From Isoetes taiwanensis (taxonomy: Eukaryota > Streptophyta > Lycopodiopsida > Isoetales > Isoetaceae): a stretch of 64,000 bases of DNA. The stretch lies in contig JAJEKV010000006.1 of assembly GCA_021234155.1 (NCBI GenBank), forward strand, positions 25,380,337 to 25,444,336. Reading direction: 5' to 3'. Numbering within the stretch: the first letter of the stretch is position 1; every line of letters begins with the position of its first letter. The notes under the pieces were generated by a model. That model worked only from the letters and a program-made list of their open reading frames with translations, searched no databases and was not told the origin of the DNA. Position numbers and translations under genes: made by a program. Of the stretch, positions 1 through 64,000 are shown piece after piece.

Positions 1-175
1 TTGTAAATAATCGAGGAATTCCATCTCAAGCTTCTTGGAAAGCTTATCAAGAATCAATTCGAACTATTTCCCAAATGTTCCTCCGTCACATTTCCAACAT
101 CATATTAATCCAAGACTTCGTCTGATTCGGTACAAGCTTCTTCAGCCAAACTTCCACGTGGAAGACCTTATGACC

Positions 176-382
176 TTAGGTGGTGTCGGCAAGTCTAGCC
201 AGGCTTTTATCACCTACTTTCGGGACTATTCTGAAAAAGGTCCACCACCTTGGAGCAAGCTTCTGCACTGTCGATCCCCGAAGCTTTTGCCTAATCTTTG
301 ATCTTGAGCCAAACATCAATCTCCAACTTTGAACTCTCTTATCGGTTTCGATGTTTGTCGTATATGCTCTTTTTGTTTCCAT
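176..382 (-). pseudogene. Integrase C-terminal (GPY/F-type) module fragment
   Basis: The frame contains KLAPRWWTFFRIVPKVGD (about 215-268), which resembles the 'KLAPRYxGPFxIxxKVG' module that follows the integrase core in plant Ty3/gypsy polyproteins. The GPF is altered to WTF. Further left the frame breaks into stops, where a chromodomain or tail would be expected. It continues the integrase core fragment at 515-760. Confidence 0.65.
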
Positions 383-514
383 TGCTGCTAGTGTGATAAT
401 TTCTAACTTCTTTCCACAAGCCGCCGCGATATCGGGTTAACATCTCACGGGCGAACTTCCACTTTGACACTTGGTTGTGCTGGAGGTTCCGAGTTGGCAC
501 CGAGAAATAATTGA

Positions 515-1010
515 TCATAAACGGCGCATATTTGGGATGATTCTCGCTTTGGTGCTATTAGGCTGCAAACCCACCAAGTGAATAAATTCTTCCCACATAC
601 TTTGCTTATTCCGCATATAGTTTCGTAGCATGTCCTCTAAAATCCCGCTATCCGCCTCGGTTCGCCATCCACTGGTGGGATGATATACGCGTTTCATGGA
701 TAGCTTCGCCTCACCGCCACAAAGAGGTCTTGCCAAAAGGCCATGAACTTCGGATCCCTGGCCGGAGATGATCTCCTTGGCATGCCAGCTTAAGCCCGAA
801 GATCTTTGTGAAGAGCTATTGTATCCATATCAGATTCGTGGAGCCCCGCAAGGCACAAATGTGCCATCTTTCGAATCACATCACTAACATCAACAAGGCA
901 TCCTGCTCTCGTTTGAGTCCCGTGATGAAATCCATGCTGATTACCTTCCCACTTAGCTGCTTAAGTAATCGCTTAATGGTTTAATGCCCCGAATTCGGCG
1001 TCGCTCATTG
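515..1010 (-). pseudogene. Ty3/gypsy integrase core fragment
   Basis: The open stretch 515-736 reads KRVYHPTSGWRTEADSGILE and then DMLRNYMRNKQSMWEEFI. It aligns with the integrase segment 'SAYHPQTDGQTERVNRxLEDMLRxY...W' that precedes and includes the catalytic Glu. TDGQ has decayed to TSGW. More distal sequence up to about 1010 is out of frame. Non-functional. Confidence 0.75.
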
Positions 1011-1019
1011 TCATGGCAT

Positions 1020-1940
1020 ACGACATTCCTTTTGATGTAGCGAAGCATTTGCTTTTCTATTCTCGTACACAATAGCCGCCAAGCAAGACTTTGAAATACA
1101 TGTTTTCATGAATCCCGGCATGGCCAAATATTGGGCTGTTGTGCTGCGGTCATGGAGGATTAACTTCCTTTACACCGGATGATCTCGGTAACGCACAACT
1201 TGTTCTTGCGCGGTATACCGTGTTGCCTTCCTTCATAATGCTTGAAGGCCTCCCGCCTTTATCCGTTTCCCCTAGCTCTTCGAAAGGTTTGCCCATACTT
1301 CCCCGAATCCACGCCCGCTAAGTAAGGACTCTTTCAATCCTCTTTACCAAAGTCACTGAGAGCCAAAATTGCATTGCAATGCACTTCTAGTTAAATGTGG
1401 GATGCCTTTGAAAAGCGACCGCTACTCACATTGAGCTTCCCCCGCTTGTAGGCTATATCAAAGTCATATTCTTTCGAGAACTCCATTCCATCTCCTCGCC
1501 CTATTCGTAAGAAGTTTGAATATATTGGAGGCCTCGATGGTCTTTATCCAATTGGAACTTCCTTCCCAAGAGATAATGCCTCCATAGCTCTTAATGCCCC
1601 GACAACCGCAGGCAACTCCCCTCATCGTATACAGTTGCCTCGGGCGCCGCTCATCTTTCCCCGAATCATACGCCACACACGCTTCTTTCTTGCATAAGCA
1701 CCGCACTGTAGCTATCTTTACCAGACTGCTAAGCTACAAGCTTATCTTTCCTCGATCCGTGGTTAAGATCAATTTGTTAAAGCTTTCCTTCAATTCAAAC
1801 CCCTTTTAGCTTTCTTGTGCTAATGTTTTACCCACCTTTTCACCTTTCGCCTTCGCCGTCTCTAATCAAGGTTATCTTAGCAAAGTCACCACCTTCGGTA
1901 GGTACCTCGCTAGGCCGCAGGAAACTTCACTTCATGCACA
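1020..1940 (-). pseudogene. Expected RNase H / integrase zinc-finger zone of the Ty3 element, decayed
   Basis: This lies between the recognised RT and integrase blocks, where the RNase H domain and HHCC zinc finger normally sit. No motif survived well enough to assign. Called from position only. Confidence 0.35.
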
Positions 1941-1949
1941 TTCTTCTCG

Positions 1950-2450
1950 CCACGGCCAATCGGAATGACGGGTTTTCACCTTACGGTCCGTTGAGAGATG
2001 CTCACCGGTGATCACATGACCTAGATACTCCACCTTTTCTCAAGGCGGCGGCACTTCGGAATAACTTCATGCATAACCGGTGCCTCTTCAACTTCTCTAG
2101 CACTCTCTGCGTTGTAATGTTTTCTAAGGATCTCGCTATACACCAAAATGTCGCCAAAGAAAATACCATAGGCAGTTCAGAACTCCTCGAAGATACCGCC
2201 TACAGCCTCATGAACGCTATGGGCATTTTGATTGTCGCAAGCAAGTAATACCGCGGAACTCATAATGCCCATACCGCTCGGGCGCTGTCTTATGGATATT
2301 CTTCCTTTTATCCGACCTGACGATAACTCCCATCTTTTGCCGATTTTGGAGAAGATCTTTGACTGGAGTCGATCCATCAAGTCGCCTCGGGATCTTGGAA
2401 GCATACTTGTTCTTACTGGTGCTTATTCAACTGCCTATAGTCTATGCACA
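1950..2450 (-). pseudogene. Ty3/gypsy reverse transcriptase fragment
   Basis: Several RT blocks can be read in three alternating frames. DLMDRLQSKIFSKI matches 'LLDxLxGAxxFSKIDL'. NIHKTAPERYGHYEF matches 'DIxKTAFRTRYGHYEFxVMPFGL'. The catalytic region reads FFGDILVYS at about 2128-2160, where the family has FxDDILVYS, so one catalytic Asp is now Gly. It is followed by RHRLCMKL and then KVEYLGHVITGEHLSTD at about 1990-2038. Frameshifts separate the blocks. The order and spacing leave little doubt about the family; the copy is dead. Confidence 0.85.
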
Positions 2451-2889
2451 TCCTCAAAGATCCGCCCTTCCTTGACAAAAGAATAGGCGCCCAAACTGCC
2501 AGACACTAGGTCTATGAAACCTAGGTCGAAAGCAAGAATCGCCACCGGCCAACTCCCCGCTGTCATTCTATATGTGGAGCCTTACTTGTTGGCTTTGTTC
2601 TCGTTCGAAAGTGCACCAAGACTCAACTTCCCCTATAAGGAGGGAGCTGCTTGATCTCATCTCGAAAGAGATCATGGAACTCCGCGGACGCCTTTTAGCT
2701 ACTTGCTTCGCAATCTCTGTCGAGCACCTTTGTCTTCTTTGCTTCCTTCCATTCCCCCGCCTTCACTAATCTCAAGCTTGAAGATGTATGCCACTTGCTC
2801 ACTCTTGATGCACTTGAACAGCCGCTTAGGAAGACATACACTGCGATGATGGGGAACAACTTCCCACTGTTATTTCAATGATCTTGCTG

Positions 2890-3170
2890 CCGGGCTGGGA
2901 AGGTCACCTTCCGCTTCAATTTATAATGGCCCCCGCCCAAGGTACTCCATTCCTATGATCAAGTCATACTTTCAATGCCCATACTTGCCCCCATCCGGAT
3001 ATTAATCCCCGCAGTCGATGTCGGTTAATTTCTTCTGCCGTCATTTTGCATCACACTACTCTAAGTTAAAACAACGGTCTTGGTTGACTTTAGTGCTTCT
3101 AACTTCAACATTTGAACCATTCTCGGGATGCAAAGTTATGGCTACTTCCCTCGGTGTCTATCAAGACTAT
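2890..3170 (-). pseudogene. Ty3/gypsy aspartic protease fragment
   Basis: At 3121-3165 the minus strand reads LIDTEGSSHNFAS, corresponding to the retroviral-type protease motif 'LxDTGATHNFIS' with a small insertion. About 170 bases on (2936-2970) it reads YDLIIGMEYLG, the second conserved block 'xDVILGMDWL'. Both lie upstream of the RT, as expected in Ty3/gypsy. The intervening frame is broken. Confidence 0.7.
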
Positions 3171-3299
3171 GAAGGATTCCTAGCTTTAGCCTTCCCTACC
3201 GCGGGTGCCCGCCTGCACCGCTCTCCGCTTGCTCAGATTCATTAAGGCAAAGATGACACTCACTCGATGTAGTCAGCGGGCTCCTTCGGCCGCCGCCGT

Positions 3300-4441
3300 C
3301 CTATTGCATGCCCCACCTCCCAACTCCGCTAGAGCCGCACTTCAGTGACGACGCTTTGTCGCCCCATGGCTTCCTGGCTCAGCAAGCACCTCGGGCACTG
3401 CTTATGCACTCTCGCTTTTCCTTGGGCACGCTTGCAGGGATTGCACTGCTGGTAGCTGACCTTCCTCTCATGGTCCTTGAAGGACACCGCTTTTCTCCTT
3501 CTCCTCGTTCCCACCCCTGGTGGGGTTCTAGCCGGGATTGGATCGGCCGCCTCAAGCAGGCTTCCGTCATTTGCCTTTATCCTGAAGTACCGCTGCCAGG
3601 CCCGCTTATTCTCAGGTCTCCGGACTCGCAGCTTGCGCAGCCTTGATTCCGCTTCCGATACCGCCCTAGGCTTATTGCCTCACAAGCCATGGGATTCCTC
3701 ATTCGTGCCTCATAGCTTTCTACCGCATGCTTTCTCCCAAACTGCACATGGGCCTTAGCCTCATGAATTCTCTCAGAGCATTTCTCGAATCGGGATGGTT
3801 GCCTTTGCTGCAACCTCGTAAACCGCCGTGATCATGTCGACTTATGTTCCCTTTGAACGTACGGCGCTGAAGGCTTTAGCAAACTTTTCCGGGAACTTAC
3901 AAGCATCCCTCGCTAAGCCGGTAGCCTTTTGCATAACCCCTCTTCCACCAAATCCAGCGTTCTTTCTAAGTTGATTTTAACTTCGCTTTTGTCCTTATCC
4001 GCGCTATGCAGCATTTCAGATTCGCCATTTCATTCAAATGGTGCCTCTCGCTTCCAATCCCGACTGTTTCTCCCCCGAACTGCTCCGCTTTTCCGCCTTT
4101 CCATACATTGCCCGCGAATTCCACTTTTCCGTAGTCGAGGTCTGTGTCTTTTGTCGCCCATCTCGTGTTCTCTCGGCTTTCCATCCGCTCATTGCCTCGG
4201 TTCGTTTCCTTCCCTCTGAAGCTCCGGACTGAAATCAGCTTTTGAGCCTGGCGATTCCCGGCCGGAGGATCTCTTCTTGTTCCTTCTTCTTTGTCTTTTT
4301 CCCGCCTCCGCTGATGCTTTCATGCGGAATCAGCTGCTGCTCCACGGAACTTAATTTCGCTGGCGCTGGATGCACGTTTTGACCGGGCCTGTGTCCGTCT
4401 CCGTCCCTGGCTGGCCCTCCTGGCCACAAAGTGGGTTCCAT
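3300..4441 (-). pseudogene. Probable gag remnant of the Ty3 element
   Basis: It sits upstream of the protease in the element's reading direction. A cysteine-containing stretch at 3380-3470 (YQQCNPCKRAQGKARVHKQC and on to CL) has the look of a decayed CCHC zinc knuckle. A 68-codon frame from 4441 (start METHLW-like, reading MEPTLWPGGP) could be the gag N-terminus. There is no intact frame. Assigned mainly by position. Confidence 0.4.
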
Positions 4442-4449
4442 ATCCTCGA

Positions 4450-7400
4450 ATAGCCCCTTGCCTGGGTGGTCTGCGGGCTTGCTCTTCTATAAAGACTGCA
4501 GCTTGTCGCCTCCAAGTGAGTTTCTCCTAGGCCGCATGCACGGGGCAATCTGGTTATATGATTAAGTCTTTGTTCTCTTGCATGGATTAAAGTTGTTGGT
4601 ATAATTGTGGGGCAAAAATACATCAACAAACATTTAAAATGCAAAGGATTTATATTCATATATCATGTATAATATTTTAGATACAAAAAGTTCTGGACGC
4701 GAGTCCGACTAGTCTTGAACGCTTAAGACGGTTGTCCTCGAGAGTCTTTACTGCTGTACCTACTCATTTCCTGTTCCTCGAGTATATCTCTTGCTGCTCT
4801 GGATGGCGGATGCTAGCTCTTCCACCCGCCTATGGGAGGTATGAGTCACAGCACGCCAACCTACCTTGTCGAAGGTGGGGCAATCGCTAAGTCGAAGATG
4901 CCCAAGGCTGTTTTCTCCGTCAATTAAAATGACATGGTCCACCTTTTCTCGAGCAGGGCGCGGCGCGCATGCCAAATCCTCGGAAGTGCTACTCAAAGAT
5001 CTCCGCAGCCCTTCCAAGGCATAGCGCGAAATATTATTACTCTACCGTCATAGGAGCGGGAAGGTAATATTTGAGCAAGCCCCTAGAAATTTCATCGCAC
5101 TCAGGTGCCCCCCTGTACTTTGATGCATACCGGTCCACTCGGTACTTGGAGAACTAATTCTTTGTAATCTTGAAGAGCTGCTTCGCACACTTGTCGTTTG
5201 TGCTATTCTGCCTTTGTGAGGAAGAAGACTCCTTGCATTCTTTGTTGTCCTCCTTTATTCCCATCTGCTCCTCGGCGTTATAAACTCCTCCTCCGTAGGG
5301 AAGTTCCTCCCCGACATCATACCTCTATATGCTCGTAGCTTTCAATGTCCGATGGTGTGGTCCTGTAAGTAGCCGCTTCTCGTATTTTGTACCGGAAAAT
5401 CTTCCGCTTTGGTCGCATGTCTTCTAGATCTGGCTGTTGCCAGGAGGTGAAGCGAGTTCATCGACCGTAGCCTCTCGGCCCTCGTGATTCGGTTTTGATG
5501 TCATTTTAGCGCCAGTATTCCCGCCCTTCGACTATGACTGGTGCTAGCTTCCGTTATTCCCGTACCATTGGTTGTGCAATCCTCGGTGGTTCCTCTGCTA
5601 CCAAGCGGGTGATGTCTTGTTCCGCCTTCCGGGCGTTTCCTCCTCTCGTCCACTCTATGTCATCCCGCTTCCTCGCTGGAGTTTTTTCACTTCGATGCTT
5701 CGCTATGGTCTCTTTCAGATTCAAGCAGGCGCTCGTCTACGCCGCGTCCGCGGGTGTGACTTCTAGCGGCTGAATTGATGGTTCATCTATTACGCTTCTG
5801 CCCTATATACTAGATATAGCGCTAAGGCCGTGGTTATAGGAGAAGAAGACTTTGCCATTGCTTGTTAGGGTCATATAGGTCGGTAAGTTTCTGCTGGTTC
5901 TCTCTGCTCTCAATGCCTTGGCAATATTGGGTACATGATCAGGGCTATTTTGTACGCGGTCCTTGGTACAAAGTACCCTATGTATGGCGTATCTTCGTAG
6001 TTAGGGACAACTTTTCTCTTGGAATTCCTCGCTAGACTTGTCGGGCGTGAAAGGATTGGAGTTCGTGGTTGTTGAAAGGTCAAATTCTTTTTTGAAATAC
6101 TTTGAATATTATATTGACATCTACTGCTGATGTGGGAGGCGCTTATACCAATTGATGAAGGCTTTCAGAGCCATGGCGAAGAGCGCATGTCGATGTCAAA
6201 CCAAACCGGGAGTTCAATTAAGTCGAAAAGATCGCCAATTGCGGGGAGAGCCTGCGGGTTGAGGCTTGGGGGTTATGGGGATATATATAGGGAATTTATG
6301 CCCCAAAATTTTAGGGTTTCTAAAACCCCACATTTGGGATGAGGCTAATGTTTCTGGTTAATTTGAGGCTCTAAGTGGCTTTGCCTATAGTCTTAGGGTT
6401 CTAATGCAACAAATTTTATCGATTTGGGTATGTCTAGCTCAAGTTATGAACTTGGGAAGTTCGGCTGCTCTAAGAGTACGGGAGGCGTTGCTGCACCTAA
6501 CTAGGTTCGCGACTCTTGGAGCTTCACCGTGAAATTACCCAATTGTTCCCAACTAATACTGCCTAATGAATATACACTTTAAACAACTATATATATTTTT
6601 ATTATTCAAAATTTTATACACTGATATAACCTGCTAGTTACAAAGTTAATTTCTATCACCCTCATTGATGTACTCTTACGGGCCTCATATCCTTTGGTCA
6701 CAGACTTTTTCCATGGAGAGTGCATAATGAATCTTCAGTGCTCTGTATAACCTCCATCTCTCGGCTGCTTGTAAAAGCTTAGTACGTCGCTGGTTACCGC
6801 TTGTTGGGGTCGAACTCCTGACAAAATTTCTGGACAAACCTCTGGAATGTCAGCCTCCCTCGATGAGGAATCCGTGAGCTCCTTTGGAAGTGCTTTTGAT
6901 TTCCGCAAGGCTCGGGCAAAAGGGGAGTCTTGGGATCTCTTCATAGGCTTCTTGGGGGTTCCGTAGCTCAAGGCTGAGCCGGAATGCTTCCCCGAAGCTG
7001 GCCTCCTCCCTTCACAGCTGACTCGCTTTTCTTCATAGTAGGTCATGTAGGTCTTCAGCATCTTCTCTTGTATATTTTGTAACTGCTAACTCCTTCTTGT
7101 ACCTCCTCTCCTGTCCTAAGGTGTATGAGTCTCTGCTGTTCGCGAGTTTTTCCTCAATACTTTCTCTCGTGATCTTAGCTTTTGTTTTTGCCATATCACG
7201 TAATGGTAACGGCGGTTAATCCGTGGTTCCCAACTGTTTGTTGGCTTATTCTCGCTGATTTCCTCCTCTCGCTTCAGCGTTGAGGGTTAGCCGCCAGAAG
7301 ATTCTCCGTTCGGTAGCTGGTTGCCTCTGGCATCGCTATCGCCAGCCTCTCCGCCATCGGTTAGATTGTTCACTGGTTGGTTCGCGAGTAGATATCGCTC

Positions 7401-8200
7401 GACCGGTTCTTCTTTTTCGTCTCTGGCCACACTTTTTTCCTTAATGGGTCCTCTCGTTTTGTTCTTTGTTCCCTCACGACAATTATCTTTCGGTTCCAGA
7501 ATCCTTCCTTCTTTCCCGCCTTTCCGTTTCGCTTTTTCTCCTTTTCCTTCTTATTTCTTTGTTTTTCTATTCTTTCTTCCTTCTTGTTTTCTCCGCTTCC
7601 AAATTCTCAGGATTACCTTAGGGCCGCCTCCATGTCATCAGCCTTCGCTTTTTCGCCGCAAGATCTTTTGAGTTTCCGCTCACCATGGTGCACTTTGCCG
7701 GCCTTATCTTCCTTTTCTTTTGCTTTAAGGCGGCCGAGCTTGTCCCAGCTATCAGACGATACCTCGATTTGAGCATGCCTAAAAGATCGGGTTAATGAGA
7801 AGGAGCTCGGAAAGACGGAGAACCTAAAATGTTTATGTCCCCAGAATTTAGGTTGACGGGTTTGGTCGATGACCTTTCTCAGGAGTTTGTTTGCAAAGTC
7901 TCCTGTCTTGGCAATGGTCTTGTTTGTGTCGCTTCTTTTCTAATGGCTCTAAGAGGCATCGCGGGAGGGTGTTAGGTTGGACTCAACTATGTTCTCGGCG
8001 CACTCTTGAGTCATTGCTCCAAAAGTGAATGTACCTCTACTGTTTTTCATGTTTTAACATACAATTCTAGCTATTTCAACTCTTTGATCGGATTTATCTT
8101 TTATCTTCCCATTTGGAGTTCTAAGGTCAAGTCTCCTAGGGTTTATATGAGGTGATCTAATTCTAAGAGGCGCTAAAGGGCCATTAGGGTCCGGAACCTA
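4450..8200. other. Unrecognised, probably repeat-derived sequence
   Basis: No coding family could be recognised on either strand. Open frames are short (at most 116 codons) and have no motifs. Base composition resembles the decayed retroelement on its left, so it may hold its LTR or another nested element. A weak direct repeat (CGCACTCTTG, then AGTCATTG, then CCAAAAGTG) links about 8000-8026 to 8214-8243. Confidence 0.4.
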
Positions 8201-8239
8201 ACATACCCGGGCCGCACTCTTGGGAGTCATTGGCCAAAA

Positions 8240-9780
8240 GTGCTATTTCGACATTATTCATCCTACCCATGTCTTCTTACTTATCTTAATCTTGATAATT
8301 ACTATCTCTACCCCCGTGAAAGAAAAAATTTTTCCCGCTTACCGAGGTTTGAGGGTCCCATCAAGTTAGCACATCGGAGCATGGTCAAGCTTTTTGTTTG
8401 TCTCCCAAGAACATTGTTCGATACCATCGCGGATTGCCTCTACTGTGATAATGGCAATTCCCACCGATACAAACAGAGTTCATCCCCATACCAGCTCCAT
8501 AAGCATTGCTGTGGCTCTCTATTACGACACTGCAATCGCGGACGGTTCCAAGTGGGAAGAGTAGCGGAATAATACGTGCACCCCGCCTCGTGGCCTACCT
8601 AGCCGCGAAGCGTAAACATACATGCTCTAGGCACATATCAACATCATATGACCGTCACGCAAGGATGTAGTCTCCATATCTCAGATAGACAGCAAGATCG
8701 CCATGACCACATAGGAATCCTACCCAAGGCTCACTCAAGGGATGACTAAAGGCCAGTTTCCGTGAGTTCATTGCGCACAGAATTCAAGTGGCAATGGATT
8801 TGGCCTGTATATGAGCATGGCTTAGGTTGTTCACTCCATCCGCCTTCTTCCCGGTAAGTAACACTTTGCGTAGTAGGCTGAAAAGTGTTGGGACTCGACC
8901 TAGCCTCGCCACGGATGCATAGCCGGTGCCGGCATCCCGGGTTGGCGACTTCCCAGCCCGATGGGGCGTAGGGATCTCCTCCAGATCTACATACCACTCA
9001 AGGTGACTAGAGGGCCACCGCCCAGATAATGCACTCTGAACTCAATGGAAGGTCATATTCACCACCTCACGAGTCGCAGCCCATGCCTGCCCACACGCCA
9101 GTTGGCAAAGCCTCATGACTAGTCACAATGATCCCCCGGGCAAGACTAACACAACTATAGGGATCGCTCAGAGGTCGAACATCTAACCTCCTTATAAGCC
9201 GTCAGCCCTTCACCTACACAACCAGTGGTGGTTCTGTGCAATAGGCCTCGTGATTCCATACAGGGCTAGAGGCTACTCTAGGAGCATCAATCACAAAGCT
9301 TTAGGTCTCTCTTACCCCTTCCCAATACAAGTATTCATAGAGACATATCATCCATATATTATCACGTAAGAACTAAAGGAACAAGATCTAACCCCATACT
9401 GATAGAGTTAGGTCTTTAGTTGAATCTACATCTAGAGATCTAGAGGGAGTTATAATAATCTAATAGGCTAAACCATCGACATACAATGACTAAAAATAGG
9501 GTTTAGACTATCTGAATTGGCCAAATACCCCATCCTTGAGGCTCCTCCTCGATTCTCCGGGAGCTTCCCACCATCCTCAACAAACGCCAATCTAGAGAGA
9601 AACTAAGGATGCAATTCTCCCAATCGTGGTCTGGATGCGTTTTGGTCAAGGAGGCGTACCAAACAGAGTTCTCAAGCCCCAAAATCGAAAATTGGGCCAG
9701 TTAGGTTTCCTACCCTATATAGACAAGGGGTTGGTTAGGGTTTCCAATTATCCCTTGGCATGTGGGATACCTGGAAATGG
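8240..9780. other. No gene recognised
   Basis: I see no conserved protein motif, RNA gene or clear repeat boundary here. The sequence is moderately GC-rich and full of stops. It lies downstream of the LINE RT remnant in that element's direction, so part of it may be LINE-derived. Confidence 0.3.
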
Positions 9781-9824
9781 GCCCACTTGCCTTTAAGGGT
9801 TAGGTGGTTAAAATGTGCACACAT

Positions 9825-9972
9825 TGACGGAATGCAGCCCACATTAATGTGTACATTGAAAATGCGTGCACATTAATTGCACCTAAGTGGGTGTGGCCCA
9901 CTTGGTACGGTGTCCACTGAAATGTGCCCACATTAATGTGTACATTGGAAAATGTGCACATTAATAGTTGCA
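9825..9972. repeat. Imperfect direct repeat rich in CACATTAATGTG
   Basis: A block containing CCCACATTAATGTGTACATTG and then AAAATGNG(T)GCACATTAAT occurs at about 9837-9880 and again at about 9918-9966. CACATTAATGTG is itself a palindrome. No function can be assigned. Confidence 0.7.
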
Positions 9973-10399
9973 CATATTTCTCTCGCAAGTTGCCCCCAGG
10001 GCTACTCACCGCTACACGCCATAGCGCATTAATGGCCACCGGAGTGGCTGTACGCCAGTGACGAGGGCAGCACGGTATACCGCCCGGGCGATACTGCGGC
10101 CGGAACGCTACACCTCGGCAGCGACCAGAACCTCGATGGATGCATTCCAATGTGTGGTAGTAGAAAACTGATCACGCCCAAATACTTTATAAGACCGAGC
10201 CACTCCACACCGTAAGTGAATGAGGAAGGCGCTGGTGCCGGGATGATGGGGACGCCAGCCATCTCCTTGTCTTTAGCTGCTAATTCCAATGTCGCGAATT
10301 GGCGTAGTGTCCAAAGCATCCGTGTGGCATTGCATGTCCTCCTCGATATATGCGAAAGCAGTCACCATTAGAGGAATGAGATCACATTTTGTCCCATTA

Positions 10400-10900
10400 A
10401 GGGATGCTTTAAAATGCCATGTCACTTTTTAAACTGTCCAATAAGAGAAGAGTCTGTGATATTTTCATTCCGCATTATGTGGCGCGTACTGTAATTAATG
10501 CAGCTTGCAAATCAACTCTCAGAGTATCATTTTTTTCGTTATAACTTCTTTTGGATCCAACTCCGATTCAAAAAACTTTTTGTAGCAATAGGGTTCATCT
10601 TCATAAGATCTATCTAGTGATAACCCATTCATACATCTTTAATGTATATAAATATATAAGAAATAAGCAAAAAATCATATTTTTAAGGTTAACGACATGA
10701 CCATATTGAAATACATCATAACCATATATCATTGGAAAGATCTTTTCATTCAAGATCTAATGCAACAACGCCGCAAATATTTTGACAAGTGGATCAAAAG
10801 TTACGGGGAAAAACAACAACAATGAAGTTGTTGGTGCCGCATTAATTGCAAAGCATTAGAGGGTAGCCATTCCATTGGAGGATTCTTATGGGATGAAATG
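10400..10900. other. AT-rich non-coding stretch
   Basis: No open frame or repeat family is recognised between the 9.8-10.3 kb repeat-rich block and the LINE remnant. Confidence 0.4.
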
Positions 10901-10939
10901 ATCTCAAATTTCCCATCAGATCATCAGCATATGCGAGCA

Positions 10940-11640
10940 CGGATTAAGTGGTGCATCGATCCGAAACAGCCCCCGCTCGCCTAGCCATTCTTCTTAGCTG
11001 GTCAATGTACAAGCCTAAGAGCTGCCGGGGATAGAGGGCAGCTCCGGCGCACTTGCTAATGCTACTAACAACGGCTCCCCCGGACAGCAGAGACGACCGA
11101 GCAAGCCTCGCATAGCCTGTATATAGCATTCGCAAGTCGACAACTCCTACCGCCTCAATCGGGTCTCCACAACTTATCCCGAGGCAATCGCGGTTAAAAG
11201 CCTTTCGCTAAATCCACAAAGCAATGCATGTGATTTTGGCGTTGATTCCCGCCATCCTCTATGAGTGTTCGCAGAAAGATGGTATGGGAAATGCCAAATA
11301 AAGCCCCGCAGAGTCATTCATCCTTCCGCTTCCAAAGTGTCGGGCCGCCTTCGGCGAACCTTAACCGGCAGCATTTAACCACTCCACTAATGGTGTCGAG
11401 CAGTTGGTCGGGTCAGGTTCCCTCGCTTTGTATATGGGCACAACCTCACCGTAGTCCAGTGCGGGGAAAGCCTTGCAATGCCCCGGCGTTGAAGAGGCCG
11501 TGGAGAACCGGCACTATTGGGGCCCGCCCACTTGAGAAGCTCCTCACCGCGACACGATCCTTACAAATCATCAGCTTCCGCTAGCTTAGGCGCTATACCC
11601 ATTATGATATCCTCCAGAATGGTCTGCACAGTCCACCATG
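10940..11640 (-). pseudogene. LINE-type reverse transcriptase remnant
   Basis: The minus strand carries, in order but in shifting frames, pieces of a plant non-LTR RT. PVLHGLFNAGALQGFP is followed by a WTTGEVVPIY-like block (both about 11420-11540). HCFVDLAKGF (about 11195-11225) corresponds to the 'CCFVDFxKAFDxVPR' catalytic block with the Asp kept. Further on come VVDLRMLYTGYA, where the family has 'ELRxAxxRLYExV', and LGLYIDQLRRMARRAG, where it has 'FGIYIDKLEExLEEAG'. The YxDD region is not readable. Many indels; inactive. No endonuclease domain or poly(A) end was found. Confidence 0.75.
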
Positions 11641-11649
11641 ATATGCCCG

Positions 11650-14600
11650 GTCACAATACAAATGCCGCAAGTATCTCAACGGCATTGTCTCGGTAATATT
11701 TCCCGTGGGTCAAGTGTGCTTACTCAAGACCTTTCTCCTTGCTGTCCTAGGGTGGCGGCCCAGGTAGACCAAACATTTGTTGCCAGTTCCAAGGTACCTG
11801 GCTTTCTTTGTCTTGAGGAAGGAGCAGTATTGACGGACGGCCCGCTGGTGAATGGTGGGGTCCAAAGACTAGCGGAGCTTCATCGTTAGCCCCGACATTC
11901 GCCATTGAACCGTTGACTGGCGGGAAGGTGGTTGCACCGTGGATCGGGCCGAGAGCCGCCTCCATCCGGTCCTCTACCCTCGGCGGAGTTGGTTCAGTCG
12001 GGCCGCCCTCACGTTGGAAGTGTGGGAGTCGGCAAGACCTTTGCGCCTGCTCAAAAGCGAGGCGCATGTGCGCTCTTAATGATGATTAGAAGGACGCAAG
12101 ATTGGCGTGAAGGTATACCAGATACCTTCAGCCTAACCCTCATGGCTGGAGGTCTCTCAGGTGGGAATTTGGCAGGGACAAGGAGGGCGCAAATGCATGT
12201 GCACAACCTTGATGAGTGGCTTGAGGCCCGGGAGCAACAGGGCAAAGAAAGGCCAGAGGAAGAGCCCCGGAGATGCCGGAGAAACCACACATGGCTGATG
12301 TTGCCCACAACGGGGAAGTTGTTGTCCAAGGGGAGGACGATTTGATATGTAAGGGGAAATTGGTAAAAGATTTGAGTCGATTCGGGTACCGTTGCCGGGC
12401 TGGCTGTAAGGAACGTAGCTCCCCTCCTTGTTTCCCGCAAACCCAGTGTTCCTGGGTCGTGCGGTGAGAAGAGCAAGAAGAGGGAAGAGGAGGAGGCAAT
12501 GTCACGGTTCGAAGAGGAGGAAAGTCGGGCGGTGCGACCGCTGCTTGATAGAACTGCTAAATTTACGTCATGCAGGAGGTGGAAGAGTATAAAGTACCGA
12601 TAAGCGCAGGGCAGAGGTGGTGGACATGGGAGAGGAAGGTAAATATCTGAGCCCGATCATCGAGAGGAACGCGCTGGTTTTATATTGGTGGGGGTGCCGG
12701 AGAGGAAGCTGTATTACGCCGCCTTTCTGGATGTTTCGCTGACAATGTGTTTGGTGGTTGGCGAGGCGCTCGAGGCATTGTACACAAGGGGATGGTGGAA
12801 TTTCAAGCAAAATTGCAGGGCGGAGTAGTAGCTCTTAGAGAGGGGCTTCTCTAGATCATTTACATGTTCAGCCGAATGCGCTTTAGATGCAAAACTCTCG
12901 CTAGTGTCAACGCCGTAATAAAGAACTTCGGGTTGGAATCAAAACAGTTCAGAGGTGCTATGATTCTCTCGCGAAGGCTCTCCGCGGGAGCAAATTGCAC
13001 CGCTTTGAAGGCATTGCTCTACATCGCCTCTAAAAGATATGGGCAAGATGTAATTCATTGCGCACCTCGCACAACGTAACCGCAGATCATTGTCGGGCAA
13101 AGAACTCAGACAAATGTATGGTGCAGTGAGATGAAGACCGATCATGCTAGATAATAGAAACCCTTGCCCCGGGCATTCATTTACGCTCGTATCATGCGTG
13201 TAGATTTAGAACAATAACATTAATCCACACAAGAAGTGCAAGCTACAAACATATAAATTCGATAATGCAGCCTCTTGGTTTTCCCAATAACTCATCCTTT
13301 GTCTCGCTGGTTACTCCAAGGCCCTTCACACGCTAGGCCCCGAAATACTGCATTCACGCCGATGTAAGAATGGCCTCAGTTTTGGTACTCATCCCCGGTG
13401 TGATAAATCGATAGAGCGGTAGGGAAGCCGGAGGAAGGCTCGGGATGTACCTGGTGGGTGTTTGAGGATGGGAAGAGCAGAAAAGGGAAGGCCGGGATGA
13501 ATTTGTTTATGCGTCGGGTGTTACCTGTCATTTCCGCACTTTGTTTAATCTGTGATGCCTATTCATTTCGGCTGATGTTCAAGTGATCATGATTTCGATG
13601 TCATATAATGTGTAGATGTCTCTTGGCGGTTTGTATTCGCTTGTTTGCACATGTGCATTTAATGATCGGCCCTACTTCAGCGTGAGAATGATGGAGGATA
13701 TGGCTTGTGGTTTTAGGTGATTTATAATTAGTGATAGCTCCCTGTGAGGAGAATTCGTGAACCAATCCATTGTGGAATGTGCAGTAAAGAGAAGAGAACG
13801 AGATCCGGAGCGTCAAGCCAGAAGAGGCACAAGAGGTCAGAAGGACGCTGGTAATGCTGCCCAGAGCTTCGCTTGGCATTGTCTCACATATTAGACTGGA
13901 TTGAGGTTGCCCCGACACATTGCGTGCACATGGATGCTTGAGGAGGGTGCCTTGCAATGCCACCCAAATCTTTGCAGGCCCTCCCCAAGGAGTTATCCGG
14001 AGGCCAATTCGTCAGCCACCACCCCGACATGCCTCTTCCAAAGAGGAAGGCTTACGAGGACTAGCTCCGTCTCGCTTCGCATGTTCTTGTGTTTAAAGTG
14101 CCGTGGTTTGGAGTTCTCTCGTTGTAAATATGTTGCAACTATCTCGAAGTTATGGTGAAACAAAGAATGTAAATGCGGGAGACGTAAATATGAATATATG
14201 AATATAGCATGGTCCACAATTTCGCTTTCACATAATGGCAGCAGTACGTAGTTTGAATTTGCACCTTGAAATTTGTATGGGTCGATCGCAAAACAGGTCC
14301 CTCTATCCGCATAAAAAGAAGGAATATTTCTCCCATCAAGGGTCCCAATCGAAAAATGAAAACATCCCATTATATATCAAACCATATATAATACAAGAAT
14401 TTAAGCCTTGGCGGCCTTGGTTTTTTTTTTTTTTTTTTTTTTTTTGTTCTGGTTCGAAGTGTTTATTGCAGCTTTGGAAATTGAACCCAAATGTAGCCAT
14501 TGTTGCGTTGCCTATGGTGTAGGAGGCGCATGGCATAAGTCATGGGTGCTCCGCCTACATCATCGGCGTAGAGTAAAATGGAACTTTTTTTTTTTTTTGA

Positions 14601-15090
14601 GTATTAAGAGTAGATGCATACCCGATTTATGGTAGGAGTTCTTTGTAAACGACATTTCTTGTAGTTTGTGCTATGTTGCTGGCGTTCTGAGGCATTTATA
14701 TGGGAATAAATGCGTCTCTCTGTGTTGCTGGATTGGTGATATAAAAATGTACTGCTTTTTCATTCCATTAATGAGAAAACTTAGCAACTTCATTTTGCAT
14801 CTAATTGGTAGAGTAACTATGCTCGTCCACTTGTTTGTCAAAGGTGCAATTTCATATGACTGATGTTAATCTCAATTTACTCTCAATACATGTTGCAATA
14901 AATAAATTCATATGGTAGTTGATAAATGGGGGTTTATGTTTGTGTAATTATTTTTCCTTTGTGCAATGACAGTCTGCATGTAGTAAGTTTGAAAGGAGCA
15001 GATAGGTCCAGCATTCTCAGAATTTAACTCATAGAAATACATTGCGGCATATTTGCCTTGTTCTACATTGCCTATTATTTGACATGCACC
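11650..15090. other. No recognisable gene; poly-T tracts
   Basis: Open frames up to about 140 codons exist at 11.9-12.5 kb on both strands but overlap each other and show no family motif. A 25-base T run at 14421-14445 and a 14-base run at 14585-14598 could be poly(A) tails of minus-strand retro-insertions. I could not find matching target duplications. Confidence 0.35.
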
Positions 15091-15099
15091 AAGTAGGCC

Positions 15100-15760
15100 T
15101 GTCTAAGATGTTGCAGTAGAATTGAATGGCATAGGCATGACTCCCTAAAAGTTATCAAATGCATTACTTACAGTTACATCTGATTTAATTTCACTACCAA
15201 CAATACCAGCTGGAGCTACCTCCCGTTGTCCAGTGCTCCGCAATTTTGCATATGCATCCAAAATACCAAGGTTTGTTACTTTGTCAGGAGTTCATCCTGG
15301 CAGCTGCATTTGCACAAACAGATCTACTGCCTTCTTACTATGATTGTTATGAGTATAGGCTGTGATCATTGTTGTCGAGGATATCAAACTCCGAGTACAC
15401 ATATTATTAAACACATTTTGCACTTGTTCTAAACTTCTACATTTCCATACTCCGAGTAGACATATTATAAACACATTTTATGCCTGTTGTAGTTTCTGCA
15501 TTTTCCATAAATATCCAAAGATTTCTATTGCGGCTTATCTTTGGCAATTTTGCACAAAGACATCTACTGCCTTTTACTATGATTTTTATGAGCATAGGTT
15601 GTGATAACAGTTATCCAGGACAACAAACTCCAAGTAGATATATTATCAAACACATTTTGCACTTGTTCTAAACTTCTGCATTTTCCATACTCCGAGTAGA
15701 CATATTATAAACACATTTTGTGCCCGTTCTAGTTTCTATATTTTTTATAAAAATCCAAAC
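15100..15760 (-). pseudogene. PPR-protein pseudogene fragment, internally duplicated
   Basis: On the minus strand 15292-15474 reads CRSLEQVQNVFNNM, then RSLISSTTMITAYT and KKAVDLFVQM. These are the A and B helices of a plant pentatricopeptide repeat of the PLS type (typical 'KCGSxEDAxxVFDxMxxRDVVSWTxMIxAYxxxGxxxEALxLFxxM'). A second copy at about 15530-15680 reads VFDNISTWSLLSWITVITTY. The two copies share a ~238-bp direct repeat. A further decayed piece near 15130-15230 (SEIKSDVTVSNAL) fits a PPR linker. Stops and frame breaks show a pseudogene. Such proteins normally act in organelle RNA editing and processing. Confidence 0.7.
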
Positions 15761-15770
15761 AAAAATTATC
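15303..15770. repeat. Two-copy direct repeat, period about 238 bp
   Basis: The block beginning near CAAACTCC(G/A)AGTA at 15385 recurs at 15623, with related sequence on both sides (ACATATTATAAACACATTTT also repeats within each copy). It duplicates PPR coding sequence, so it may reflect either the internal PPR repeat or a later tandem duplication. Confidence 0.75.
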
Positions 15771-15799
15771 TGCGTAACATAACTCTCACTCCATTTTCA

Positions 15800-16620
15800 T
15801 GCAGAAAAAAATTCAAGTCGTTAACAGAGGCTATTGCTCAATTTAATAATTTCTAGACAATGCGGTCACATCGTTTCTGGGTCAGGTTGCTTATTTGACC
15901 AAACGTAAGAACAGAGAAAGCTTGAACTAGTCTATTTTCTTTTTTGCCAGTTGAACAATAATCATTGCGAGGCTTCGGAACAAAACTGAAGAGCTCTGTT
16001 TCTGAAACTGTATTTTTGCACACAGCATGGTTTTGTTTTGACCCAAATCGGAAATAGCCAGTTCAAGAATCGATGGGCTCATGTCTTTCAGGATACAAAT
16101 CTGAAGACGGAGGTTTGAGGACGAATTTACTTCTGTATCTTAGTAAGATGTAGAACCCCCTTTTTGGTAATCTCTGCAGTCTTCTTCTAGAAGCCCTGTT
16201 GAAGCTTTTGTTTGACGATTTTGAGGCTACTTAATCTTCAAAATACTACAGTGTTGGACGTATTTAAATACCTCTGGAGATCTTCTCTTCTACATGCTCC
16301 TTTCTTCTGCTATGATGTCGGCACACATCGGAGGAGAATATTTTGGAGAACCCATTATTCTTGCCCGAGCTTTTTTGGATCCGACCTAGTTCTTGGGTCG
16401 GATTCTGATTTTTCCAGCAATGGATCCCAGGCTGGACAGACGAGCTTCTCTGCTTTGCTCTAACACAAGGCCCCCAAAAATTAACTCGCATTCATAATCA
16501 TGATGGAAACTGGTATAAGAGTGGTTTTTACTACATGTAATTCAGAATGTCAAGGAAAACTATATGGCTTTCATAATCACTACTAGTATGATCATAGTTC
16601 TTATACTAATTTTACATCTA
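15800..16620. other. No gene recognised
   Basis: Only short frames without motifs lie here. Nothing can be assigned. Confidence 0.3.
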
Positions 16621-16628
16621 ACAGTAGT

Positions 16629-16654
16629 TAAGTCGTATTTAATTAAAGTGGGAC
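16629..16654 (+). repeat. Left arm of a 26-bp exact inverted repeat
   Basis: The 26 bases here, containing GTCGTATTTAATTAAAGTGG, are the exact reverse complement of 20606-20631. The match stops abruptly on both sides. The arms bound 4.0 kb that holds the hairpin array and related hairpins. They could be the ends of a transposon or two inverted copies of a short repeat. No target duplication is visible. Confidence 0.7.
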
Positions 16655-17389
16655 TCATTCCATTCCCATTTTTTTTCGGAACCCTGTTAATTTACACAAA
16701 AAGAAGCACCTCGACCCGAAAACTGGCCATAATTGGAATTTTTGTCTATTAGTGTGCATCCAAGCTTTTCTTCCAGTTTGTCCGAACCACGTGTCGAGAA
16801 CAAGAACAATGCAACGCAAACATGCATTAGACCTATCAAGTTCTAATTGAAAAAAATTCTTAGTTAAACATTTTGGCTCTATTTTCTTAGGTGGGTAGAC
16901 AATAGATCACAAATTCCAACAAAAATTATGCAAATCGTTTACTTAATCACCCAAAAATACTAGTTTTGAGATACCTTATATTCATAAATGGGCTCATTAC
17001 AATATATATTACAATTGGGTGAAGAGACCACGGTGGTGTCATGATGGGCACAATCATTACACCCTCTTCACACATGAACCACCTAGTGCAAAGGGCGTGG
17101 AGCTCTCTCCTAGTCCGCAGCAACTTTACGCACGATAGAAATTTGTATGAGGAGTTCCTTTATGGGCCACGTGCTTGTATGTCCAACTGATGTCACCACC
17201 CTCTTCTCGGCACCTTTCTTTAATGAAATGATCTTTTCATTGCTCCCAAGCATGTACTATTTGGTCGTGATAAGGACTGCAAGAGACAAAATCAAATTAG
17301 TCGAGTGATGCTACATGCAATAAAAATAAAATAAAACATAGTTCTTAGGGCCATTTTTGAAAAATACAGGCATGAGAAAGGCAAAACAA

Positions 17390-17850
17390 AGGGGAAAAAA
17401 CGCAGGTTTTGGGTTGGGAAGGCCTTTCGACTTCAAGTCGAGAAAGGCGTTTCAAAGCGAAAAATGCAAGTTTTAGAGTTGAAGGCCTTTCCATTTCGCG
17501 AAGTCGAGAAAGGCGGCTCAAAGCTTAAAAACGCAGGTTTTATGGGTGAAGGCCTTTCGACTCGCGAAATGAAAAGGCGTACTCAAAAGCGAAAAACGCA
17601 GGTTTTAGAAGGTTCGATTTCGCTGAAATGAAAAGCACTCAAAAACAGAACGCAGGTTTTATGGGTCAGGCCTTTCTCGACTCAGCGAGTCGAAAGGCCT
17701 CTGAACCCTAAAACCTACGCTTACGGCTTTGAGTCGCTTTCTCGACTACATTTGCCGAAAGGCAGCAAACAAAAAAAAATGTCTGTTTTGAGGGCCTTTC
17801 TCGACTCGCAAGTCGAAAAAGGCAACTCAGAGTAAAAAAAGGGCAATTTC
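17390..17850. repeat. Tandem array of ~65-bp hairpin-containing units
   Basis: Units start with (A)nCGCAGGTTTT at 17401, about 17465, 17532, 17597 and 17651, with spacings of 64, 67, 65 and 54. Each unit carries an inverted repeat of the form GCCTTTCTCGACT, loop, AGTCGAGAAAGGC, then a CTCAAAGC spacer. Near 17700 a unit appears in the opposite orientation (AAAACCTACG), and a last degenerate hairpin lies at 17790-17823. The array is CpG-rich compared with its surroundings. Confidence 0.85.
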
Positions 17851-18405
17851 AAAGCTCAGAGTCCAAGAAGGTCGAAAATGAATAACCTTCAAACATCCTA
17901 TGTATTTTCTATGAAAAAATACCCTCCCCATAAATTTCCTACGTATTTTCCATAAAAAATAGACCCTCCCCATGTATTATCTAATGGACACATATCCAAT
18001 GGACCCTCCCCCTTTCTAATGGACCATACCATATAGCTTGGTGGAGAGGGGGCCATTGGGCTCATATTTAGCTATGTAAAGAGTAATGCCTAATGCACAT
18101 GTAAATAGCAACATATGCACCTATAATAAACATTATAACCTACTATGCATTAAATCTATTAATAAGCATTAGACCTATATATTAATATGTACTTGTCCCT
18201 ATTTTGTGTCTTGAACCTTCAAAATGGGTTACACAAGGTGTAAATTATATCATGATCTTCGCAAAGTTAAATTTTTACCTTAGAATAAGAATATATGCCT
18301 AGAAAACGTGCACCATGGCAATATAATGTTTAACGTGTGAACATAGTAGCACACACATGAAAAGAGGAAATTGGGACACGTCAAAATATAATCCTATATT
18401 ATTAG

Positions 18406-18577
18406 TATTTATTTTACACTTTCTTTTTCAACGTATTGTTTTACCCTTTTTTTCTAATACCACGCCTTTTTTTCCCGCCCATGCTTGAATTTTAAAATCA
18501 TTTATTTTACACTTTCTTTTACCCCTTTTTTTCTAATACCCCGCCTTTTTTTCCCGCCCATAGTTGAATTTTAAACT
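18406..18577. repeat. Two-copy tandem repeat, period about 79 bp
   Basis: The segment TTTATTTTACACTTTCTTTT, a T-run, CTAATACC(A/C)CGCC, a T-run, CCCGCCCAT and TTGAATTTTAAA occurs twice in a row, differing mainly by length in the pyrimidine tracts. Confidence 0.85.
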
Positions 18578-18949
18578 TTGGTACATACCTTTGAGACAGA
18601 AGTTCTTTTTGTACCACTTGGAAGAAGCTCCCCAACGCCATAGCTCCCACCGGCATGCCTTGATCCTCAAAACCTGGAACCAAGGAACACGCCAACGAGA
18701 TTTAAGCTCCTGATCAAATGGGCGTGGGAAGGCAATCGAGCATTCCTTTCTTAATTCCACCGATTCTGCTCGCTTTCAAGAACATACCTTACCGCGTGTC
18801 TAGCTATGGCGGCCTCGGACGAAAAATGTTGATGTCACTAATCGGAGCTGCATTTTGAGCGAAGTTCATGGGGATCCGATGTTCATGGGGATCCGTTCGA
18901 TCCGGCGCATTTCTTCCACGACAAGGACAAAGGTCGGGGTAAAGGGGAT

Positions 18950-19075
18950 ACGAAAGCATGGCTATGGCGAGGGGCTGGGCTATGGAGGAGGAAAGGGATA
19001 CCTGAGGAGGCGGTGGCTATGGAGGAGGTCCCGGCTATGGAGGATCAAGCTGAGGAGGCTATGGAGGACGCTTTT
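18950..19075 (+). pseudogene. Glycine-rich protein fragment (GYGG repeats)
   Basis: Allowing small frame changes, the plus strand reads HGYGEGLGYGGGKGY and then GGYGGGPGYGGSS, a stop, and GGYGG. This is typical of the glycine-rich tail of plant RNA-binding or cell-wall glycine-rich proteins. There are stops in frame and no RRM domain nearby. Low-complexity sequence limits the identification. Confidence 0.45.
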
Positions 19076-19640
19076 GCACTATCTTTGCAGGCAATGGACA
19101 AGTAAAGGTAATAAAATCTCTATTGGCTAATCTGCGCATAAGAACGATTTCGGTTTACCAAAGCCATTTCAAATCTTCCCGAATTACGAAGCTATTGTGA
19201 TAGAAGCCGGTTCGCAACACCAAAATAAGAAGCTATTGTGGTAGAAGCCCGCGCGTAGACACCAAAATAAGAGCAAAGGACGAGCACGCCAAGAAATAGG
19301 GGGATTGCTTTGAGTCGGATTTGATCTTCATGCGCTGAGAATCAAGAAATATCGTTATCGGTGGATTTGGCTTCTGTTTCAATTTTATCGTCTGCTGATT
19401 CCACAAGTCGCTGTATTCTTCTCACCTAATTCAGACACAAAAAGGAGCGGAATGGGTCGGAATCATCACAGGAACGCCTGTGCCCAGCCCAGCTCTTTGA
19501 TTTTGGGCCTATGCCCCAGCTCTGCCATGCCGCCCACGACTCCATGCTGGACACGACTCCATGCTGAACAGAGCCTTTGAACAGAGACTCCATGCCGCCC
19601 AAGACTCCATGCCCTTGATTATGACTGCTTTCTTGAGAAT

Positions 19641-19748
19641 CCGGCCGCTCCCTTATCTCTTATCTGCTAAATCTTCAAAGCTCACGAATACGAGGAGCAG
19701 CACTGCTTCGGCCGCTCCCTTATCTCTTATCTGCCAGAAATTCAAAGG
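19641..19748. repeat. Direct repeat, period about 71 bp
   Basis: CGGCCGCTCCCTTATCTCTT and the following ATCTGC occur at 19641 and 19712, each followed by a (T/G)AAATNTTCAAAG-like word that recurs a third time near 19768. GACTCCATGC is also repeated four times just upstream (19539-19613). Confidence 0.75.
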
Positions 19749-19867
19749 TGCTCCGGTTGCTTTCTGCTAAAATTTCAAAGGTTAAAAAATAGATAGGTTC
19801 TAGACCAGTTTGAGGCCAGTAGTTGTAGTTGTTGCTGTAGTGTTCGTCCTTCTATGGGGAACTAGGC

Positions 19868-19891
19868 ATTCTCGACTCAGTAGTCGAGAAT
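19868..19891. repeat. Perfect hairpin, 10-bp arms
   Basis: ATTCTCGACT, loop CAGT, AGTCGAGAAT. The stem core is the same as in the array at 17.39-17.85 kb. Confidence 0.9.
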
Positions 19892-20080
19892 GGAGGCAGT
19901 TGTGGTGTTTGTATATGGAGCGATGCCCTTTCACTTTGCTACAAGATGTGGAAATGTGGAAGCAATGAGTATGTTATGTGATTTACCACTGATCCACTCA
20001 TTTCCAGTTCCCCCCGGTTTATAAGCATCAACTGTACGCTCCATCAAAATGGTGTTTTCCATCAAAATGGTGTTTTCCAA

Positions 20081-20102
20081 TTCTCGACTCACTAGTCGAG
20101 AA
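20081..20102. repeat. Perfect hairpin, 9-bp arms
   Basis: TTCTCGACT, loop CACT, AGTCGAGAA. Same core as 19868-19891. Immediately upstream the 18-base word CCATCAAAATGGTGTTTT is tandemly duplicated (20041-20078). Confidence 0.9.
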
Positions 20103-20224
20103 GAGGAGAATGATTTATATTTTTTTTATTAGTTATTTATTTAATTAAATTAATTAAATTATTGTATAATTAATTAAATTAATTATTACTTATATTTTGA
20201 TAATATGTATTTTTAATCTCAATA

Positions 20225-20465
20225 GATACGCCCCTTCCCTTCTTCTCCCTTGCCCCTTGCCCCTTTGCCCTTGCCCCTTGCCCCTTCTTCTCCCTTGCCC
20301 TTCCCCTTGCCCCTTGCCCCTTTGCCCTTGCCCTTGCCCTTCCCCTTCCCCTGCCCTTGCCCCTTGCCCCCTTCCCCTTGCCCTTCTTCTCCCTTGCCCC
20401 CTTCCCCTTGCCCCTCTTCTCCCTCCCTTTCTCCTCCCGATCTTCCCCTTCCCCTCCCCTTTCGA
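20225..20465. repeat. C/T-only minisatellite (CCCTTGCCC type)
   Basis: About 240 bases are almost entirely C and T with a few G, built of variants of CCCCTTGCCC and CTTCTCC. The minus strand therefore has many runs of three or four G spaced by two to six bases, which fits G-quadruplex formation. Just left (20108-20200) is an AT-only stretch of TTAATTAAA words. Confidence 0.85.
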
Positions 20466-20605
20466 TCTCACCTGGCTCAACTTTCTCAACTATTTATTTG
20501 GAAATTCTGTAAGAAAATATTATGAACCAGTCCTTGTTATATGATGTGAAATTTTGATGTCAATATGAGTCCCATTTTCAGTCCGAGTCCCAAAATTCAA
20601 GATTT

Positions 20606-20631
20606 GTCCCACTTTAATTAAATACGACTTA
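20606..20631 (-). repeat. Right arm of a 26-bp exact inverted repeat
   Basis: Exact reverse complement of 16629-16654. The interior next to this arm repeats the word TGGGACT when read on the minus strand. Confidence 0.7.
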
Positions 20632-20649
20632 GTTTCTTAAAATTATTAC

Positions 20650-22800
20650 AAGTTTAGGAGGTGGTTCTTAAGCGTGCATTGTCAATATTATAATTTAAGA
20701 TGATTTTACATATTAGTTATCACCATCATGTATAGTTTTTTAACTAGTTTTAATCCGCCTAAGTTTTTGAAAAACCATGTTTGATTTTGCAAGTGTGCTA
20801 TGGTTTTTGTCACATGCTTATTTACTATGCTTGTAAGCAATCTATTATGTTGGTTTATGTGGTTGTTTTTTTAATATACTTGTTTCAATCCTTAATGTCG
20901 CTACTGACTTTGAGCATACTTTTTTATGTTAACTAGTAATTCCGACTATTGTATCTAATTTTGTCATGCTTTTAGAGCGTGATCCTTAATTGTAATTATA
21001 AACTTAAATTATTTTCATCGAATTTTTTTTCTGGTTGCATGGATTCTATGCTTTGTTTCTTGTTTCCTACCATTATATGTAGTGAAGCAGCCTTAAGCAG
21101 CTTTATATCAGCATCAAGCAGTCTCCTCGAGCAACTATGTCAAATTCTTTCACTACCATTATGTATCATTTCATTATGATAAGGGGCTTGTAATGTCCAA
21201 TGTAAAACTCTAAATAATGTTGAGCATAAGACTTTGATATTCCTGAGCACTGTTAAACTTTGAGATGTGATGTGGAATGGCAAGAGGGAGGCCATTCCAT
21301 TTGTGGCAGGGCTTGCTGGCTACCGCCACCATCAACAACACAAGGTAAGCAATGAAATTGGATTCAATGACGGATTTAGACTTCGATTATGCCAAGCAAC
21401 TCGAATTCAGGTTTTGATTCAAGTTTTGTGCTTCAGTGATGGTGCTTCAGCCAGGTTTTGTGCTTCAGCAATGATGCATTTTTGACGAGGTTTTGGAGCT
21501 CACTATGGCATCTCCAGCTTCTTATACCCACCATATCCACCATAGCCACAACAGGGGTTCAAAAATCCAGCTCCAGCAATCATAGCCACAACAGGGTTTT
21601 TTAAGGCAGGTAACAGATCATTCAAGAATGCAGATTTTCACTCAGGTAACATGTTGTAAGATGTCATTCAAGAATGTTGTACTCATTTTTCATTCTTGAA
21701 TAGAATGGTCGCCACATGGCGACCTCCCATTGGATAATAAACTAGAATGAATAGCAACTTACCTTGATGTATGGATAGGAAAATATAGTGGTGAATCCAT
21801 GATACCTTCTCCATCCTCATTTCCAAGCTTATTTTTGAAGTACATACTACTTAGCCAAACCAAAATTTTAAAATCTCAAGAAAGTATATTGATCTTGAAC
21901 GATGAAAATTTTAGACTCAAACAATATTCATATGCATTGTATCATCTAGCATTAAAATTTTAGATGTTCAAATAAGTAACTTCGGGTAGGCAACAACTTA
22001 GAACAACATGCCGCACTAAAATTCAATAAGCGAGACTTACTGTAGCAAAGGGAAAATGCAAAAACAAGCTGCAACGACTTGTTTCAACATCTTGTCTATG
22101 CAAAAAAATGTATCTAATTTTTCGATATCATTGACCACCATCTGTACCCTAGTTTCTTTTTACGACAATTGTGGCTTCGGCCCTAAATATAGAACCCCTT
22201 ACAAGGATTGACTTGTATTCTAAAACTTCACCTCCAGGAACATCCACAAGCAATTGAATCCCTTGGAGCCATCGTTGTCCACAATGGGGCTGGTTTGGAA
22301 CGGGTGCATGTAGAGGGTTTTTTTGTTCTCCCTCTTGGGGTCTCTCTTCGAACCCTTGAGGGAACCCTCTATACGCAAGCTCTCGGCCATTTCAGAGGCA
22401 GGGAGTCCGCCAAAATATAAACGCTACAGATTTAGTAGGGTTTAAGTATCGGGATACCAAACAGCTCCGTCTGTTAATCCATTGTTCAAAGGGTAGCTCA
22501 TTGTCCCAAGAAATCCCTTCGAAAAGGAAAAATGGACATCCACCACACGGATGTGCTAACCCCCAAATTTCCCCCTTTCTCGACGTAGGGACACAATGGG
22601 AAAATGGCATGTTCCCCATTTCGGCCACTTTAGCAAGCTCGGAATGGGGTTTTGACTTTGCGCATGAGTTCAAAGGATCACATTTACTCTAGGGACAAGC
22701 TATTATGACCAATAGAACCAAACTCGATTCGCTACGGGCAACTAGTCGACCTTTCGCTACACAATCACCTCGCATGTGTGTTTGACAACTTTTGCCATGC
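20650..22800. other. No gene recognised
   Basis: Mostly AT-rich intergenic sequence with short frames. A short repeated word (CATAGCCACAACAGGG) occurs twice at 21540-21600 and ATTCAAGAATG three times at 21620-21680. Confidence 0.35.
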
Positions 22801-22808
22801 TGGTGTCG

Positions 22809-22882
22809 AGTTTCTTTTATCCTAGAGGTAGCATAGAACGTGAACAGTTTCTTTTATCCTAGAGGTAGCATAGAACGTGAAC
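22809..22882. repeat. Perfect 37-bp tandem duplication
   Basis: AGTTTCTTTTATCCTAGAGG and the next 17 bases are repeated without a mismatch at 22809-22845 and 22846-22882. It must be recent. Confidence 0.95.
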
Positions 22883-22889
22883 ACGTAGA

Positions 22890-24500
22890 CGTTGGAAGTG
22901 GGGCCTGCTACATAGTTGCTTTTCGAAGAGAGAGTATGAGAAGGCAACCATAACGACTCTAGAACTCAAATCGAACTTTGGCAATAGGTCCGAAATGTCG
23001 AGGTTACCCATGGTCATACGTTTGCAGCACATGTGGTTCTCAACTATGAGCTTAAGGTATATTGTTGCCTTTTTACTTGCCACATTGAGTATTCAGAGAT
23101 AAAATATGCAATTAACTGTCCTACTCTTCCTCAAAATTTGTAGTCATTAAACATGGCATGCATTTATTTGAAATGACCACTTCTTTCCACATTTCAATAT
23201 ATAAAATGAATTGGTGACCTCTCATAGCAGGTAGTTGCCAATGGCATCATACGTGGTTCACGAAACATGGGTACACTTTTGCAACATGTCTGAATGGATG
23301 AGCATATCATTGATATGCTTATGAACCCTCTCCAAATTTAGGAAATAACTTTTACCTTATGCCTTCATTTCCAGCATTGTGAGCTGTGTCTTGCTTTAGA
23401 AGTTGTGTCTTGTCCTGGTCACCTCATTTAATTCTTATTTGCAGAGCCGTCTTATTATGCAAGCTGACCCATATGCGTTTGTTGTGTTTGTTTTTTGAAA
23501 CAGACTTTCAAGAATCCTCCAAGCCCAGAGATCAAGCGGGGTATGCAACGTTAGCTGGGTTTGTGGCTTCTGGTGAGGTCAGTTTGGCTCGGAGGTTCAA
23601 ATGCTTCAAGCCATGTTCTATCCTCCAAGCTCCAACAGTCAGACCTTTGGGGCTGTCTATGATGAGTTTGTCATACTCTATTTTTGCGGTTGTCTATGAT
23701 GAGTTTGGCATGCTTTGTTTTCTTCCTATTTATTTTCCTTACCTGAACAATGGTTGGATTTGCCGTTTGCCGGTCTGAGGTGTATGTTCCTCAACCCTAG
23801 ATCCAAAATATTTCAAATAATATGCTAGGATCCAGTGATCCCATTAAACCCATAAGGAATGGCACAATGTTTGCGTGAATCAAAATGAAGATGCTCCATA
23901 ATATTTTCTTCTATCATTTTAGGGCTTTTTTTTGTTGTTCAATTTAGGGTTTTCATTTACACTGGCATATACTGAAAATTCCCTTTGAACAATAAGTGGA
24001 AGGAAGGGCAGCCCAAAATATCCAATTTCATATAGCATGGTGAAAACTTAACCAAGCTTAATAGAAAATACAAGGTCGTGAGCATTTAATCAAAGCTCTT
24101 TGTTCAATAATAGAATAGAATGAAGCCTAACGACAACATTATCTGGAGCGTGAGGACCTGCTAGCATGTATAGGCCGAAATGATTCGAGTTTGAAACTTC
24201 AAACCCGAGATGGGCACTGGAATGAAACAATTTTTGGCGCTGGAACAGGGACGGAGGCTTCGTGCCGGGCGATGGCGGCGCCCATCTCGGGTCGTAGCGA
24301 TGCTGCTAATGGCAGCGGCACTTTTGCCTCTGAATTTGAAACCCTCTCTTTTCCAGACATCTTCTGCTTTTCCTCTTCCTTCTGGCTATGGCATTGATCC
24401 AAAATGCGGGGCGGCAATAGCAACTTTTTTGAAGTCGTGAGAGTTTGAAAGCTTTGATAGTAGCAACTAATAAGCAAAATCGTGGTCTTCCTTGGAGGAG
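22890..24500. other. No gene recognised; short tandem word
   Basis: GTCTATGATGAGTTTG(T/G)CAT occurs at about 23653 and 23690 inside a 130-codon frame that shows no family motif. At 24205-24290 CGAGATGGGC pairs with GCCCATCTCGGG as a loose inverted repeat. Confidence 0.3.
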
Positions 24501-24519
24501 CAGGTAATGATGCAAGCTT

Positions 24520-24900
24520 ATCAGTTTTGAGTCTTATGCGATTGAACTTCTTTATATCATTCGCTTGCTTGTTTTCGAGAAAATGCTATCAATTTCTTTT
24601 ACATCCTTCTACCTATGTAACATAACTGTTCTAGTCGGTGTTTTTTTATTTATCTAAAGATCTTATTCCTTTGCAGTTCCTTATTTTCTCATATTATAAA
24701 CAAAGGTATTGCTGTATTTTAAATGATTGGGCTTTGCAGATAAAGTTTTATAGTAAGACTCTACTTATGTTCTAACTATGCCTCTCCGAGAGAGTGAAAG
24801 CATGCGTCATCCTTTGCCTTCATTCCTCTAGTTTGAGCACAGGAACTATTCATTCAACTCCTTGAAGATGATGGATCTAGGTGGATCAAATCTGTGGGGC
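24520..24900. repeat. Paralogous copy of the transposon insertion site
   Basis: This stretch resembles the sequence split by the transposon at 25067-32467. Left half: GATCTTATTC, TTTTAAATG and GCAGATA(A/C)AGTT are shared with 24950-25066. Right half: AGACTCT, CTAACTATGCCTCTC, GGATC(T/C)AGGTGGA and CAAATC are shared with 32476-32640. It therefore looks like a diverged tandem copy without the insertion. Confidence 0.6.
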
Positions 24901-25066
24901 AATTTATTAACTTGTTTTACATCCTTCTATGTGACAGAACTGCTCTAGACAAATCTGTGTTTTCGATTTATCTAAAGATCTTATTCATAATATACACTTT
25001 ACTATTTTCTCGTTTTATAAAAACTAGGGTAGTATTGTGTTTTAAATGCAGATACAGTTCTATAGA

Positions 25067-25096
25067 TGGGTATAAAATCACTAGTCGGGTACAAAA
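25067..25096 (+). repeat. Left terminal inverted repeat
   Basis: Starts TGGGTATAAAATCACTAGTC. The first 16 bases are identical to the right end in inverted orientation. Confidence 0.8.
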
Positions 25097-25098
25097 AA

Positions 25099-25137
25099 AC
25101 GCGAAAAAGCAAAGCAAAAAGCAAAGCAAAAGCAAAC
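25099..25137. repeat. Left subterminal AAAGC repeats
   Basis: AAAGC occurs five times in under 40 bases directly inside the left inverted repeat. Confidence 0.75.
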
Positions 25138-26161
25138 TTTTTCGGTTCACATTTCGGTTAGCTCCGGAATCAGAATTTTGGCGCCATAACTACCTCTGGC
25201 GATGGCGATGAAGCTTTCTGACGAAGGAATGGTACCGCAGAAATGGATTAAATGGTTGGAGGATCAAATTACTGACGAGGATTGGGAATCAGTCTGGAAT
25301 CATGGCTTCACTGACGGTAAAATTAAGAAATTTTATGTGAAGCCTCATTTAAAAGAACTGCTAGATTTTCTTATCTCAGAGCTTTATCCTCATGGTCTGG
25401 CGAACAATGAGCTCAGGAAGAAATTTGCCTTTGCATTTACTTGGGAGAATTGTAGTCGAAAATCTTAACCCTGACGAACACAAGATAAACTGGGTTTCAT
25501 TTAAAGAACAAGTTGACAGTACCCAAGGAAGCTAGTTAAGCTCGAACAAAAACATTCCACGGGCCAAAAAAATTCTCCAGGCAAAGCGGAGAAGAACCAC
25601 ACCAAATCCCACACCATTGAAGCCAAGTAATGCACAGTTTACTCTCGTGCAAGTGTCTTTGTTCCTTTGCTAAAAAGAGGTAGCTTAATGTTTAATGTTA
25701 GGGTCTTGGATGAAGAAGTGAATAGGTTGGAGGGTGAATTTGAATTGTGCAAGAAAGATCTCGGCAGACATTGCAAGCAAGATCACCCTAAACAGTTATG
25801 TGAATGAGAGAGATATTGCCGGGATCGAGCAAGCAAGAGAAGACATAAGCAAAGTCAATTTTGAGATCAATTTTTGGAATCAAAGTAGAAAAGTCGATTC
25901 GATAAGAAAAGAATTGAGGACTTGATGCGGGGACTTGATGCGAGAAATTCTATTGCGAGGAAATTAGAGAGCCTTATTGAAAAGGTGGATGATCATCAAG
26001 TTGAGAAGAAGAATGAATTGGAAGCATTACATGGAGTGCTAGAAAGGGACCTGCTCAAATGGAAGAATTACAGGGCTAATTGCTATAACTTGAGTAGTGT
26101 AAATGCCTCAGATTCAGTTCAAGTTATTGCAAAGCGGTTGCCATTGTGTTATGAAATACCA

Positions 26162-26284
26162 TGTTCTGCATGTGGATTAGCTTTCCAAGATGACTACAAG
26201 ATTAGTGCAGTGCTACCATGCCAACATGCTTATCATTTAATTTGCAGCCTGCTTCTTGTAGAGAATAAAAAATGCCTGGATTGT
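26162..26284 (+). other. RING-H2 finger coding segment
   Basis: All eight zinc ligands are present in the C3H2C3 pattern (CSAC ... CQHAYHLIC ... CLDC). RING fingers usually recruit E2 enzymes. In this context the role is unknown. Confidence 0.8.
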
Positions 26285-27270
26285 TCTATGGATGTCCCAA
26301 TGAAATTCTTTGAAGAACTTGGCTTAGAGACCAATGCAAATGAAGGAGAAGAAAAAGAAGAACAGCAAACAGAAGAATCATCTAAGAAAGTAAGTATTAT
26401 TTATTTGCTTTGCTTTATTTGTGAAAATTGCTTTTGTTGAAAAGTTTTGGTCATGTTATTTGCAGGAAAAGTTACCAACAAAAAGGAAACATGATGACTA
26501 TGTGGATTTAGATGAATTTGGTGAATTTGCTGATGTGAATGAAGATCTGGTGATTCTGACCGTGCATATGAAGGTACTTTAGAAAATATTCCAAGTTCTT
26601 CGAGGGAAGGAGCTTCTTTGGGAATTAAGAGCAGGTTGAGAAGAGCTACAATCAATATCAAGGAAACTAGCCTTGAACCTCAGCAGACTATTCTTCCTGA
26701 TCCTGTAACTCCAACTCAGATATTCACATCGAATGCTGTGGAACAGACAACTCCACAGATTGTGGATCAGCAGGAGCTGGACAAATTGGTGGTCACAATT
26801 GCAGATGCCACAACAGAATTACCAGCAGTGGATGAGCAAGACAAAGAAGCTGATCAGGAGGATGGAAGAGAAGTTCAAGAGGATGCAACAAAGAATACAG
26901 CAATTCCAAGGAAGCGTGCTGGCAGGCCAGCAAAAAAGAAGAAAGCAATCAAACCTATTCCCAAAGTAGTTGCTGAGAAGGTGCAAGTTACAAAAGGTGA
27001 CAAACGCCTCAATAGAAAGAATATTAGATGCCTATAATGGGAAGGGCTAAACTTTGAACCTGTAAACCACTCTGTATTTGACATTGTCATATTTTCAATT
27101 TGTAAGATTTCTGTTAAAATAAAATCTTTTCTAAATATTAGAATCTGTAAACTTTTCATTAAAATAAAATGTTTTCATTGAATATGTGAATCTGTAATCT
27201 TTTCATAGTTGACAATGTCATATCTTAGTTTGTGTCTAAAGTGTTTTTAAAATGTATCTCTTGTTTGTAG

Positions 27271-27930
27271 GGAGGCACAAAGACAAACTGTTGGTCCTTG
27301 ATTTGAATGGTGTGCTTATGAAGAGTTGGCATAAGCATGACAAACACAGAACACCAATACCTGCAAATCTGAAGAAACTGTACACAACCAACAAAGTGCT
27401 GGTTTGCAGACCAGGTTTGCATAATTTCATGGACTGGGCCCTAGAACATTTTGAAATTGCTATTTGGTCCAGTATGAACCGCTACAACATCATTGAGTGC
27501 TGGGCCCAGGATGTTGCTGCAGATTATCTTATTAAGTTCAAGTTCATTTGGGAAGGAGCACAATGTTTGAAATTGCCTTATCCACACCGGACCAATCCGC
27601 ACAAGCGGTCTATTTGAAGCCACTTTCTTATGTCATTGAAGCATATCACGAAATGAAGAATGTCTTGTTGGTGGATGATTCTCCTCATATAAATCTTTTT
27701 TTTTCACCAAGTGTACCATTCTTTAATAGTTAGCTCATTTCCGGTTTGATGAGGGCACAGAATGGTTTGAAAAGATGAAGGATGTATTGTTTGGTTGGGC
27801 TGAAAGTCCTGAGCCTACAAAATTTGTGAAAGAACATCTTGCCCCAGAAATTGTCAAACAAGAAGACTTTGATATTTTGGATTTGTGTTCCAAGCATGTG
27901 CGGGAGAATCCAAGATGGGCTATTCTGTGA
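27271..27930 (+). other. FCP1/NIF-like (HAD superfamily) domain coding segment
   Basis: The motif order (LDLNGVL, RPGLHNFMDW, WSSM, LVDDSPH) is that of NLI-interacting-factor / TIM50-type phosphatase domains. A frameshift lies near 27600 and an intron probably at about 27690-27732 (acceptor TTTAATAGTTAG). Catalysis is doubtful because the second motif Asp is Asn. Confidence 0.75.
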
Positions 27931-28229
27931 AAAACGGTTTACCATGATGGAACTTCCGGTAAGCAATTTATTTTTGCTTGATTTGCTTGATTTGCTTGGC
28001 TTGCCATATCTTCTTACCTTAATCGGAGTTACGCTCTTGCGGGTTCCCGGAAGACGTTGTGAGGCAATGGATGTTAAGGAATGTCAAGAAAAGTGTAAGA
28101 TGTGAAAAAAATACAATTAACCATAAAATTTTCTTCTGGTTGCCACATTTTTGAATGCACATCATTGTGCAATGTAATGTTAGATGTGAATATACACGGC
28201 ATACATAAATTTTTTTCCCTCAGTTTGCG

Positions 28230-31200
28230 GATTTTGAATGCACATCATTGTGCACTCTATTGTAAACTGTTGTAACAATATCAATATGAATGTCAATGTT
28301 TTGTACTATGCACTTGTGAACTGAAACCCAAATCGAGAGAGCATTGAACTCATTCCCGAGCAGGTAAAGATGACATGATTTTTTACGGCGGGTCTCTTCT
28401 CCTAACATGTACATGTTGCCACCAATATCATTCATGTCAAACTTAACATGCCTTACCAAGTGGTCAGAATTGAAGCCACCGGCTTGTCCACCAACAATTG
28501 AAAAGTTAGAGTGTCTAATTCTTTGATAGTAGTGGCCTGATACTATAACCTCTCAACATTGTATACATTCCCCCACTCATCAACATAAGAATCCGGCAAT
28601 GTTTGCTTTGTCTCCGATTACAACTGCTTGAGTAAGTAAAGTCGACACCCTCATCATTATTTTCTTTCTTGAGTGCGACAAAGTTATCCCCAACTTCTAA
28701 GATGTCACCGAGGTAATCAAGCTCACCCTCATCATCATCATCTTCTTCTTCCTCCTCCTCATTGGATAATTTGTCTTACGCATTCCTTTGGTTGTACTTC
28801 TTTTGGTTTTAATACACCTTCTTTCCAGCCCTCCTATCCTTCTCTTGTTAATGCAATTATCCCAATCTCCATGAAAACATGCTTGGCAAAACAAGCAAGG
28901 CATCATCAGGTACTCACTTTTGTTGGATCCTTCCTATCAAGTGCCCTAATGCTATGTAACTTTGAGCTCCCATTCAAAGTTTTCCATTCCTTCTTTTCTA
29001 GACTTATCTATGTCCTTAGCTTCAATATTCCAAAAGTACACGGAAAGCATTGACTCAAAGCAAGTTAATGCAAAAAACAAAGCAAAACAAATTGAGAAAG
29101 CAAATGCAAAAGCAAATTGTTAGCAAAGATAATCAAAGCAGAAATCAAAAGTAATGAGACATCCACGGAATTGAATGAAAAACATAAATGCAGAAAGCAA
29201 ATGCTGAGAACAAATTTAATGAATGCGTAAAGCAAATGCAAAAGCCAATTCAAAGCAAAGTTAGTCAAAGCATTAATCAAAGCAAAAAGCAAAAAAAGCA
29301 AAGCAAAAGCATCAAAGCAATTCCATCAGAGCAAAAGATAATCAAAGCGAAATCAAAGTAATGAGACAACCACGGAATTGAATGAAAGCCAAGATAAATG
29401 CGAAGAAAAGCAAATGCGAGCAAATTTAATGAATGCGAAAAGCAAAAATGCAAAAAGCCAATTCAAAGCAAAGTTAGTCAAAGCATTAATCAAAGCAAAA
29501 GCAAAAGCAAAAGCAAAAAAGCAAAAGCATCAAAACAATTCCATCGAGCAAAGATAATCAAAGCGGAAATCAAAAGTAATGAGACAACCACACGGAATTG
29601 AATGAAAGCCAAGATAAATGCAGAAAAGCAAATGCGAGCAAATTTAATGAATCACGAGAAAAGCATATGCAAAGGCCAATTCAAAGCAAAGTTAGTCAAA
29701 GCAAAAAGCAAAAAGCAAAGCATCAAAGCAATTCCATCAAAGCAAACACTAGGCCACCTACCCGGAAAATACCTCTTTTTTCATTGGCACAAGGATGGTT
29801 TTCAATGTACCATTTTAGGAATTCCACCGCATCCTTAGCACATTGCGCCTTCGGGAATCATACTTCGGTTGCTCCTTTGCTAGAATTAATTTCAAAACAG
29901 CTCCACTCCATCATGTTCTCCTTTTACCATGAGAACTTGCAAAAAAAACACCATAAATATTCCAGTAGGATTGTTCACAAAATTTCTACCTATGTACCCG
30001 ACGAAGGTCCGCACCTTTGAATTGAGATGTGCAACCATCACTCCAAAAACATGGTTCTTCGTACTCTATATTCATTTGTTTCAGCCATCGTGCATGGACT
30101 TTCAAGCGATGGTTGACAAACTTCGGTTGAATGCTCCTTGCAATCAGAAATGTAAAAATGTGTCTCCTTAATTATTCTTGATCATTGCACTGAACTTGTT
30201 TCTCGATCCCGAACAAGATCGCATTTGTGTTCCTAAATTCTTCCTCTTCCTTTTACTCAGAGGATGTCTATAGGTAATGTGAACAAGAATAGTAATTTGG
30301 TTCGGTATGCCAATGGCATGATTGTACTTCCTTCAATTTTGAGGCTATAGTTCTCAGTAAAATCAATCAATGATACAATAGTATTCTTTGGAAAGTTGGC
30401 TAAGCATTGCTTAAATTGCTTTGCACTTGCCAATGTCTTAGATGTAATTATGTGGAACAAATTGCACAAGTGTCTTGTTGGCATACCGAATAAACTCTTG
30501 TCTTTGGAGCAGACTTGTATGCTAATCTTGTGACTTTAGTTGGTTTTTTTCCTCCCCTCTTACGAATTGAACTCTCCTTCAAATTACCAGGCTCTTGCTG
30601 CAATACAGCAGACAATTTGGTGATGTTAGGTCCTAAACAAGTTTCAGAAAAAGTAAATAACACTAAAACAAATTAATATACCTTCTCAAACTGTTTCCAC
30701 TCAACAGAAATGTCTTTCATTGTCTTTTCCTTTGGACAGATTGGCAATCTGAAAGCTACAACGTTAGCTCATTTCCAAAATAGATATACATGAATGTTAA
30801 ATGTACCTTTTCAAACCACAAGATTTACAAGCAACCATCAGACAGGAATGCTTGTGCCATTCTTCTAAGGGATCTTGCTTTTCACATACAAGTTCCCTCC
30901 ACAACTCACTAGTAGACTTGTAAGTCATCAATTTAGCTTTGCATTCATCTCCTTCTCCACACACACTGCAATTGCAGGAACAATTTTCATGAACACCTCT
31001 AGGGTCTGTTCTTATTCTGTTCAGTGTTTGAAGAACAAATTCCAAATGGATGTGATACTGACAGCAGCAAGTTTCCCTCTCATGAAGTCTTCTAACAAAT
31101 GAAGGCTTCAGCCTCTCAAATGTTTGTTGTGCAATGTTGATATGTGGATATTGTTGCTTGAAAGCCATATAGAACTGGAGCTGCAGACAACATGTAAAAT

Positions 31201-31860
31201 TCATTTTGTAATGCATAAAGCAAAATCATGAAAGTACTGAAACAATGAAGCAAATCAATCATAATAAGTAATTAATCAAAGATACTGAGACATTGCAGAA
31301 TGCAAATTTATAAAGCAATAGGGACTGAAACAATGCAGATAGCAAATTCATACATAAAACATGTGAAGCATAAATTGTTCAACTTCAACATGAAAAGTTT
31401 TATCAAACACTACAAATTAACAGCTGACCAGAAACATTCCAGATATAAATACCTGGGAGACCTCAAGCAAATGGATTGGATGGTCAACTTTATTGCCATT
31501 TTCTGTCTTAAACTTCCTCACATGTTTTTTGTATGGAGAAACTCTTGTGTTTTCAGTCCAGAAACTGCAGACAACCTTTTTCACTTCATCACTGACAGAA
31601 TCAGACCTTTTCTTCCTCAAAAACATAGACCAGGGACCTGATTCCCTTTTACGCCATTACTCTTCTTCTATAGGCTGCACAAATAGATTTTCTAGGCACT
31701 TCAAGCAGCCCCTTCACCGCAGAATGATTAAGTTTATTCTCTGTGGATGTAACCATTTGTAAAGTTGACCTTTTTGCTGCCAGAATGTCAATCTTTCTGG
31801 TTCGTTTGTGCAGCTGCATAGTTTCCTTCACATTAGCAATCACTTTTTGCATAACCTTTG
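28230..31860 (-). pseudogene. DDE-transposase-like, cysteine-rich gene inside the transposon
   Basis: Minus-strand pieces in order: RKKRSDSVSDEVKKVVCSFW at 31615-31560; YMAFKQQYPHINIAQQTFER and TCCCQYHIHLEF with CSCNCSVC at 31190-30797; a short exon reading LPICPKEKTMKDISVEWKQF at about 30752-30684; FPKNTIVSLIDFTENYS at 30390-30340; FWSDGCTSQFKGADL at about 30050-30005; ASSHGKRRTWWSGAVLKLIL at about 29960-29890; and CLFCQACFHGDWDNC with VRHVKFDMNDIGGNMYML at 28900-28400. This order matches a transposase-like family I know from animals and non-seed plants, with DFAENY, SDGxxSQF and HGKGxxDG motifs. The putative catalytic Asp codons are at 30359-30361 and 30037-30039. Several frames are broken. 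Superfamily not certain. Confidence 0.65.
29045..29745. repeat. AAAGC-rich tandem array, unit about 215 bp, three copies
   Basis: GTTAGTCAAAGC recurs at 29260, 29473 and 29691. Each unit contains GGAATTGAATGAAA, AAATTTAATGAAT and many AAAGC words. It interrupts the minus-strand transposase-like gene, probably in an intron, and uses the same AAAGC word as the subterminal repeats of the element. Confidence 0.85.
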
Positions 31861-32382
31861 TCTCTCTTTTGTCTGCAACGCTTACTTGTAAAGGTACATT
31901 TGGTTTTATCTTTCTTACAAATCATCCACAATAGCGACCTTATCTAAAGCATTGGCATGTTTTGTCGATCCTCAAAATAATCATGCATATCCTTTGAAAT
32001 CTCCTGAATTCTTCTCTCACACCGAGGCTTAATTCTTTGGAATTAGCAGGGCGCTTCCATCAATTCCCTTTTGCGTTTCCTTGATTCCCTCTTTACAGAT
32101 CAATTTCACGAAAAATCGGTCTCTTCTCATCTTCATCCATTCAAATTATGAATATGAGAAACTCCAATCCCGATTCTCCACCGTAACCAAATTAGAGAAT
32201 GGCAAGAGAGGATGTTCCCGCCAACCTCGCCTCCTTCAATTTCGCAATTACACTCCATCATTCCTCCCGCCAAAGCCAACCGTAACTGATTCCCCAATAA
32301 TCGGACAGCCATGTCATCGATCCGTAGGAGTGATCGAGTTTGGGGAATTCACGATTATTTGTGTCTTTGAGAAGAACGAGCA

Positions 32383-32420
32383 AAGCAATTCGATAAAGCA
32401 AAAGCAAAGCAAAGCAAGCA
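32383..32420. repeat. Right subterminal AAAGC repeats
   Basis: AAAGC-type words occur four to five times just inside the right inverted repeat, in the same strand orientation as on the left. Confidence 0.75.
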
Positions 32421-32437
32421 GACGTCCGGACACTACT

Positions 32438-32467
32438 TTTTCAACCCCACGAGTGATTTTATACCCA
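32438..32467 (-). repeat. Right terminal inverted repeat
   Basis: Read on the minus strand from 32467 it starts TGGGTATAAAATCACTCGTG. It is followed inward by AAAGC-rich sequence as at the left end. Confidence 0.8.
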
Positions 32468-32639
32468 GATACCTAAGACTCTGCGTATATACTAACTATG
32501 CCTCTCTGGAAGTGTGAAACACTTGAGGAAATGCTTAAGGAAATAATCCTTTGCTCATGTCGTAAGGAAAAGCTTCTTCATTCATCTTTCATTTGCAGGT
32601 GGTGGATCCAGGTGGAACAAATCCAGAGGGCAAAATGGT

Positions 32640-33590
32640 GAATGACTTGTGCTTGTTTGATGAGAGTGGCTATGACATGCCTTTGCCATGGATTTACTTT
32701 TAGGATGGATTTTGTACTTTAGGCACCTATTACTGCTTTTTTAGAAATCAACATTGCTCAAATTTAAATGAAGGGATGCATTAGCTGGGTAGGGAATCAA
32801 GCTAACGCCTGTAGAATGATTGAATCACTGGAATAAATTCAAATAAGCCAGTTCAATGCCATTAAAGGGATTAGATTGGTTCTGCATTAAAGGGATTAGA
32901 TTGGTTCTAAAGGGATTGGATTGGTTCTGCATAGTATAGATGAAATGAATTCATGGACACCAGTTCAATGTTATTTTTGGGATTTGGCTTTCTCAAGGTT
33001 CGATTCCTGGGTCCCATAGAATAATTAAGTGTCTTAAAGCATACATATTCACATGCTTACCACTATAGTATGTCATATGTACAAACAATACCTATAAACC
33101 ACTACATTGTATACCATAATATATCATATGTACAAACCATGCCTATGAAACACTATTGTACAATGTCACCACCATTGTAAAGCAAAGAAGATAGATGTGG
33201 TAAGCGTCACAAAGCATGTCGTACTAAGCAATATTATACATCATATACTTAAAGTAGGAATAGGGATCATCTAGACTTAGCATGTTAGAAAGCAATATTA
33301 TACATCATATACTTAAAGTAGGAATAAAGATTGGCTAGATTTAGCATGTTAGAAAGCTATATTCGTTTATCATACTATCAAAATATACTTAAAGTAGGAA
33401 TAAAGATTGGCTAGATTTAGCATGTTAGAAAGCTATATTCGTTTATCATACTATCAAATTGTATTAATCAACCATATTGCATAAGCATACAGACTTACTG
33501 TGGTACAAAATAATGTTTGTTTCTCACACTATTAGATCATCAAAACATATATAATTCTCCTAGGGAGATGCTTTTGGAATATTCCTGTGT
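32640..33590. repeat. AT-rich region with short tandem repeats
   Basis: AAAGGGATTAGATTGGTTCT recurs three times at 32866-32931. CTTAAAGTAGGAATA recurs at 33248, 33312 and 33388 within units of 64 and 76 bp that also share TTAGCATGTTAGAAAGC. No coding sequence was seen. Confidence 0.8.
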
Positions 33591-33599
33591 TATTCCTAT

Positions 33600-36500
33600 T
33601 TCTGAGATCGACACGTAAGTCTCGTGGGTTTCTGAAGAAAAAATGTTAAAATCCGATAAATAGGGAGAAAAGGGCCTTTTTGAAAAAAAAAATTGTTGCA
33701 TGATGTGTCGTTTTTGAGAAGACAGGAGTGTGCACGATCGGATCGGACGGATTTGGCCAGGCGCACCCTGTTCTTGCCATCGCCGGAGCTCGTCCCACTG
33801 CAGAATAAATGAAATGAAACCCCACTACTGCCGGCAAAAGAAATCCCAGTGCATTGCAGATTTTTTTTGCATGATGAGGGCATTTTCTGCAATTTACCTC
33901 GGATGTGGACTGTTCTTCACGGTTTTCTGCCCATATTTTCTCCATCTGTGCTGCCGGATCTGCCTCTCCAGCATGCCTTAAAAGCGAAGCTGCCCCGTCG
34001 CCAACACCCTAAAAGGTATGTTTCGGCCATGGCCGACCTTCTTTTTCCACTCTGCAAATCAAACAAATGTAAAATTTTCGGTTTCAGGCTTTCAGATTCA
34101 AAATTGAATAAGCTGCAGGGCCAAAATCCAGTGTCGTTTTCCAGCTCTGTTGTTTTTCTTTGCATATTAATGGCGATCAAATCCTGAGTAAATACGCCTG
34201 CAGATATCGAGTTCCCCGCTTTTTTTCGTGATGTCTTCTTTGGATATGGTGTCTTTGCATTGCCATGCTCGCGAGCCGCCAATTTTGGTGTTGTAGGGTT
34301 TTACGGCCAGGGAGCTGTCTATCACTCACTGGACTCCATAGGCGGGATCCTATAGGGAGATATGATGAAGGAACTTGAAGAGGTAAGCTTCCTGTTGAGT
34401 TGTGGCAAGACAGAGCACCGCCGCTGTCTGCCGTTGATTCTTGCAGCAGGGCAATCGCCCACTCTGCAATTGATTTTGCCTCTACAATCGGGTGCCAGTA
34501 GTTTGCCGTGTCCGAATTCCACTGCGTCTTCTGGCGCCATCCACCATAGCTACCCATAGCTCGCGTATTTAAACCAGGGTTGCCAAGGGCAAGGATTGTA
34601 GCAGGCAATGATTGAATGCCAATGCAGTAGCAAGTTTCCAGGATTTGGCGAATAGATTATCAATTCGAAGTTGTTCACTCTTATCTAATAGGTTACTAAT
34701 AGTGTTATTTGTTGTTGCGAAGTGTACAATAGAACAATTAAAAATCTTATCTCAATGTACTGTCTGTTGGGAATGCACATACATCTGTGAGGTACAAATC
34801 AGACATATAATGTTTGTTTGATGCTAATAAAATCTGGATGCCCATCATATCCTAAATATATCTGTCCTGAAGCAGGTAAATGTCGCAAGCAGGGCAGCTA
34901 ATGGAGAAAGCAATGGAATAACATAGGGAGCTGCAAGACTAGAGGTTAGTTACAGTCCACTTGCATATTGTTAGCGTCATATGTAGCTGCATCGGAGGAA
35001 ATAAATACGACTCATAGACAAGGAAATTTAAATTTAAGAGTGTCTGATTCATTCTAGAACATGAGCGTACGTTTTTATCAAGTCTTTATCAAGTATTGGA
35101 GACATCAAACAACATCTAAACAGGAATGTAAGAATGTTCTTAGCATTGTTGGTTATCAGTTGGAACAATGGAGTACGATGGTAGGTGTCGAATGCTGGCC
35201 AACAATTATATGTATTGGGCCTTGGGTCTGTTGCTCAGTATGCCCTTAATGGAAAGAATTGAGAGGTGTTTATTGTTGTAGTTGATACAATTTTGTGAAT
35301 GTTTTGCGAGAGAGCAATTTATCACACTTTGAATATGCTTGGCGTGGACGTAACCCAGAAGTGTTTGGTTGCTGAAGCATGGTATTCTGTGGTTGCAAAA
35401 TTTAAAAGCTTGCAGATAAAAGATGCACTATAGAAGGATGCGAGTGACACAACCTTGCACCTACAAGTGAATTGCCACCCACGTATTTTGAAGTCAACAA
35501 ATTTAGGCGGCATTTCAAGAACTTGTTGATGTTTATGGGTGAGTTTTTACTTCTGATTGGCCTCGTTTGTTGATAAACTTCTTTAAATGTGCCCTGTTGA
35601 TAAACTTCTTTAAATGTTTCCTGTGGGATCTACTCTATGGAAGCAGCCAACATATCAAGTTGACCAGCTCTAGCATTGTTGTGCACTTCTGCAATTGCAT
35701 ATAATGTAATAATCAATAAAATCTCGTGATACGATTTGCTTTATTTGATATTGAATACCAATTCCAAACGGAGAGTACTTCAAATAGGTAACAAGATTAT
35801 GCAAATAAAACTCACTCTAGTGTAAAAGATGGAAGCCTTTCAATTATTATTTTTACAACAAATATCATATAGTTCATCTAATATGAGCTCGAATCAATTG
35901 AGTTTGATTTTGAGTTTAAATACACGACAAGCATATTTAATTTTAGTACCAACACCAAAGAATTGTTTTACAAAAGGTTTTTGCACTCACAAGGTTCCTA
36001 CAAAATTGTGCCTCAGTTAGACTCTTATATCACAAGGTTCTAGACTCTTATATCACAAGGTTCTTACTATAATATTTGCCTCAACTTATGGTCTGCATAT
36101 CTAATATGCATCCTAACTAATGTGTTCTTACTAATATTTGCATCAACTTATGGTCTGGACATCTAATATGCATCCCTTAATACTGTATGCTTCCTTCCTT
36201 GAGCTTCCTTGATGCGTTTTCGATTAGGGCTTCCTTGATACTGTATGCTGTTACGGGAAAAGAAACAATGCCCAAGAAAGGTCCAACTAGTTTGCTTCAT
36301 ACTCCTCGCACCCTACACCTGGAGATGGCCCACAACACCTTGCACTATTTACCAGCACCTGAATTTATACGCTGCGACAGCCCTATACTCCTAAGGATGC
36401 AGTTGCATAGAGTAGTTGAGATGCTTTTGCATTGCTTTTGAGCTTTTTGAGAAAAAAATTGGAGGTTAGAGTTCTCCAACTTAAACACATCTAGTTCAAT

Positions 36501-37010
36501 TTCGCGAGTCCACAACTGAGATCCTTTTGACTTGATAGAAAACTCCTTTGCCATGAATTGGGCAAAAGAAGCCGCCGCGATAAATTTCTTGTAGTAATAA
36601 ACTATACTGTATAACCACATATCGTTTGTAAACTTTTTGGCCCACAAACTGATATTGGTTTAAATGTATGGCTTTCACCAACAAACTATGGTTAAAAAGT
36701 CATACTGATTCAATTTTGGTGTAACTCATTCCCATGGACGGCCCGGATGTGTCGCGTGGGCAGACGGCCCAGATTTCTGCAGGCCCCCTCATGTGTGCGA
36801 GTACGGTGAAACGGGCCTGAAACGGATTCCGTCGAGCCCTGGTGGTGATACCGGAGGCCGGTATTTTTACCTCCGGCCAGGAAATTGATTCTGGATTTTG
36901 GCAACGTGAAGAAAGAGCTCAAATCCGGGGCTAATTCTAACAGACAATACAAATAGAATGAAATATCCTCAATCATTGATTACATTATAACAATGCAAAG
37001 AGAAAAAAAT
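33600..37010. other. No gene recognised
   Basis: A GC-richer patch at 33.7-34.6 kb has frames up to 143 codons on both strands without recognisable motifs. It could be a decayed gene or promoter region. The rest is AT-rich. A GC-rich block at 36720-36900 carries a CCGGAGG...CCTCCGG hairpin. Confidence 0.3.
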
Positions 37011-37088
37011 CTGAAGAGGTCACATTCTGTGTGATGGTGTTTCATCCAGATTGCTAGACGTGTATACAAATTACAGGCTGCAGCGATG

Positions 37089-38494
37089 CTATTCAACAGA
37101 TAAGATAGATTTGAGAAAGAAAGGGAGGCCAGAGCGGGAGGAAACGGCCTTTGTTTTCAGAGCAGAGGCCCTCTCTCTGATGCCACTGTGCTTTTCCATC
37201 ACAATTCGGGCGCATCTTTCAACCTCATCTGCAGATACAAATCCTTCTGCTGTAGCTTCTACTTCAATTCCGATCTTGAGCTCATCCACCACATACCTGC
37301 AAACGAATGGCTGATCGCCCATAAACGGCCAGCACACCATCGGAATCCCAGCTATGGTTATGCATTCCACTATCGAATTCCAGCCACAGTGCGTCAAAAA
37401 GCCCCCAATTGCAGCATGCCTTAGAATAAGCTGCTGGGAGCCCATCTGTAAATAATAAGGCCTTCATTTTCTGCTGGAATCCTTCCGAAGCGCGGCTATG
37501 GATGATTCTGCGGTAACCCATATAAAGGGATGCTTGCTTGCCTCCAAACCCTTTGCAATTGCAAAATCTGCGCATCCTCTAGTGTCTCCTACTTCCGAAA
37601 CACAGAATGCAGAACCGTGCGCTCTGCTTTTTTTTTTCAACCAATCTAAACACTGCATATCCCCTTTCGGCTCGCCCTTGAACACAGCTCCAGAGATCAT
37701 TTCAAGTGATTTCTCAAAGATCCAAGAACAGGGATGAACTAGAGGCCCTACAGGAAACATCTTCACGCCTTTTGCCTCGGCATATCTTTAAAACATGTAA
37801 AAGCGTTCCATCTAGCTCGTTGAAAGTATTGAGCAAAATCCCATCTGAGTTTAGGAATTGGAAGCGGTGAAAAAAGCGGGTGGTCCTTCTCCTTAACATA
37901 ATCGGGGAACACGGGGCCAAGGAATAACAGGCAAATTCTGATCAATTTCTAGACCTGGGTGAGAAGCCGGATCGGCGCCTGCGAGGATCAAGCTTGCAGA
38001 TTTAAGCAATGCGGCAAGGTAGAACGGAGCGGCAGGGTAGAAAAACGGCGTTTGAGATTGAGCTTGGGGCTGAGATGAAGACCAGCCAACGATCATGTCG
38101 GAAATCAAGGCAATGGGCGGGTTTGCATAGCAAGGATCGGATTTTCCAAGGCACCTCCTCCTCTGCGGAAAAATCTGTCTTGAATTTAGCAGCGCTCCGG
38201 CTGAATTTGCGCACCCCTTCACCCGGCCATCTGGCCCCATCCTTCCGACCTTCAATTTCACGGGATCCCTCTAACGAGAACAAAGGCTATGTCCAGCCCT
38301 TGGCCTGGATCTTCTTCATTGCCATACACAACCGATGCATATGCCGACTCGCTCGAAAATACTATCGTCACTGACATCCCTAACCTTGCCATGGCCCTTG
38401 CCAGATTCACCATTGCAGTTACATGACCTCGCCCACTTGCTATACAACATACTACATGTTCAGATCTTCTCTCGCTCCTGCAATCTATTGCCAT
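37089..38494 (-). pseudogene. UDP-glycosyltransferase (family 1 UGT) pseudogene, full length
   Basis: The start is ATG at 38494. The N-terminus reads HVVCCIASGRGHV, placing the usual catalytic His at about residue 24. Then come PPIALISDMIVGW and PFYLAAL (38160-38010), LPVIPWPRVP (37925), SDGILLNTFNELDG (37850-37810), VFPVGPLV, DWLKKKS (37640) and the C-terminal PSPG box near 37420-37290 (HAAIGGFLTHCGWNS ... CWPFMGDQ). Total length, about 468 codons without intron, is normal for the family. At least five frame changes break it, including a missing base just before QQLILRHA in the WAPQ motif. The PSPG box keeps Trp, His, Glu, Asp and the terminal Gln typical of UDP-glucose users, but has one extra residue after the Glu. 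Such enzymes glycosylate hormones and specialised metabolites in the cytosol. Confidence 0.9.
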
Positions 38495-38499
38495 CTCTT

Positions 38500-41370
38500 T
38501 ATCTGCAATTTGCCCCTGTAATTTTGCTCCTTCTCTAACCTACTTATAGATGCTTTTCATGGAATGTGATAAATTCTTTACCCACTTCCTTGAACATTCT
38601 CTATTAGCATGTTTAGCATGTTCCTGGAAATTGACTTTGACTTGACTTATAAGACAAGCAAAGCCACCGCTATATGATAGGGTGATTTTCTACTACAGCC
38701 ACCTTCGCCCGGCGCTCTATGCAAGTGGTCAAGGGTCAAATAAAGATTTGATGCTGAGCATTTGTAAAAATGTACATATCAACCTATGATTGTGCGTATA
38801 TGCCCTTAATTCCAAATAGTCCATCATTATTTTGCAAGTTACTGATTATTGATGATAGCGGTGCATTAGAGATGTCATGAACACATAAGATTTCTAATGT
38901 TAAGATCAATACATAAGTAGTTGAAATTGTGCTTCTCTAGTTTGATCATGCCAGTTTTTTGAACCAACCAATAAACCGAATTTTTCTTGGATGTAATGCA
39001 GGCTTCAACACAATACTTCAAACTATTTCTACATTATGCTGATCTGCATAAAAGACTGATTGAATAGCTCTGTCATAGCTTTCCACATAAGATTTGACGT
39101 GGATCTGAGTAAAAACTTAGAGTGGACCATGTTGAAGTAGTTGCAGACAAAAATAAGGAGAATAGACCATCCAGTGAAAAATATTTCCAACTTTATTTTG
39201 TTTGTTTTATTTAATCTCCCGAGCGAGGTTGTTGGACCACGTCCCGAAGGCAAATTCGGTATTTTGAATCTTTGGAGATGCATCCTGAGATTAGGTAACA
39301 TGCAGGGGCATTTATGTAAGTTTCCCTTATCTTTGTCTATTCAAATAAAAGTTAGATTAGTGTCAGTCCCCTGCCTCCAACTATTTTACAATGGTTTAGA
39401 GTACGTTTGTAACAGATAAAGGGACACAATGTTCTATATTCTTCAATAATGCTGAAAGCTATTAAACGAGTTGCGAATCTTGGATTTCATTTTATATCCA
39501 AACCAACATATAATCAAAGCATGCTTAATTGTTATTTAGATAGATATCATAATAAACAATTTTACTGGTAAAGATAACTGTTTGAAAGATTCTACCAGAT
39601 TGCATGCCTTAAATTAATGAAGAATCAATTGTTATAGAGTTGCACATTTTGTAAGGTCCAGCGGGGTGAAGAGAAATACATCATTATAAAACTGCACAGT
39701 TGTTAGTGTCCATGGGTTTGACCTTATCTTAGCATGTTGAAGGGGATGATTAGTTTAAGAAATTATTGAGGAGGAGTGTTCTCTTTGTGGGTTTTTTCTT
39801 TTAGGACATGGGGATTAATGGCCACAGTTGTTGGCATGAGGACCTATGAAAAAGTTATCCCTTTTTCTTTTTTTTTTATGGTGTGTCTATAAAAAATGGA
39901 CCAAAACAAAAAATGTGGCAACGGGAAATTTATAAACATTGAATTAAATAATTGGGCGTTAGTTTGGGCCACCGAGCAATGCATTTACTTATTATGCCAC
40001 GTGCTCATGTGGAAGCAAGTAGTCAGTTGTAGAATCTAATTTAAGCCGATATTTATCCCCTTTATTCTCGAAGGCATGAAAAAAATGCAAACAAAAATAA
40101 AATAAATATTATTCGTGACTCAGACAGCCCGCCAAATTCTACCCAAATTGAGAGCCATGGCGTCATAGATCCATCCTCTGCCTTTCTATTGCAGTAGATT
40201 TGAAACAGATAAAAATACCCGCAGATGTCTCTGGAGGTCGCAGGTGTAGAATCCAAGCTCGTGTTTAATTTGAGTGCATTTTTGCTGGTCAAATTCTTTA
40301 CAGAGTCTTTAATCGGATCGGACATGGATTGCTGCTCTTTCAAGCTTTTGAGTTGCTAGGTTTTGGAGTTAATTTGTCAGTTTGTATATTATGATGATTC
40401 AGAGATTGCCCCTTGGATGAACAATGGGGAAAGGAAAGCAGATCGGATTAAAGGGGGCTTTATTGAAAACCGTTCTACGGCAGGATGTCCTTTTCTTTGA
40501 TAAAGAAACGAACACGAGCGAGGTTAGTCGGCGATGCTATTCTGATCCAGCATGTAATCGGTGAAAAGGTCTGCCCAAATACTTATTCCTCCTTCTTTTT
40601 TATTTGGGCACAGAACTAAAATGATGTGCCCACCCACTGGCCACTGTTGTTTGCACTAAGACAGGCAGCATTTCTCACTAACATATTTGAATGTTTCTAC
40701 TCCTTGCATTCGGCTACGACAGATGGTCTATGGATAGAATTTTGCTTACGCGATATGGCAAATAGGAATGGTAACTATTCATTTTTTCCATACAAATGTA
40801 GCCAAGTTAACTTTTCCTATTCGTTGACAAATTTGCAGATCCTTCAAAGCTGCTTTCTCTCGTCAGAATTTGGGCAGTCCATTTGTTGAAGGGCAAAAAG
40901 ATTGCACTCAATAGATTTGCAGTAAAAATTGCCTCTGATTTCCATCTTGGCAAATGGCGCAGAAGGCCCGGATTTCATGAAAATGAGAAGTTGGGAAAAC
41001 CTGCGAGCAACTTCTGGCTTATTTTTTCTTCAGCAAGTGTGAAGCACTCAATTTGTGAGCGTGGAAGTTGAGTTAACCCTGTTTGGCCCCTTAATGCAAT
41101 ACATGAAATTCGCAATTGTGAGAAAAGTGTGCGGTAAGCAATTTTGTTTCTATTCAACATGCAAACAGGGCAACGAGATGCTCATAGGCCAGCTTTGGCA
41201 GAAGAACAAAAGGAAACACTGGAATATTTTGGCTATTGCTGGATGTCTGAAACCCAAGTGGTGGAGAATGCAGCTTTGGTGCATATGAAAAAACCGAATC
41301 AATCATCTGGTGCCAGTGTATTATCCTGACGAGCAGAGCCTGAGCTAAGAGATCTCTCCCAGGATGGAGC
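38500..41370. other. No gene recognised
   Basis: AT-rich intergenic DNA. Frames of up to 93 codons at 39.0-39.4 kb and 40.0-40.3 kb show no conserved motif I can name. Confidence 0.3.
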
Positions 41371-41379
41371 ACCAAAGCT

Positions 41380-41545
41380 CCTCTAAAGCCACAATCTGAG
41401 AAATGCATGTGGTATATATTCCCTGTCAAATTACTATGAGACAAATTGAGGGTTGTCAGCGCTACACTGCTAGACAGTCATGCTAAACTCAACCGGAGAA
41501 ATTGTTGAAGGATAGGTCCAGAATAAGAAGCTGAATCATGTTTTA
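41380..41545 (-). pseudogene. Leucine-rich-repeat fragment
   Basis: The minus strand reads LLILDLSFNNFSG at about 41535-41495, then a stop, then LTTLNLSHSNLTGNI at about 41455-41410. Two successive plant LRR units (LxxLxLSxNxLTGxI) with a stop between them are best read as a scrap of an LRR receptor-like gene. No kinase domain was found nearby. Confidence 0.6.
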
Positions 41546-41844
41546 GAATATCGGTGGAATGGATCCGGATGGATGGTTCGGTAAATTTCGCTGTTAAATA
41601 TTTCAAGTTTGTCAGTGATATAATTACATGACGATTTTTGCGATATCTCTCTCCTCTGTAATTTCTTTAGGAGTTCCAGCACTGGGCAGATTTATTTTAC
41701 CATGCCCTCCATCGTTCAGATCTCTTGCCTATAACTTTTTCCTCTTTCAAGCGCGAAATGCTGGATCTGGTGCTTTCATTCATATAACTAGCCCCAATTA
41801 ATCTACGAAAGAATCTTGTTGGAGAGCCCATTTTCGGAAGGAGT

Positions 41845-41978
41845 AATTTTCATGACCAAAAAATTTCGCGATATCGCCTACTGACGTGGCAGGTCGCGAG
41901 GGCGAAGTTCCAGCGGCGCTGCAGACGCCAATCGGCATGCCCGAAAATTTTGAGCGAAATTTTTGGTCATGAAAAATT
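41845..41978. repeat. Inverted repeat with 25-bp arms and 84-bp GC-rich centre
   Basis: The left arm 41845-41869 (ATGACCAAAAAATTTCGC at its inner end) pairs with 41954-41978 (GCGAAATTTTTGGTCATG), with one-base length differences in the A and T runs. The centre is GC-rich. Nearby words GAAATTTC and AAATTTCG recur to 42120. It may be a small foldback element. Confidence 0.8.
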
Positions 41979-41999
41979 TTCAACGAAATTTTTAGGAGC

Positions 42000-44900
42000 T
42001 TGAAATTTGGCATTTCCTGATTGCTTTCATCCCATATTCTTTGCCCCAATCGATAGAAGATTTCGGTTTTTAAAAACCTGCTGATCTGGGCCGAAATTTC
42101 AAGGTCCCTAAAATTTCGTTTCGACTAAGCTCACCTTTGAGGCCGTAGTTGTTTAAATCCGTGCAAGGGGTAGTTGAGCAAAGATTTGATTGCTTGCGTA
42201 GCACAGCAGTATCATATCTTGGTTTTGGCTCGATCCCATGGACGGCTGGGACTGGATGAGGTCAGGCCCAGTCCAAAAATCGAGGTCCAGAACCTCACCC
42301 ACCCACTCGGTTCTCGGCTCATGGGAACATCCTAAAAGCGAGACCAGGCCTTGAGGAAACCCGAAGGTTTTACGCCATGGAAAGCCCCTCAACCTTGCCC
42401 GACGGGGTCTTGAAAAATCATGAAGCAAAGACATGCCACATATGTGCGTTTTAAACCGGTTTGCGGTCAGATCTAAGAGCACACTCGGAGCTTGGCTACG
42501 GCGGGGAAGAAGCATGTGTAGCCCGAAAAAGGTCCGCCTGAAAAATATACATAATTCGAAAAACATAGCCATCACTGATTTTACTCTAAATTTTTGCCGG
42601 AAAGTTGGATATTTATAATTCAAAACAAAGAAACTTTATGGCGGCCTAAGCGGCCGCCCGAACGTTCTCTTCACCAACTCATCTATCATTGGTAGAACAT
42701 GCAGGAGTTGAACCTACACTTTTTTTTTTTTTTTTCCTTTGTGTTCAGCGCTTGAATTTGCCCATTTGTGTCTAGCAAAATTGCCCGTTTTCGTGCACCG
42801 CCTCTTCTGGCCTTGCCAGAGACTTTACTGCGTGGAATGACCCTCCTGATGGCAATTACCTAATACGTAAATACACCAATGGGTGTTGATGCGTTAGCAT
42901 CTTGTTTCGAATTATAGCTAGCCCATAGCCTATGGGATAAAAAAAAAAAAAAAAAGGTCAAAAGTGGTCAAGACATGGCCATTCTGCTGACCCATGGCCG
43001 ATAACTTCCACCGGTGCGTAGCGGCTGCCGGATCTCCGACCCCTTATATACCATGCCCACTTTTTTCCATCTCATCTCACTGTTCAATTAAGCATTTCTT
43101 CTGACATTTCTTCTTCAATCCAACAATCCTTGCATTCCTTACGAGTTTCTTCTTCAATACCTTGTTTTACGTAAAATTCCTTTCTCTTAATCTTATGGCC
43201 CTCTTGAGAAAGGTCTGTTTGGACCTTGATAATGATCGAAAAATGCCGGGCTATTAAGTCTTCCCAGGCATATTTCCTTCCACTTCTCCCTCTGCGGGTC
43301 ACTTTCTTTCTTATAATTTTCCTTTACATTTGTCAATCGCTTTTGCAGTCATTAAATAGGCACCTCATAATGATGTAATGATGGTGCACTTATTGGCTCG
43401 AGCTTAGAAATTAATGGGTTCACTCACTTTCCTTTTTAATATTGGAAGAATTTCCTTTTATGTGGGGATCGTGCTCTTGCTGTTCTGGATTGTTATTTCC
43501 ATTGGAGCTGTTAGTCCTAGTTTCGATGCGTAGGCATGATGTTGGTTGTTGATTTCAGAGCTTTAAATCACTGCACAGGCCCGACCATTCAAAATTTGAA
43601 GCAATCTTTGGGCTTTTGGTTTTGCTGTTCCATGGACTAATCCGGGCCTACATAGTTTCCGAGGCTTCTGAGGCCAAGGCGCTATCTTTTCCTCTGCAAA
43701 GCTTTGGGAAGCTCTTCTGGGGCGAGGTCGCTGAGATTGACTATGGCGTTAAGGGCACACGCAACCCTTTTGCAAGCCTTTTCCAAAACTTCATGACAAA
43801 TCGCCCGAAAGGAATTGAGCACCGCTGAACAATATGATACTATAGCTTTGCTGTGTTTGAAAGCAGGAGGTTCGCAAAAAAATTCCGGAAGGGGGTTTTC
43901 ACTGGATGAATGCCTTTCGGCACAATGCAAGCTACTGCAGTAAGCAATTTTTTTGCACAAATGAATCAAGGGAAATTGATAAAAACTCTTTCTTAAGCCA
44001 AGCCACGGTATTCCATTTCCTGCAGACGAAATCGCAGTATTCTATTTCTACTGAGGTATGGAGCTTCGTCATCAAGTTTTTATTTATCTTCGTTATCAAG
44101 TTTTTATTTATCTGCACTTTTGTAGTCTGCGGATTCACAAAATTTCAAAGAAAGTTGAGCTCGGCAATACGACTAAAGTTGTTGTCGCTTCTTCTCCGGA
44201 GGCAAAGAAGAAGGGACAAAGAACAGAAAAAGGCGTGTCTTTTTTAGTCTTAGCTTCCATCTCCAATCTCCAGGTGTGACTTTGATCTGCCATAGCCAAA
44301 GCGAGCAAAGCGAGCACCTAAACATGGGCGGAGTCTTTGTTGCAAATAAGAATGCTTGAGTGCACAGCAGATTAGGGTTCCTGGATCCCAGCCGGAATGG
44401 TTTCCTCATCGGCCCTTGCAAGACATCACTTTGAGACCAAATCCAGTATGACGTCACTGCATTTATTAGGTTTTATTAATTGCTTGTAAACACGTGTCAC
44501 CACCAAATAGCTTCAAACAAAATAGCAGCAAATAAATACCTTCAAACAAAAAATGAAACTGCTTTATATATGAGTGAAAAAGGCAATAGAAAAGAAAACA
44601 AGAAATTTATCGTGCGGCCTTGCCGCCGCAAACATTCTAGAGAAGCAAATCACTTTTCCTATGTATTATTGAATTTATTTTTATTTTTTTTTGTCACCCC
44701 CCATATCTAGAAAAGTAAATCACTCTTCCTATTTCTCTCAATCATCTCCGATATAATTAAGATTCGCTTGGATATTCTACAAATATATATTGAATCAATA
44801 TTGAATATGCAAAAGTTGAACCTACATTTTATGACCCTGTATTCTAGCGCCTGAGCAATAGAAAGCGGCTGATCCTAATTGACAATAAAATGGTTGTCAA

Positions 44901-47390
44901 ACATTTTTGAACATTCCTTTTTTCATTTTCGAATCCACAAATAGTCAGTATTTTTCTTTGAATATATTGGGCTTGTGCAACAAAGCCAAGGTTGCAAAAC
45001 CAAATCCTCAAGCATGCAGTAGCTTCTTCACATGCCCATCTACTTCTTCGTCCTGTTATTCTTACTTTGGCACTTAACTGCACTACACCAGGCACAAATG
45101 TGCACCTAATTCGTAAGATTTTAACCAAATCAAAACGTAATTGTTTGACAATCAAGTCTTTGGTTTTAAAACTCAAAACTGAAGAGGAATCGCAATGATT
45201 TACGTGCCAGAAAGGCAGAAAAAATGTGACCCAAATTGAATTTACTCACGAGGAAGTAGTAACAAAGCTTTTAGTGGGTGAAACTGTGCATTTGTGTATG
45301 TGGGTCATGGCAATGCAGGCTTTTCATGCTTGATGCCTGCTATTTTTTTTCCTTTGGCTGCTCGAATTTGGCATTTGGATCGTTCTACCAGTTGAATTCC
45401 TCTTTTTCTTTGCTGCTATGTCTTTACCATGTCTGGCACTCGATCATCCCAAGCATCTCCAATTTTTTTGCAGGTTGGAAAGCATTTTTAGGTGACCATA
45501 AATAAGAAGCTGAGTAAGGACCAAATGGAATTGCAAATATCTTAGAACCATAGAGTAAATCTGTGGAAAAATATCTCACAGAAGATTGGCAAAAGCATTA
45601 GGCTTGCTAGCAATTAAAGTCTTTTACATCTTATGAAGCTTTATTTCTCATCATCTTAGACACATTATCAGATACAACAGGCAGATCCTGGACTTTCTTT
45701 TGTGTAGGGGATTGGCCCAATTGACAATCCTAAAAGCATGAGAACTTGCTGAGCGTTCGAAGAATTTGCAGGGCATCCACACAAAGCAACAACTTGTGAA
45801 ACAACTCCTATAGGAAGCAAATGCACTACAATAATAACTATTAAGTATTATATATGCACAAAGTTTTGACACCACTACGAATTATTATAATAGAATTAAC
45901 ATACAAATTAACAGATAGTTGCAAGATATGAAGACCCATCAAGAGGTGAAACGAAACATGCAGTAAAATGAAATGGATAAAAAAGAAGACCATGGATGGA
46001 GAAGTCAAGGTGGAACATGCAAAAATAAGATGAAAAAGGAAATGTACTATTTTTTACAAAGTGAACTTATGTAGAAGGTCAAGTTCATGATTACATCCCT
46101 TGGGCTTCTGCTCCAGGTTCACCGCCAATACCACCTTCATATGTAGTACAGCTGGCAACATGCCAAATTTCTTAACATTTTTGCACGATCAAATGCCCTT
46201 GGGTAAAACATATTTCAACCAAAATCTAAACAATGCATCCTGGCACTTAGCCAAAAACTATTACCTTGCAATGAACTCAGCAAGCTTCTCAAGCAATTCT
46301 GGAACTATTGTATTCAGCATGTGTGCAACCTCATGGAAAAATGACAATCAGAATATAAAACAAACACCTTCAACCCATACGGAACTTATATTGTCTATTT
46401 CAAGCTCTAGAATTATAGCAGTTCAAAAGGAAAAGGTAAACAGTTCTAACAGTAAATGGCATACAACTATGGCAGTGTAGCAATCTCTGACATCTGTCTC
46501 TTCTCAATCATGCATTCTAAAAAGATTATTAAATGAGAATATATATTCTTATCATGCCTTCGTTACAATATTCCTGCTCTAATGCAGAGAGAACAACTTC
46601 TAAATGCAAACGAGGCAAAACATATTTGCGCCACCATGCATAATACCAAGAAACATGATTGGAGAAGGGTCATGATTTACGTCTTTTCAGGTTTTCTAGC
46701 CCTAAGTTGTGGCTAAACAATCACAACAAAAAGAAAATTTGAAAAAATAAAAGAACAACATGGACATTAGGACTGAATACTTACTTTTAGAAACTAAGAC
46801 AGTGCCCGTGGATGCCAAAAAAAGGAACTGTACGAAATTTGCTGATCACCTAGAGCTTTCTAGAAAGCTCTATTAGCAATGGCAGTCTATAATCATCCCG
46901 CAATATAGCTTCTAATCCAGGACGACAGAATTTACGATTTTAGAAGGGAAAAGATTCTCGATTTTAGAAAAAATAGTCTGAAGCAGAAGTAACTGGGGCA
47001 CAAAATGGTAAGAACAAAAACATGAGAAAAATAGAAGATTCCCTTGCCTTATTCGCCCACCAAATGTAGTCCTAGCAGCTCTTCAAGAGGCAGAAGAGAA
47101 TGAAAATCGATTCATTGAAAATCCTGAGATTGCAAGAGCCAGCAAAAAAACAAACATCTAACAACTAGAAACAACTGAGGAGTGGTACATTAATCCACAT
47201 ATATATGCCTTCTGCCATTGCGAGAACTGGCTATGGCAATAATCTCCATGCTCTCTTGCTGTTATTTCCAGTGCAGTGACACCTTAATCCCATACTCCAA
47301 CTTGCAAAACGCCTTCTGTCCTTAGATGTTTCAATCATTTTTGTGATCGCCCAGCCTTTTAGGAAGAAATGGGAAGCCGGTTGAGCAGGT
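42000..47390. other. No protein gene recognised
   Basis: Mostly AT-rich DNA. There are frames such as 42153-42623 (minus, 156 codons) and 43084-43302 (minus, 72 codons, charged), but neither shows a family motif. Homopolymer tracts lie at 42720-42735 (T) and 42939-42955 (A). Confidence 0.3.
44795..44875 (-). repeat. tRNA-like sequence, SINE or tRNA relic
   Basis: On the minus strand a box-A-like TTGCTCAGGCGCTAGAA is followed about 33 bases later by a box-B-like GTAGGTTCAACTTTTGCAT. A related GTAGGTTCAACTCCTGCATG occurs on the minus strand at 42690-42716, also preceded by an AAGCGCTGAA word but with a poly(A) run between. Two copies suggest a tRNA-derived repeat family and not a functional tRNA. 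Confidence 0.4.
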
Positions 47391-47401
47391 GCTGCCAAAT
47401 T

Positions 47402-47610
47402 TTACTCGAGGAAGGGGTTCATGTGGGTTGTATCCATATCTAATTCTTGTAAAGCATCTCTAGAAGCATTATCCCTACATTCCTTTAACTCCTCTTGGAC
47501 TTCCCTGATCCAAATTTCATCAGAAGCATCATTTTGAATAATACATAAGTTATGTGGAACTAGACACGCTGATACAACTAGAGGAACATGCTTCAGATGC
47601 ATCTCCATTT
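47402..47610 (-). pseudogene. PIF/Harbinger transposase, 3' part (beyond the insertion)
   Basis: The frame reads LLKKMEMHLKHVPLVVSACL, then VPHNLCIIQNDASDE. It matches the C-terminal block of DDE_4 (PIF/Harbinger) transposases ('Rxxxxxxx...VxACCVLHNxC'). It is separated from the rest of the gene by the retro-insertion 47622-48948. Confidence 0.85.
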
Positions 47611-47621
47611 TCTTCAATAGT
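47611..47621. repeat. Target-site duplication, left copy
   Basis: TCTTCAATAGT, identical to 48949-48959. Confidence 0.9.
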
Positions 47622-48948
47622 CTTATTGGTAAAGGGGGCTTCGAGCATAGGATGAGGTTTCTTGGCGCCTGCGCCACCGTTAGCGGCTAGGGCGGTCGTG
47701 GGAGAGGGACCGCCCTTCTCTTCCACAATCCGGCACTGCCGCTGCTCCATTGGTTGAAGATTCTTCTGCATAAGGCTAGCAGGGCATGACAGAATTCTTA
47801 GTTTCGAGAAATCAGGGATTCAAGATCTGTTTTGGATGCACATTCTTTCTTCTTTCTGGCGGCACAATCTGGGTCTTGGTCTGTTGTAACAGGTAACCAC
47901 AAACGTGGTTCTTCTCTTTGATGCTTGCACAAACGTGATTCTTCTCTTTGATGCCTGCATTATGTCCATTTTCCTTTCTTGGTTATGGTCACGCTGGAAA
48001 AGTTTGTCTGAATAGGGACACTGGCCTATAAGGCGAAGAGGAGAAGATGTTTCTCAGTCAAGTCCAGGTTATGGAAAGATGCATCAGAATATGTAATTCT
48101 TGCAGTGAAAATAGTCTGATAGATATTTCTTGAAAAGAATTTTAGTTATGCCGTTTTCCCTTCACTCTTCCTTGCTAGCAAGAAGATCCAGGTTCTGTTA
48201 TAGAAGATAAGAAAGATTCAATTTGCTTTGGGAAATTGTGCAGTTAATCAGAATTATTGGCTTATATTGAAGAGAGAAGGATAACAGGATATATAGCAGT
48301 AGCCAGATTGAGCACAGAAGCACTCAGGTTGCTTTTTAAGCACTGCAAAGCTTGATAAGCCACACAAATTCTGAAGTTTGAGTGAAACTTTGGTGCTGAT
48401 GCTGAAGTACCTTGGTTTTCCATATGGAATTAGCATGACATGCCAGATACTGCCAAGTCTGAGTTTGTGCACTCAAATTTTGAAATTTGGGTGAAACTTT
48501 GGTACTGATGCCAAAGTACCTTGGCTTTCCATATGGAATTAGCATGCTATGCCAGATACTACCAAGTCTGTGCATGTGCTTCCTCAGGTACTAATATGCA
48601 TGTTTGTGTTATATTTGGCTCGCTTTTATAATCTCAGTCACACATCTTAGATTATTTCAAGCAATTCGGTTATTTGTGTTTTTCAGAACAAGAGGAGTTA
48701 TTTCGAGAGCCATTGGCTCTTCTTGATCATCTTGCAGCTTCTGGTTCAGATGTGGAGAGACATTTCTGTGCCTTAATGTAGATCTGCTATTAGAGCTTCT
48801 AATAAGCTTCTGCAGTTAAGGGAATGAAGATGTTGAGCCTACTCCTGTAGTAGTTCTCTTGCTGTAATGAGGCATTGTATTTCTATTCTATATAATATAA
48901 AAAAAAAAACACCTCCGTTCCTTCAAAAAAAAAAAAAAAAAAAAAAAA
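47622..48948 (+). mobile_element. 1.33-kb poly(A) retro-insertion inside the Harbinger gene
   Basis: The segment ends at the right in a run of 24 A (48925-48948) preceded by ATAATATA and another A run, so it was reverse-transcribed in the plus orientation. It is flanked by the 11-bp duplication TCTTCAATAGT (47611-47621 and 48949-48959). Removing it together with one repeat rejoins the Harbinger frame. No RT domain is readable, so it is a truncated LINE or a retrocopied transcript. A TTTTTCAG boundary at about 48687 followed by an open stretch hints at a cellular origin, but this is speculative. Confidence 0.85.
48366..48585. repeat. Two-copy tandem repeat, period 109 bp, within the insertion
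   Basis: The blocks share GTGAAACTTTGGT(G/A)CTGATG, AAGTACCTTGG, TTTCCATATGGAATTAGCAT and GCCAGATACT. The copies differ by about ten substitutions. Confidence 0.9.
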
Positions 48949-48959
48949 TCTTCAATAGT
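48949..48959. repeat. Target-site duplication, right copy
   Basis: TCTTCAATAGT directly after the poly(A) run. Confidence 0.9.
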
Positions 48960-49691
48960 ATACGAAAACGAGTTTTTAGTATACCAAATGCACTCTCCGT
49001 GGACATGGCTAGACTGAATGAAATTCCAATGTTTTTGTATTGGGGTAAATTCTGGGCCTACATTCAAATATGGTGTCAACAGCCAATTCCTAGCATTGTA
49101 ACCTGCATCATCTAATATGCAGTAATTGCCCATTTGACCAGTGGTAAATTTGGTGTAAGCAGATGTTCTTTGAAATAGAGCCCAATCGTGCATACTTCCT
49201 GCCCAACCAACATCGTAATCCCATATCATACACCTGGAATCAACAATGATTTGTAGAAGAATGGAGTGAAAGCCTTTCCTATTGTAATAATCAGGAGCAT
49301 GCTCTATAGGAGCTGATATGGGAATGTGACTGCCATCCACTGCCGAATCACATTGGGAATTCCATGCTTGGCCTCAAACCCAGTTGCATATTTCTTACAC
49401 GTACTCGTGGATGGCCAAATAAGACCACAATGCAGTTCTTCCCTCTTTATTTTAACTGCCTGAGAAAATTCTATAACATATCTATAAGCTGTAGTGCCAT
49501 ATAATTCTGCTACCACAGGAAGTGTTGAACCACTTGCAAGACGAGTCAATGCAATAGCCACTATTTACTTCCAAAGTCAATCCTAGGTGTATGTTCTTCC
49601 TCACTAGCACTGGATGTAACACACTGCACAACCATTCAAAAGTTGCCCGTGACACCCTCATCTTAAGCACAATTTCATTAATTATAGACAA
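48960..49691 (-). pseudogene. PIF/Harbinger transposase, main part
   Basis: The frame opens with VLKMRVSRATFEWLCSVL (49665-49600), shifts frame, and continues VAIALTRLASGS and VAELYG (49560-49490), then WPSTSTCKKYATGFEAKHGI. Next come DGSHIPISAP, PDYYNRKGFHSILLQ and VGWAGSMHD (49340-49170), CILDDAGYNARNWLLTPY (about 49120-49070) and, in another frame, ESAFGILKTRFRI (about 48995-48955). This gives the D-D-E triad of the DDE_4 family: DGSH, DDAGY and the E of ESAFG. Frame breaks plus the retro-insertion make it a pseudogene. The Myb-like partner protein of Harbinger elements was not found. Confidence 0.88.
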
Positions 49692-49749
49692 TACTTGAAT
49701 TTATGGACCATTTTTTAGTACACTTGCATGAATGACTCTTTTTCATACA

Positions 49750-52100
49750 CTAATTGACATCCCCTGCGAGTGCTGCATATGCCTCAGCAGCATGCACGGG
49801 TATCTTAATAGTATTAGATATCTTCTTCTTGTTTGATGGCTCCCAGGCGTAGTCGATAGTCTCTAGTTCTATGCGGTCACTTGCAGTCGTTGGCCTCCAT
49901 CTCTTCTTCCAGCAATTAGCATAATTAGCTGCGTAGACTTGATTCCTCACCGGGATTGGCTCCCACCAAGTCACCAGAATAGTCTCAAAGTTCTCCTTCT
50001 TATCATCCATTTGTGGCTCCTCAGTAGCTAGGCCCACCTAAGTTGGGCAAAGCACATCATCAGGTCGTGCCATAACAAACATACCTTTCTTCAAATCTTT
50101 GTATAGATTGAATTCCAGTATAGGTTTGTCCTTCCACGGACCGACATAAGGAGGCGTGATAGTAGCAATGGGCTCCACCACTACAGCTACATCAGGTGGA
50201 GCTCACGCTTGCCTAGTACGTGGCCAGAAGTCATAATAAGTGCCTTCGTCACTGCTGATGTTCCCCAGTTCTTGCAAGAGTTTCATCCAATATTCAATCG
50301 TGGATGTGAACTGTGCCGAGTACTTGGCTGTTTCTGGAGCACCCTTGTTACTGGTTGAACAAGCAACCCAATGCAATATATGCTTGTGGATACTGTTTTG
50401 CAGCAGGCCAAAGTCCTTCACCGATTTCTTGGGAGGAAGTAGCTTAGGATATCCAACTGGCATCATGGGCTTCCCGTCGTCTTTTTCTTTCCACATCTTT
50501 ATTCCACCAGCAGGCAACCAATCCACGTAAGTGGGTCGAGTTTTGTAATATATGACTGGCCAATCACCATTCATAGCTTAATCGAAAGTTAGAGGGGTGG
50601 TGTGACTTTTGTCAATCTATCATCCCCATCTGGTATGTAGCCTTCTATAAAACCCTTCCAATCCGTAACTTTGTCAACAACATAGGGCACATGTGTATTC
50701 AAGTTGCATTTGTGGAATTCATACAGTAGTTTTGGCATTGTGAGCACCTCAGCCTTCTTTAAAGATGTGGAGAAGTTACCAAATAAGGCATCGATATCAT
50801 CATGTGTATGACCGGGCATCATGAACCCTAGCTCAATCTCTTCAAACACACCAAGATATACTAGGTAAGAAAGATAGGAGAAGACATAACTATTCTTGTT
50901 CTGTCTAGATGCGTTGTCCAGCTGCAAATAAAGTATCTTGGGCAGAGGCTTCAATGATGGTCCCTCTGCCTGTGGCAAATTAGCAGGTATGCTGCTATTG
51001 GATAGTGACAACTTTGACTCCAAGGCCGTGGTGTCTCGCAAGGAGGACACCCATTTTGGAGCAGATGTTTCGGGCACTGACAAGTGGCCTCCTACATACT
51101 CGTGCCCCATCTCTAATCTCTTCAAGATGCTATTCAAAGAACCTACATGGAAGTTAGAGTCATCTGGCCATAAGTCCAGGGCAAAGTTTCCATAGCTTCC
51201 ATTTCCATGACCATGAGTCAGTGCACCAGTCAATGACGTTTTGAGCTTGTCAAGTCTCCAGAGAGACTTCACAGATTGTTGCAATTTCGGAATCATTGTT
51301 TTTGCTTGGTCCATTTTGTCGTGAATAATACAAAGATATTGGTCGGGATACCTGTGGGAGTATAATCTCCACGACCAGTACTGTGTGCGACATGCTTGCT
51401 CTAGTCTATGCGCTCTTCTTTCATCATGCAGCATCCTCCTCTCTTCTTCATCCTTGGTCTTCAGTAACTTTGTACGGATCACCTCGCACGTATCGCATTT
51501 GGAGAATGCAATTTTCTTTGCGATATCTTGATATCCCTAAGCTCCTCCTCCACGTTCTATGAAAACACATGCGGTGATACCTTCTTGCCGGTCCAATGCC
51601 ACAACCTTTTGCATTAACCTCTTCTAGAATCTTTGGACTTCGTAAACATTGCGGGCAACTTCGGCGACGTTCTCTCTTATCCCTCCTCGTTTCTCCCTCG
51701 CGGTGGGGCAAAGATTCACACCGATTTTCCTCACAAACATGGAAAACACGGCCCACACATGCCAATGTCGAGGAACGAGGCTTCAAGGTGCCCCGGATTA
51801 CCATGTTCGGCCTTGCGTGCACCCTCAAGGAATTGGGCCTTCCATTTTAGATATGTCGACTTTGAGATCCCGAGACCAAGGTACCACGTCCTCTCACAAA
51901 CGAGATTCCCTTGCAGCACTAGTCGTCCCACTCTTTGACCTTTCATGTTGTTACCGAACATGTCATAAACAAAAGTAACCCTATCACTATATTTCATGGC
52001 AAGGAATTCCTTTCACATGTTAACAACTTGATTCGTAGAGAACTTGACGCAACACCTATTCTTGCGAAGACAAGGTCCTCCCCAGAATCGAGGATAGCAT
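49750..52100 (-). pseudogene. DUF7869-type transposase-like gene, nearly intact
   Basis: The N-terminal part is frame-broken: KNRCCVKFSTNQVVNM, then DRVTFVYDMFGN and VCERTWYLGLGISKSTYLKW (52060-51770). A CDTC zinc-binding pair with IRTKLLKTKDEEER follows (51500-51440). Then a clean 297-codon frame, 51482-50589, contains CIIHDKMDQAKTMIP, LYLQLDNASRQNKNSYVFSY and GFMMPGHTHDDIDALF. This is the core signature of the DUF7869 family, widespread in transposon-like genes of plants and animals. The reading continues through 50574-50203 and 50190-50050 to VHAAEAYAALAGDVN at 49750 with only isolated stops. The gene ends about 60 bp before the Harbinger start on the same strand. Function is inferred from family distribution only. 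Confidence 0.75.
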
Positions 52101-52196
52101 TCTGAGTGGTGAGACAAACAAGCTTTGGTGGCCTTACAACCTTCCCCGTGTCGGGGAATGAAAAGTGTAATGTCGTTTCTCATAATTTGGGTGCTT

Positions 52197-52983
52197 CTAA
52201 TGCTTTGAGCTGCCCTGGCTGGACACTATATCTGCTTCCTGTTGCGGTGCTGCGGTCAATATCCCCGAGGCCTTCATTCCATCAACACGGACGAGGTCAT
52301 TGTTCCATCTCACACGAGCATCCCCGGTTTGAAAAATGCAAGCAACCCCGCAACGGATGTTCACTTCAAAAGGGGGGGGAGGGGGACCTTCGCCATGAGA
52401 TACTCCCACAAACTTAAAACCCGTAAACCGGTCACAAACTGCATCATCGGAGCCAATGAATGATATGAATCCCTTTCCGGCGATAATGGAGTCGCAAGAG
52501 TGCCATATCTCACAATCCTTTTCAAGAAGGGTATATCTTGTCGTGTTGTGCCTCCTTTCCCACCTCCTCGTCATTTGTCTTTTCTTTGCCGGGACGTCAT
52601 TAGCGTATCGACTCCACGAGCATCTTCACTTCTCCAGAACGAATGAGCCCCCGGCTTCGCTATTGTGTTTGCATCGTGAGTCGCCAAGGAAGGGTATGGT
52701 GGCCTTCGATCACTTCCTCCACACCAACGCTCACTACTCCATTCGGTATTTCCTTGAAGTGGTATTGTGTCATTTGCCCCACAACTCCTTTTGCTACTAG
52801 ATGTTCATTAAGGAAGAGATACATAGCCTGCACAAGGATTTCAGTAGTGTTAAAACCGAATAAGGAAGACGAGAAAGCAATGCAAAGGACATGAGGGGAT
52901 GGCCATTCAATGGTTACACGGACAATGAAATTGGGCGGGTGCCCATTTTTACATATGAGGCCCTTAGATTCCCCTCGTTGCAA
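52197..52983 (-). CDS. Hypothetical coding stretch upstream of the DUF7869 gene
   Basis: Two consecutive minus-strand frames, 52983-52660 and 52574-52197 (about 107 and 125 codons), are separated by a break. The composition looks protein-like, but I recognise no family. The first frame overlaps the leftmost copies of the GC palindrome, which would encode a HPPNF segment. Either could be chance. Confidence 0.25.
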
Positions 52984-53004
52984 ATTGGGCGGACGCCCAA
53001 TTTG
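52927..53004. repeat. GC palindromes, two copies
   Basis: AAATTGGGCGGGTGCCCATTT at 52927-52949, and an almost perfect copy at 52981-53004 with core ATTGGGCGGACGCCCAAT. First members of the palindrome family that extends to 59.7 kb. Confidence 0.9.
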
Positions 53005-53540
53005 AACCGAATGAGGCGCTTGTATAGGGTAAAAGCATGGATGTGGGGGACACTTTTTGTGTCAGCGACACATGGTGCTTAGTGGGTGCTTTCTGGGGCT
53101 ATTTTCTTTGTATTTTTGAAAAATATTTTTCTTTTATTTTTTTGATATTTTTCCCTAAAACGCATTCATATTACACCTTGGAATACAAAATTTCAGCTTC
53201 ATTGGAGTTATAGAAAAAAAAGATAAAAATAAGTAAAGTTTTCAACATTAGATGCTTAGGGGGTGCTTGGCTGGCGCAAAAATGCCCCCCAACTCCATGC
53301 TTTGACCCTATAACGTTAGTATTGATGCAGTCAGTGTCACACTGGGTACAACAAAAAGTTCTCGTTCTGAACATGCCATGATCGCGACAAATTACCACCA
53401 ATTTGGCCGTGGTTGAAGAACTTTAAAGGGTAGAGACTTCGGGGTCATGTTCTATCAATTTAATTTAGCCAGCCGGAACTCCAAACAGAAATATAGGCAT
53501 TCATGCAGAAAGCACATTCGAGTGACAGAGACTAGTAGAA

Positions 53541-53770
53541 CGAGTTGGGGACCCGCCCAATTTGCCCACGTTGGGAGGTTGTTTCAACGTCTGTAAAGGG
53601 TGTTGGCTCAACTTGAGAGACAGTTTGTCCACCCGGCCAATTTCACCTTTCTGGGCTTGTCTTCATGGAAACAAACTGGGCGGCCGCCCAATTTGTCCCT
53701 CTGTGTAGATGAACCTGAACGAGGCAGACACTAAAAGAACATCTTGGGTGCCCCCCAAATTTTTGAAAGG
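53541..53770. repeat. Degenerate palindrome cluster
   Basis: Imperfect copies centre near 53552 and 53631, a near-perfect one lies at 53671-53696 (core CTGGGCGGCCGCCCAAT), and another degenerate one is near 53756. Spacings of 53-79 bp resemble the regular array at 58.56-58.90 kb. Confidence 0.75.
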
Positions 53771-54077
53771 GGGGAGGGTGGACTGCACACCTCAGTGGAA
53801 TTATCATTGAGCTACTAGGACAAAAACAATCGAGCACTGGAAGGGCCTGACTGCAAACAAGGGTGGACTTATTATGGAGGTTCTTGGGGACAAACAAACA
53901 AGCATGGAGAAAATACCATGCACACATTCCCTGCACACCAATTTCAGGAAAAGGAAGGACTGCATCGAAACTTAGAGTATATGTAAATGTGACAGTAGCT
54001 GTCAAAGTCCAAACTTCATAACTGTGACCGAATTACCACCCCAGTTCTTCTTGGTTACCAGGCAAAATTTTGTAAAG

Positions 54078-54160
54078 GCGTGAATGAAGAGGAGTGAATC
54101 AACTGAATGAAGAGGTGTGAATGAACAGGTGTGAATGAAAAGGCGTGAATGAAGAGGACA
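54078..54160. repeat. Minisatellite GTGAATGAAGAGG
   Basis: The word GTGAATGAA is repeated about five times with small changes. Confidence 0.8.
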
Positions 54161-55040
54161 CACACATCCTTTCAAATTAGTTTCATGGCAATTACACATC
54201 GAGCTATGGCGAGTACAAACTGTGGAGGAGCACAAACCTTTGGAGATTTAGTCGCCATGAGTATGAAGCGCTGAAGATGTTTGCATCTTGAAGAAAAGAG
54301 AGTAGCCAAACAGAGTAGTGCCAGAAAATCAAAAGGTTTGATGCGCATTTACATTTAAACCCAAATTCCTCCCAAAATTTGAATGTAATTTCCCCCCTAT
54401 TTTCGAAGTTAAATGTCCCCCCTAATTTCGAAGTAATATGTCCCGCCCCCAATTTTTAAACATATATTCCTGCCTAAAATGCGTGCGACACGTGCATGAT
54501 TAAAATTAAAATTGGGCGGGCTTTAAATGACAGATTTGAAATTCAAAATCTCCGTGCATTTAATAACGAGGTCCACAATTAATTCCTCACACTCGAACCC
54601 TTCAACGGTCCATTTTTATTTGAAAAGGTCCATTTCTTACATGCACGACACTTGTCATGCGTGCATGAACGGTCCATACCCCTTTAGAAGCCCTTCATTC
54701 TCCTCGACTGCAGTTTTAGAAAATTCTGTGCTGCCTTGGCGCTTTCTGCTCCGCTTAACACTGTCGCCTTCATATTTTTTATCCACCAAACTCATTCTCG
54801 TTCCTATCCTATCAGCGCCCTATACTCCCGAATCAGCTGTCGGCTTCGGATCGAGCACTTGGCGCCTGGTATTTCTCAGCCGCTTGTCGCCTTCCTCTTG
54901 GCGCCTTCCTCTGTTGATTGTCCTATCGCCTTGGAACCCCTGTACACCAAGGAATCTTACCAGTTGATGGCATCTCGCCGGAGATCAAGGATGGCACCAC
55001 ATTCCTGAAAGGAAGCAATGATTATACTTGAAGACGTACC

Positions 55041-56740
55041 ATGAAAGTCAGAGCCCTAGAGCTGAAGAAGATTGGAACAATGGAGCGGGCGCTTGTCAGA
55101 TACCTGACGGAAGTGAAAAAATTACCATTTCAAGACATGGCTGCCTTGAGGCTAGCTCATCCCATATTCACGGAGAATTTAATGCTTATGTTCGCCAGCA
55201 GTATCAGTGGATGGGCAGAAGGACGCAAAGAGATGGAGAAGGAAAGCTTTCCGGAGTCCCTCTACGGCAAAGTAGATGAATATCTTCTTGGACCAGTTGA
55301 GGAGGGGGGAAAACCGTTCAAGTGTTTCCACGTGAGTCCATTAGCTTTGTGCTATGACGTGGTGAACACTTCTGCCCGCTTCGTTGGTTGCGACTTCAGA
55401 TATACAAAGAAATGGGCAATGGAAGACTATCAAAAATTCCTTGACCAGCTTAGCACGATGACGGACCAGCAGCTTTACTGGATAGCTATATTTATTACGC
55501 CGGACCGCCTCAATGAGTGCCTATCCGCCATGAAGACAATAGACAGTGGCAGCCGTGTTTGGGTTGGTTCCTACCAGGACCCTCCGGCCAGAAGTGCTTC
55601 TACCTCTAGAGTCCGAGAGTTGCAATGTCTTGTCCTGCTAATGTATGTTGCCAGAGACGCAGCGGCTCCGCCATCTGTACAAGAATTAAATATTTCCTTT
55701 GCCAATTCCGACCATCCCAAGCAATATGCTAAATTTTCCAAGCATTTGCGAGAAAAACAGGACATCGAAAAGAATTTGCCTAATCATGAGTGTGCCGCAG
55801 GTATGCATTTGAAATTGGGCGCCCGCCGAATTTCGTTGTTGACTATGAATGTTTCTAACATTTGTTTTCCCTGCAGCTTATTGGCTATATCGTCCTTGGT
55901 GCGACAAGGGTGCAGCAGGTGGGGGAGGAGTACTCGTCCAGAATCAGTTGGAAAGTAGGACGTGCACCTATCTAATACAGAAGTTGATGTTGGAAGGTTG
56001 CACTGTTCTCGACTTCTTTTTCCGGTGGTGCTTTTAGCCGAGCTGCAGTGTGCGAGGGCTATAAAACATGGTCTTTTGAGACAGACGAGAAGCTGGAAAT
56101 TAAGCTTGTACAGATATTCGAGCAACTTGATGTCATGTTAGACGAGAAAAAATCAAGAGCTCGGGCACTTCAAAAGATCAAAGAGAGAAAGAAGAAGGCC
56201 TCTACTTCCAAAAATGTTCCTCAGCCTCAGCTTCCTGTTCCTGAGACACCTTGTCCGTTCTCCTCTACAACCATAAACGAAGTGCAATCCCTTCTAAGAC
56301 AGGACAAGAGCTCGATTAAGCAAGAGCTCAAAAAGGCAGCGGCCCTTGGCTCTCAGGATTTGCAACTTTTTAGGAGAAGAAAAGATACCATTAACGCACT
56401 GGCAGGGACCGCGCTGGTGAATACTCAGGATATGATTGAGGAGACCTCAAAGTTCGAAAAACAGGTTGCTAGGGATCCTGAGTCTGTCGTCATGGAAACT
56501 CAGGAAGGGAACAATCAGGATGGAGAGGAAGTGGTCTCCAACATATTGGACAATCAAGATGGAGAGGAAGAGGTCCCGAACACAGAAGACAATCAGGTTG
56601 CAGATGAGGAGAATGAGGAACTGGGGTCTGAAGATTTTATGCAGAGAATGGAAAAGATCAAGGAGGCAGCACAACAACCTCCGCCCCAGTATGAAGAACC
56701 CAACGAGGAGCATTCAGAAGAGGTGCCTCCAGACGCATGA
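55041..56740 (+). CDS. Two-exon gene with a DNA-methylase-like SAM motif and an acidic coiled-coil tail
   Basis: Exon 1 runs from ATG 55041 (or upstream) to about 55800, with 250 open codons. A 76-bp intron (GTATGC...CCCTGCAG, 55801-55876) follows. Exon 2 reads YWLYRPWCDKGAAGGGG, then TYLIQKLMLEGCTVLDFFSG if one T of the T-run at about 56021-56025 is ignored, then GAFSRAAVCEGYKTWSFETD. The order L...L...G-VLDxFSGG...A...G...E-x-D resembles motifs X, I and II of N4/N6 DNA methylases. I see no clear catalytic (D/N)PP(Y/W). From about 56105 to the stop at 56740 the protein is a Lys/Glu-rich coiled coil with repeats of NQDGEE and a Pro/Glu-rich end. The T-run frameshift means a pseudogene, an unseen intron or a sequence error. 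Function is tentative. Confidence 0.5.
55801..55876 (+). other. Intron containing a palindrome copy
   Basis: Donor AG|GTATGCATTTG, acceptor TTTTCCCTGCAG|C. The palindrome AATTGGGCGCCCGCCGAATT starts about 11 bases after the donor (55811-55834). Confidence 0.7.
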
Positions 56741-56860
56741 GGGACTTTTGATTTCAACATATGGGAATTATTTTTTGAACATTTGTAATTATTTCTTTTT
56801 GAGAAATGATATTTTTTCCTTCAGTTCCTTGTCTTAAAGTTCTCTAGTTTACTTTGCTAC

Positions 56861-56998
56861 CCAAATTGGGCGGACGCCCAATTTGGTTACCGTAGAAACT
56901 AAAACCTTTAATTAAATTTATTTGACGCCCAATCTAGTTGCTGTTAACTTGAGACCTTAGCTATCCTCGGCCGGAAATTGGGCGGGCGCCCAATTTGC
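56861..56998. repeat. GC palindromes, two copies and one half site
   Basis: Full copies lie at 56861-56886 and 56973-56998 (core ATTGGGCGGGCGCCCAAT), with a half site GACGCCCAAT at 56924-56933. They fill the interval between two convergent genes (ends at 56740 and 57173). Confidence 0.92.
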
Positions 56999-57067
56999 TA
57001 GCGTGAGGTGAAGTGGAAGTGCAGAAAAAGGGGAGGTCGAGGAGCACAACGTTACAAACTACTCAGG

Positions 57068-57172
57068 TTCGATGCATCCTTATATCATTATATCGTTATA
57101 TCCTTATATCATTACATCCTTATATCATTATATGATTATATCATTATATCATTACATCCTTATATCACAGAT
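57068..57172. repeat. ATATCATT minisatellite
   Basis: About twelve tandem variants of (C/T)TTATATCATTA occur just before the 3' end of the next minus-strand gene. Confidence 0.9.
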
Positions 57173-57415
57173 TCACTCATCATCAACACCTGCTGCGGTG
57201 ATGGCATTCAGCTCATAGATCTCCTGATCATGTAGCCAGATAAGGTGGATCACAACACGTGTTTGCCCGAGGCAACGAATCTCAGGACCATCCGCTTTGG
57301 ATTGCAGATAGGGATCAAGTTTGACACCGTTCATCATGTATTCACAAAGATCCCGGTAGATCATGGAGCACTTGATGGTTCGCATGTGCTCTGGACGAGG
57401 AGGCAAGGATGCCAT
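57173..57415 (-). CDS. Small unknown protein, paralog A (80 aa)
   Basis: An intact frame from ATG 57415. I know no family for it. It aligns along its whole length with paralogs B (57730-57978) and C (58182-58448). The shared features are an N-terminal PEH...C-x-M, a central (L/M)(D/E)(P/D)(Y/W)(L/M), and a C-terminal (V/T)(V/I)IH(L/I)(I/V)W followed by a hydrophobic-acid pattern and IT. Here the signature is VVIHLIWLHDQEIYELNAIT. There is no signal peptide or membrane segment. A TATA box lies 40 nt upstream and CATCAATAAT upstream of that. The gene is convergent with the 55.0-56.7 kb gene. Confidence 0.7.
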   Translation of the reverse strand: MASLPPRPEHMRTIKCSMIYRDLCEYMMNGVKLDPYLQSKADGPEIRCLGQTRVVIHLIWLHDQEIYELNAITAAGVDDE

Positions 57416-57446
57416 GGGAGATGAATGACCTCTACCGAATGGAGCT

Positions 57447-57486
57447 CCTTTTATAGTGAGGTAAAATTATTGATGTGAATTATTGG
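57447..57486 (-). promoter_or_regulatory. Promoter of paralog A
   Basis: On the minus strand: CCAATAAT (57486-57479), CATCAATAAT (57475-57466), 10 bases, CTATAAAAGG (57456-57447), with the ATG 32 nt after the last base. The same three elements in the same order precede paralogs B and C. Confidence 0.7.
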
Positions 57487-57553
57487 TGTAGATTGTAGCG
57501 TGTACAAGTATCATGTACGTGTATGTCATGTACACGCCATCATGCATTCCAAC

Positions 57554-57579
57554 GCAAATTGGGCGGGCGCCCAATTTCA
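57554..57579. repeat. GC palindrome copy
   Basis: CAAATTGGGCGGGCGCCCAA followed by TTTCA. It lies between the promoter of paralog A and the 3' end of paralog B. Confidence 0.92.
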
Positions 57580-57729
57580 GCGCCAGGAATGGATATTAAT
57601 ATTGTTTCACAGGAGTCATATACAAGACAAGTCTAATAGTTTATCTCAGAGAACTGTGTATTACATAAAGAAGTGTGATTGCATTGGATACTAACACAAT
57701 CTGATTACAACAAGATGACAAGTATTGAT

Positions 57730-57978
57730 TTAGGGGGACTCTTCTGAGTCATCGTCACCAGCCACCCCAGTGATCTTTTCTATCATGAACATTTGATGCT
57801 CTCTATTCCATATCAGATGGATGATGACATCGAAGGGATCAGCATAATGGTGAGGATTGAGTGTGACAGTGGTCATCCAGTCTTCCATGGGTATATCTCG
57901 CTCGCGGCACTGCTTGAAGTTTTCGTGATTCATCTTGCAGGTAATAGAATCACGTTCAGGACCAGAATGAGACCACAT
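57730..57978 (-). CDS. Small unknown protein, paralog B (82 aa)
   Basis: ATG at 57978 is chosen because a longer in-frame start would be a TTG and because it lies 50 nt downstream of the TATA box, like the other paralogs. It shares GPERDSITCKM, an acidic central helix (PMEDWM) and DVIIHLIWNREHQMFMIEKI with paralogs A and C. It ends in an acidic GDDDSEESP tail. Divergent from paralog C across a 203-bp shared promoter region. Function unknown. Confidence 0.7.
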   Translation of the reverse strand: MWSHSGPERDSITCKMNHENFKQCRERDIPMEDWMTTVTLNPHHYADPFDVIIHLIWNREHQMFMIEKITGVAGDDDSEESP

Positions 57979-58181
57979 GGCTAGACGGAAGGCAAATTTG
58001 ATGGACAAAATTGGTTTCGTATATATTTATATCCACCAAAATTATTGATGGTATTGTACACAAAAATTATTGGATATACATACCACTCATATATACACCC
58101 AATAATATTGCTACAGTGGTCATCAATAATTCCATGGCTATAAGTATAGCCGCATTCCAGTGCATAGTACATTGCTTTGCT
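57979..58181. promoter_or_regulatory. Bidirectional promoter between paralogs B and C
   Basis: For B (minus): CCAATAAT 58073-58066, CATCAATAAT 58050-58041, 8 bases, then ATATAAATAT 58032-58023. For C (plus): CCAATAAT 58099-58106, CATCAATAAT 58121-58130, 8 bases, then TATAAGTA 58139-58146. The C TATA lies inside a perfect inverted repeat GGCTATAAGTATAGCC (58136-58151). Both TATA boxes are 40-50 nt from their ATG. Confidence 0.7.
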
Positions 58182-58448
58182 ATGTCTCGCCATCCTGCTA
58201 GAAATCTTCAGAGGTCGCAGTTGCCTCCTCCTCCAGAGCATCTTGACACCCTCACTTGCCTTATGACTTTCGACGATCTTCATGCATGCATCTTCAAAGA
58301 GATCACCCTTGATCCCTGGCTGCATGGTATAGCTACTGGTCGACTGAAAGACTCCCCCGGCGAGTACCATGTTACTATCCATATTGTTTGGGTTCCGGAG
58401 CGCGACGCTTATGAGATTGATAAAATCACCAATAATTATAATCTATGA
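58182..58448 (+). CDS. Small unknown protein, paralog C (88 aa)
   Basis: ATG at 58182 gives a start comparable in length and TATA distance to paralogs A and B; the frame is open further upstream but without support. It reads PPEHLDTLTCLMTFDDL in the N-terminal part, ITLDPWLHGI in the centre and YHVTIHIVWVPERDAYEIDK, then IT, at the end. Full-length similarity to A and B is clear but identity is low, which suggests old duplicates kept under selection. Followed at 58557 by the palindrome array. Confidence 0.7.
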   Translation: MSRHPARNLQRSQLPPPPEHLDTLTCLMTFDDLHACIFKEITLDPWLHGIATGRLKDSPGEYHVTIHIVWVPERDAYEIDKITNNYNL

Positions 58449-58556
58449 GTCATGTATTTCATAAGCTTTTATGATATAACTGTGTTGTGCATCATTCAGT
58501 TGTTATCTTCGTATCTGATCTAGTTTTTCTCATTTTCCATTTGCTTGCAACTCCAA

Positions 58557-58901
58557 GGAAATTGGGCGCCCGCCCAATTTCCTCAGGAGGTCTCGATGGA
58601 ATTTCGAACAGAGCATTCCCAAGGCAAAGTGGGCGGCCGCCCAATTGAGCTGGGAAGCCTCCAAGGACCTTTGTTCAGACAATTCCAAGAGCAAAGTGGG
58701 CGGGCGCCCAATTACTTCTAGAGGACTCGAGGTAACTTTCATCAGACCATCTCCAGGACAAAGTGGGCGGGCGCCCAATTTCGCCTGGTGGCCTCGAGAA
58801 AGCTTTGATTCAGACTTTTCCCATAGCAAAGTGGGCGGGCGCCCAAGTCGAAACTATCTTCAAGGCATTTCAGGGGCAAAGTGGGCGGGCGCCCAATTTG
58901 T
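58557..58901. repeat. Tandem array of ~68-bp units, each with a GC palindrome
   Basis: Palindromes start at 58557, 58625, 58691, 58759, 58827 and 58876 (spacings 68, 66, 68, 68 and 49). The last five begin CAAAGTGGGCGG, the first AAATTGGGCG. The spacers also resemble each other (AGG(C/T)CTCGA, CTTTNATTCAGAC, TTCCCA(A/T)(A/G)G). The array lies between the convergent genes C (plus) and 59097-59600 (minus). Confidence 0.92.
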
Positions 58902-59096
58902 ACACAGGATATTACTTTTCTGAAATTGCACGTTATGGGCTTTTATCAATGTAGACAAGAACCATTCTATTCATATAGGAATGGAGTACATGGATGGAGT
59001 ACATAGATAATAAAATCAAGTAAACATCATGCCTCGAAAGAGATAGTTCAACAGAAACATAATAGATAATAATAGATAATATTATACATGGAGGTT

Positions 59097-59600
59097 TCAT
59101 TCATTGCCCAGTTCCACCGCAATTAGATCCCCTAGATCGAACTCTGTAATGCCTTGTCGGCTATACAAATCCAGCCAGTCATCCAATTCTCGCATCGAAT
59201 GGGGAGTGCTGAGGATGAGCTTTGTTACCAAAGCCACACCCTCCCTTTTTTCCTTCTTGTAAAGCTTCTTAAATAACGACCGGAAGCTGTTGTGCAGCCA
59301 AACATCCTCCATTTTCAGCAGCCTCTTCAGAGCTTCTGCCCTGTAAATATGGCGTTTCAATGAAATCAGGCAGCCTTCCAGCTCCACCCTGCTGAGGTGA
59401 TCCGGCTCATTGCCATCCTTCATCAACCCTCCCCCACGGAGGAGCTTCATGAGTTGGTGTCTCATTTCTTCTGTTCCATTCTGGTTTATCTCGTTCTGCA
59501 CCTCAACCTGAAGTTGATTCGCATGAGCTAATATTGGCTCGCAGATATGGGACTGCATTTCGCTCATTGTGAATCCATCGCTGCGCCTGGTTCGGACCAT
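59097..59600 (-). CDS. Unknown 167-aa protein
   Basis: An intact frame from ATG 59600 to a stop at 59097. The protein is predicted largely alpha-helical: EPILAHANQLQVEVQNEINQ, a Gly patch (LLRGGGLM), a basic helix (FKKLYKKEKREG) and an acidic C-terminus (DLGDLIAVELGNE). There is no signal peptide, membrane segment or motif I can name. It is intact despite neighbouring decay and sits within the palindrome-bearing block. No TATA or CATCAATAAT box was found in its first 150 upstream bases, so it differs from the three small paralogs. Confidence 0.6.
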   Translation of the reverse strand: MVRTRRSDGFTMSEMQSHICEPILAHANQLQVEVQNEINQNGTEEMRHQLMKLLRGGGLMKDGNEPDHLSRVELEGCLISLKRHIYRAEALKRLLKMEDVWLHNSFRSLFKKLYKKEKREGVALVTKLILSTPHSMRELDDWLDLYSRQGITEFDLGDLIAVELGNE

Positions 59601-59865
59601 TCTGACTGTCCCGACTATGAATGTACACTATGCAGATTTGTGAATGCCGGCTACTGTGGCGAGACCACCTCTAGTGAAGGCACTTGGGCGGGACACAAAG
59701 TTGGATGGCACTTCTTTGGCTTAATAGATACAAGGCCTGCCATCTCACCTACCTGCACGATTCCCGAAATTTTGCATCATTCTGACAAATAAAACCCCTA
59801 TATTCTAAAAATTTGGGTCCATTTGGGAGTCATATGGACTTAGGGAAAGTCCATATATAATGAAA

Positions 59866-60180
59866 TTATGCTTTCTTCTGACGGAGCATTCTATCCCTGT
59901 GACTATGTGACAAGATATTTTCGTAGTATCCTTCTATGCGCTTGTACACCCAACAACTCCTTTGCTGCCTTGTCATGAAATTCATCTTCTGTACCAACTC
60001 GAGCACTTGCACACATGCATACATGTATCTCTTGGATGGTGGTGCCTCGTTGGGCCTTAACATCTCCAACATAATGAAAGACTGCAATATTTGGCATATT
60101 TGTAGAAGACTGTGTCGAGTGCTTGGATCCATTAGGAAAGAAAATCCTGAAGACAAATTAGAACACAAGACATGAGAATG
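59866..60180 (-). CDS. Hypothetical protein stretch
   Basis: A minus-strand frame reads ICQILQSFIMLEMLRPNEAP, then YMYACVQVLELVQKMNFMTR, and ends basic at 59866. It could be a small helical protein or the 3' exon of a gene. The part upstream of about 60180 is hydrophobic and may be chance. I recognise no family. Confidence 0.3.
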   Translation of the reverse strand, partial: HSHVLCSNLSSGFSFLMDPSTRHSLLQICQILQSFIMLEMLRPNEAPPSKRYMYACVQVLELVQKMNFMTRQQRSCWVYKRIEGYYENILSHSHRDRMLRQKKA

Positions 60181-60279
60181 GGCAACCGAGGAAATGATCT
60201 CAGCAGGCATGACTATGTAACAAGCTGGATACAGCAGGCTCAAATAGGTCAAACTGAAGATAAAGATATGCACCTACCA

Positions 60280-61510
60280 AGTACGACCATGCATGCATTG
60301 TCTATGCATTTAAACTTCTTGTTAAATGGACAAGATAGGCATGCAGAATTGTTTCTTTCATCATGGTTCAAAAAGATACCGATAATAATTTGAGAACTTT
60401 GGACTACTTTAGGACACATTATTGCAATCCCCTAATGTTATTTGATTACGTTTTGAATGAAGAGTCTAGAACTACTCAATCATATTTGATTGGCAATACA
60501 ATAGAGTAATTGAAGCCTAGTAAACCAGAAAATTCTTGAGCAATGGAGTTTTGTCCTTACCTATGTTATGTCTTCTAAGCTCCTCTAGACAAGATGCAAC
60601 TAGTAGAACTTGAAAGTGATGAAGAAACCTTTCTGCATAGGATACTGCAGCAATGTGAATCCAGTGAAACAAGAATCAAGAACATTGATTTATTTCATAC
60701 GTCCATGTTTTATACCTTGAACTAATATAGAAACAGGAGATTCATTCTAAATTATAAATGATTTGGCAATTGCGTTATGGAAGCCAACTATCTGTTGTAC
60801 AGTGCATTTTGCTGTTCATGTTCACAGAAAAATGAATAACTATCTACACTACAGTCTATTTTTCTCTTGATAAATGAAGATGATCTGTGTTTGTGCAAGC
60901 TGGACCTCATCCATGACAACTAGCAACATGAGATTGTAGTTGCAGATGAGGCTACTGGACATCCAATAAAATGTGCATCAATATAATTTTGAGCACTAAA
61001 TCTAGATAGTTTTTTATCCTAACTACAAAAGAGACCATGCTTTTTGTACCTTGATTATGATGCTGCGTCCCAGCAATGAAATGTTAATGTCATCACTTCT
61101 GTTGGTAGAGGATGGTTAAAGCCACCTATAATTCAGAGATCATCTAAACATCATCATGTGCCTTAAGAAAGACCGATTACATGTCTTCCGATAATAATAT
61201 CTAAATATGGCCTATATTATATGTCATATACTTTCTCAAAACACTAGAGATAAAATGTAAACTGCAAATTCCCAATGTATGTGGCAATATAGTTTACCTT
61301 CTAGTGAATTAGATGTTAATAGCATCTTAAAACCACCGATAAATATCAAACTATCCAGTTTGAAAAGATAGGACAACAAATAAAAAATAATCAACAACTT
61401 GATTCAGATTATGAAACAGCTACCACTTCAATGGTCAAGGCAGAGATATGCAGAGAACAGTTAAAACAGTCTTTTTGCGATAAAACAATTATACTTTTCA
61501 CTTGTTTTAT
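60280..61510. other. No gene recognised
   Basis: AT-rich, probably intron or intergenic sequence upstream of the E2 pseudogene. No lipoyl-domain exon was found. Confidence 0.35.
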
Positions 61511-61517
61511 TTAACAG

Positions 61518-63885
61518 GTGAGTGAAACCTTATTAGAGATAGTTTTAGATGATGCAAATAGCAACTCCACATGTTCCAGTGAACCAGAAACTGATGGTTT
61601 GTCTAATGAGGAGAATAATTAGGCAGGATCATCTGGACAGCCAAAGGTACTCGCAACTCCCTCTGTTCGTCACCTGGCAAGGGAGCATGGCATAAACTTG
61701 GCAGAAGTTAAAGGAACTGGTGATAATGGAAGGATACTCAAAGACGATGTTTTGGAATACGTGACAGCAAATTAAGGTTCGAAAGATGAACTACAAGCAC
61801 TGAGTGACTAGTTACCAGGGTTATCAGTCAATGCCTCACAAACTGCAACTGGCCCTTGTGCAGAAACAACCAATAATGACAGAAAATCCCTGTAAGGTGT
61901 GTGTTTTCTTGTCTAGAATTCTAAACCATTAAAAAAAACCCCATAGTTAATGTTATGACACCTAGAGGCTATAGTTGTACAAGAGATTTTCGGCGCTTGT
62001 AATTTTTTCAAGCTGATTTACTAATTATTAACTCTTCATTCTGATTGCATACAACCATTTTTTAGTTTGTCTGAGATAACCACGACCTATTTTGTTCTCA
62101 AACGAGAAAATGAAATTTCTCTAATTAATGAAATCTTGCTTAACTACATTTGCGTTTCAAAATTCTAAAGCATCACCATTAGAGCATATCAAAATCCCCT
62201 CAATTCTGTTAGTGGTTCACTGACAGATTATGTTGAATTGGCCATAATTTGATTTTGTCTAGCTTTCCAGGTGTATGCATGGCAGAATTTAAGGTCGCTT
62301 TTAGATTCATGCAGCAAAATAGAAAAGAGGAGATGAACAGAAGAAGCTTGGTTACTTCCAAGCCAGAAGACCCACAAAAGGCAGCATTATAAACTATATG
62401 CAGAAGATCATCGTAGTGCAGTAAGCCTTTATGAAGATATTTGAAACTAAAACAAATAGGTTGGATAGTTTAATTTTTTAGGCCGCTTTCAATCCTTACT
62501 TTTGGAGACGATGTTATGGTAGCCGCATTTTGTACCTCCCTTTTTTTTTGGAAACTTTTGTTTTGGTGTGTCATGGGAGATAATGTTTTTTTTTTGGTTT
62601 GGAAAAACAATTTCAAGAAATACATATAAAGTATCAAATATAGCACAGATTCCTAACACAACAAAACAAAAATTTTCAATTTTTTTGTTTTGATACAAAG
62701 CACAGCTGCATTTTTTTTTTCAAATCCAAAAATACAACATCTCAATTTTTTTCACAAAACGGAACTATGGCTATCAACCCTGAAAACAAATGGCCTAGGC
62801 TCCTCTAGAATGCAAATCATCGACATAGCCAGGAGCTCCAAACCTGGGCCTTGTTTGTGAGACTGCTACAAACAACTTTCCCAAATGCATGGACCACGAA
62901 CTGTAGCAAAAAATTGTAGCATGTAGCAAAAAATGTTTGTGGATATAAAGGCTTACTTTTTATTAGCTTCGACATCCACCTCTATAGACATTCAATTTCA
63001 TTATATAAAGGTTCCTCCTTTTTGGTCTAGTGGTAACACACTAGTTCCTTAGCAATGTGGTCTCGAGTTCGAGACCGCCCAGAATCGCACTCGGTACTGT
63101 TGGGGGTCAAATCCTAACAGACGCAATGTAAGGTGGTTGGGGGCAGGGCCCAACCGAGCAATGTAGTGTGGTGTGTGGTCACATGTCCAGTTGGATGCTG
63201 GATGCTGCCTAGTGGCGTGACATTAAAATACTATCTATCTATCTATCTTTATATTTAAATGGTCCACCTTTTCTAATTGTAGTCTACTGCTGCTGCCATT
63301 CTACATTTTCATTATATGGAAGAAATTAACATGGATGCCATTTCAAAGCTGAAAAACATCTTCCATTATGAAATGGATGTGAAGTTAACCTACCTTCCTT
63401 TTCTTGTTAAGGCACTCTCAATGGCCTTAAAACGGTATCCTATGCTGAACAGCACCATAAATGAAGATGCTTCTAAGATACGCTATAAAGGTATCTCTGT
63501 GCCATTGTCTTTTGTCTTTTGTTAGTAGACATTTGCTCATATGGAACTTCACATGCAAATCTCAAGTTCACATAATGTTGGTATTGCAATGGCCAAAGAG
63601 AATGGGCTTGTTGTTCCTAATATAAAAGATGTTCAGAAGCTCTCAGTAATGGAGGCATGCTCTAATGGGTTTATAGAAATATATTCACATAATCTTGGTA
63701 TTGCTTTGTCACTCAACCATAAGATGTTCTTTTCACAATATCTTTTAGGACAACAGTTTAAGCCATTTGATTATTAATCTGTCCAGAGTTTAGAAGATGA
63801 AATGGTTAGAGGACCTGTTGAACTGCTTGTTCACCTACAGCTGTGGCATGCTCTTTCGCCTGGAAGATTGAAAGGTAACATTTAT
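61518..63885 (+). pseudogene. Branched-chain 2-oxoacid dehydrogenase E2 (acyltransferase) pseudogene, partial
   Basis: Exon at 61518-61775: VSETLLEIVLDD, the end of a lipoyl domain, a linker with an in-frame stop (NEENN, stop, AGSS), then the E3-binding domain [20 protein letters not shown] with [17 protein letters not shown] and another stop. Exon at about 63301-63491: FHYMEEINMDAISKL, LPFLVKALSMALKRYP and LNSTINED, from the catalytic domain. Exon from about 63550: SHNVGIAMAKENGLVVPNIK and DVQKLSVMEA, then unrelated sequence containing a mutated echo of SHNVGIA. A last piece at 63810-63873 reads ELLVHLQLWHALSPGRLKG. The functional enzyme is a mitochondrial acyltransferase core of branched-chain amino-acid breakdown. 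Stops, lost segments and an inserted SINE show this copy is dead; the 3' exons would lie beyond the window. Confidence 0.85.
63013..63250 (+). mobile_element. tRNA-derived SINE candidate
   Basis: The segment begins with a box-A-like TGGTCTAGTGGTAACAC (about 63020-63036) and has a box-B-like GAGTTCGAGACC about 27 bases further on (63065-63076), the internal RNA polymerase III promoter layout. It ends in a CTAT microsatellite (63230-63248). It lies in an intron of the E2 pseudogene. No clean target duplication was seen. Confidence 0.6.
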
Positions 63886-64000
63886 CCTTGCAAATATTAT
63901 GAGATAAGAAAACATCATACATTCTGAAACTATAGTATTCTGTATATACTAGTAATCTTGTATATAGCATTCTGTGTAGTATGTTTTTGATCTGCTCATG

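Follow-up and report, generated by a model that had tools for sequence, protein, structure and literature searches.

The window analyzed here, a 64-kb stretch of DNA, holds at positions 49665 to 59873 a copy of a TIR DNA transposon, delimited by copy comparison. A close copy (C138) matches this 10.2-kb element from 59873 to 49664/49665, where the match ends, and the right end has an identical position in two other copies (C1045 and the divergent C1106). The left terminal inverted repeat (AAGCACAATTTCATTA..., 49665 to 49684, plus strand) shows 3 mismatches in 20 against the reverse complement of positions 59854 to 59873, the right terminal inverted repeat (AAGCATAATTTCATTA... read inwards, minus strand), which is common to other copies. 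Exact right termini were found 63 times in the host genome (control, 0). The target-site duplication (TSD) is TCTT in the window (49661 to 49664 and 59874 to 59877) and ATAT on both sides of C138, i.e., 4 bp in both copies for which two ends were seen. The element is identified as a TIR DNA transposon because other copies have matching ends, with terminal inverted repeats in common, and target duplications of a fixed length (4 bp, two copies). The palindrome block described below is almost certainly the inner part of this 10.2-kb transposon, which is present in high copy number in a large nuclear genome of plant type. The window copy also carries a MITE-like insert with inverted ends (53027 to 53308), absent from C138.

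The element encodes several proteins. The DUF7869 gene (minus strand, 49750 to 52625, extent set by eye from the frame of copy L084) is broken in the window, where the ORF at 50589 to 51434 matches the Pfam profile (E = 1.7e−40); L084 has a 1,004-aa stop-to-stop frame carrying DUF7869, for which no PDB relative was found by sequence. Its product is probably the transposase, a catalytic role that we infer. Gene E (plus strand) consists of exon 1 (55041 to 55800, 253 aa), an apparent intron with GT...AG borders read from the sequence (55801 to 55876), and exon 2 (55877 to 56740), whose frame, broken in the window, stays open over 287 aa in copies L032, L034, L036, and L043. Exon 2 includes VLDFFSGG, which resembles a methyltransferase motif; a methyltransferase identity was dropped, as neither Pfam nor PDB supported it. 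One outside homologue of gene E was found (P0001, 56% identical). Genes A (57173 to 57415, minus strand, 80 aa), B (57730 to 57978, minus strand, 82 aa), and C (58182 to 58448, plus strand, in an ORF from 58134 with a presumed start at 58182) are paralogues, and gene D (59097 to 59600, minus strand, 167 aa) had no homologues at an E value of 0.01 in the protein database. Host-genome matches numbered at least 141 for DUF7869 (138 of 12,559 candidates scored), at least 157 for E (150 of 1,955), and at least 150 for C (150 of 4,028). Judged by eye among the matches listed, 19 of the 30 best gene-E copies had a C or DUF7869 match within ~14 kb. For E and A to D, neither Pfam nor NCBIfam gave a family above the cut-off, and thus no domain of DNA-binding or VANC type was recognized. 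A UDP-glycosyltransferase exon was also recognized, which together with the genome size points to a land plant as host.

To check the palindrome family described in the initial annotation, we scanned the window with the pattern CAAATTGGGCG-NN-CGCCCAATTTG, taking scores of at least 18/22 as strong. All 14 strong copies (AAATTGGGCG-NN-CGCCCAATTT) lie in the block that it had marked (52927 to 59705), with none elsewhere in the window, and in 100 windows simulated under a Markov-1 model the top palindrome score was 17 or less; the family is therefore real. Strong copies start at 52927 and 52981 (together spanning 52927 to 53004), at 53541 and 53672 (53541 to 53763, with weaker palindromes at 53621 and 53740 scoring 15 and 16), at 55811, at 56862 and 56974 (56862 to 56997), and at 57555 (57555 to 57578). 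The other six, at 58558, 58625, 58692, 58759, 58827, and 58877, form a tandem array (58558 to 58900) with a period of ~67 bp and a last step of 50. The annotation had counted at least 15 copies; the 14 strong and two weaker ones stand, whereas its degenerate copies at about 54510, 56924, and 59687 (here 54508, 56913, and 59680) score only 14, a level also reached by five places outside the block. As it had stated, the center is variable (in our scan GG, CC, GA, or GC) and nearly all copies lie between genes (13 of 14 strong ones, the exception being 55811 in the apparent intron of gene E). No strong palindrome (0/14) falls in coding sequence. A second dispersed palindrome family occurs in the window at 17.4 to 20.1 kb.

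The whole-genome search that the annotation had proposed found the exact core at 2,971 places in the 1.66-Gb host genome, counted irrespective of element copy (reversed control, 0), and a core variant with a one-base spacer at 54. The family is absent from the rest of the window, as claimed, but is not peculiar to the block. Rfam gave no family at the gathering score, and palindrome matches in bacteria (5 loci, single sites) were taken as chance. E, C, D, and the DUF7869 ORF, each searched with a few short peptide patterns that reach close relatives, had none in IMG/VR. An origin as a giant-virus fragment was rejected on these grounds, and palindrome pattern scans on this question gave 0, 0, and 3 matches, single and unrelated. 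A baculovirus-type viral genome was likewise rejected, since these IMG/VR searches gave no relatives and a TIR element was found instead.

Within the transposon family, the palindromes form part of the non-coding sequence and are conserved. The contrast between arms and flanks widens with divergence between copies: differences amount to 3.2 versus 2.4% for C138, where the arms are no better kept, 3.9 versus 9.5% for C1045 (P = 0.02), and 7.5 versus 42.6% for C1106 (P = 7e−5). Among array units 1 to 4, identity between units is 123/144 in palindromes and 142/258 in spacers, with 18 of 24 palindrome columns invariant versus 11 of 43 in the spacer (P = 1.2e−4). In the second palindrome array of the window, palindromes and spacers hardly differ in this respect (58/76 versus 83/114; three of its four units compared). 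After paralogues A, B, and C the palindrome is identical at 22 of 22 positions, and the stretch from stop to palindrome is invariant at 24 of 110. Core CpGs are kept in 26 of 28 cases, in surroundings depleted of CpG (0.34 next to the array, 0.61 within the block). Of the 30 closest gene-E copies among the matches listed, 27, counting that of the window, carry the intron palindrome in the same position, and it is readable in P0001. Among 20 divergent gene-E copies, 10 have lost it and 2 have a degraded version; 9 of the 10 copies lacking it are free of stops inside exon 1, so the gene does without it. Centers and intron site differ between subfamilies (where the site is kept, the center is GT or CC). 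In L084, a palindrome lies at the start of the 1,004-aa frame, before the first Met (by eye).

The initial annotation had tentatively suggested that hairpins at gene ends would fit 3′-end formation; in that reading, RNA would fold at the palindrome and transcripts would end there, as in the giant-virus hairpin rule. We regard this as very unlikely. A palindrome does follow the stop by 110 to 197 nt in all five genes E and A to D, a pattern equaled by random placement in 0.0013, 0.0071, and 0.022 of trials (210, 250, and 300 nt, respectively; a post hoc test in whose measure gene D stands at 208.5 nt). This position can also arise if, in a compact element, palindromes are excluded from coding sequence. 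The same 22-mer follows A, B, and C in sense orientation, the RNA folds of six tested palindromes are stable (z of −1.4 to −5.1), and flank pairing in nine isolated copies is marginally above chance (P of 0.015 to 0.054). Noumeavirus palindromes are located downstream of stops (PMC5413956). However, the arms vary independently, an outcome that the annotation had named as removing its functional reading: changes were one-sided in 375 cases versus two-sided in 10 among 251 sites (score of at least 15/20 in the window and loci L009 to L083; 26 score exactly 15, and some of these may be chance). One compensated arm variant was found at 0 places genome-wide, and the same one-sided mismatch recurs in the stem of 5 of the 6 array copies. 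Since the arms do not compensate, what is conserved is the sequence and not the pairing, which argues against 3′-end hairpins. Mimivirus hairpins are not conserved in sequence (PMC4402537), whereas the palindromes here are. A copy 11 nt inside an intron and an array of six also fit poorly, and the ORFs scanned included neither an RNase III nor a poly(A) polymerase family. The post-stop copies, the sense 22-mer, and the marginal flank pairing remain in favor of a 3′-end role that is otherwise not supported.

The two alternatives of the annotation, a dyad-binding protein and copying from a single source, fit, because the palindromes belong to a family of transposons and their sequence is conserved. 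Under the second, taken without function, a short repeat would have multiplied within the element through tandem duplication and gene conversion before reaching thousands of copies via transposition. Some copies share a flank, the window has its other palindrome family, C138 shows no special constraint, and the intron site was lost in one subfamily; against this, the core is kept while adjacent spacer and flank decay, its CpGs persist despite depletion around them, and the intron copy is retained deeply, in the outside homologue too. We consider the functionless reading quite improbable. Dyad sites for a transposase or a replication or transcription factor, acting as enhancers or origin-like arrays like baculovirus hrs, appear unlikely rather than remote. 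Conservation is sequence specific, and 67-bp tandem units with one palindrome each, plus intergenic singles, resemble the hr layout; AcMNPV hrs carry 30-bp imperfect palindromes bound by IE-1 (PMC6669502). The first strong site lies 3,263 nt from the left end of the element and the last one 974 nt before the right end, whereas transposase sites are typically subterminal. TIR elements are not known to have a replicon stage, which also counts against this reading.

Taken together, the palindromes are likely sites for a sequence-specific protein. A dimeric protein, probably a product of the element itself (E, A to C, or D), would recognize each palindrome as a symmetric site in double-stranded DNA and so coat the element's introns, intergenic gaps, and tandem arrays. 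Such coating might protect CpG-bearing regions from silencing marks, in the manner of VANC on VANDAL elements, making expression of the transposase possible. By analogy with VANC motifs, which they most resemble, the palindromes may serve anti-silencing, a role to which we give slightly less than an even chance. VANC21 binds a short motif that lies in introns, between genes, and in terminal non-coding regions and is often arranged in tandem repeats; binding comes with local CG hypomethylation (PMC5735166 and PMC10398659). Several points speak against anti-silencing: both the binding protein and the methylation effect are conjectural, no element-encoded VANC protein was found among E and A to D with Pfam and NCBIfam, and the VANC motif is non-palindromic (YAGTATTAY, 9 nt; PMC5735166). 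So do the divergent gene-E copies with a lost or degraded intron site, the arms of C138, and the L084 palindrome ahead of the first Met. That the palindromes following A, B, and C stand on the 3′ side in sense orientation fits a transcript-end role equally well.

It is possible, if doubtful, that DUF7869 elements are their own group of plant DNA transposons with an independently evolved anti-silencing system aimed at a 22-bp CpG-bearing palindrome. The marks of this tentative group would be a DUF7869 transposase, AAGCA...TGCTT ends, a 4-bp TSD, and an anti-silencing target in thousands of copies. To our knowledge, few transposon-encoded systems recognize their own non-coding DNA against host silencing, and this would be a second, unrelated one, attaching a function to DUF7869 proteins. 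The ~3,000 natural sites, with subfamilies in which sites are altered or lost, would allow tests of how targets originate and spread, and co-evolution of reader and target could be tested on a near-perfect palindrome spread through introns and intergenic gaps.

En/Spm and Ac have subterminal transposase-binding repeats; the palindromes are likewise repeated short sites and candidate targets of an element protein, but the strong sites here lie in the interior, at distances of 3.3 kb (left) and 1 kb (right) from the ends. As in the hairpin rule of Mimiviridae and Marseilleviridae, palindromes follow stop codons (5/5 genes), yet conservation here concerns sequence rather than pairing, copies occur in introns, and no viral relatives were found. 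Baculovirus hr units, ~70 bp long, are also tandem units with a central palindrome between genes; the present ones belong to a plant TIR transposon, are GC-centered and nearly perfect, and come with no recognized IE-1 relative. VANDALs are MULEs with a 9-bp TSD and differ from this element in that respect (4 bp here), in the VANC-like protein, which was not recognized here, and in the motif, palindromic here. As with VANC21 and VANDAL21 of Arabidopsis, many copies of a short motif occupy introns, intergenic gaps, and other non-coding parts of one family, and, just as VANDAL21 motifs often form tandem arrays that vary between related elements, so arrays occur here, and centers and the intron site differ between subfamilies.

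All 14 strong palindromes found by scanning the window lie between 52927 and 58900 and none lies elsewhere in it, as the initial annotation had claimed for the family. In 100 simulated windows, the best score was always below that of the weakest of these 14. They share the core TGGGCG-NN-CGCCCA, flanked by A/T-rich arms, and the two central bases do vary among copies, as had been noted. Thirteen of the 14 are intergenic and none is in coding sequence; the one at 55811 starts 11 nt into what looks like an intron of gene E. A tandem array, repeating about every 67 bp, holds six of the 14. The whole-genome search suggested by the annotation, once run, found exact ATTGGGCG-NN-CGCCCAAT at 2,971 places in the 1.66-Gb host genome, against none for the reversed control; the form with a one-base spacer occurs at 54 places.

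Judging from the sequence, the palindrome-bearing block (52927 to 59705) is almost certainly internal to a TIR DNA transposon, which is 10,209 bp long in the window copy (49665 to 59873), because collinear copies stop at common ends, the termini are inverted repeats of each other (AAGCAYAATTTCATTA), and 4-bp duplications flank the element (TCTT in the window, ATAT at the copy on contig C138). The C138 copy is collinear with the window from 59873 to 49664/49665, where the match ends, with 89 to 96% identity across its parts, and the right end at 59873/59874 is common to three further copies. Searching the genome for the exact right terminus gave 63 places, and none for the control. A subterminal hairpin, ATGGACTT-AGGGA-AAGTCCAT (59834 to 59854, some 19 nt short of the right end), is present in the window, C138, and C1045 copies and, with one base changed, in C1106. 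About 290 bp beyond the left end lies a Harbinger-type DDE transposase fragment (48888 to 49373; DDE_Tnp_4, E = 8e−18). The C138 copy lacks a 282-bp MITE-like insert found near palindrome 52981 (53027 to 53308) and carries about 2.7 kb extra, containing further palindromes, at window position 54980.

The element encodes a DUF7869 protein (minus strand), gene E (plus strand, one intron), the paralogues A and B (minus strand) and C (plus strand), which are 20 to 36% identical in their aligned parts, and gene D (minus strand). DUF7869 was the only family recognized in family searches, with none in E or A to D, and its protein is probably the transposase. In the damaged window copy, the frame of the DUF7869 gene is broken, as is that of E exon 2; the former is open for 1,004 aa at locus L084 and the latter for 287 aa at four loci (L032, L034, L036, and L043). 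The host genome holds at least 157 matches to E exon 1 (150 of 1,955 candidates scored), at least 150 to gene C (150 of 4,028), and at least 141 to the DUF7869 frame (138 of 12,559). In the protein database, E has one homologue (P0001, 56%) and D has none. The promoters of A, B, and C have a block in common, CATCAATAATT followed by TATA (57465, 58040, and 58122), and the three occurrences of ATCAATAATT in the window all fall within these promoters.

Array units 1 to 4 agree at 123/144 positions in the palindromes versus 142/258 in the spacers, with 18/24 versus 11/43 invariant columns (P = 1.2e−4). A second, unrelated family at 17396 to 20110, with TCGACT-N3..5-AGTCGA hairpins in a 66-bp tandem array and in isolated copies, gave no such contrast within its array (58/76 versus 83/114, 3 of the array's 4 units). 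Between element copies, arms and flanks changed alike in C138 (3.2% versus 2.4%), while the arms changed less in C1045 (3.9% versus 9.5%, P = 0.02) and C1106 (3/40, 7.5%, versus 29/68, 42.6%; P = 7e−5); on the basis of these three copies, constraint thus shows only at deeper divergence. Downstream of the A, B, and C stops, the palindromic 22-mer is identical in all three, in sense orientation, compared with invariance at only 24 of the 110 ungapped columns that separate it from the stop. Core CpGs are retained at 26 of 28 positions across the 14 copies; CpG observed/expected is 0.61 for the block versus 0.34 for the surroundings of the array, with palindromes masked.

What is conserved is the sequence and not the pairing, contrary to one of the three readings offered earlier for the kept arms, that pairing matters, the others being a dyad-binding protein and copying from a single source. 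Arm changes among the 14 copies were one-sided in 22 cases (3 of them G-T wobbles) and two-sided in 3, of which 2 were paired, at the outermost pair only, and 1 unpaired. The proposed test of compensatory changes, run on 251 distinct sites (score of at least 15, a cut-off somewhat biased against two-sided changes), gave 375 one-sided and 10 two-sided changes, where independence predicts 20.1 two-sided; 4 of the 10 were Watson-Crick, 3 of those at the CpG pair. Pair 6 changed on one side 68 times and never on both, and its compensated version occurs nowhere in the genome. This makes a 3'-end hairpin signal of the mimivirus type, akin to the parallel with some large DNA viruses drawn in the annotation, unlikely, the sequence of the mimivirus signals being, according to PMC4402537, not conserved. 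Placement at gene 3' ends does exceed random expectation (post hoc; P = 0.0013 at 210 nt and 0.022 at 300 nt), and flanks of isolated palindromes pair slightly more than swapped flanks (P = 0.015 to 0.054). Much of the placement can be accounted for by the exclusion of palindromes from coding sequence in a compact element.

The intron site of gene E reaches at least 16/20 in 27 of the 30 most similar copies among the matches listed, the window copy included. In 20 divergent copies (50 to 69% identity), hand-picked from at least 157 matches, it was kept in 8 (center GT or CC), degraded in 2, and lost in 10. One subfamily (L058 to L066 and L068) has lost it, with exon 1 stop-free in 9 of 10 copies, providing a natural contrast to subfamilies that retain it. 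Directly past the same exon end, P0001 continues with NWAAAQF, which back-translates to the palindrome (chance of about 1e−5, from the protein sequence alone).

A 10-bp half-site present twice, with a 2-bp gap and an indifferent center, would suit a dimeric DNA-binding protein, for which the palindrome is a probable site; the reader could be E or one of A to D. Some transposons in fungi reportedly carry a TET/JBP dioxygenase (PMC12730594). The element might work like the Arabidopsis VANC21/VANDAL21 anti-silencing system, an analogy that we put at slightly under even chances. VANC21 recognizes a short motif that recurs, frequently as tandem repeats, in introns and in intergenic and terminal non-coding DNA, where CG methylation is locally reduced (PMC5735166 and PMC10398659). 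It is not a member of that system, since no VANC-type protein was seen among its proteins and its 4-bp TSD differs in length from that of VANDAL elements. Literature searches on the palindrome found no published account of it. Repeated element-specific sites for an element protein are an already known kind of arrangement, and a form of it built on palindromes, in what seems to be an unrelated TIR family, looks like a new variation.
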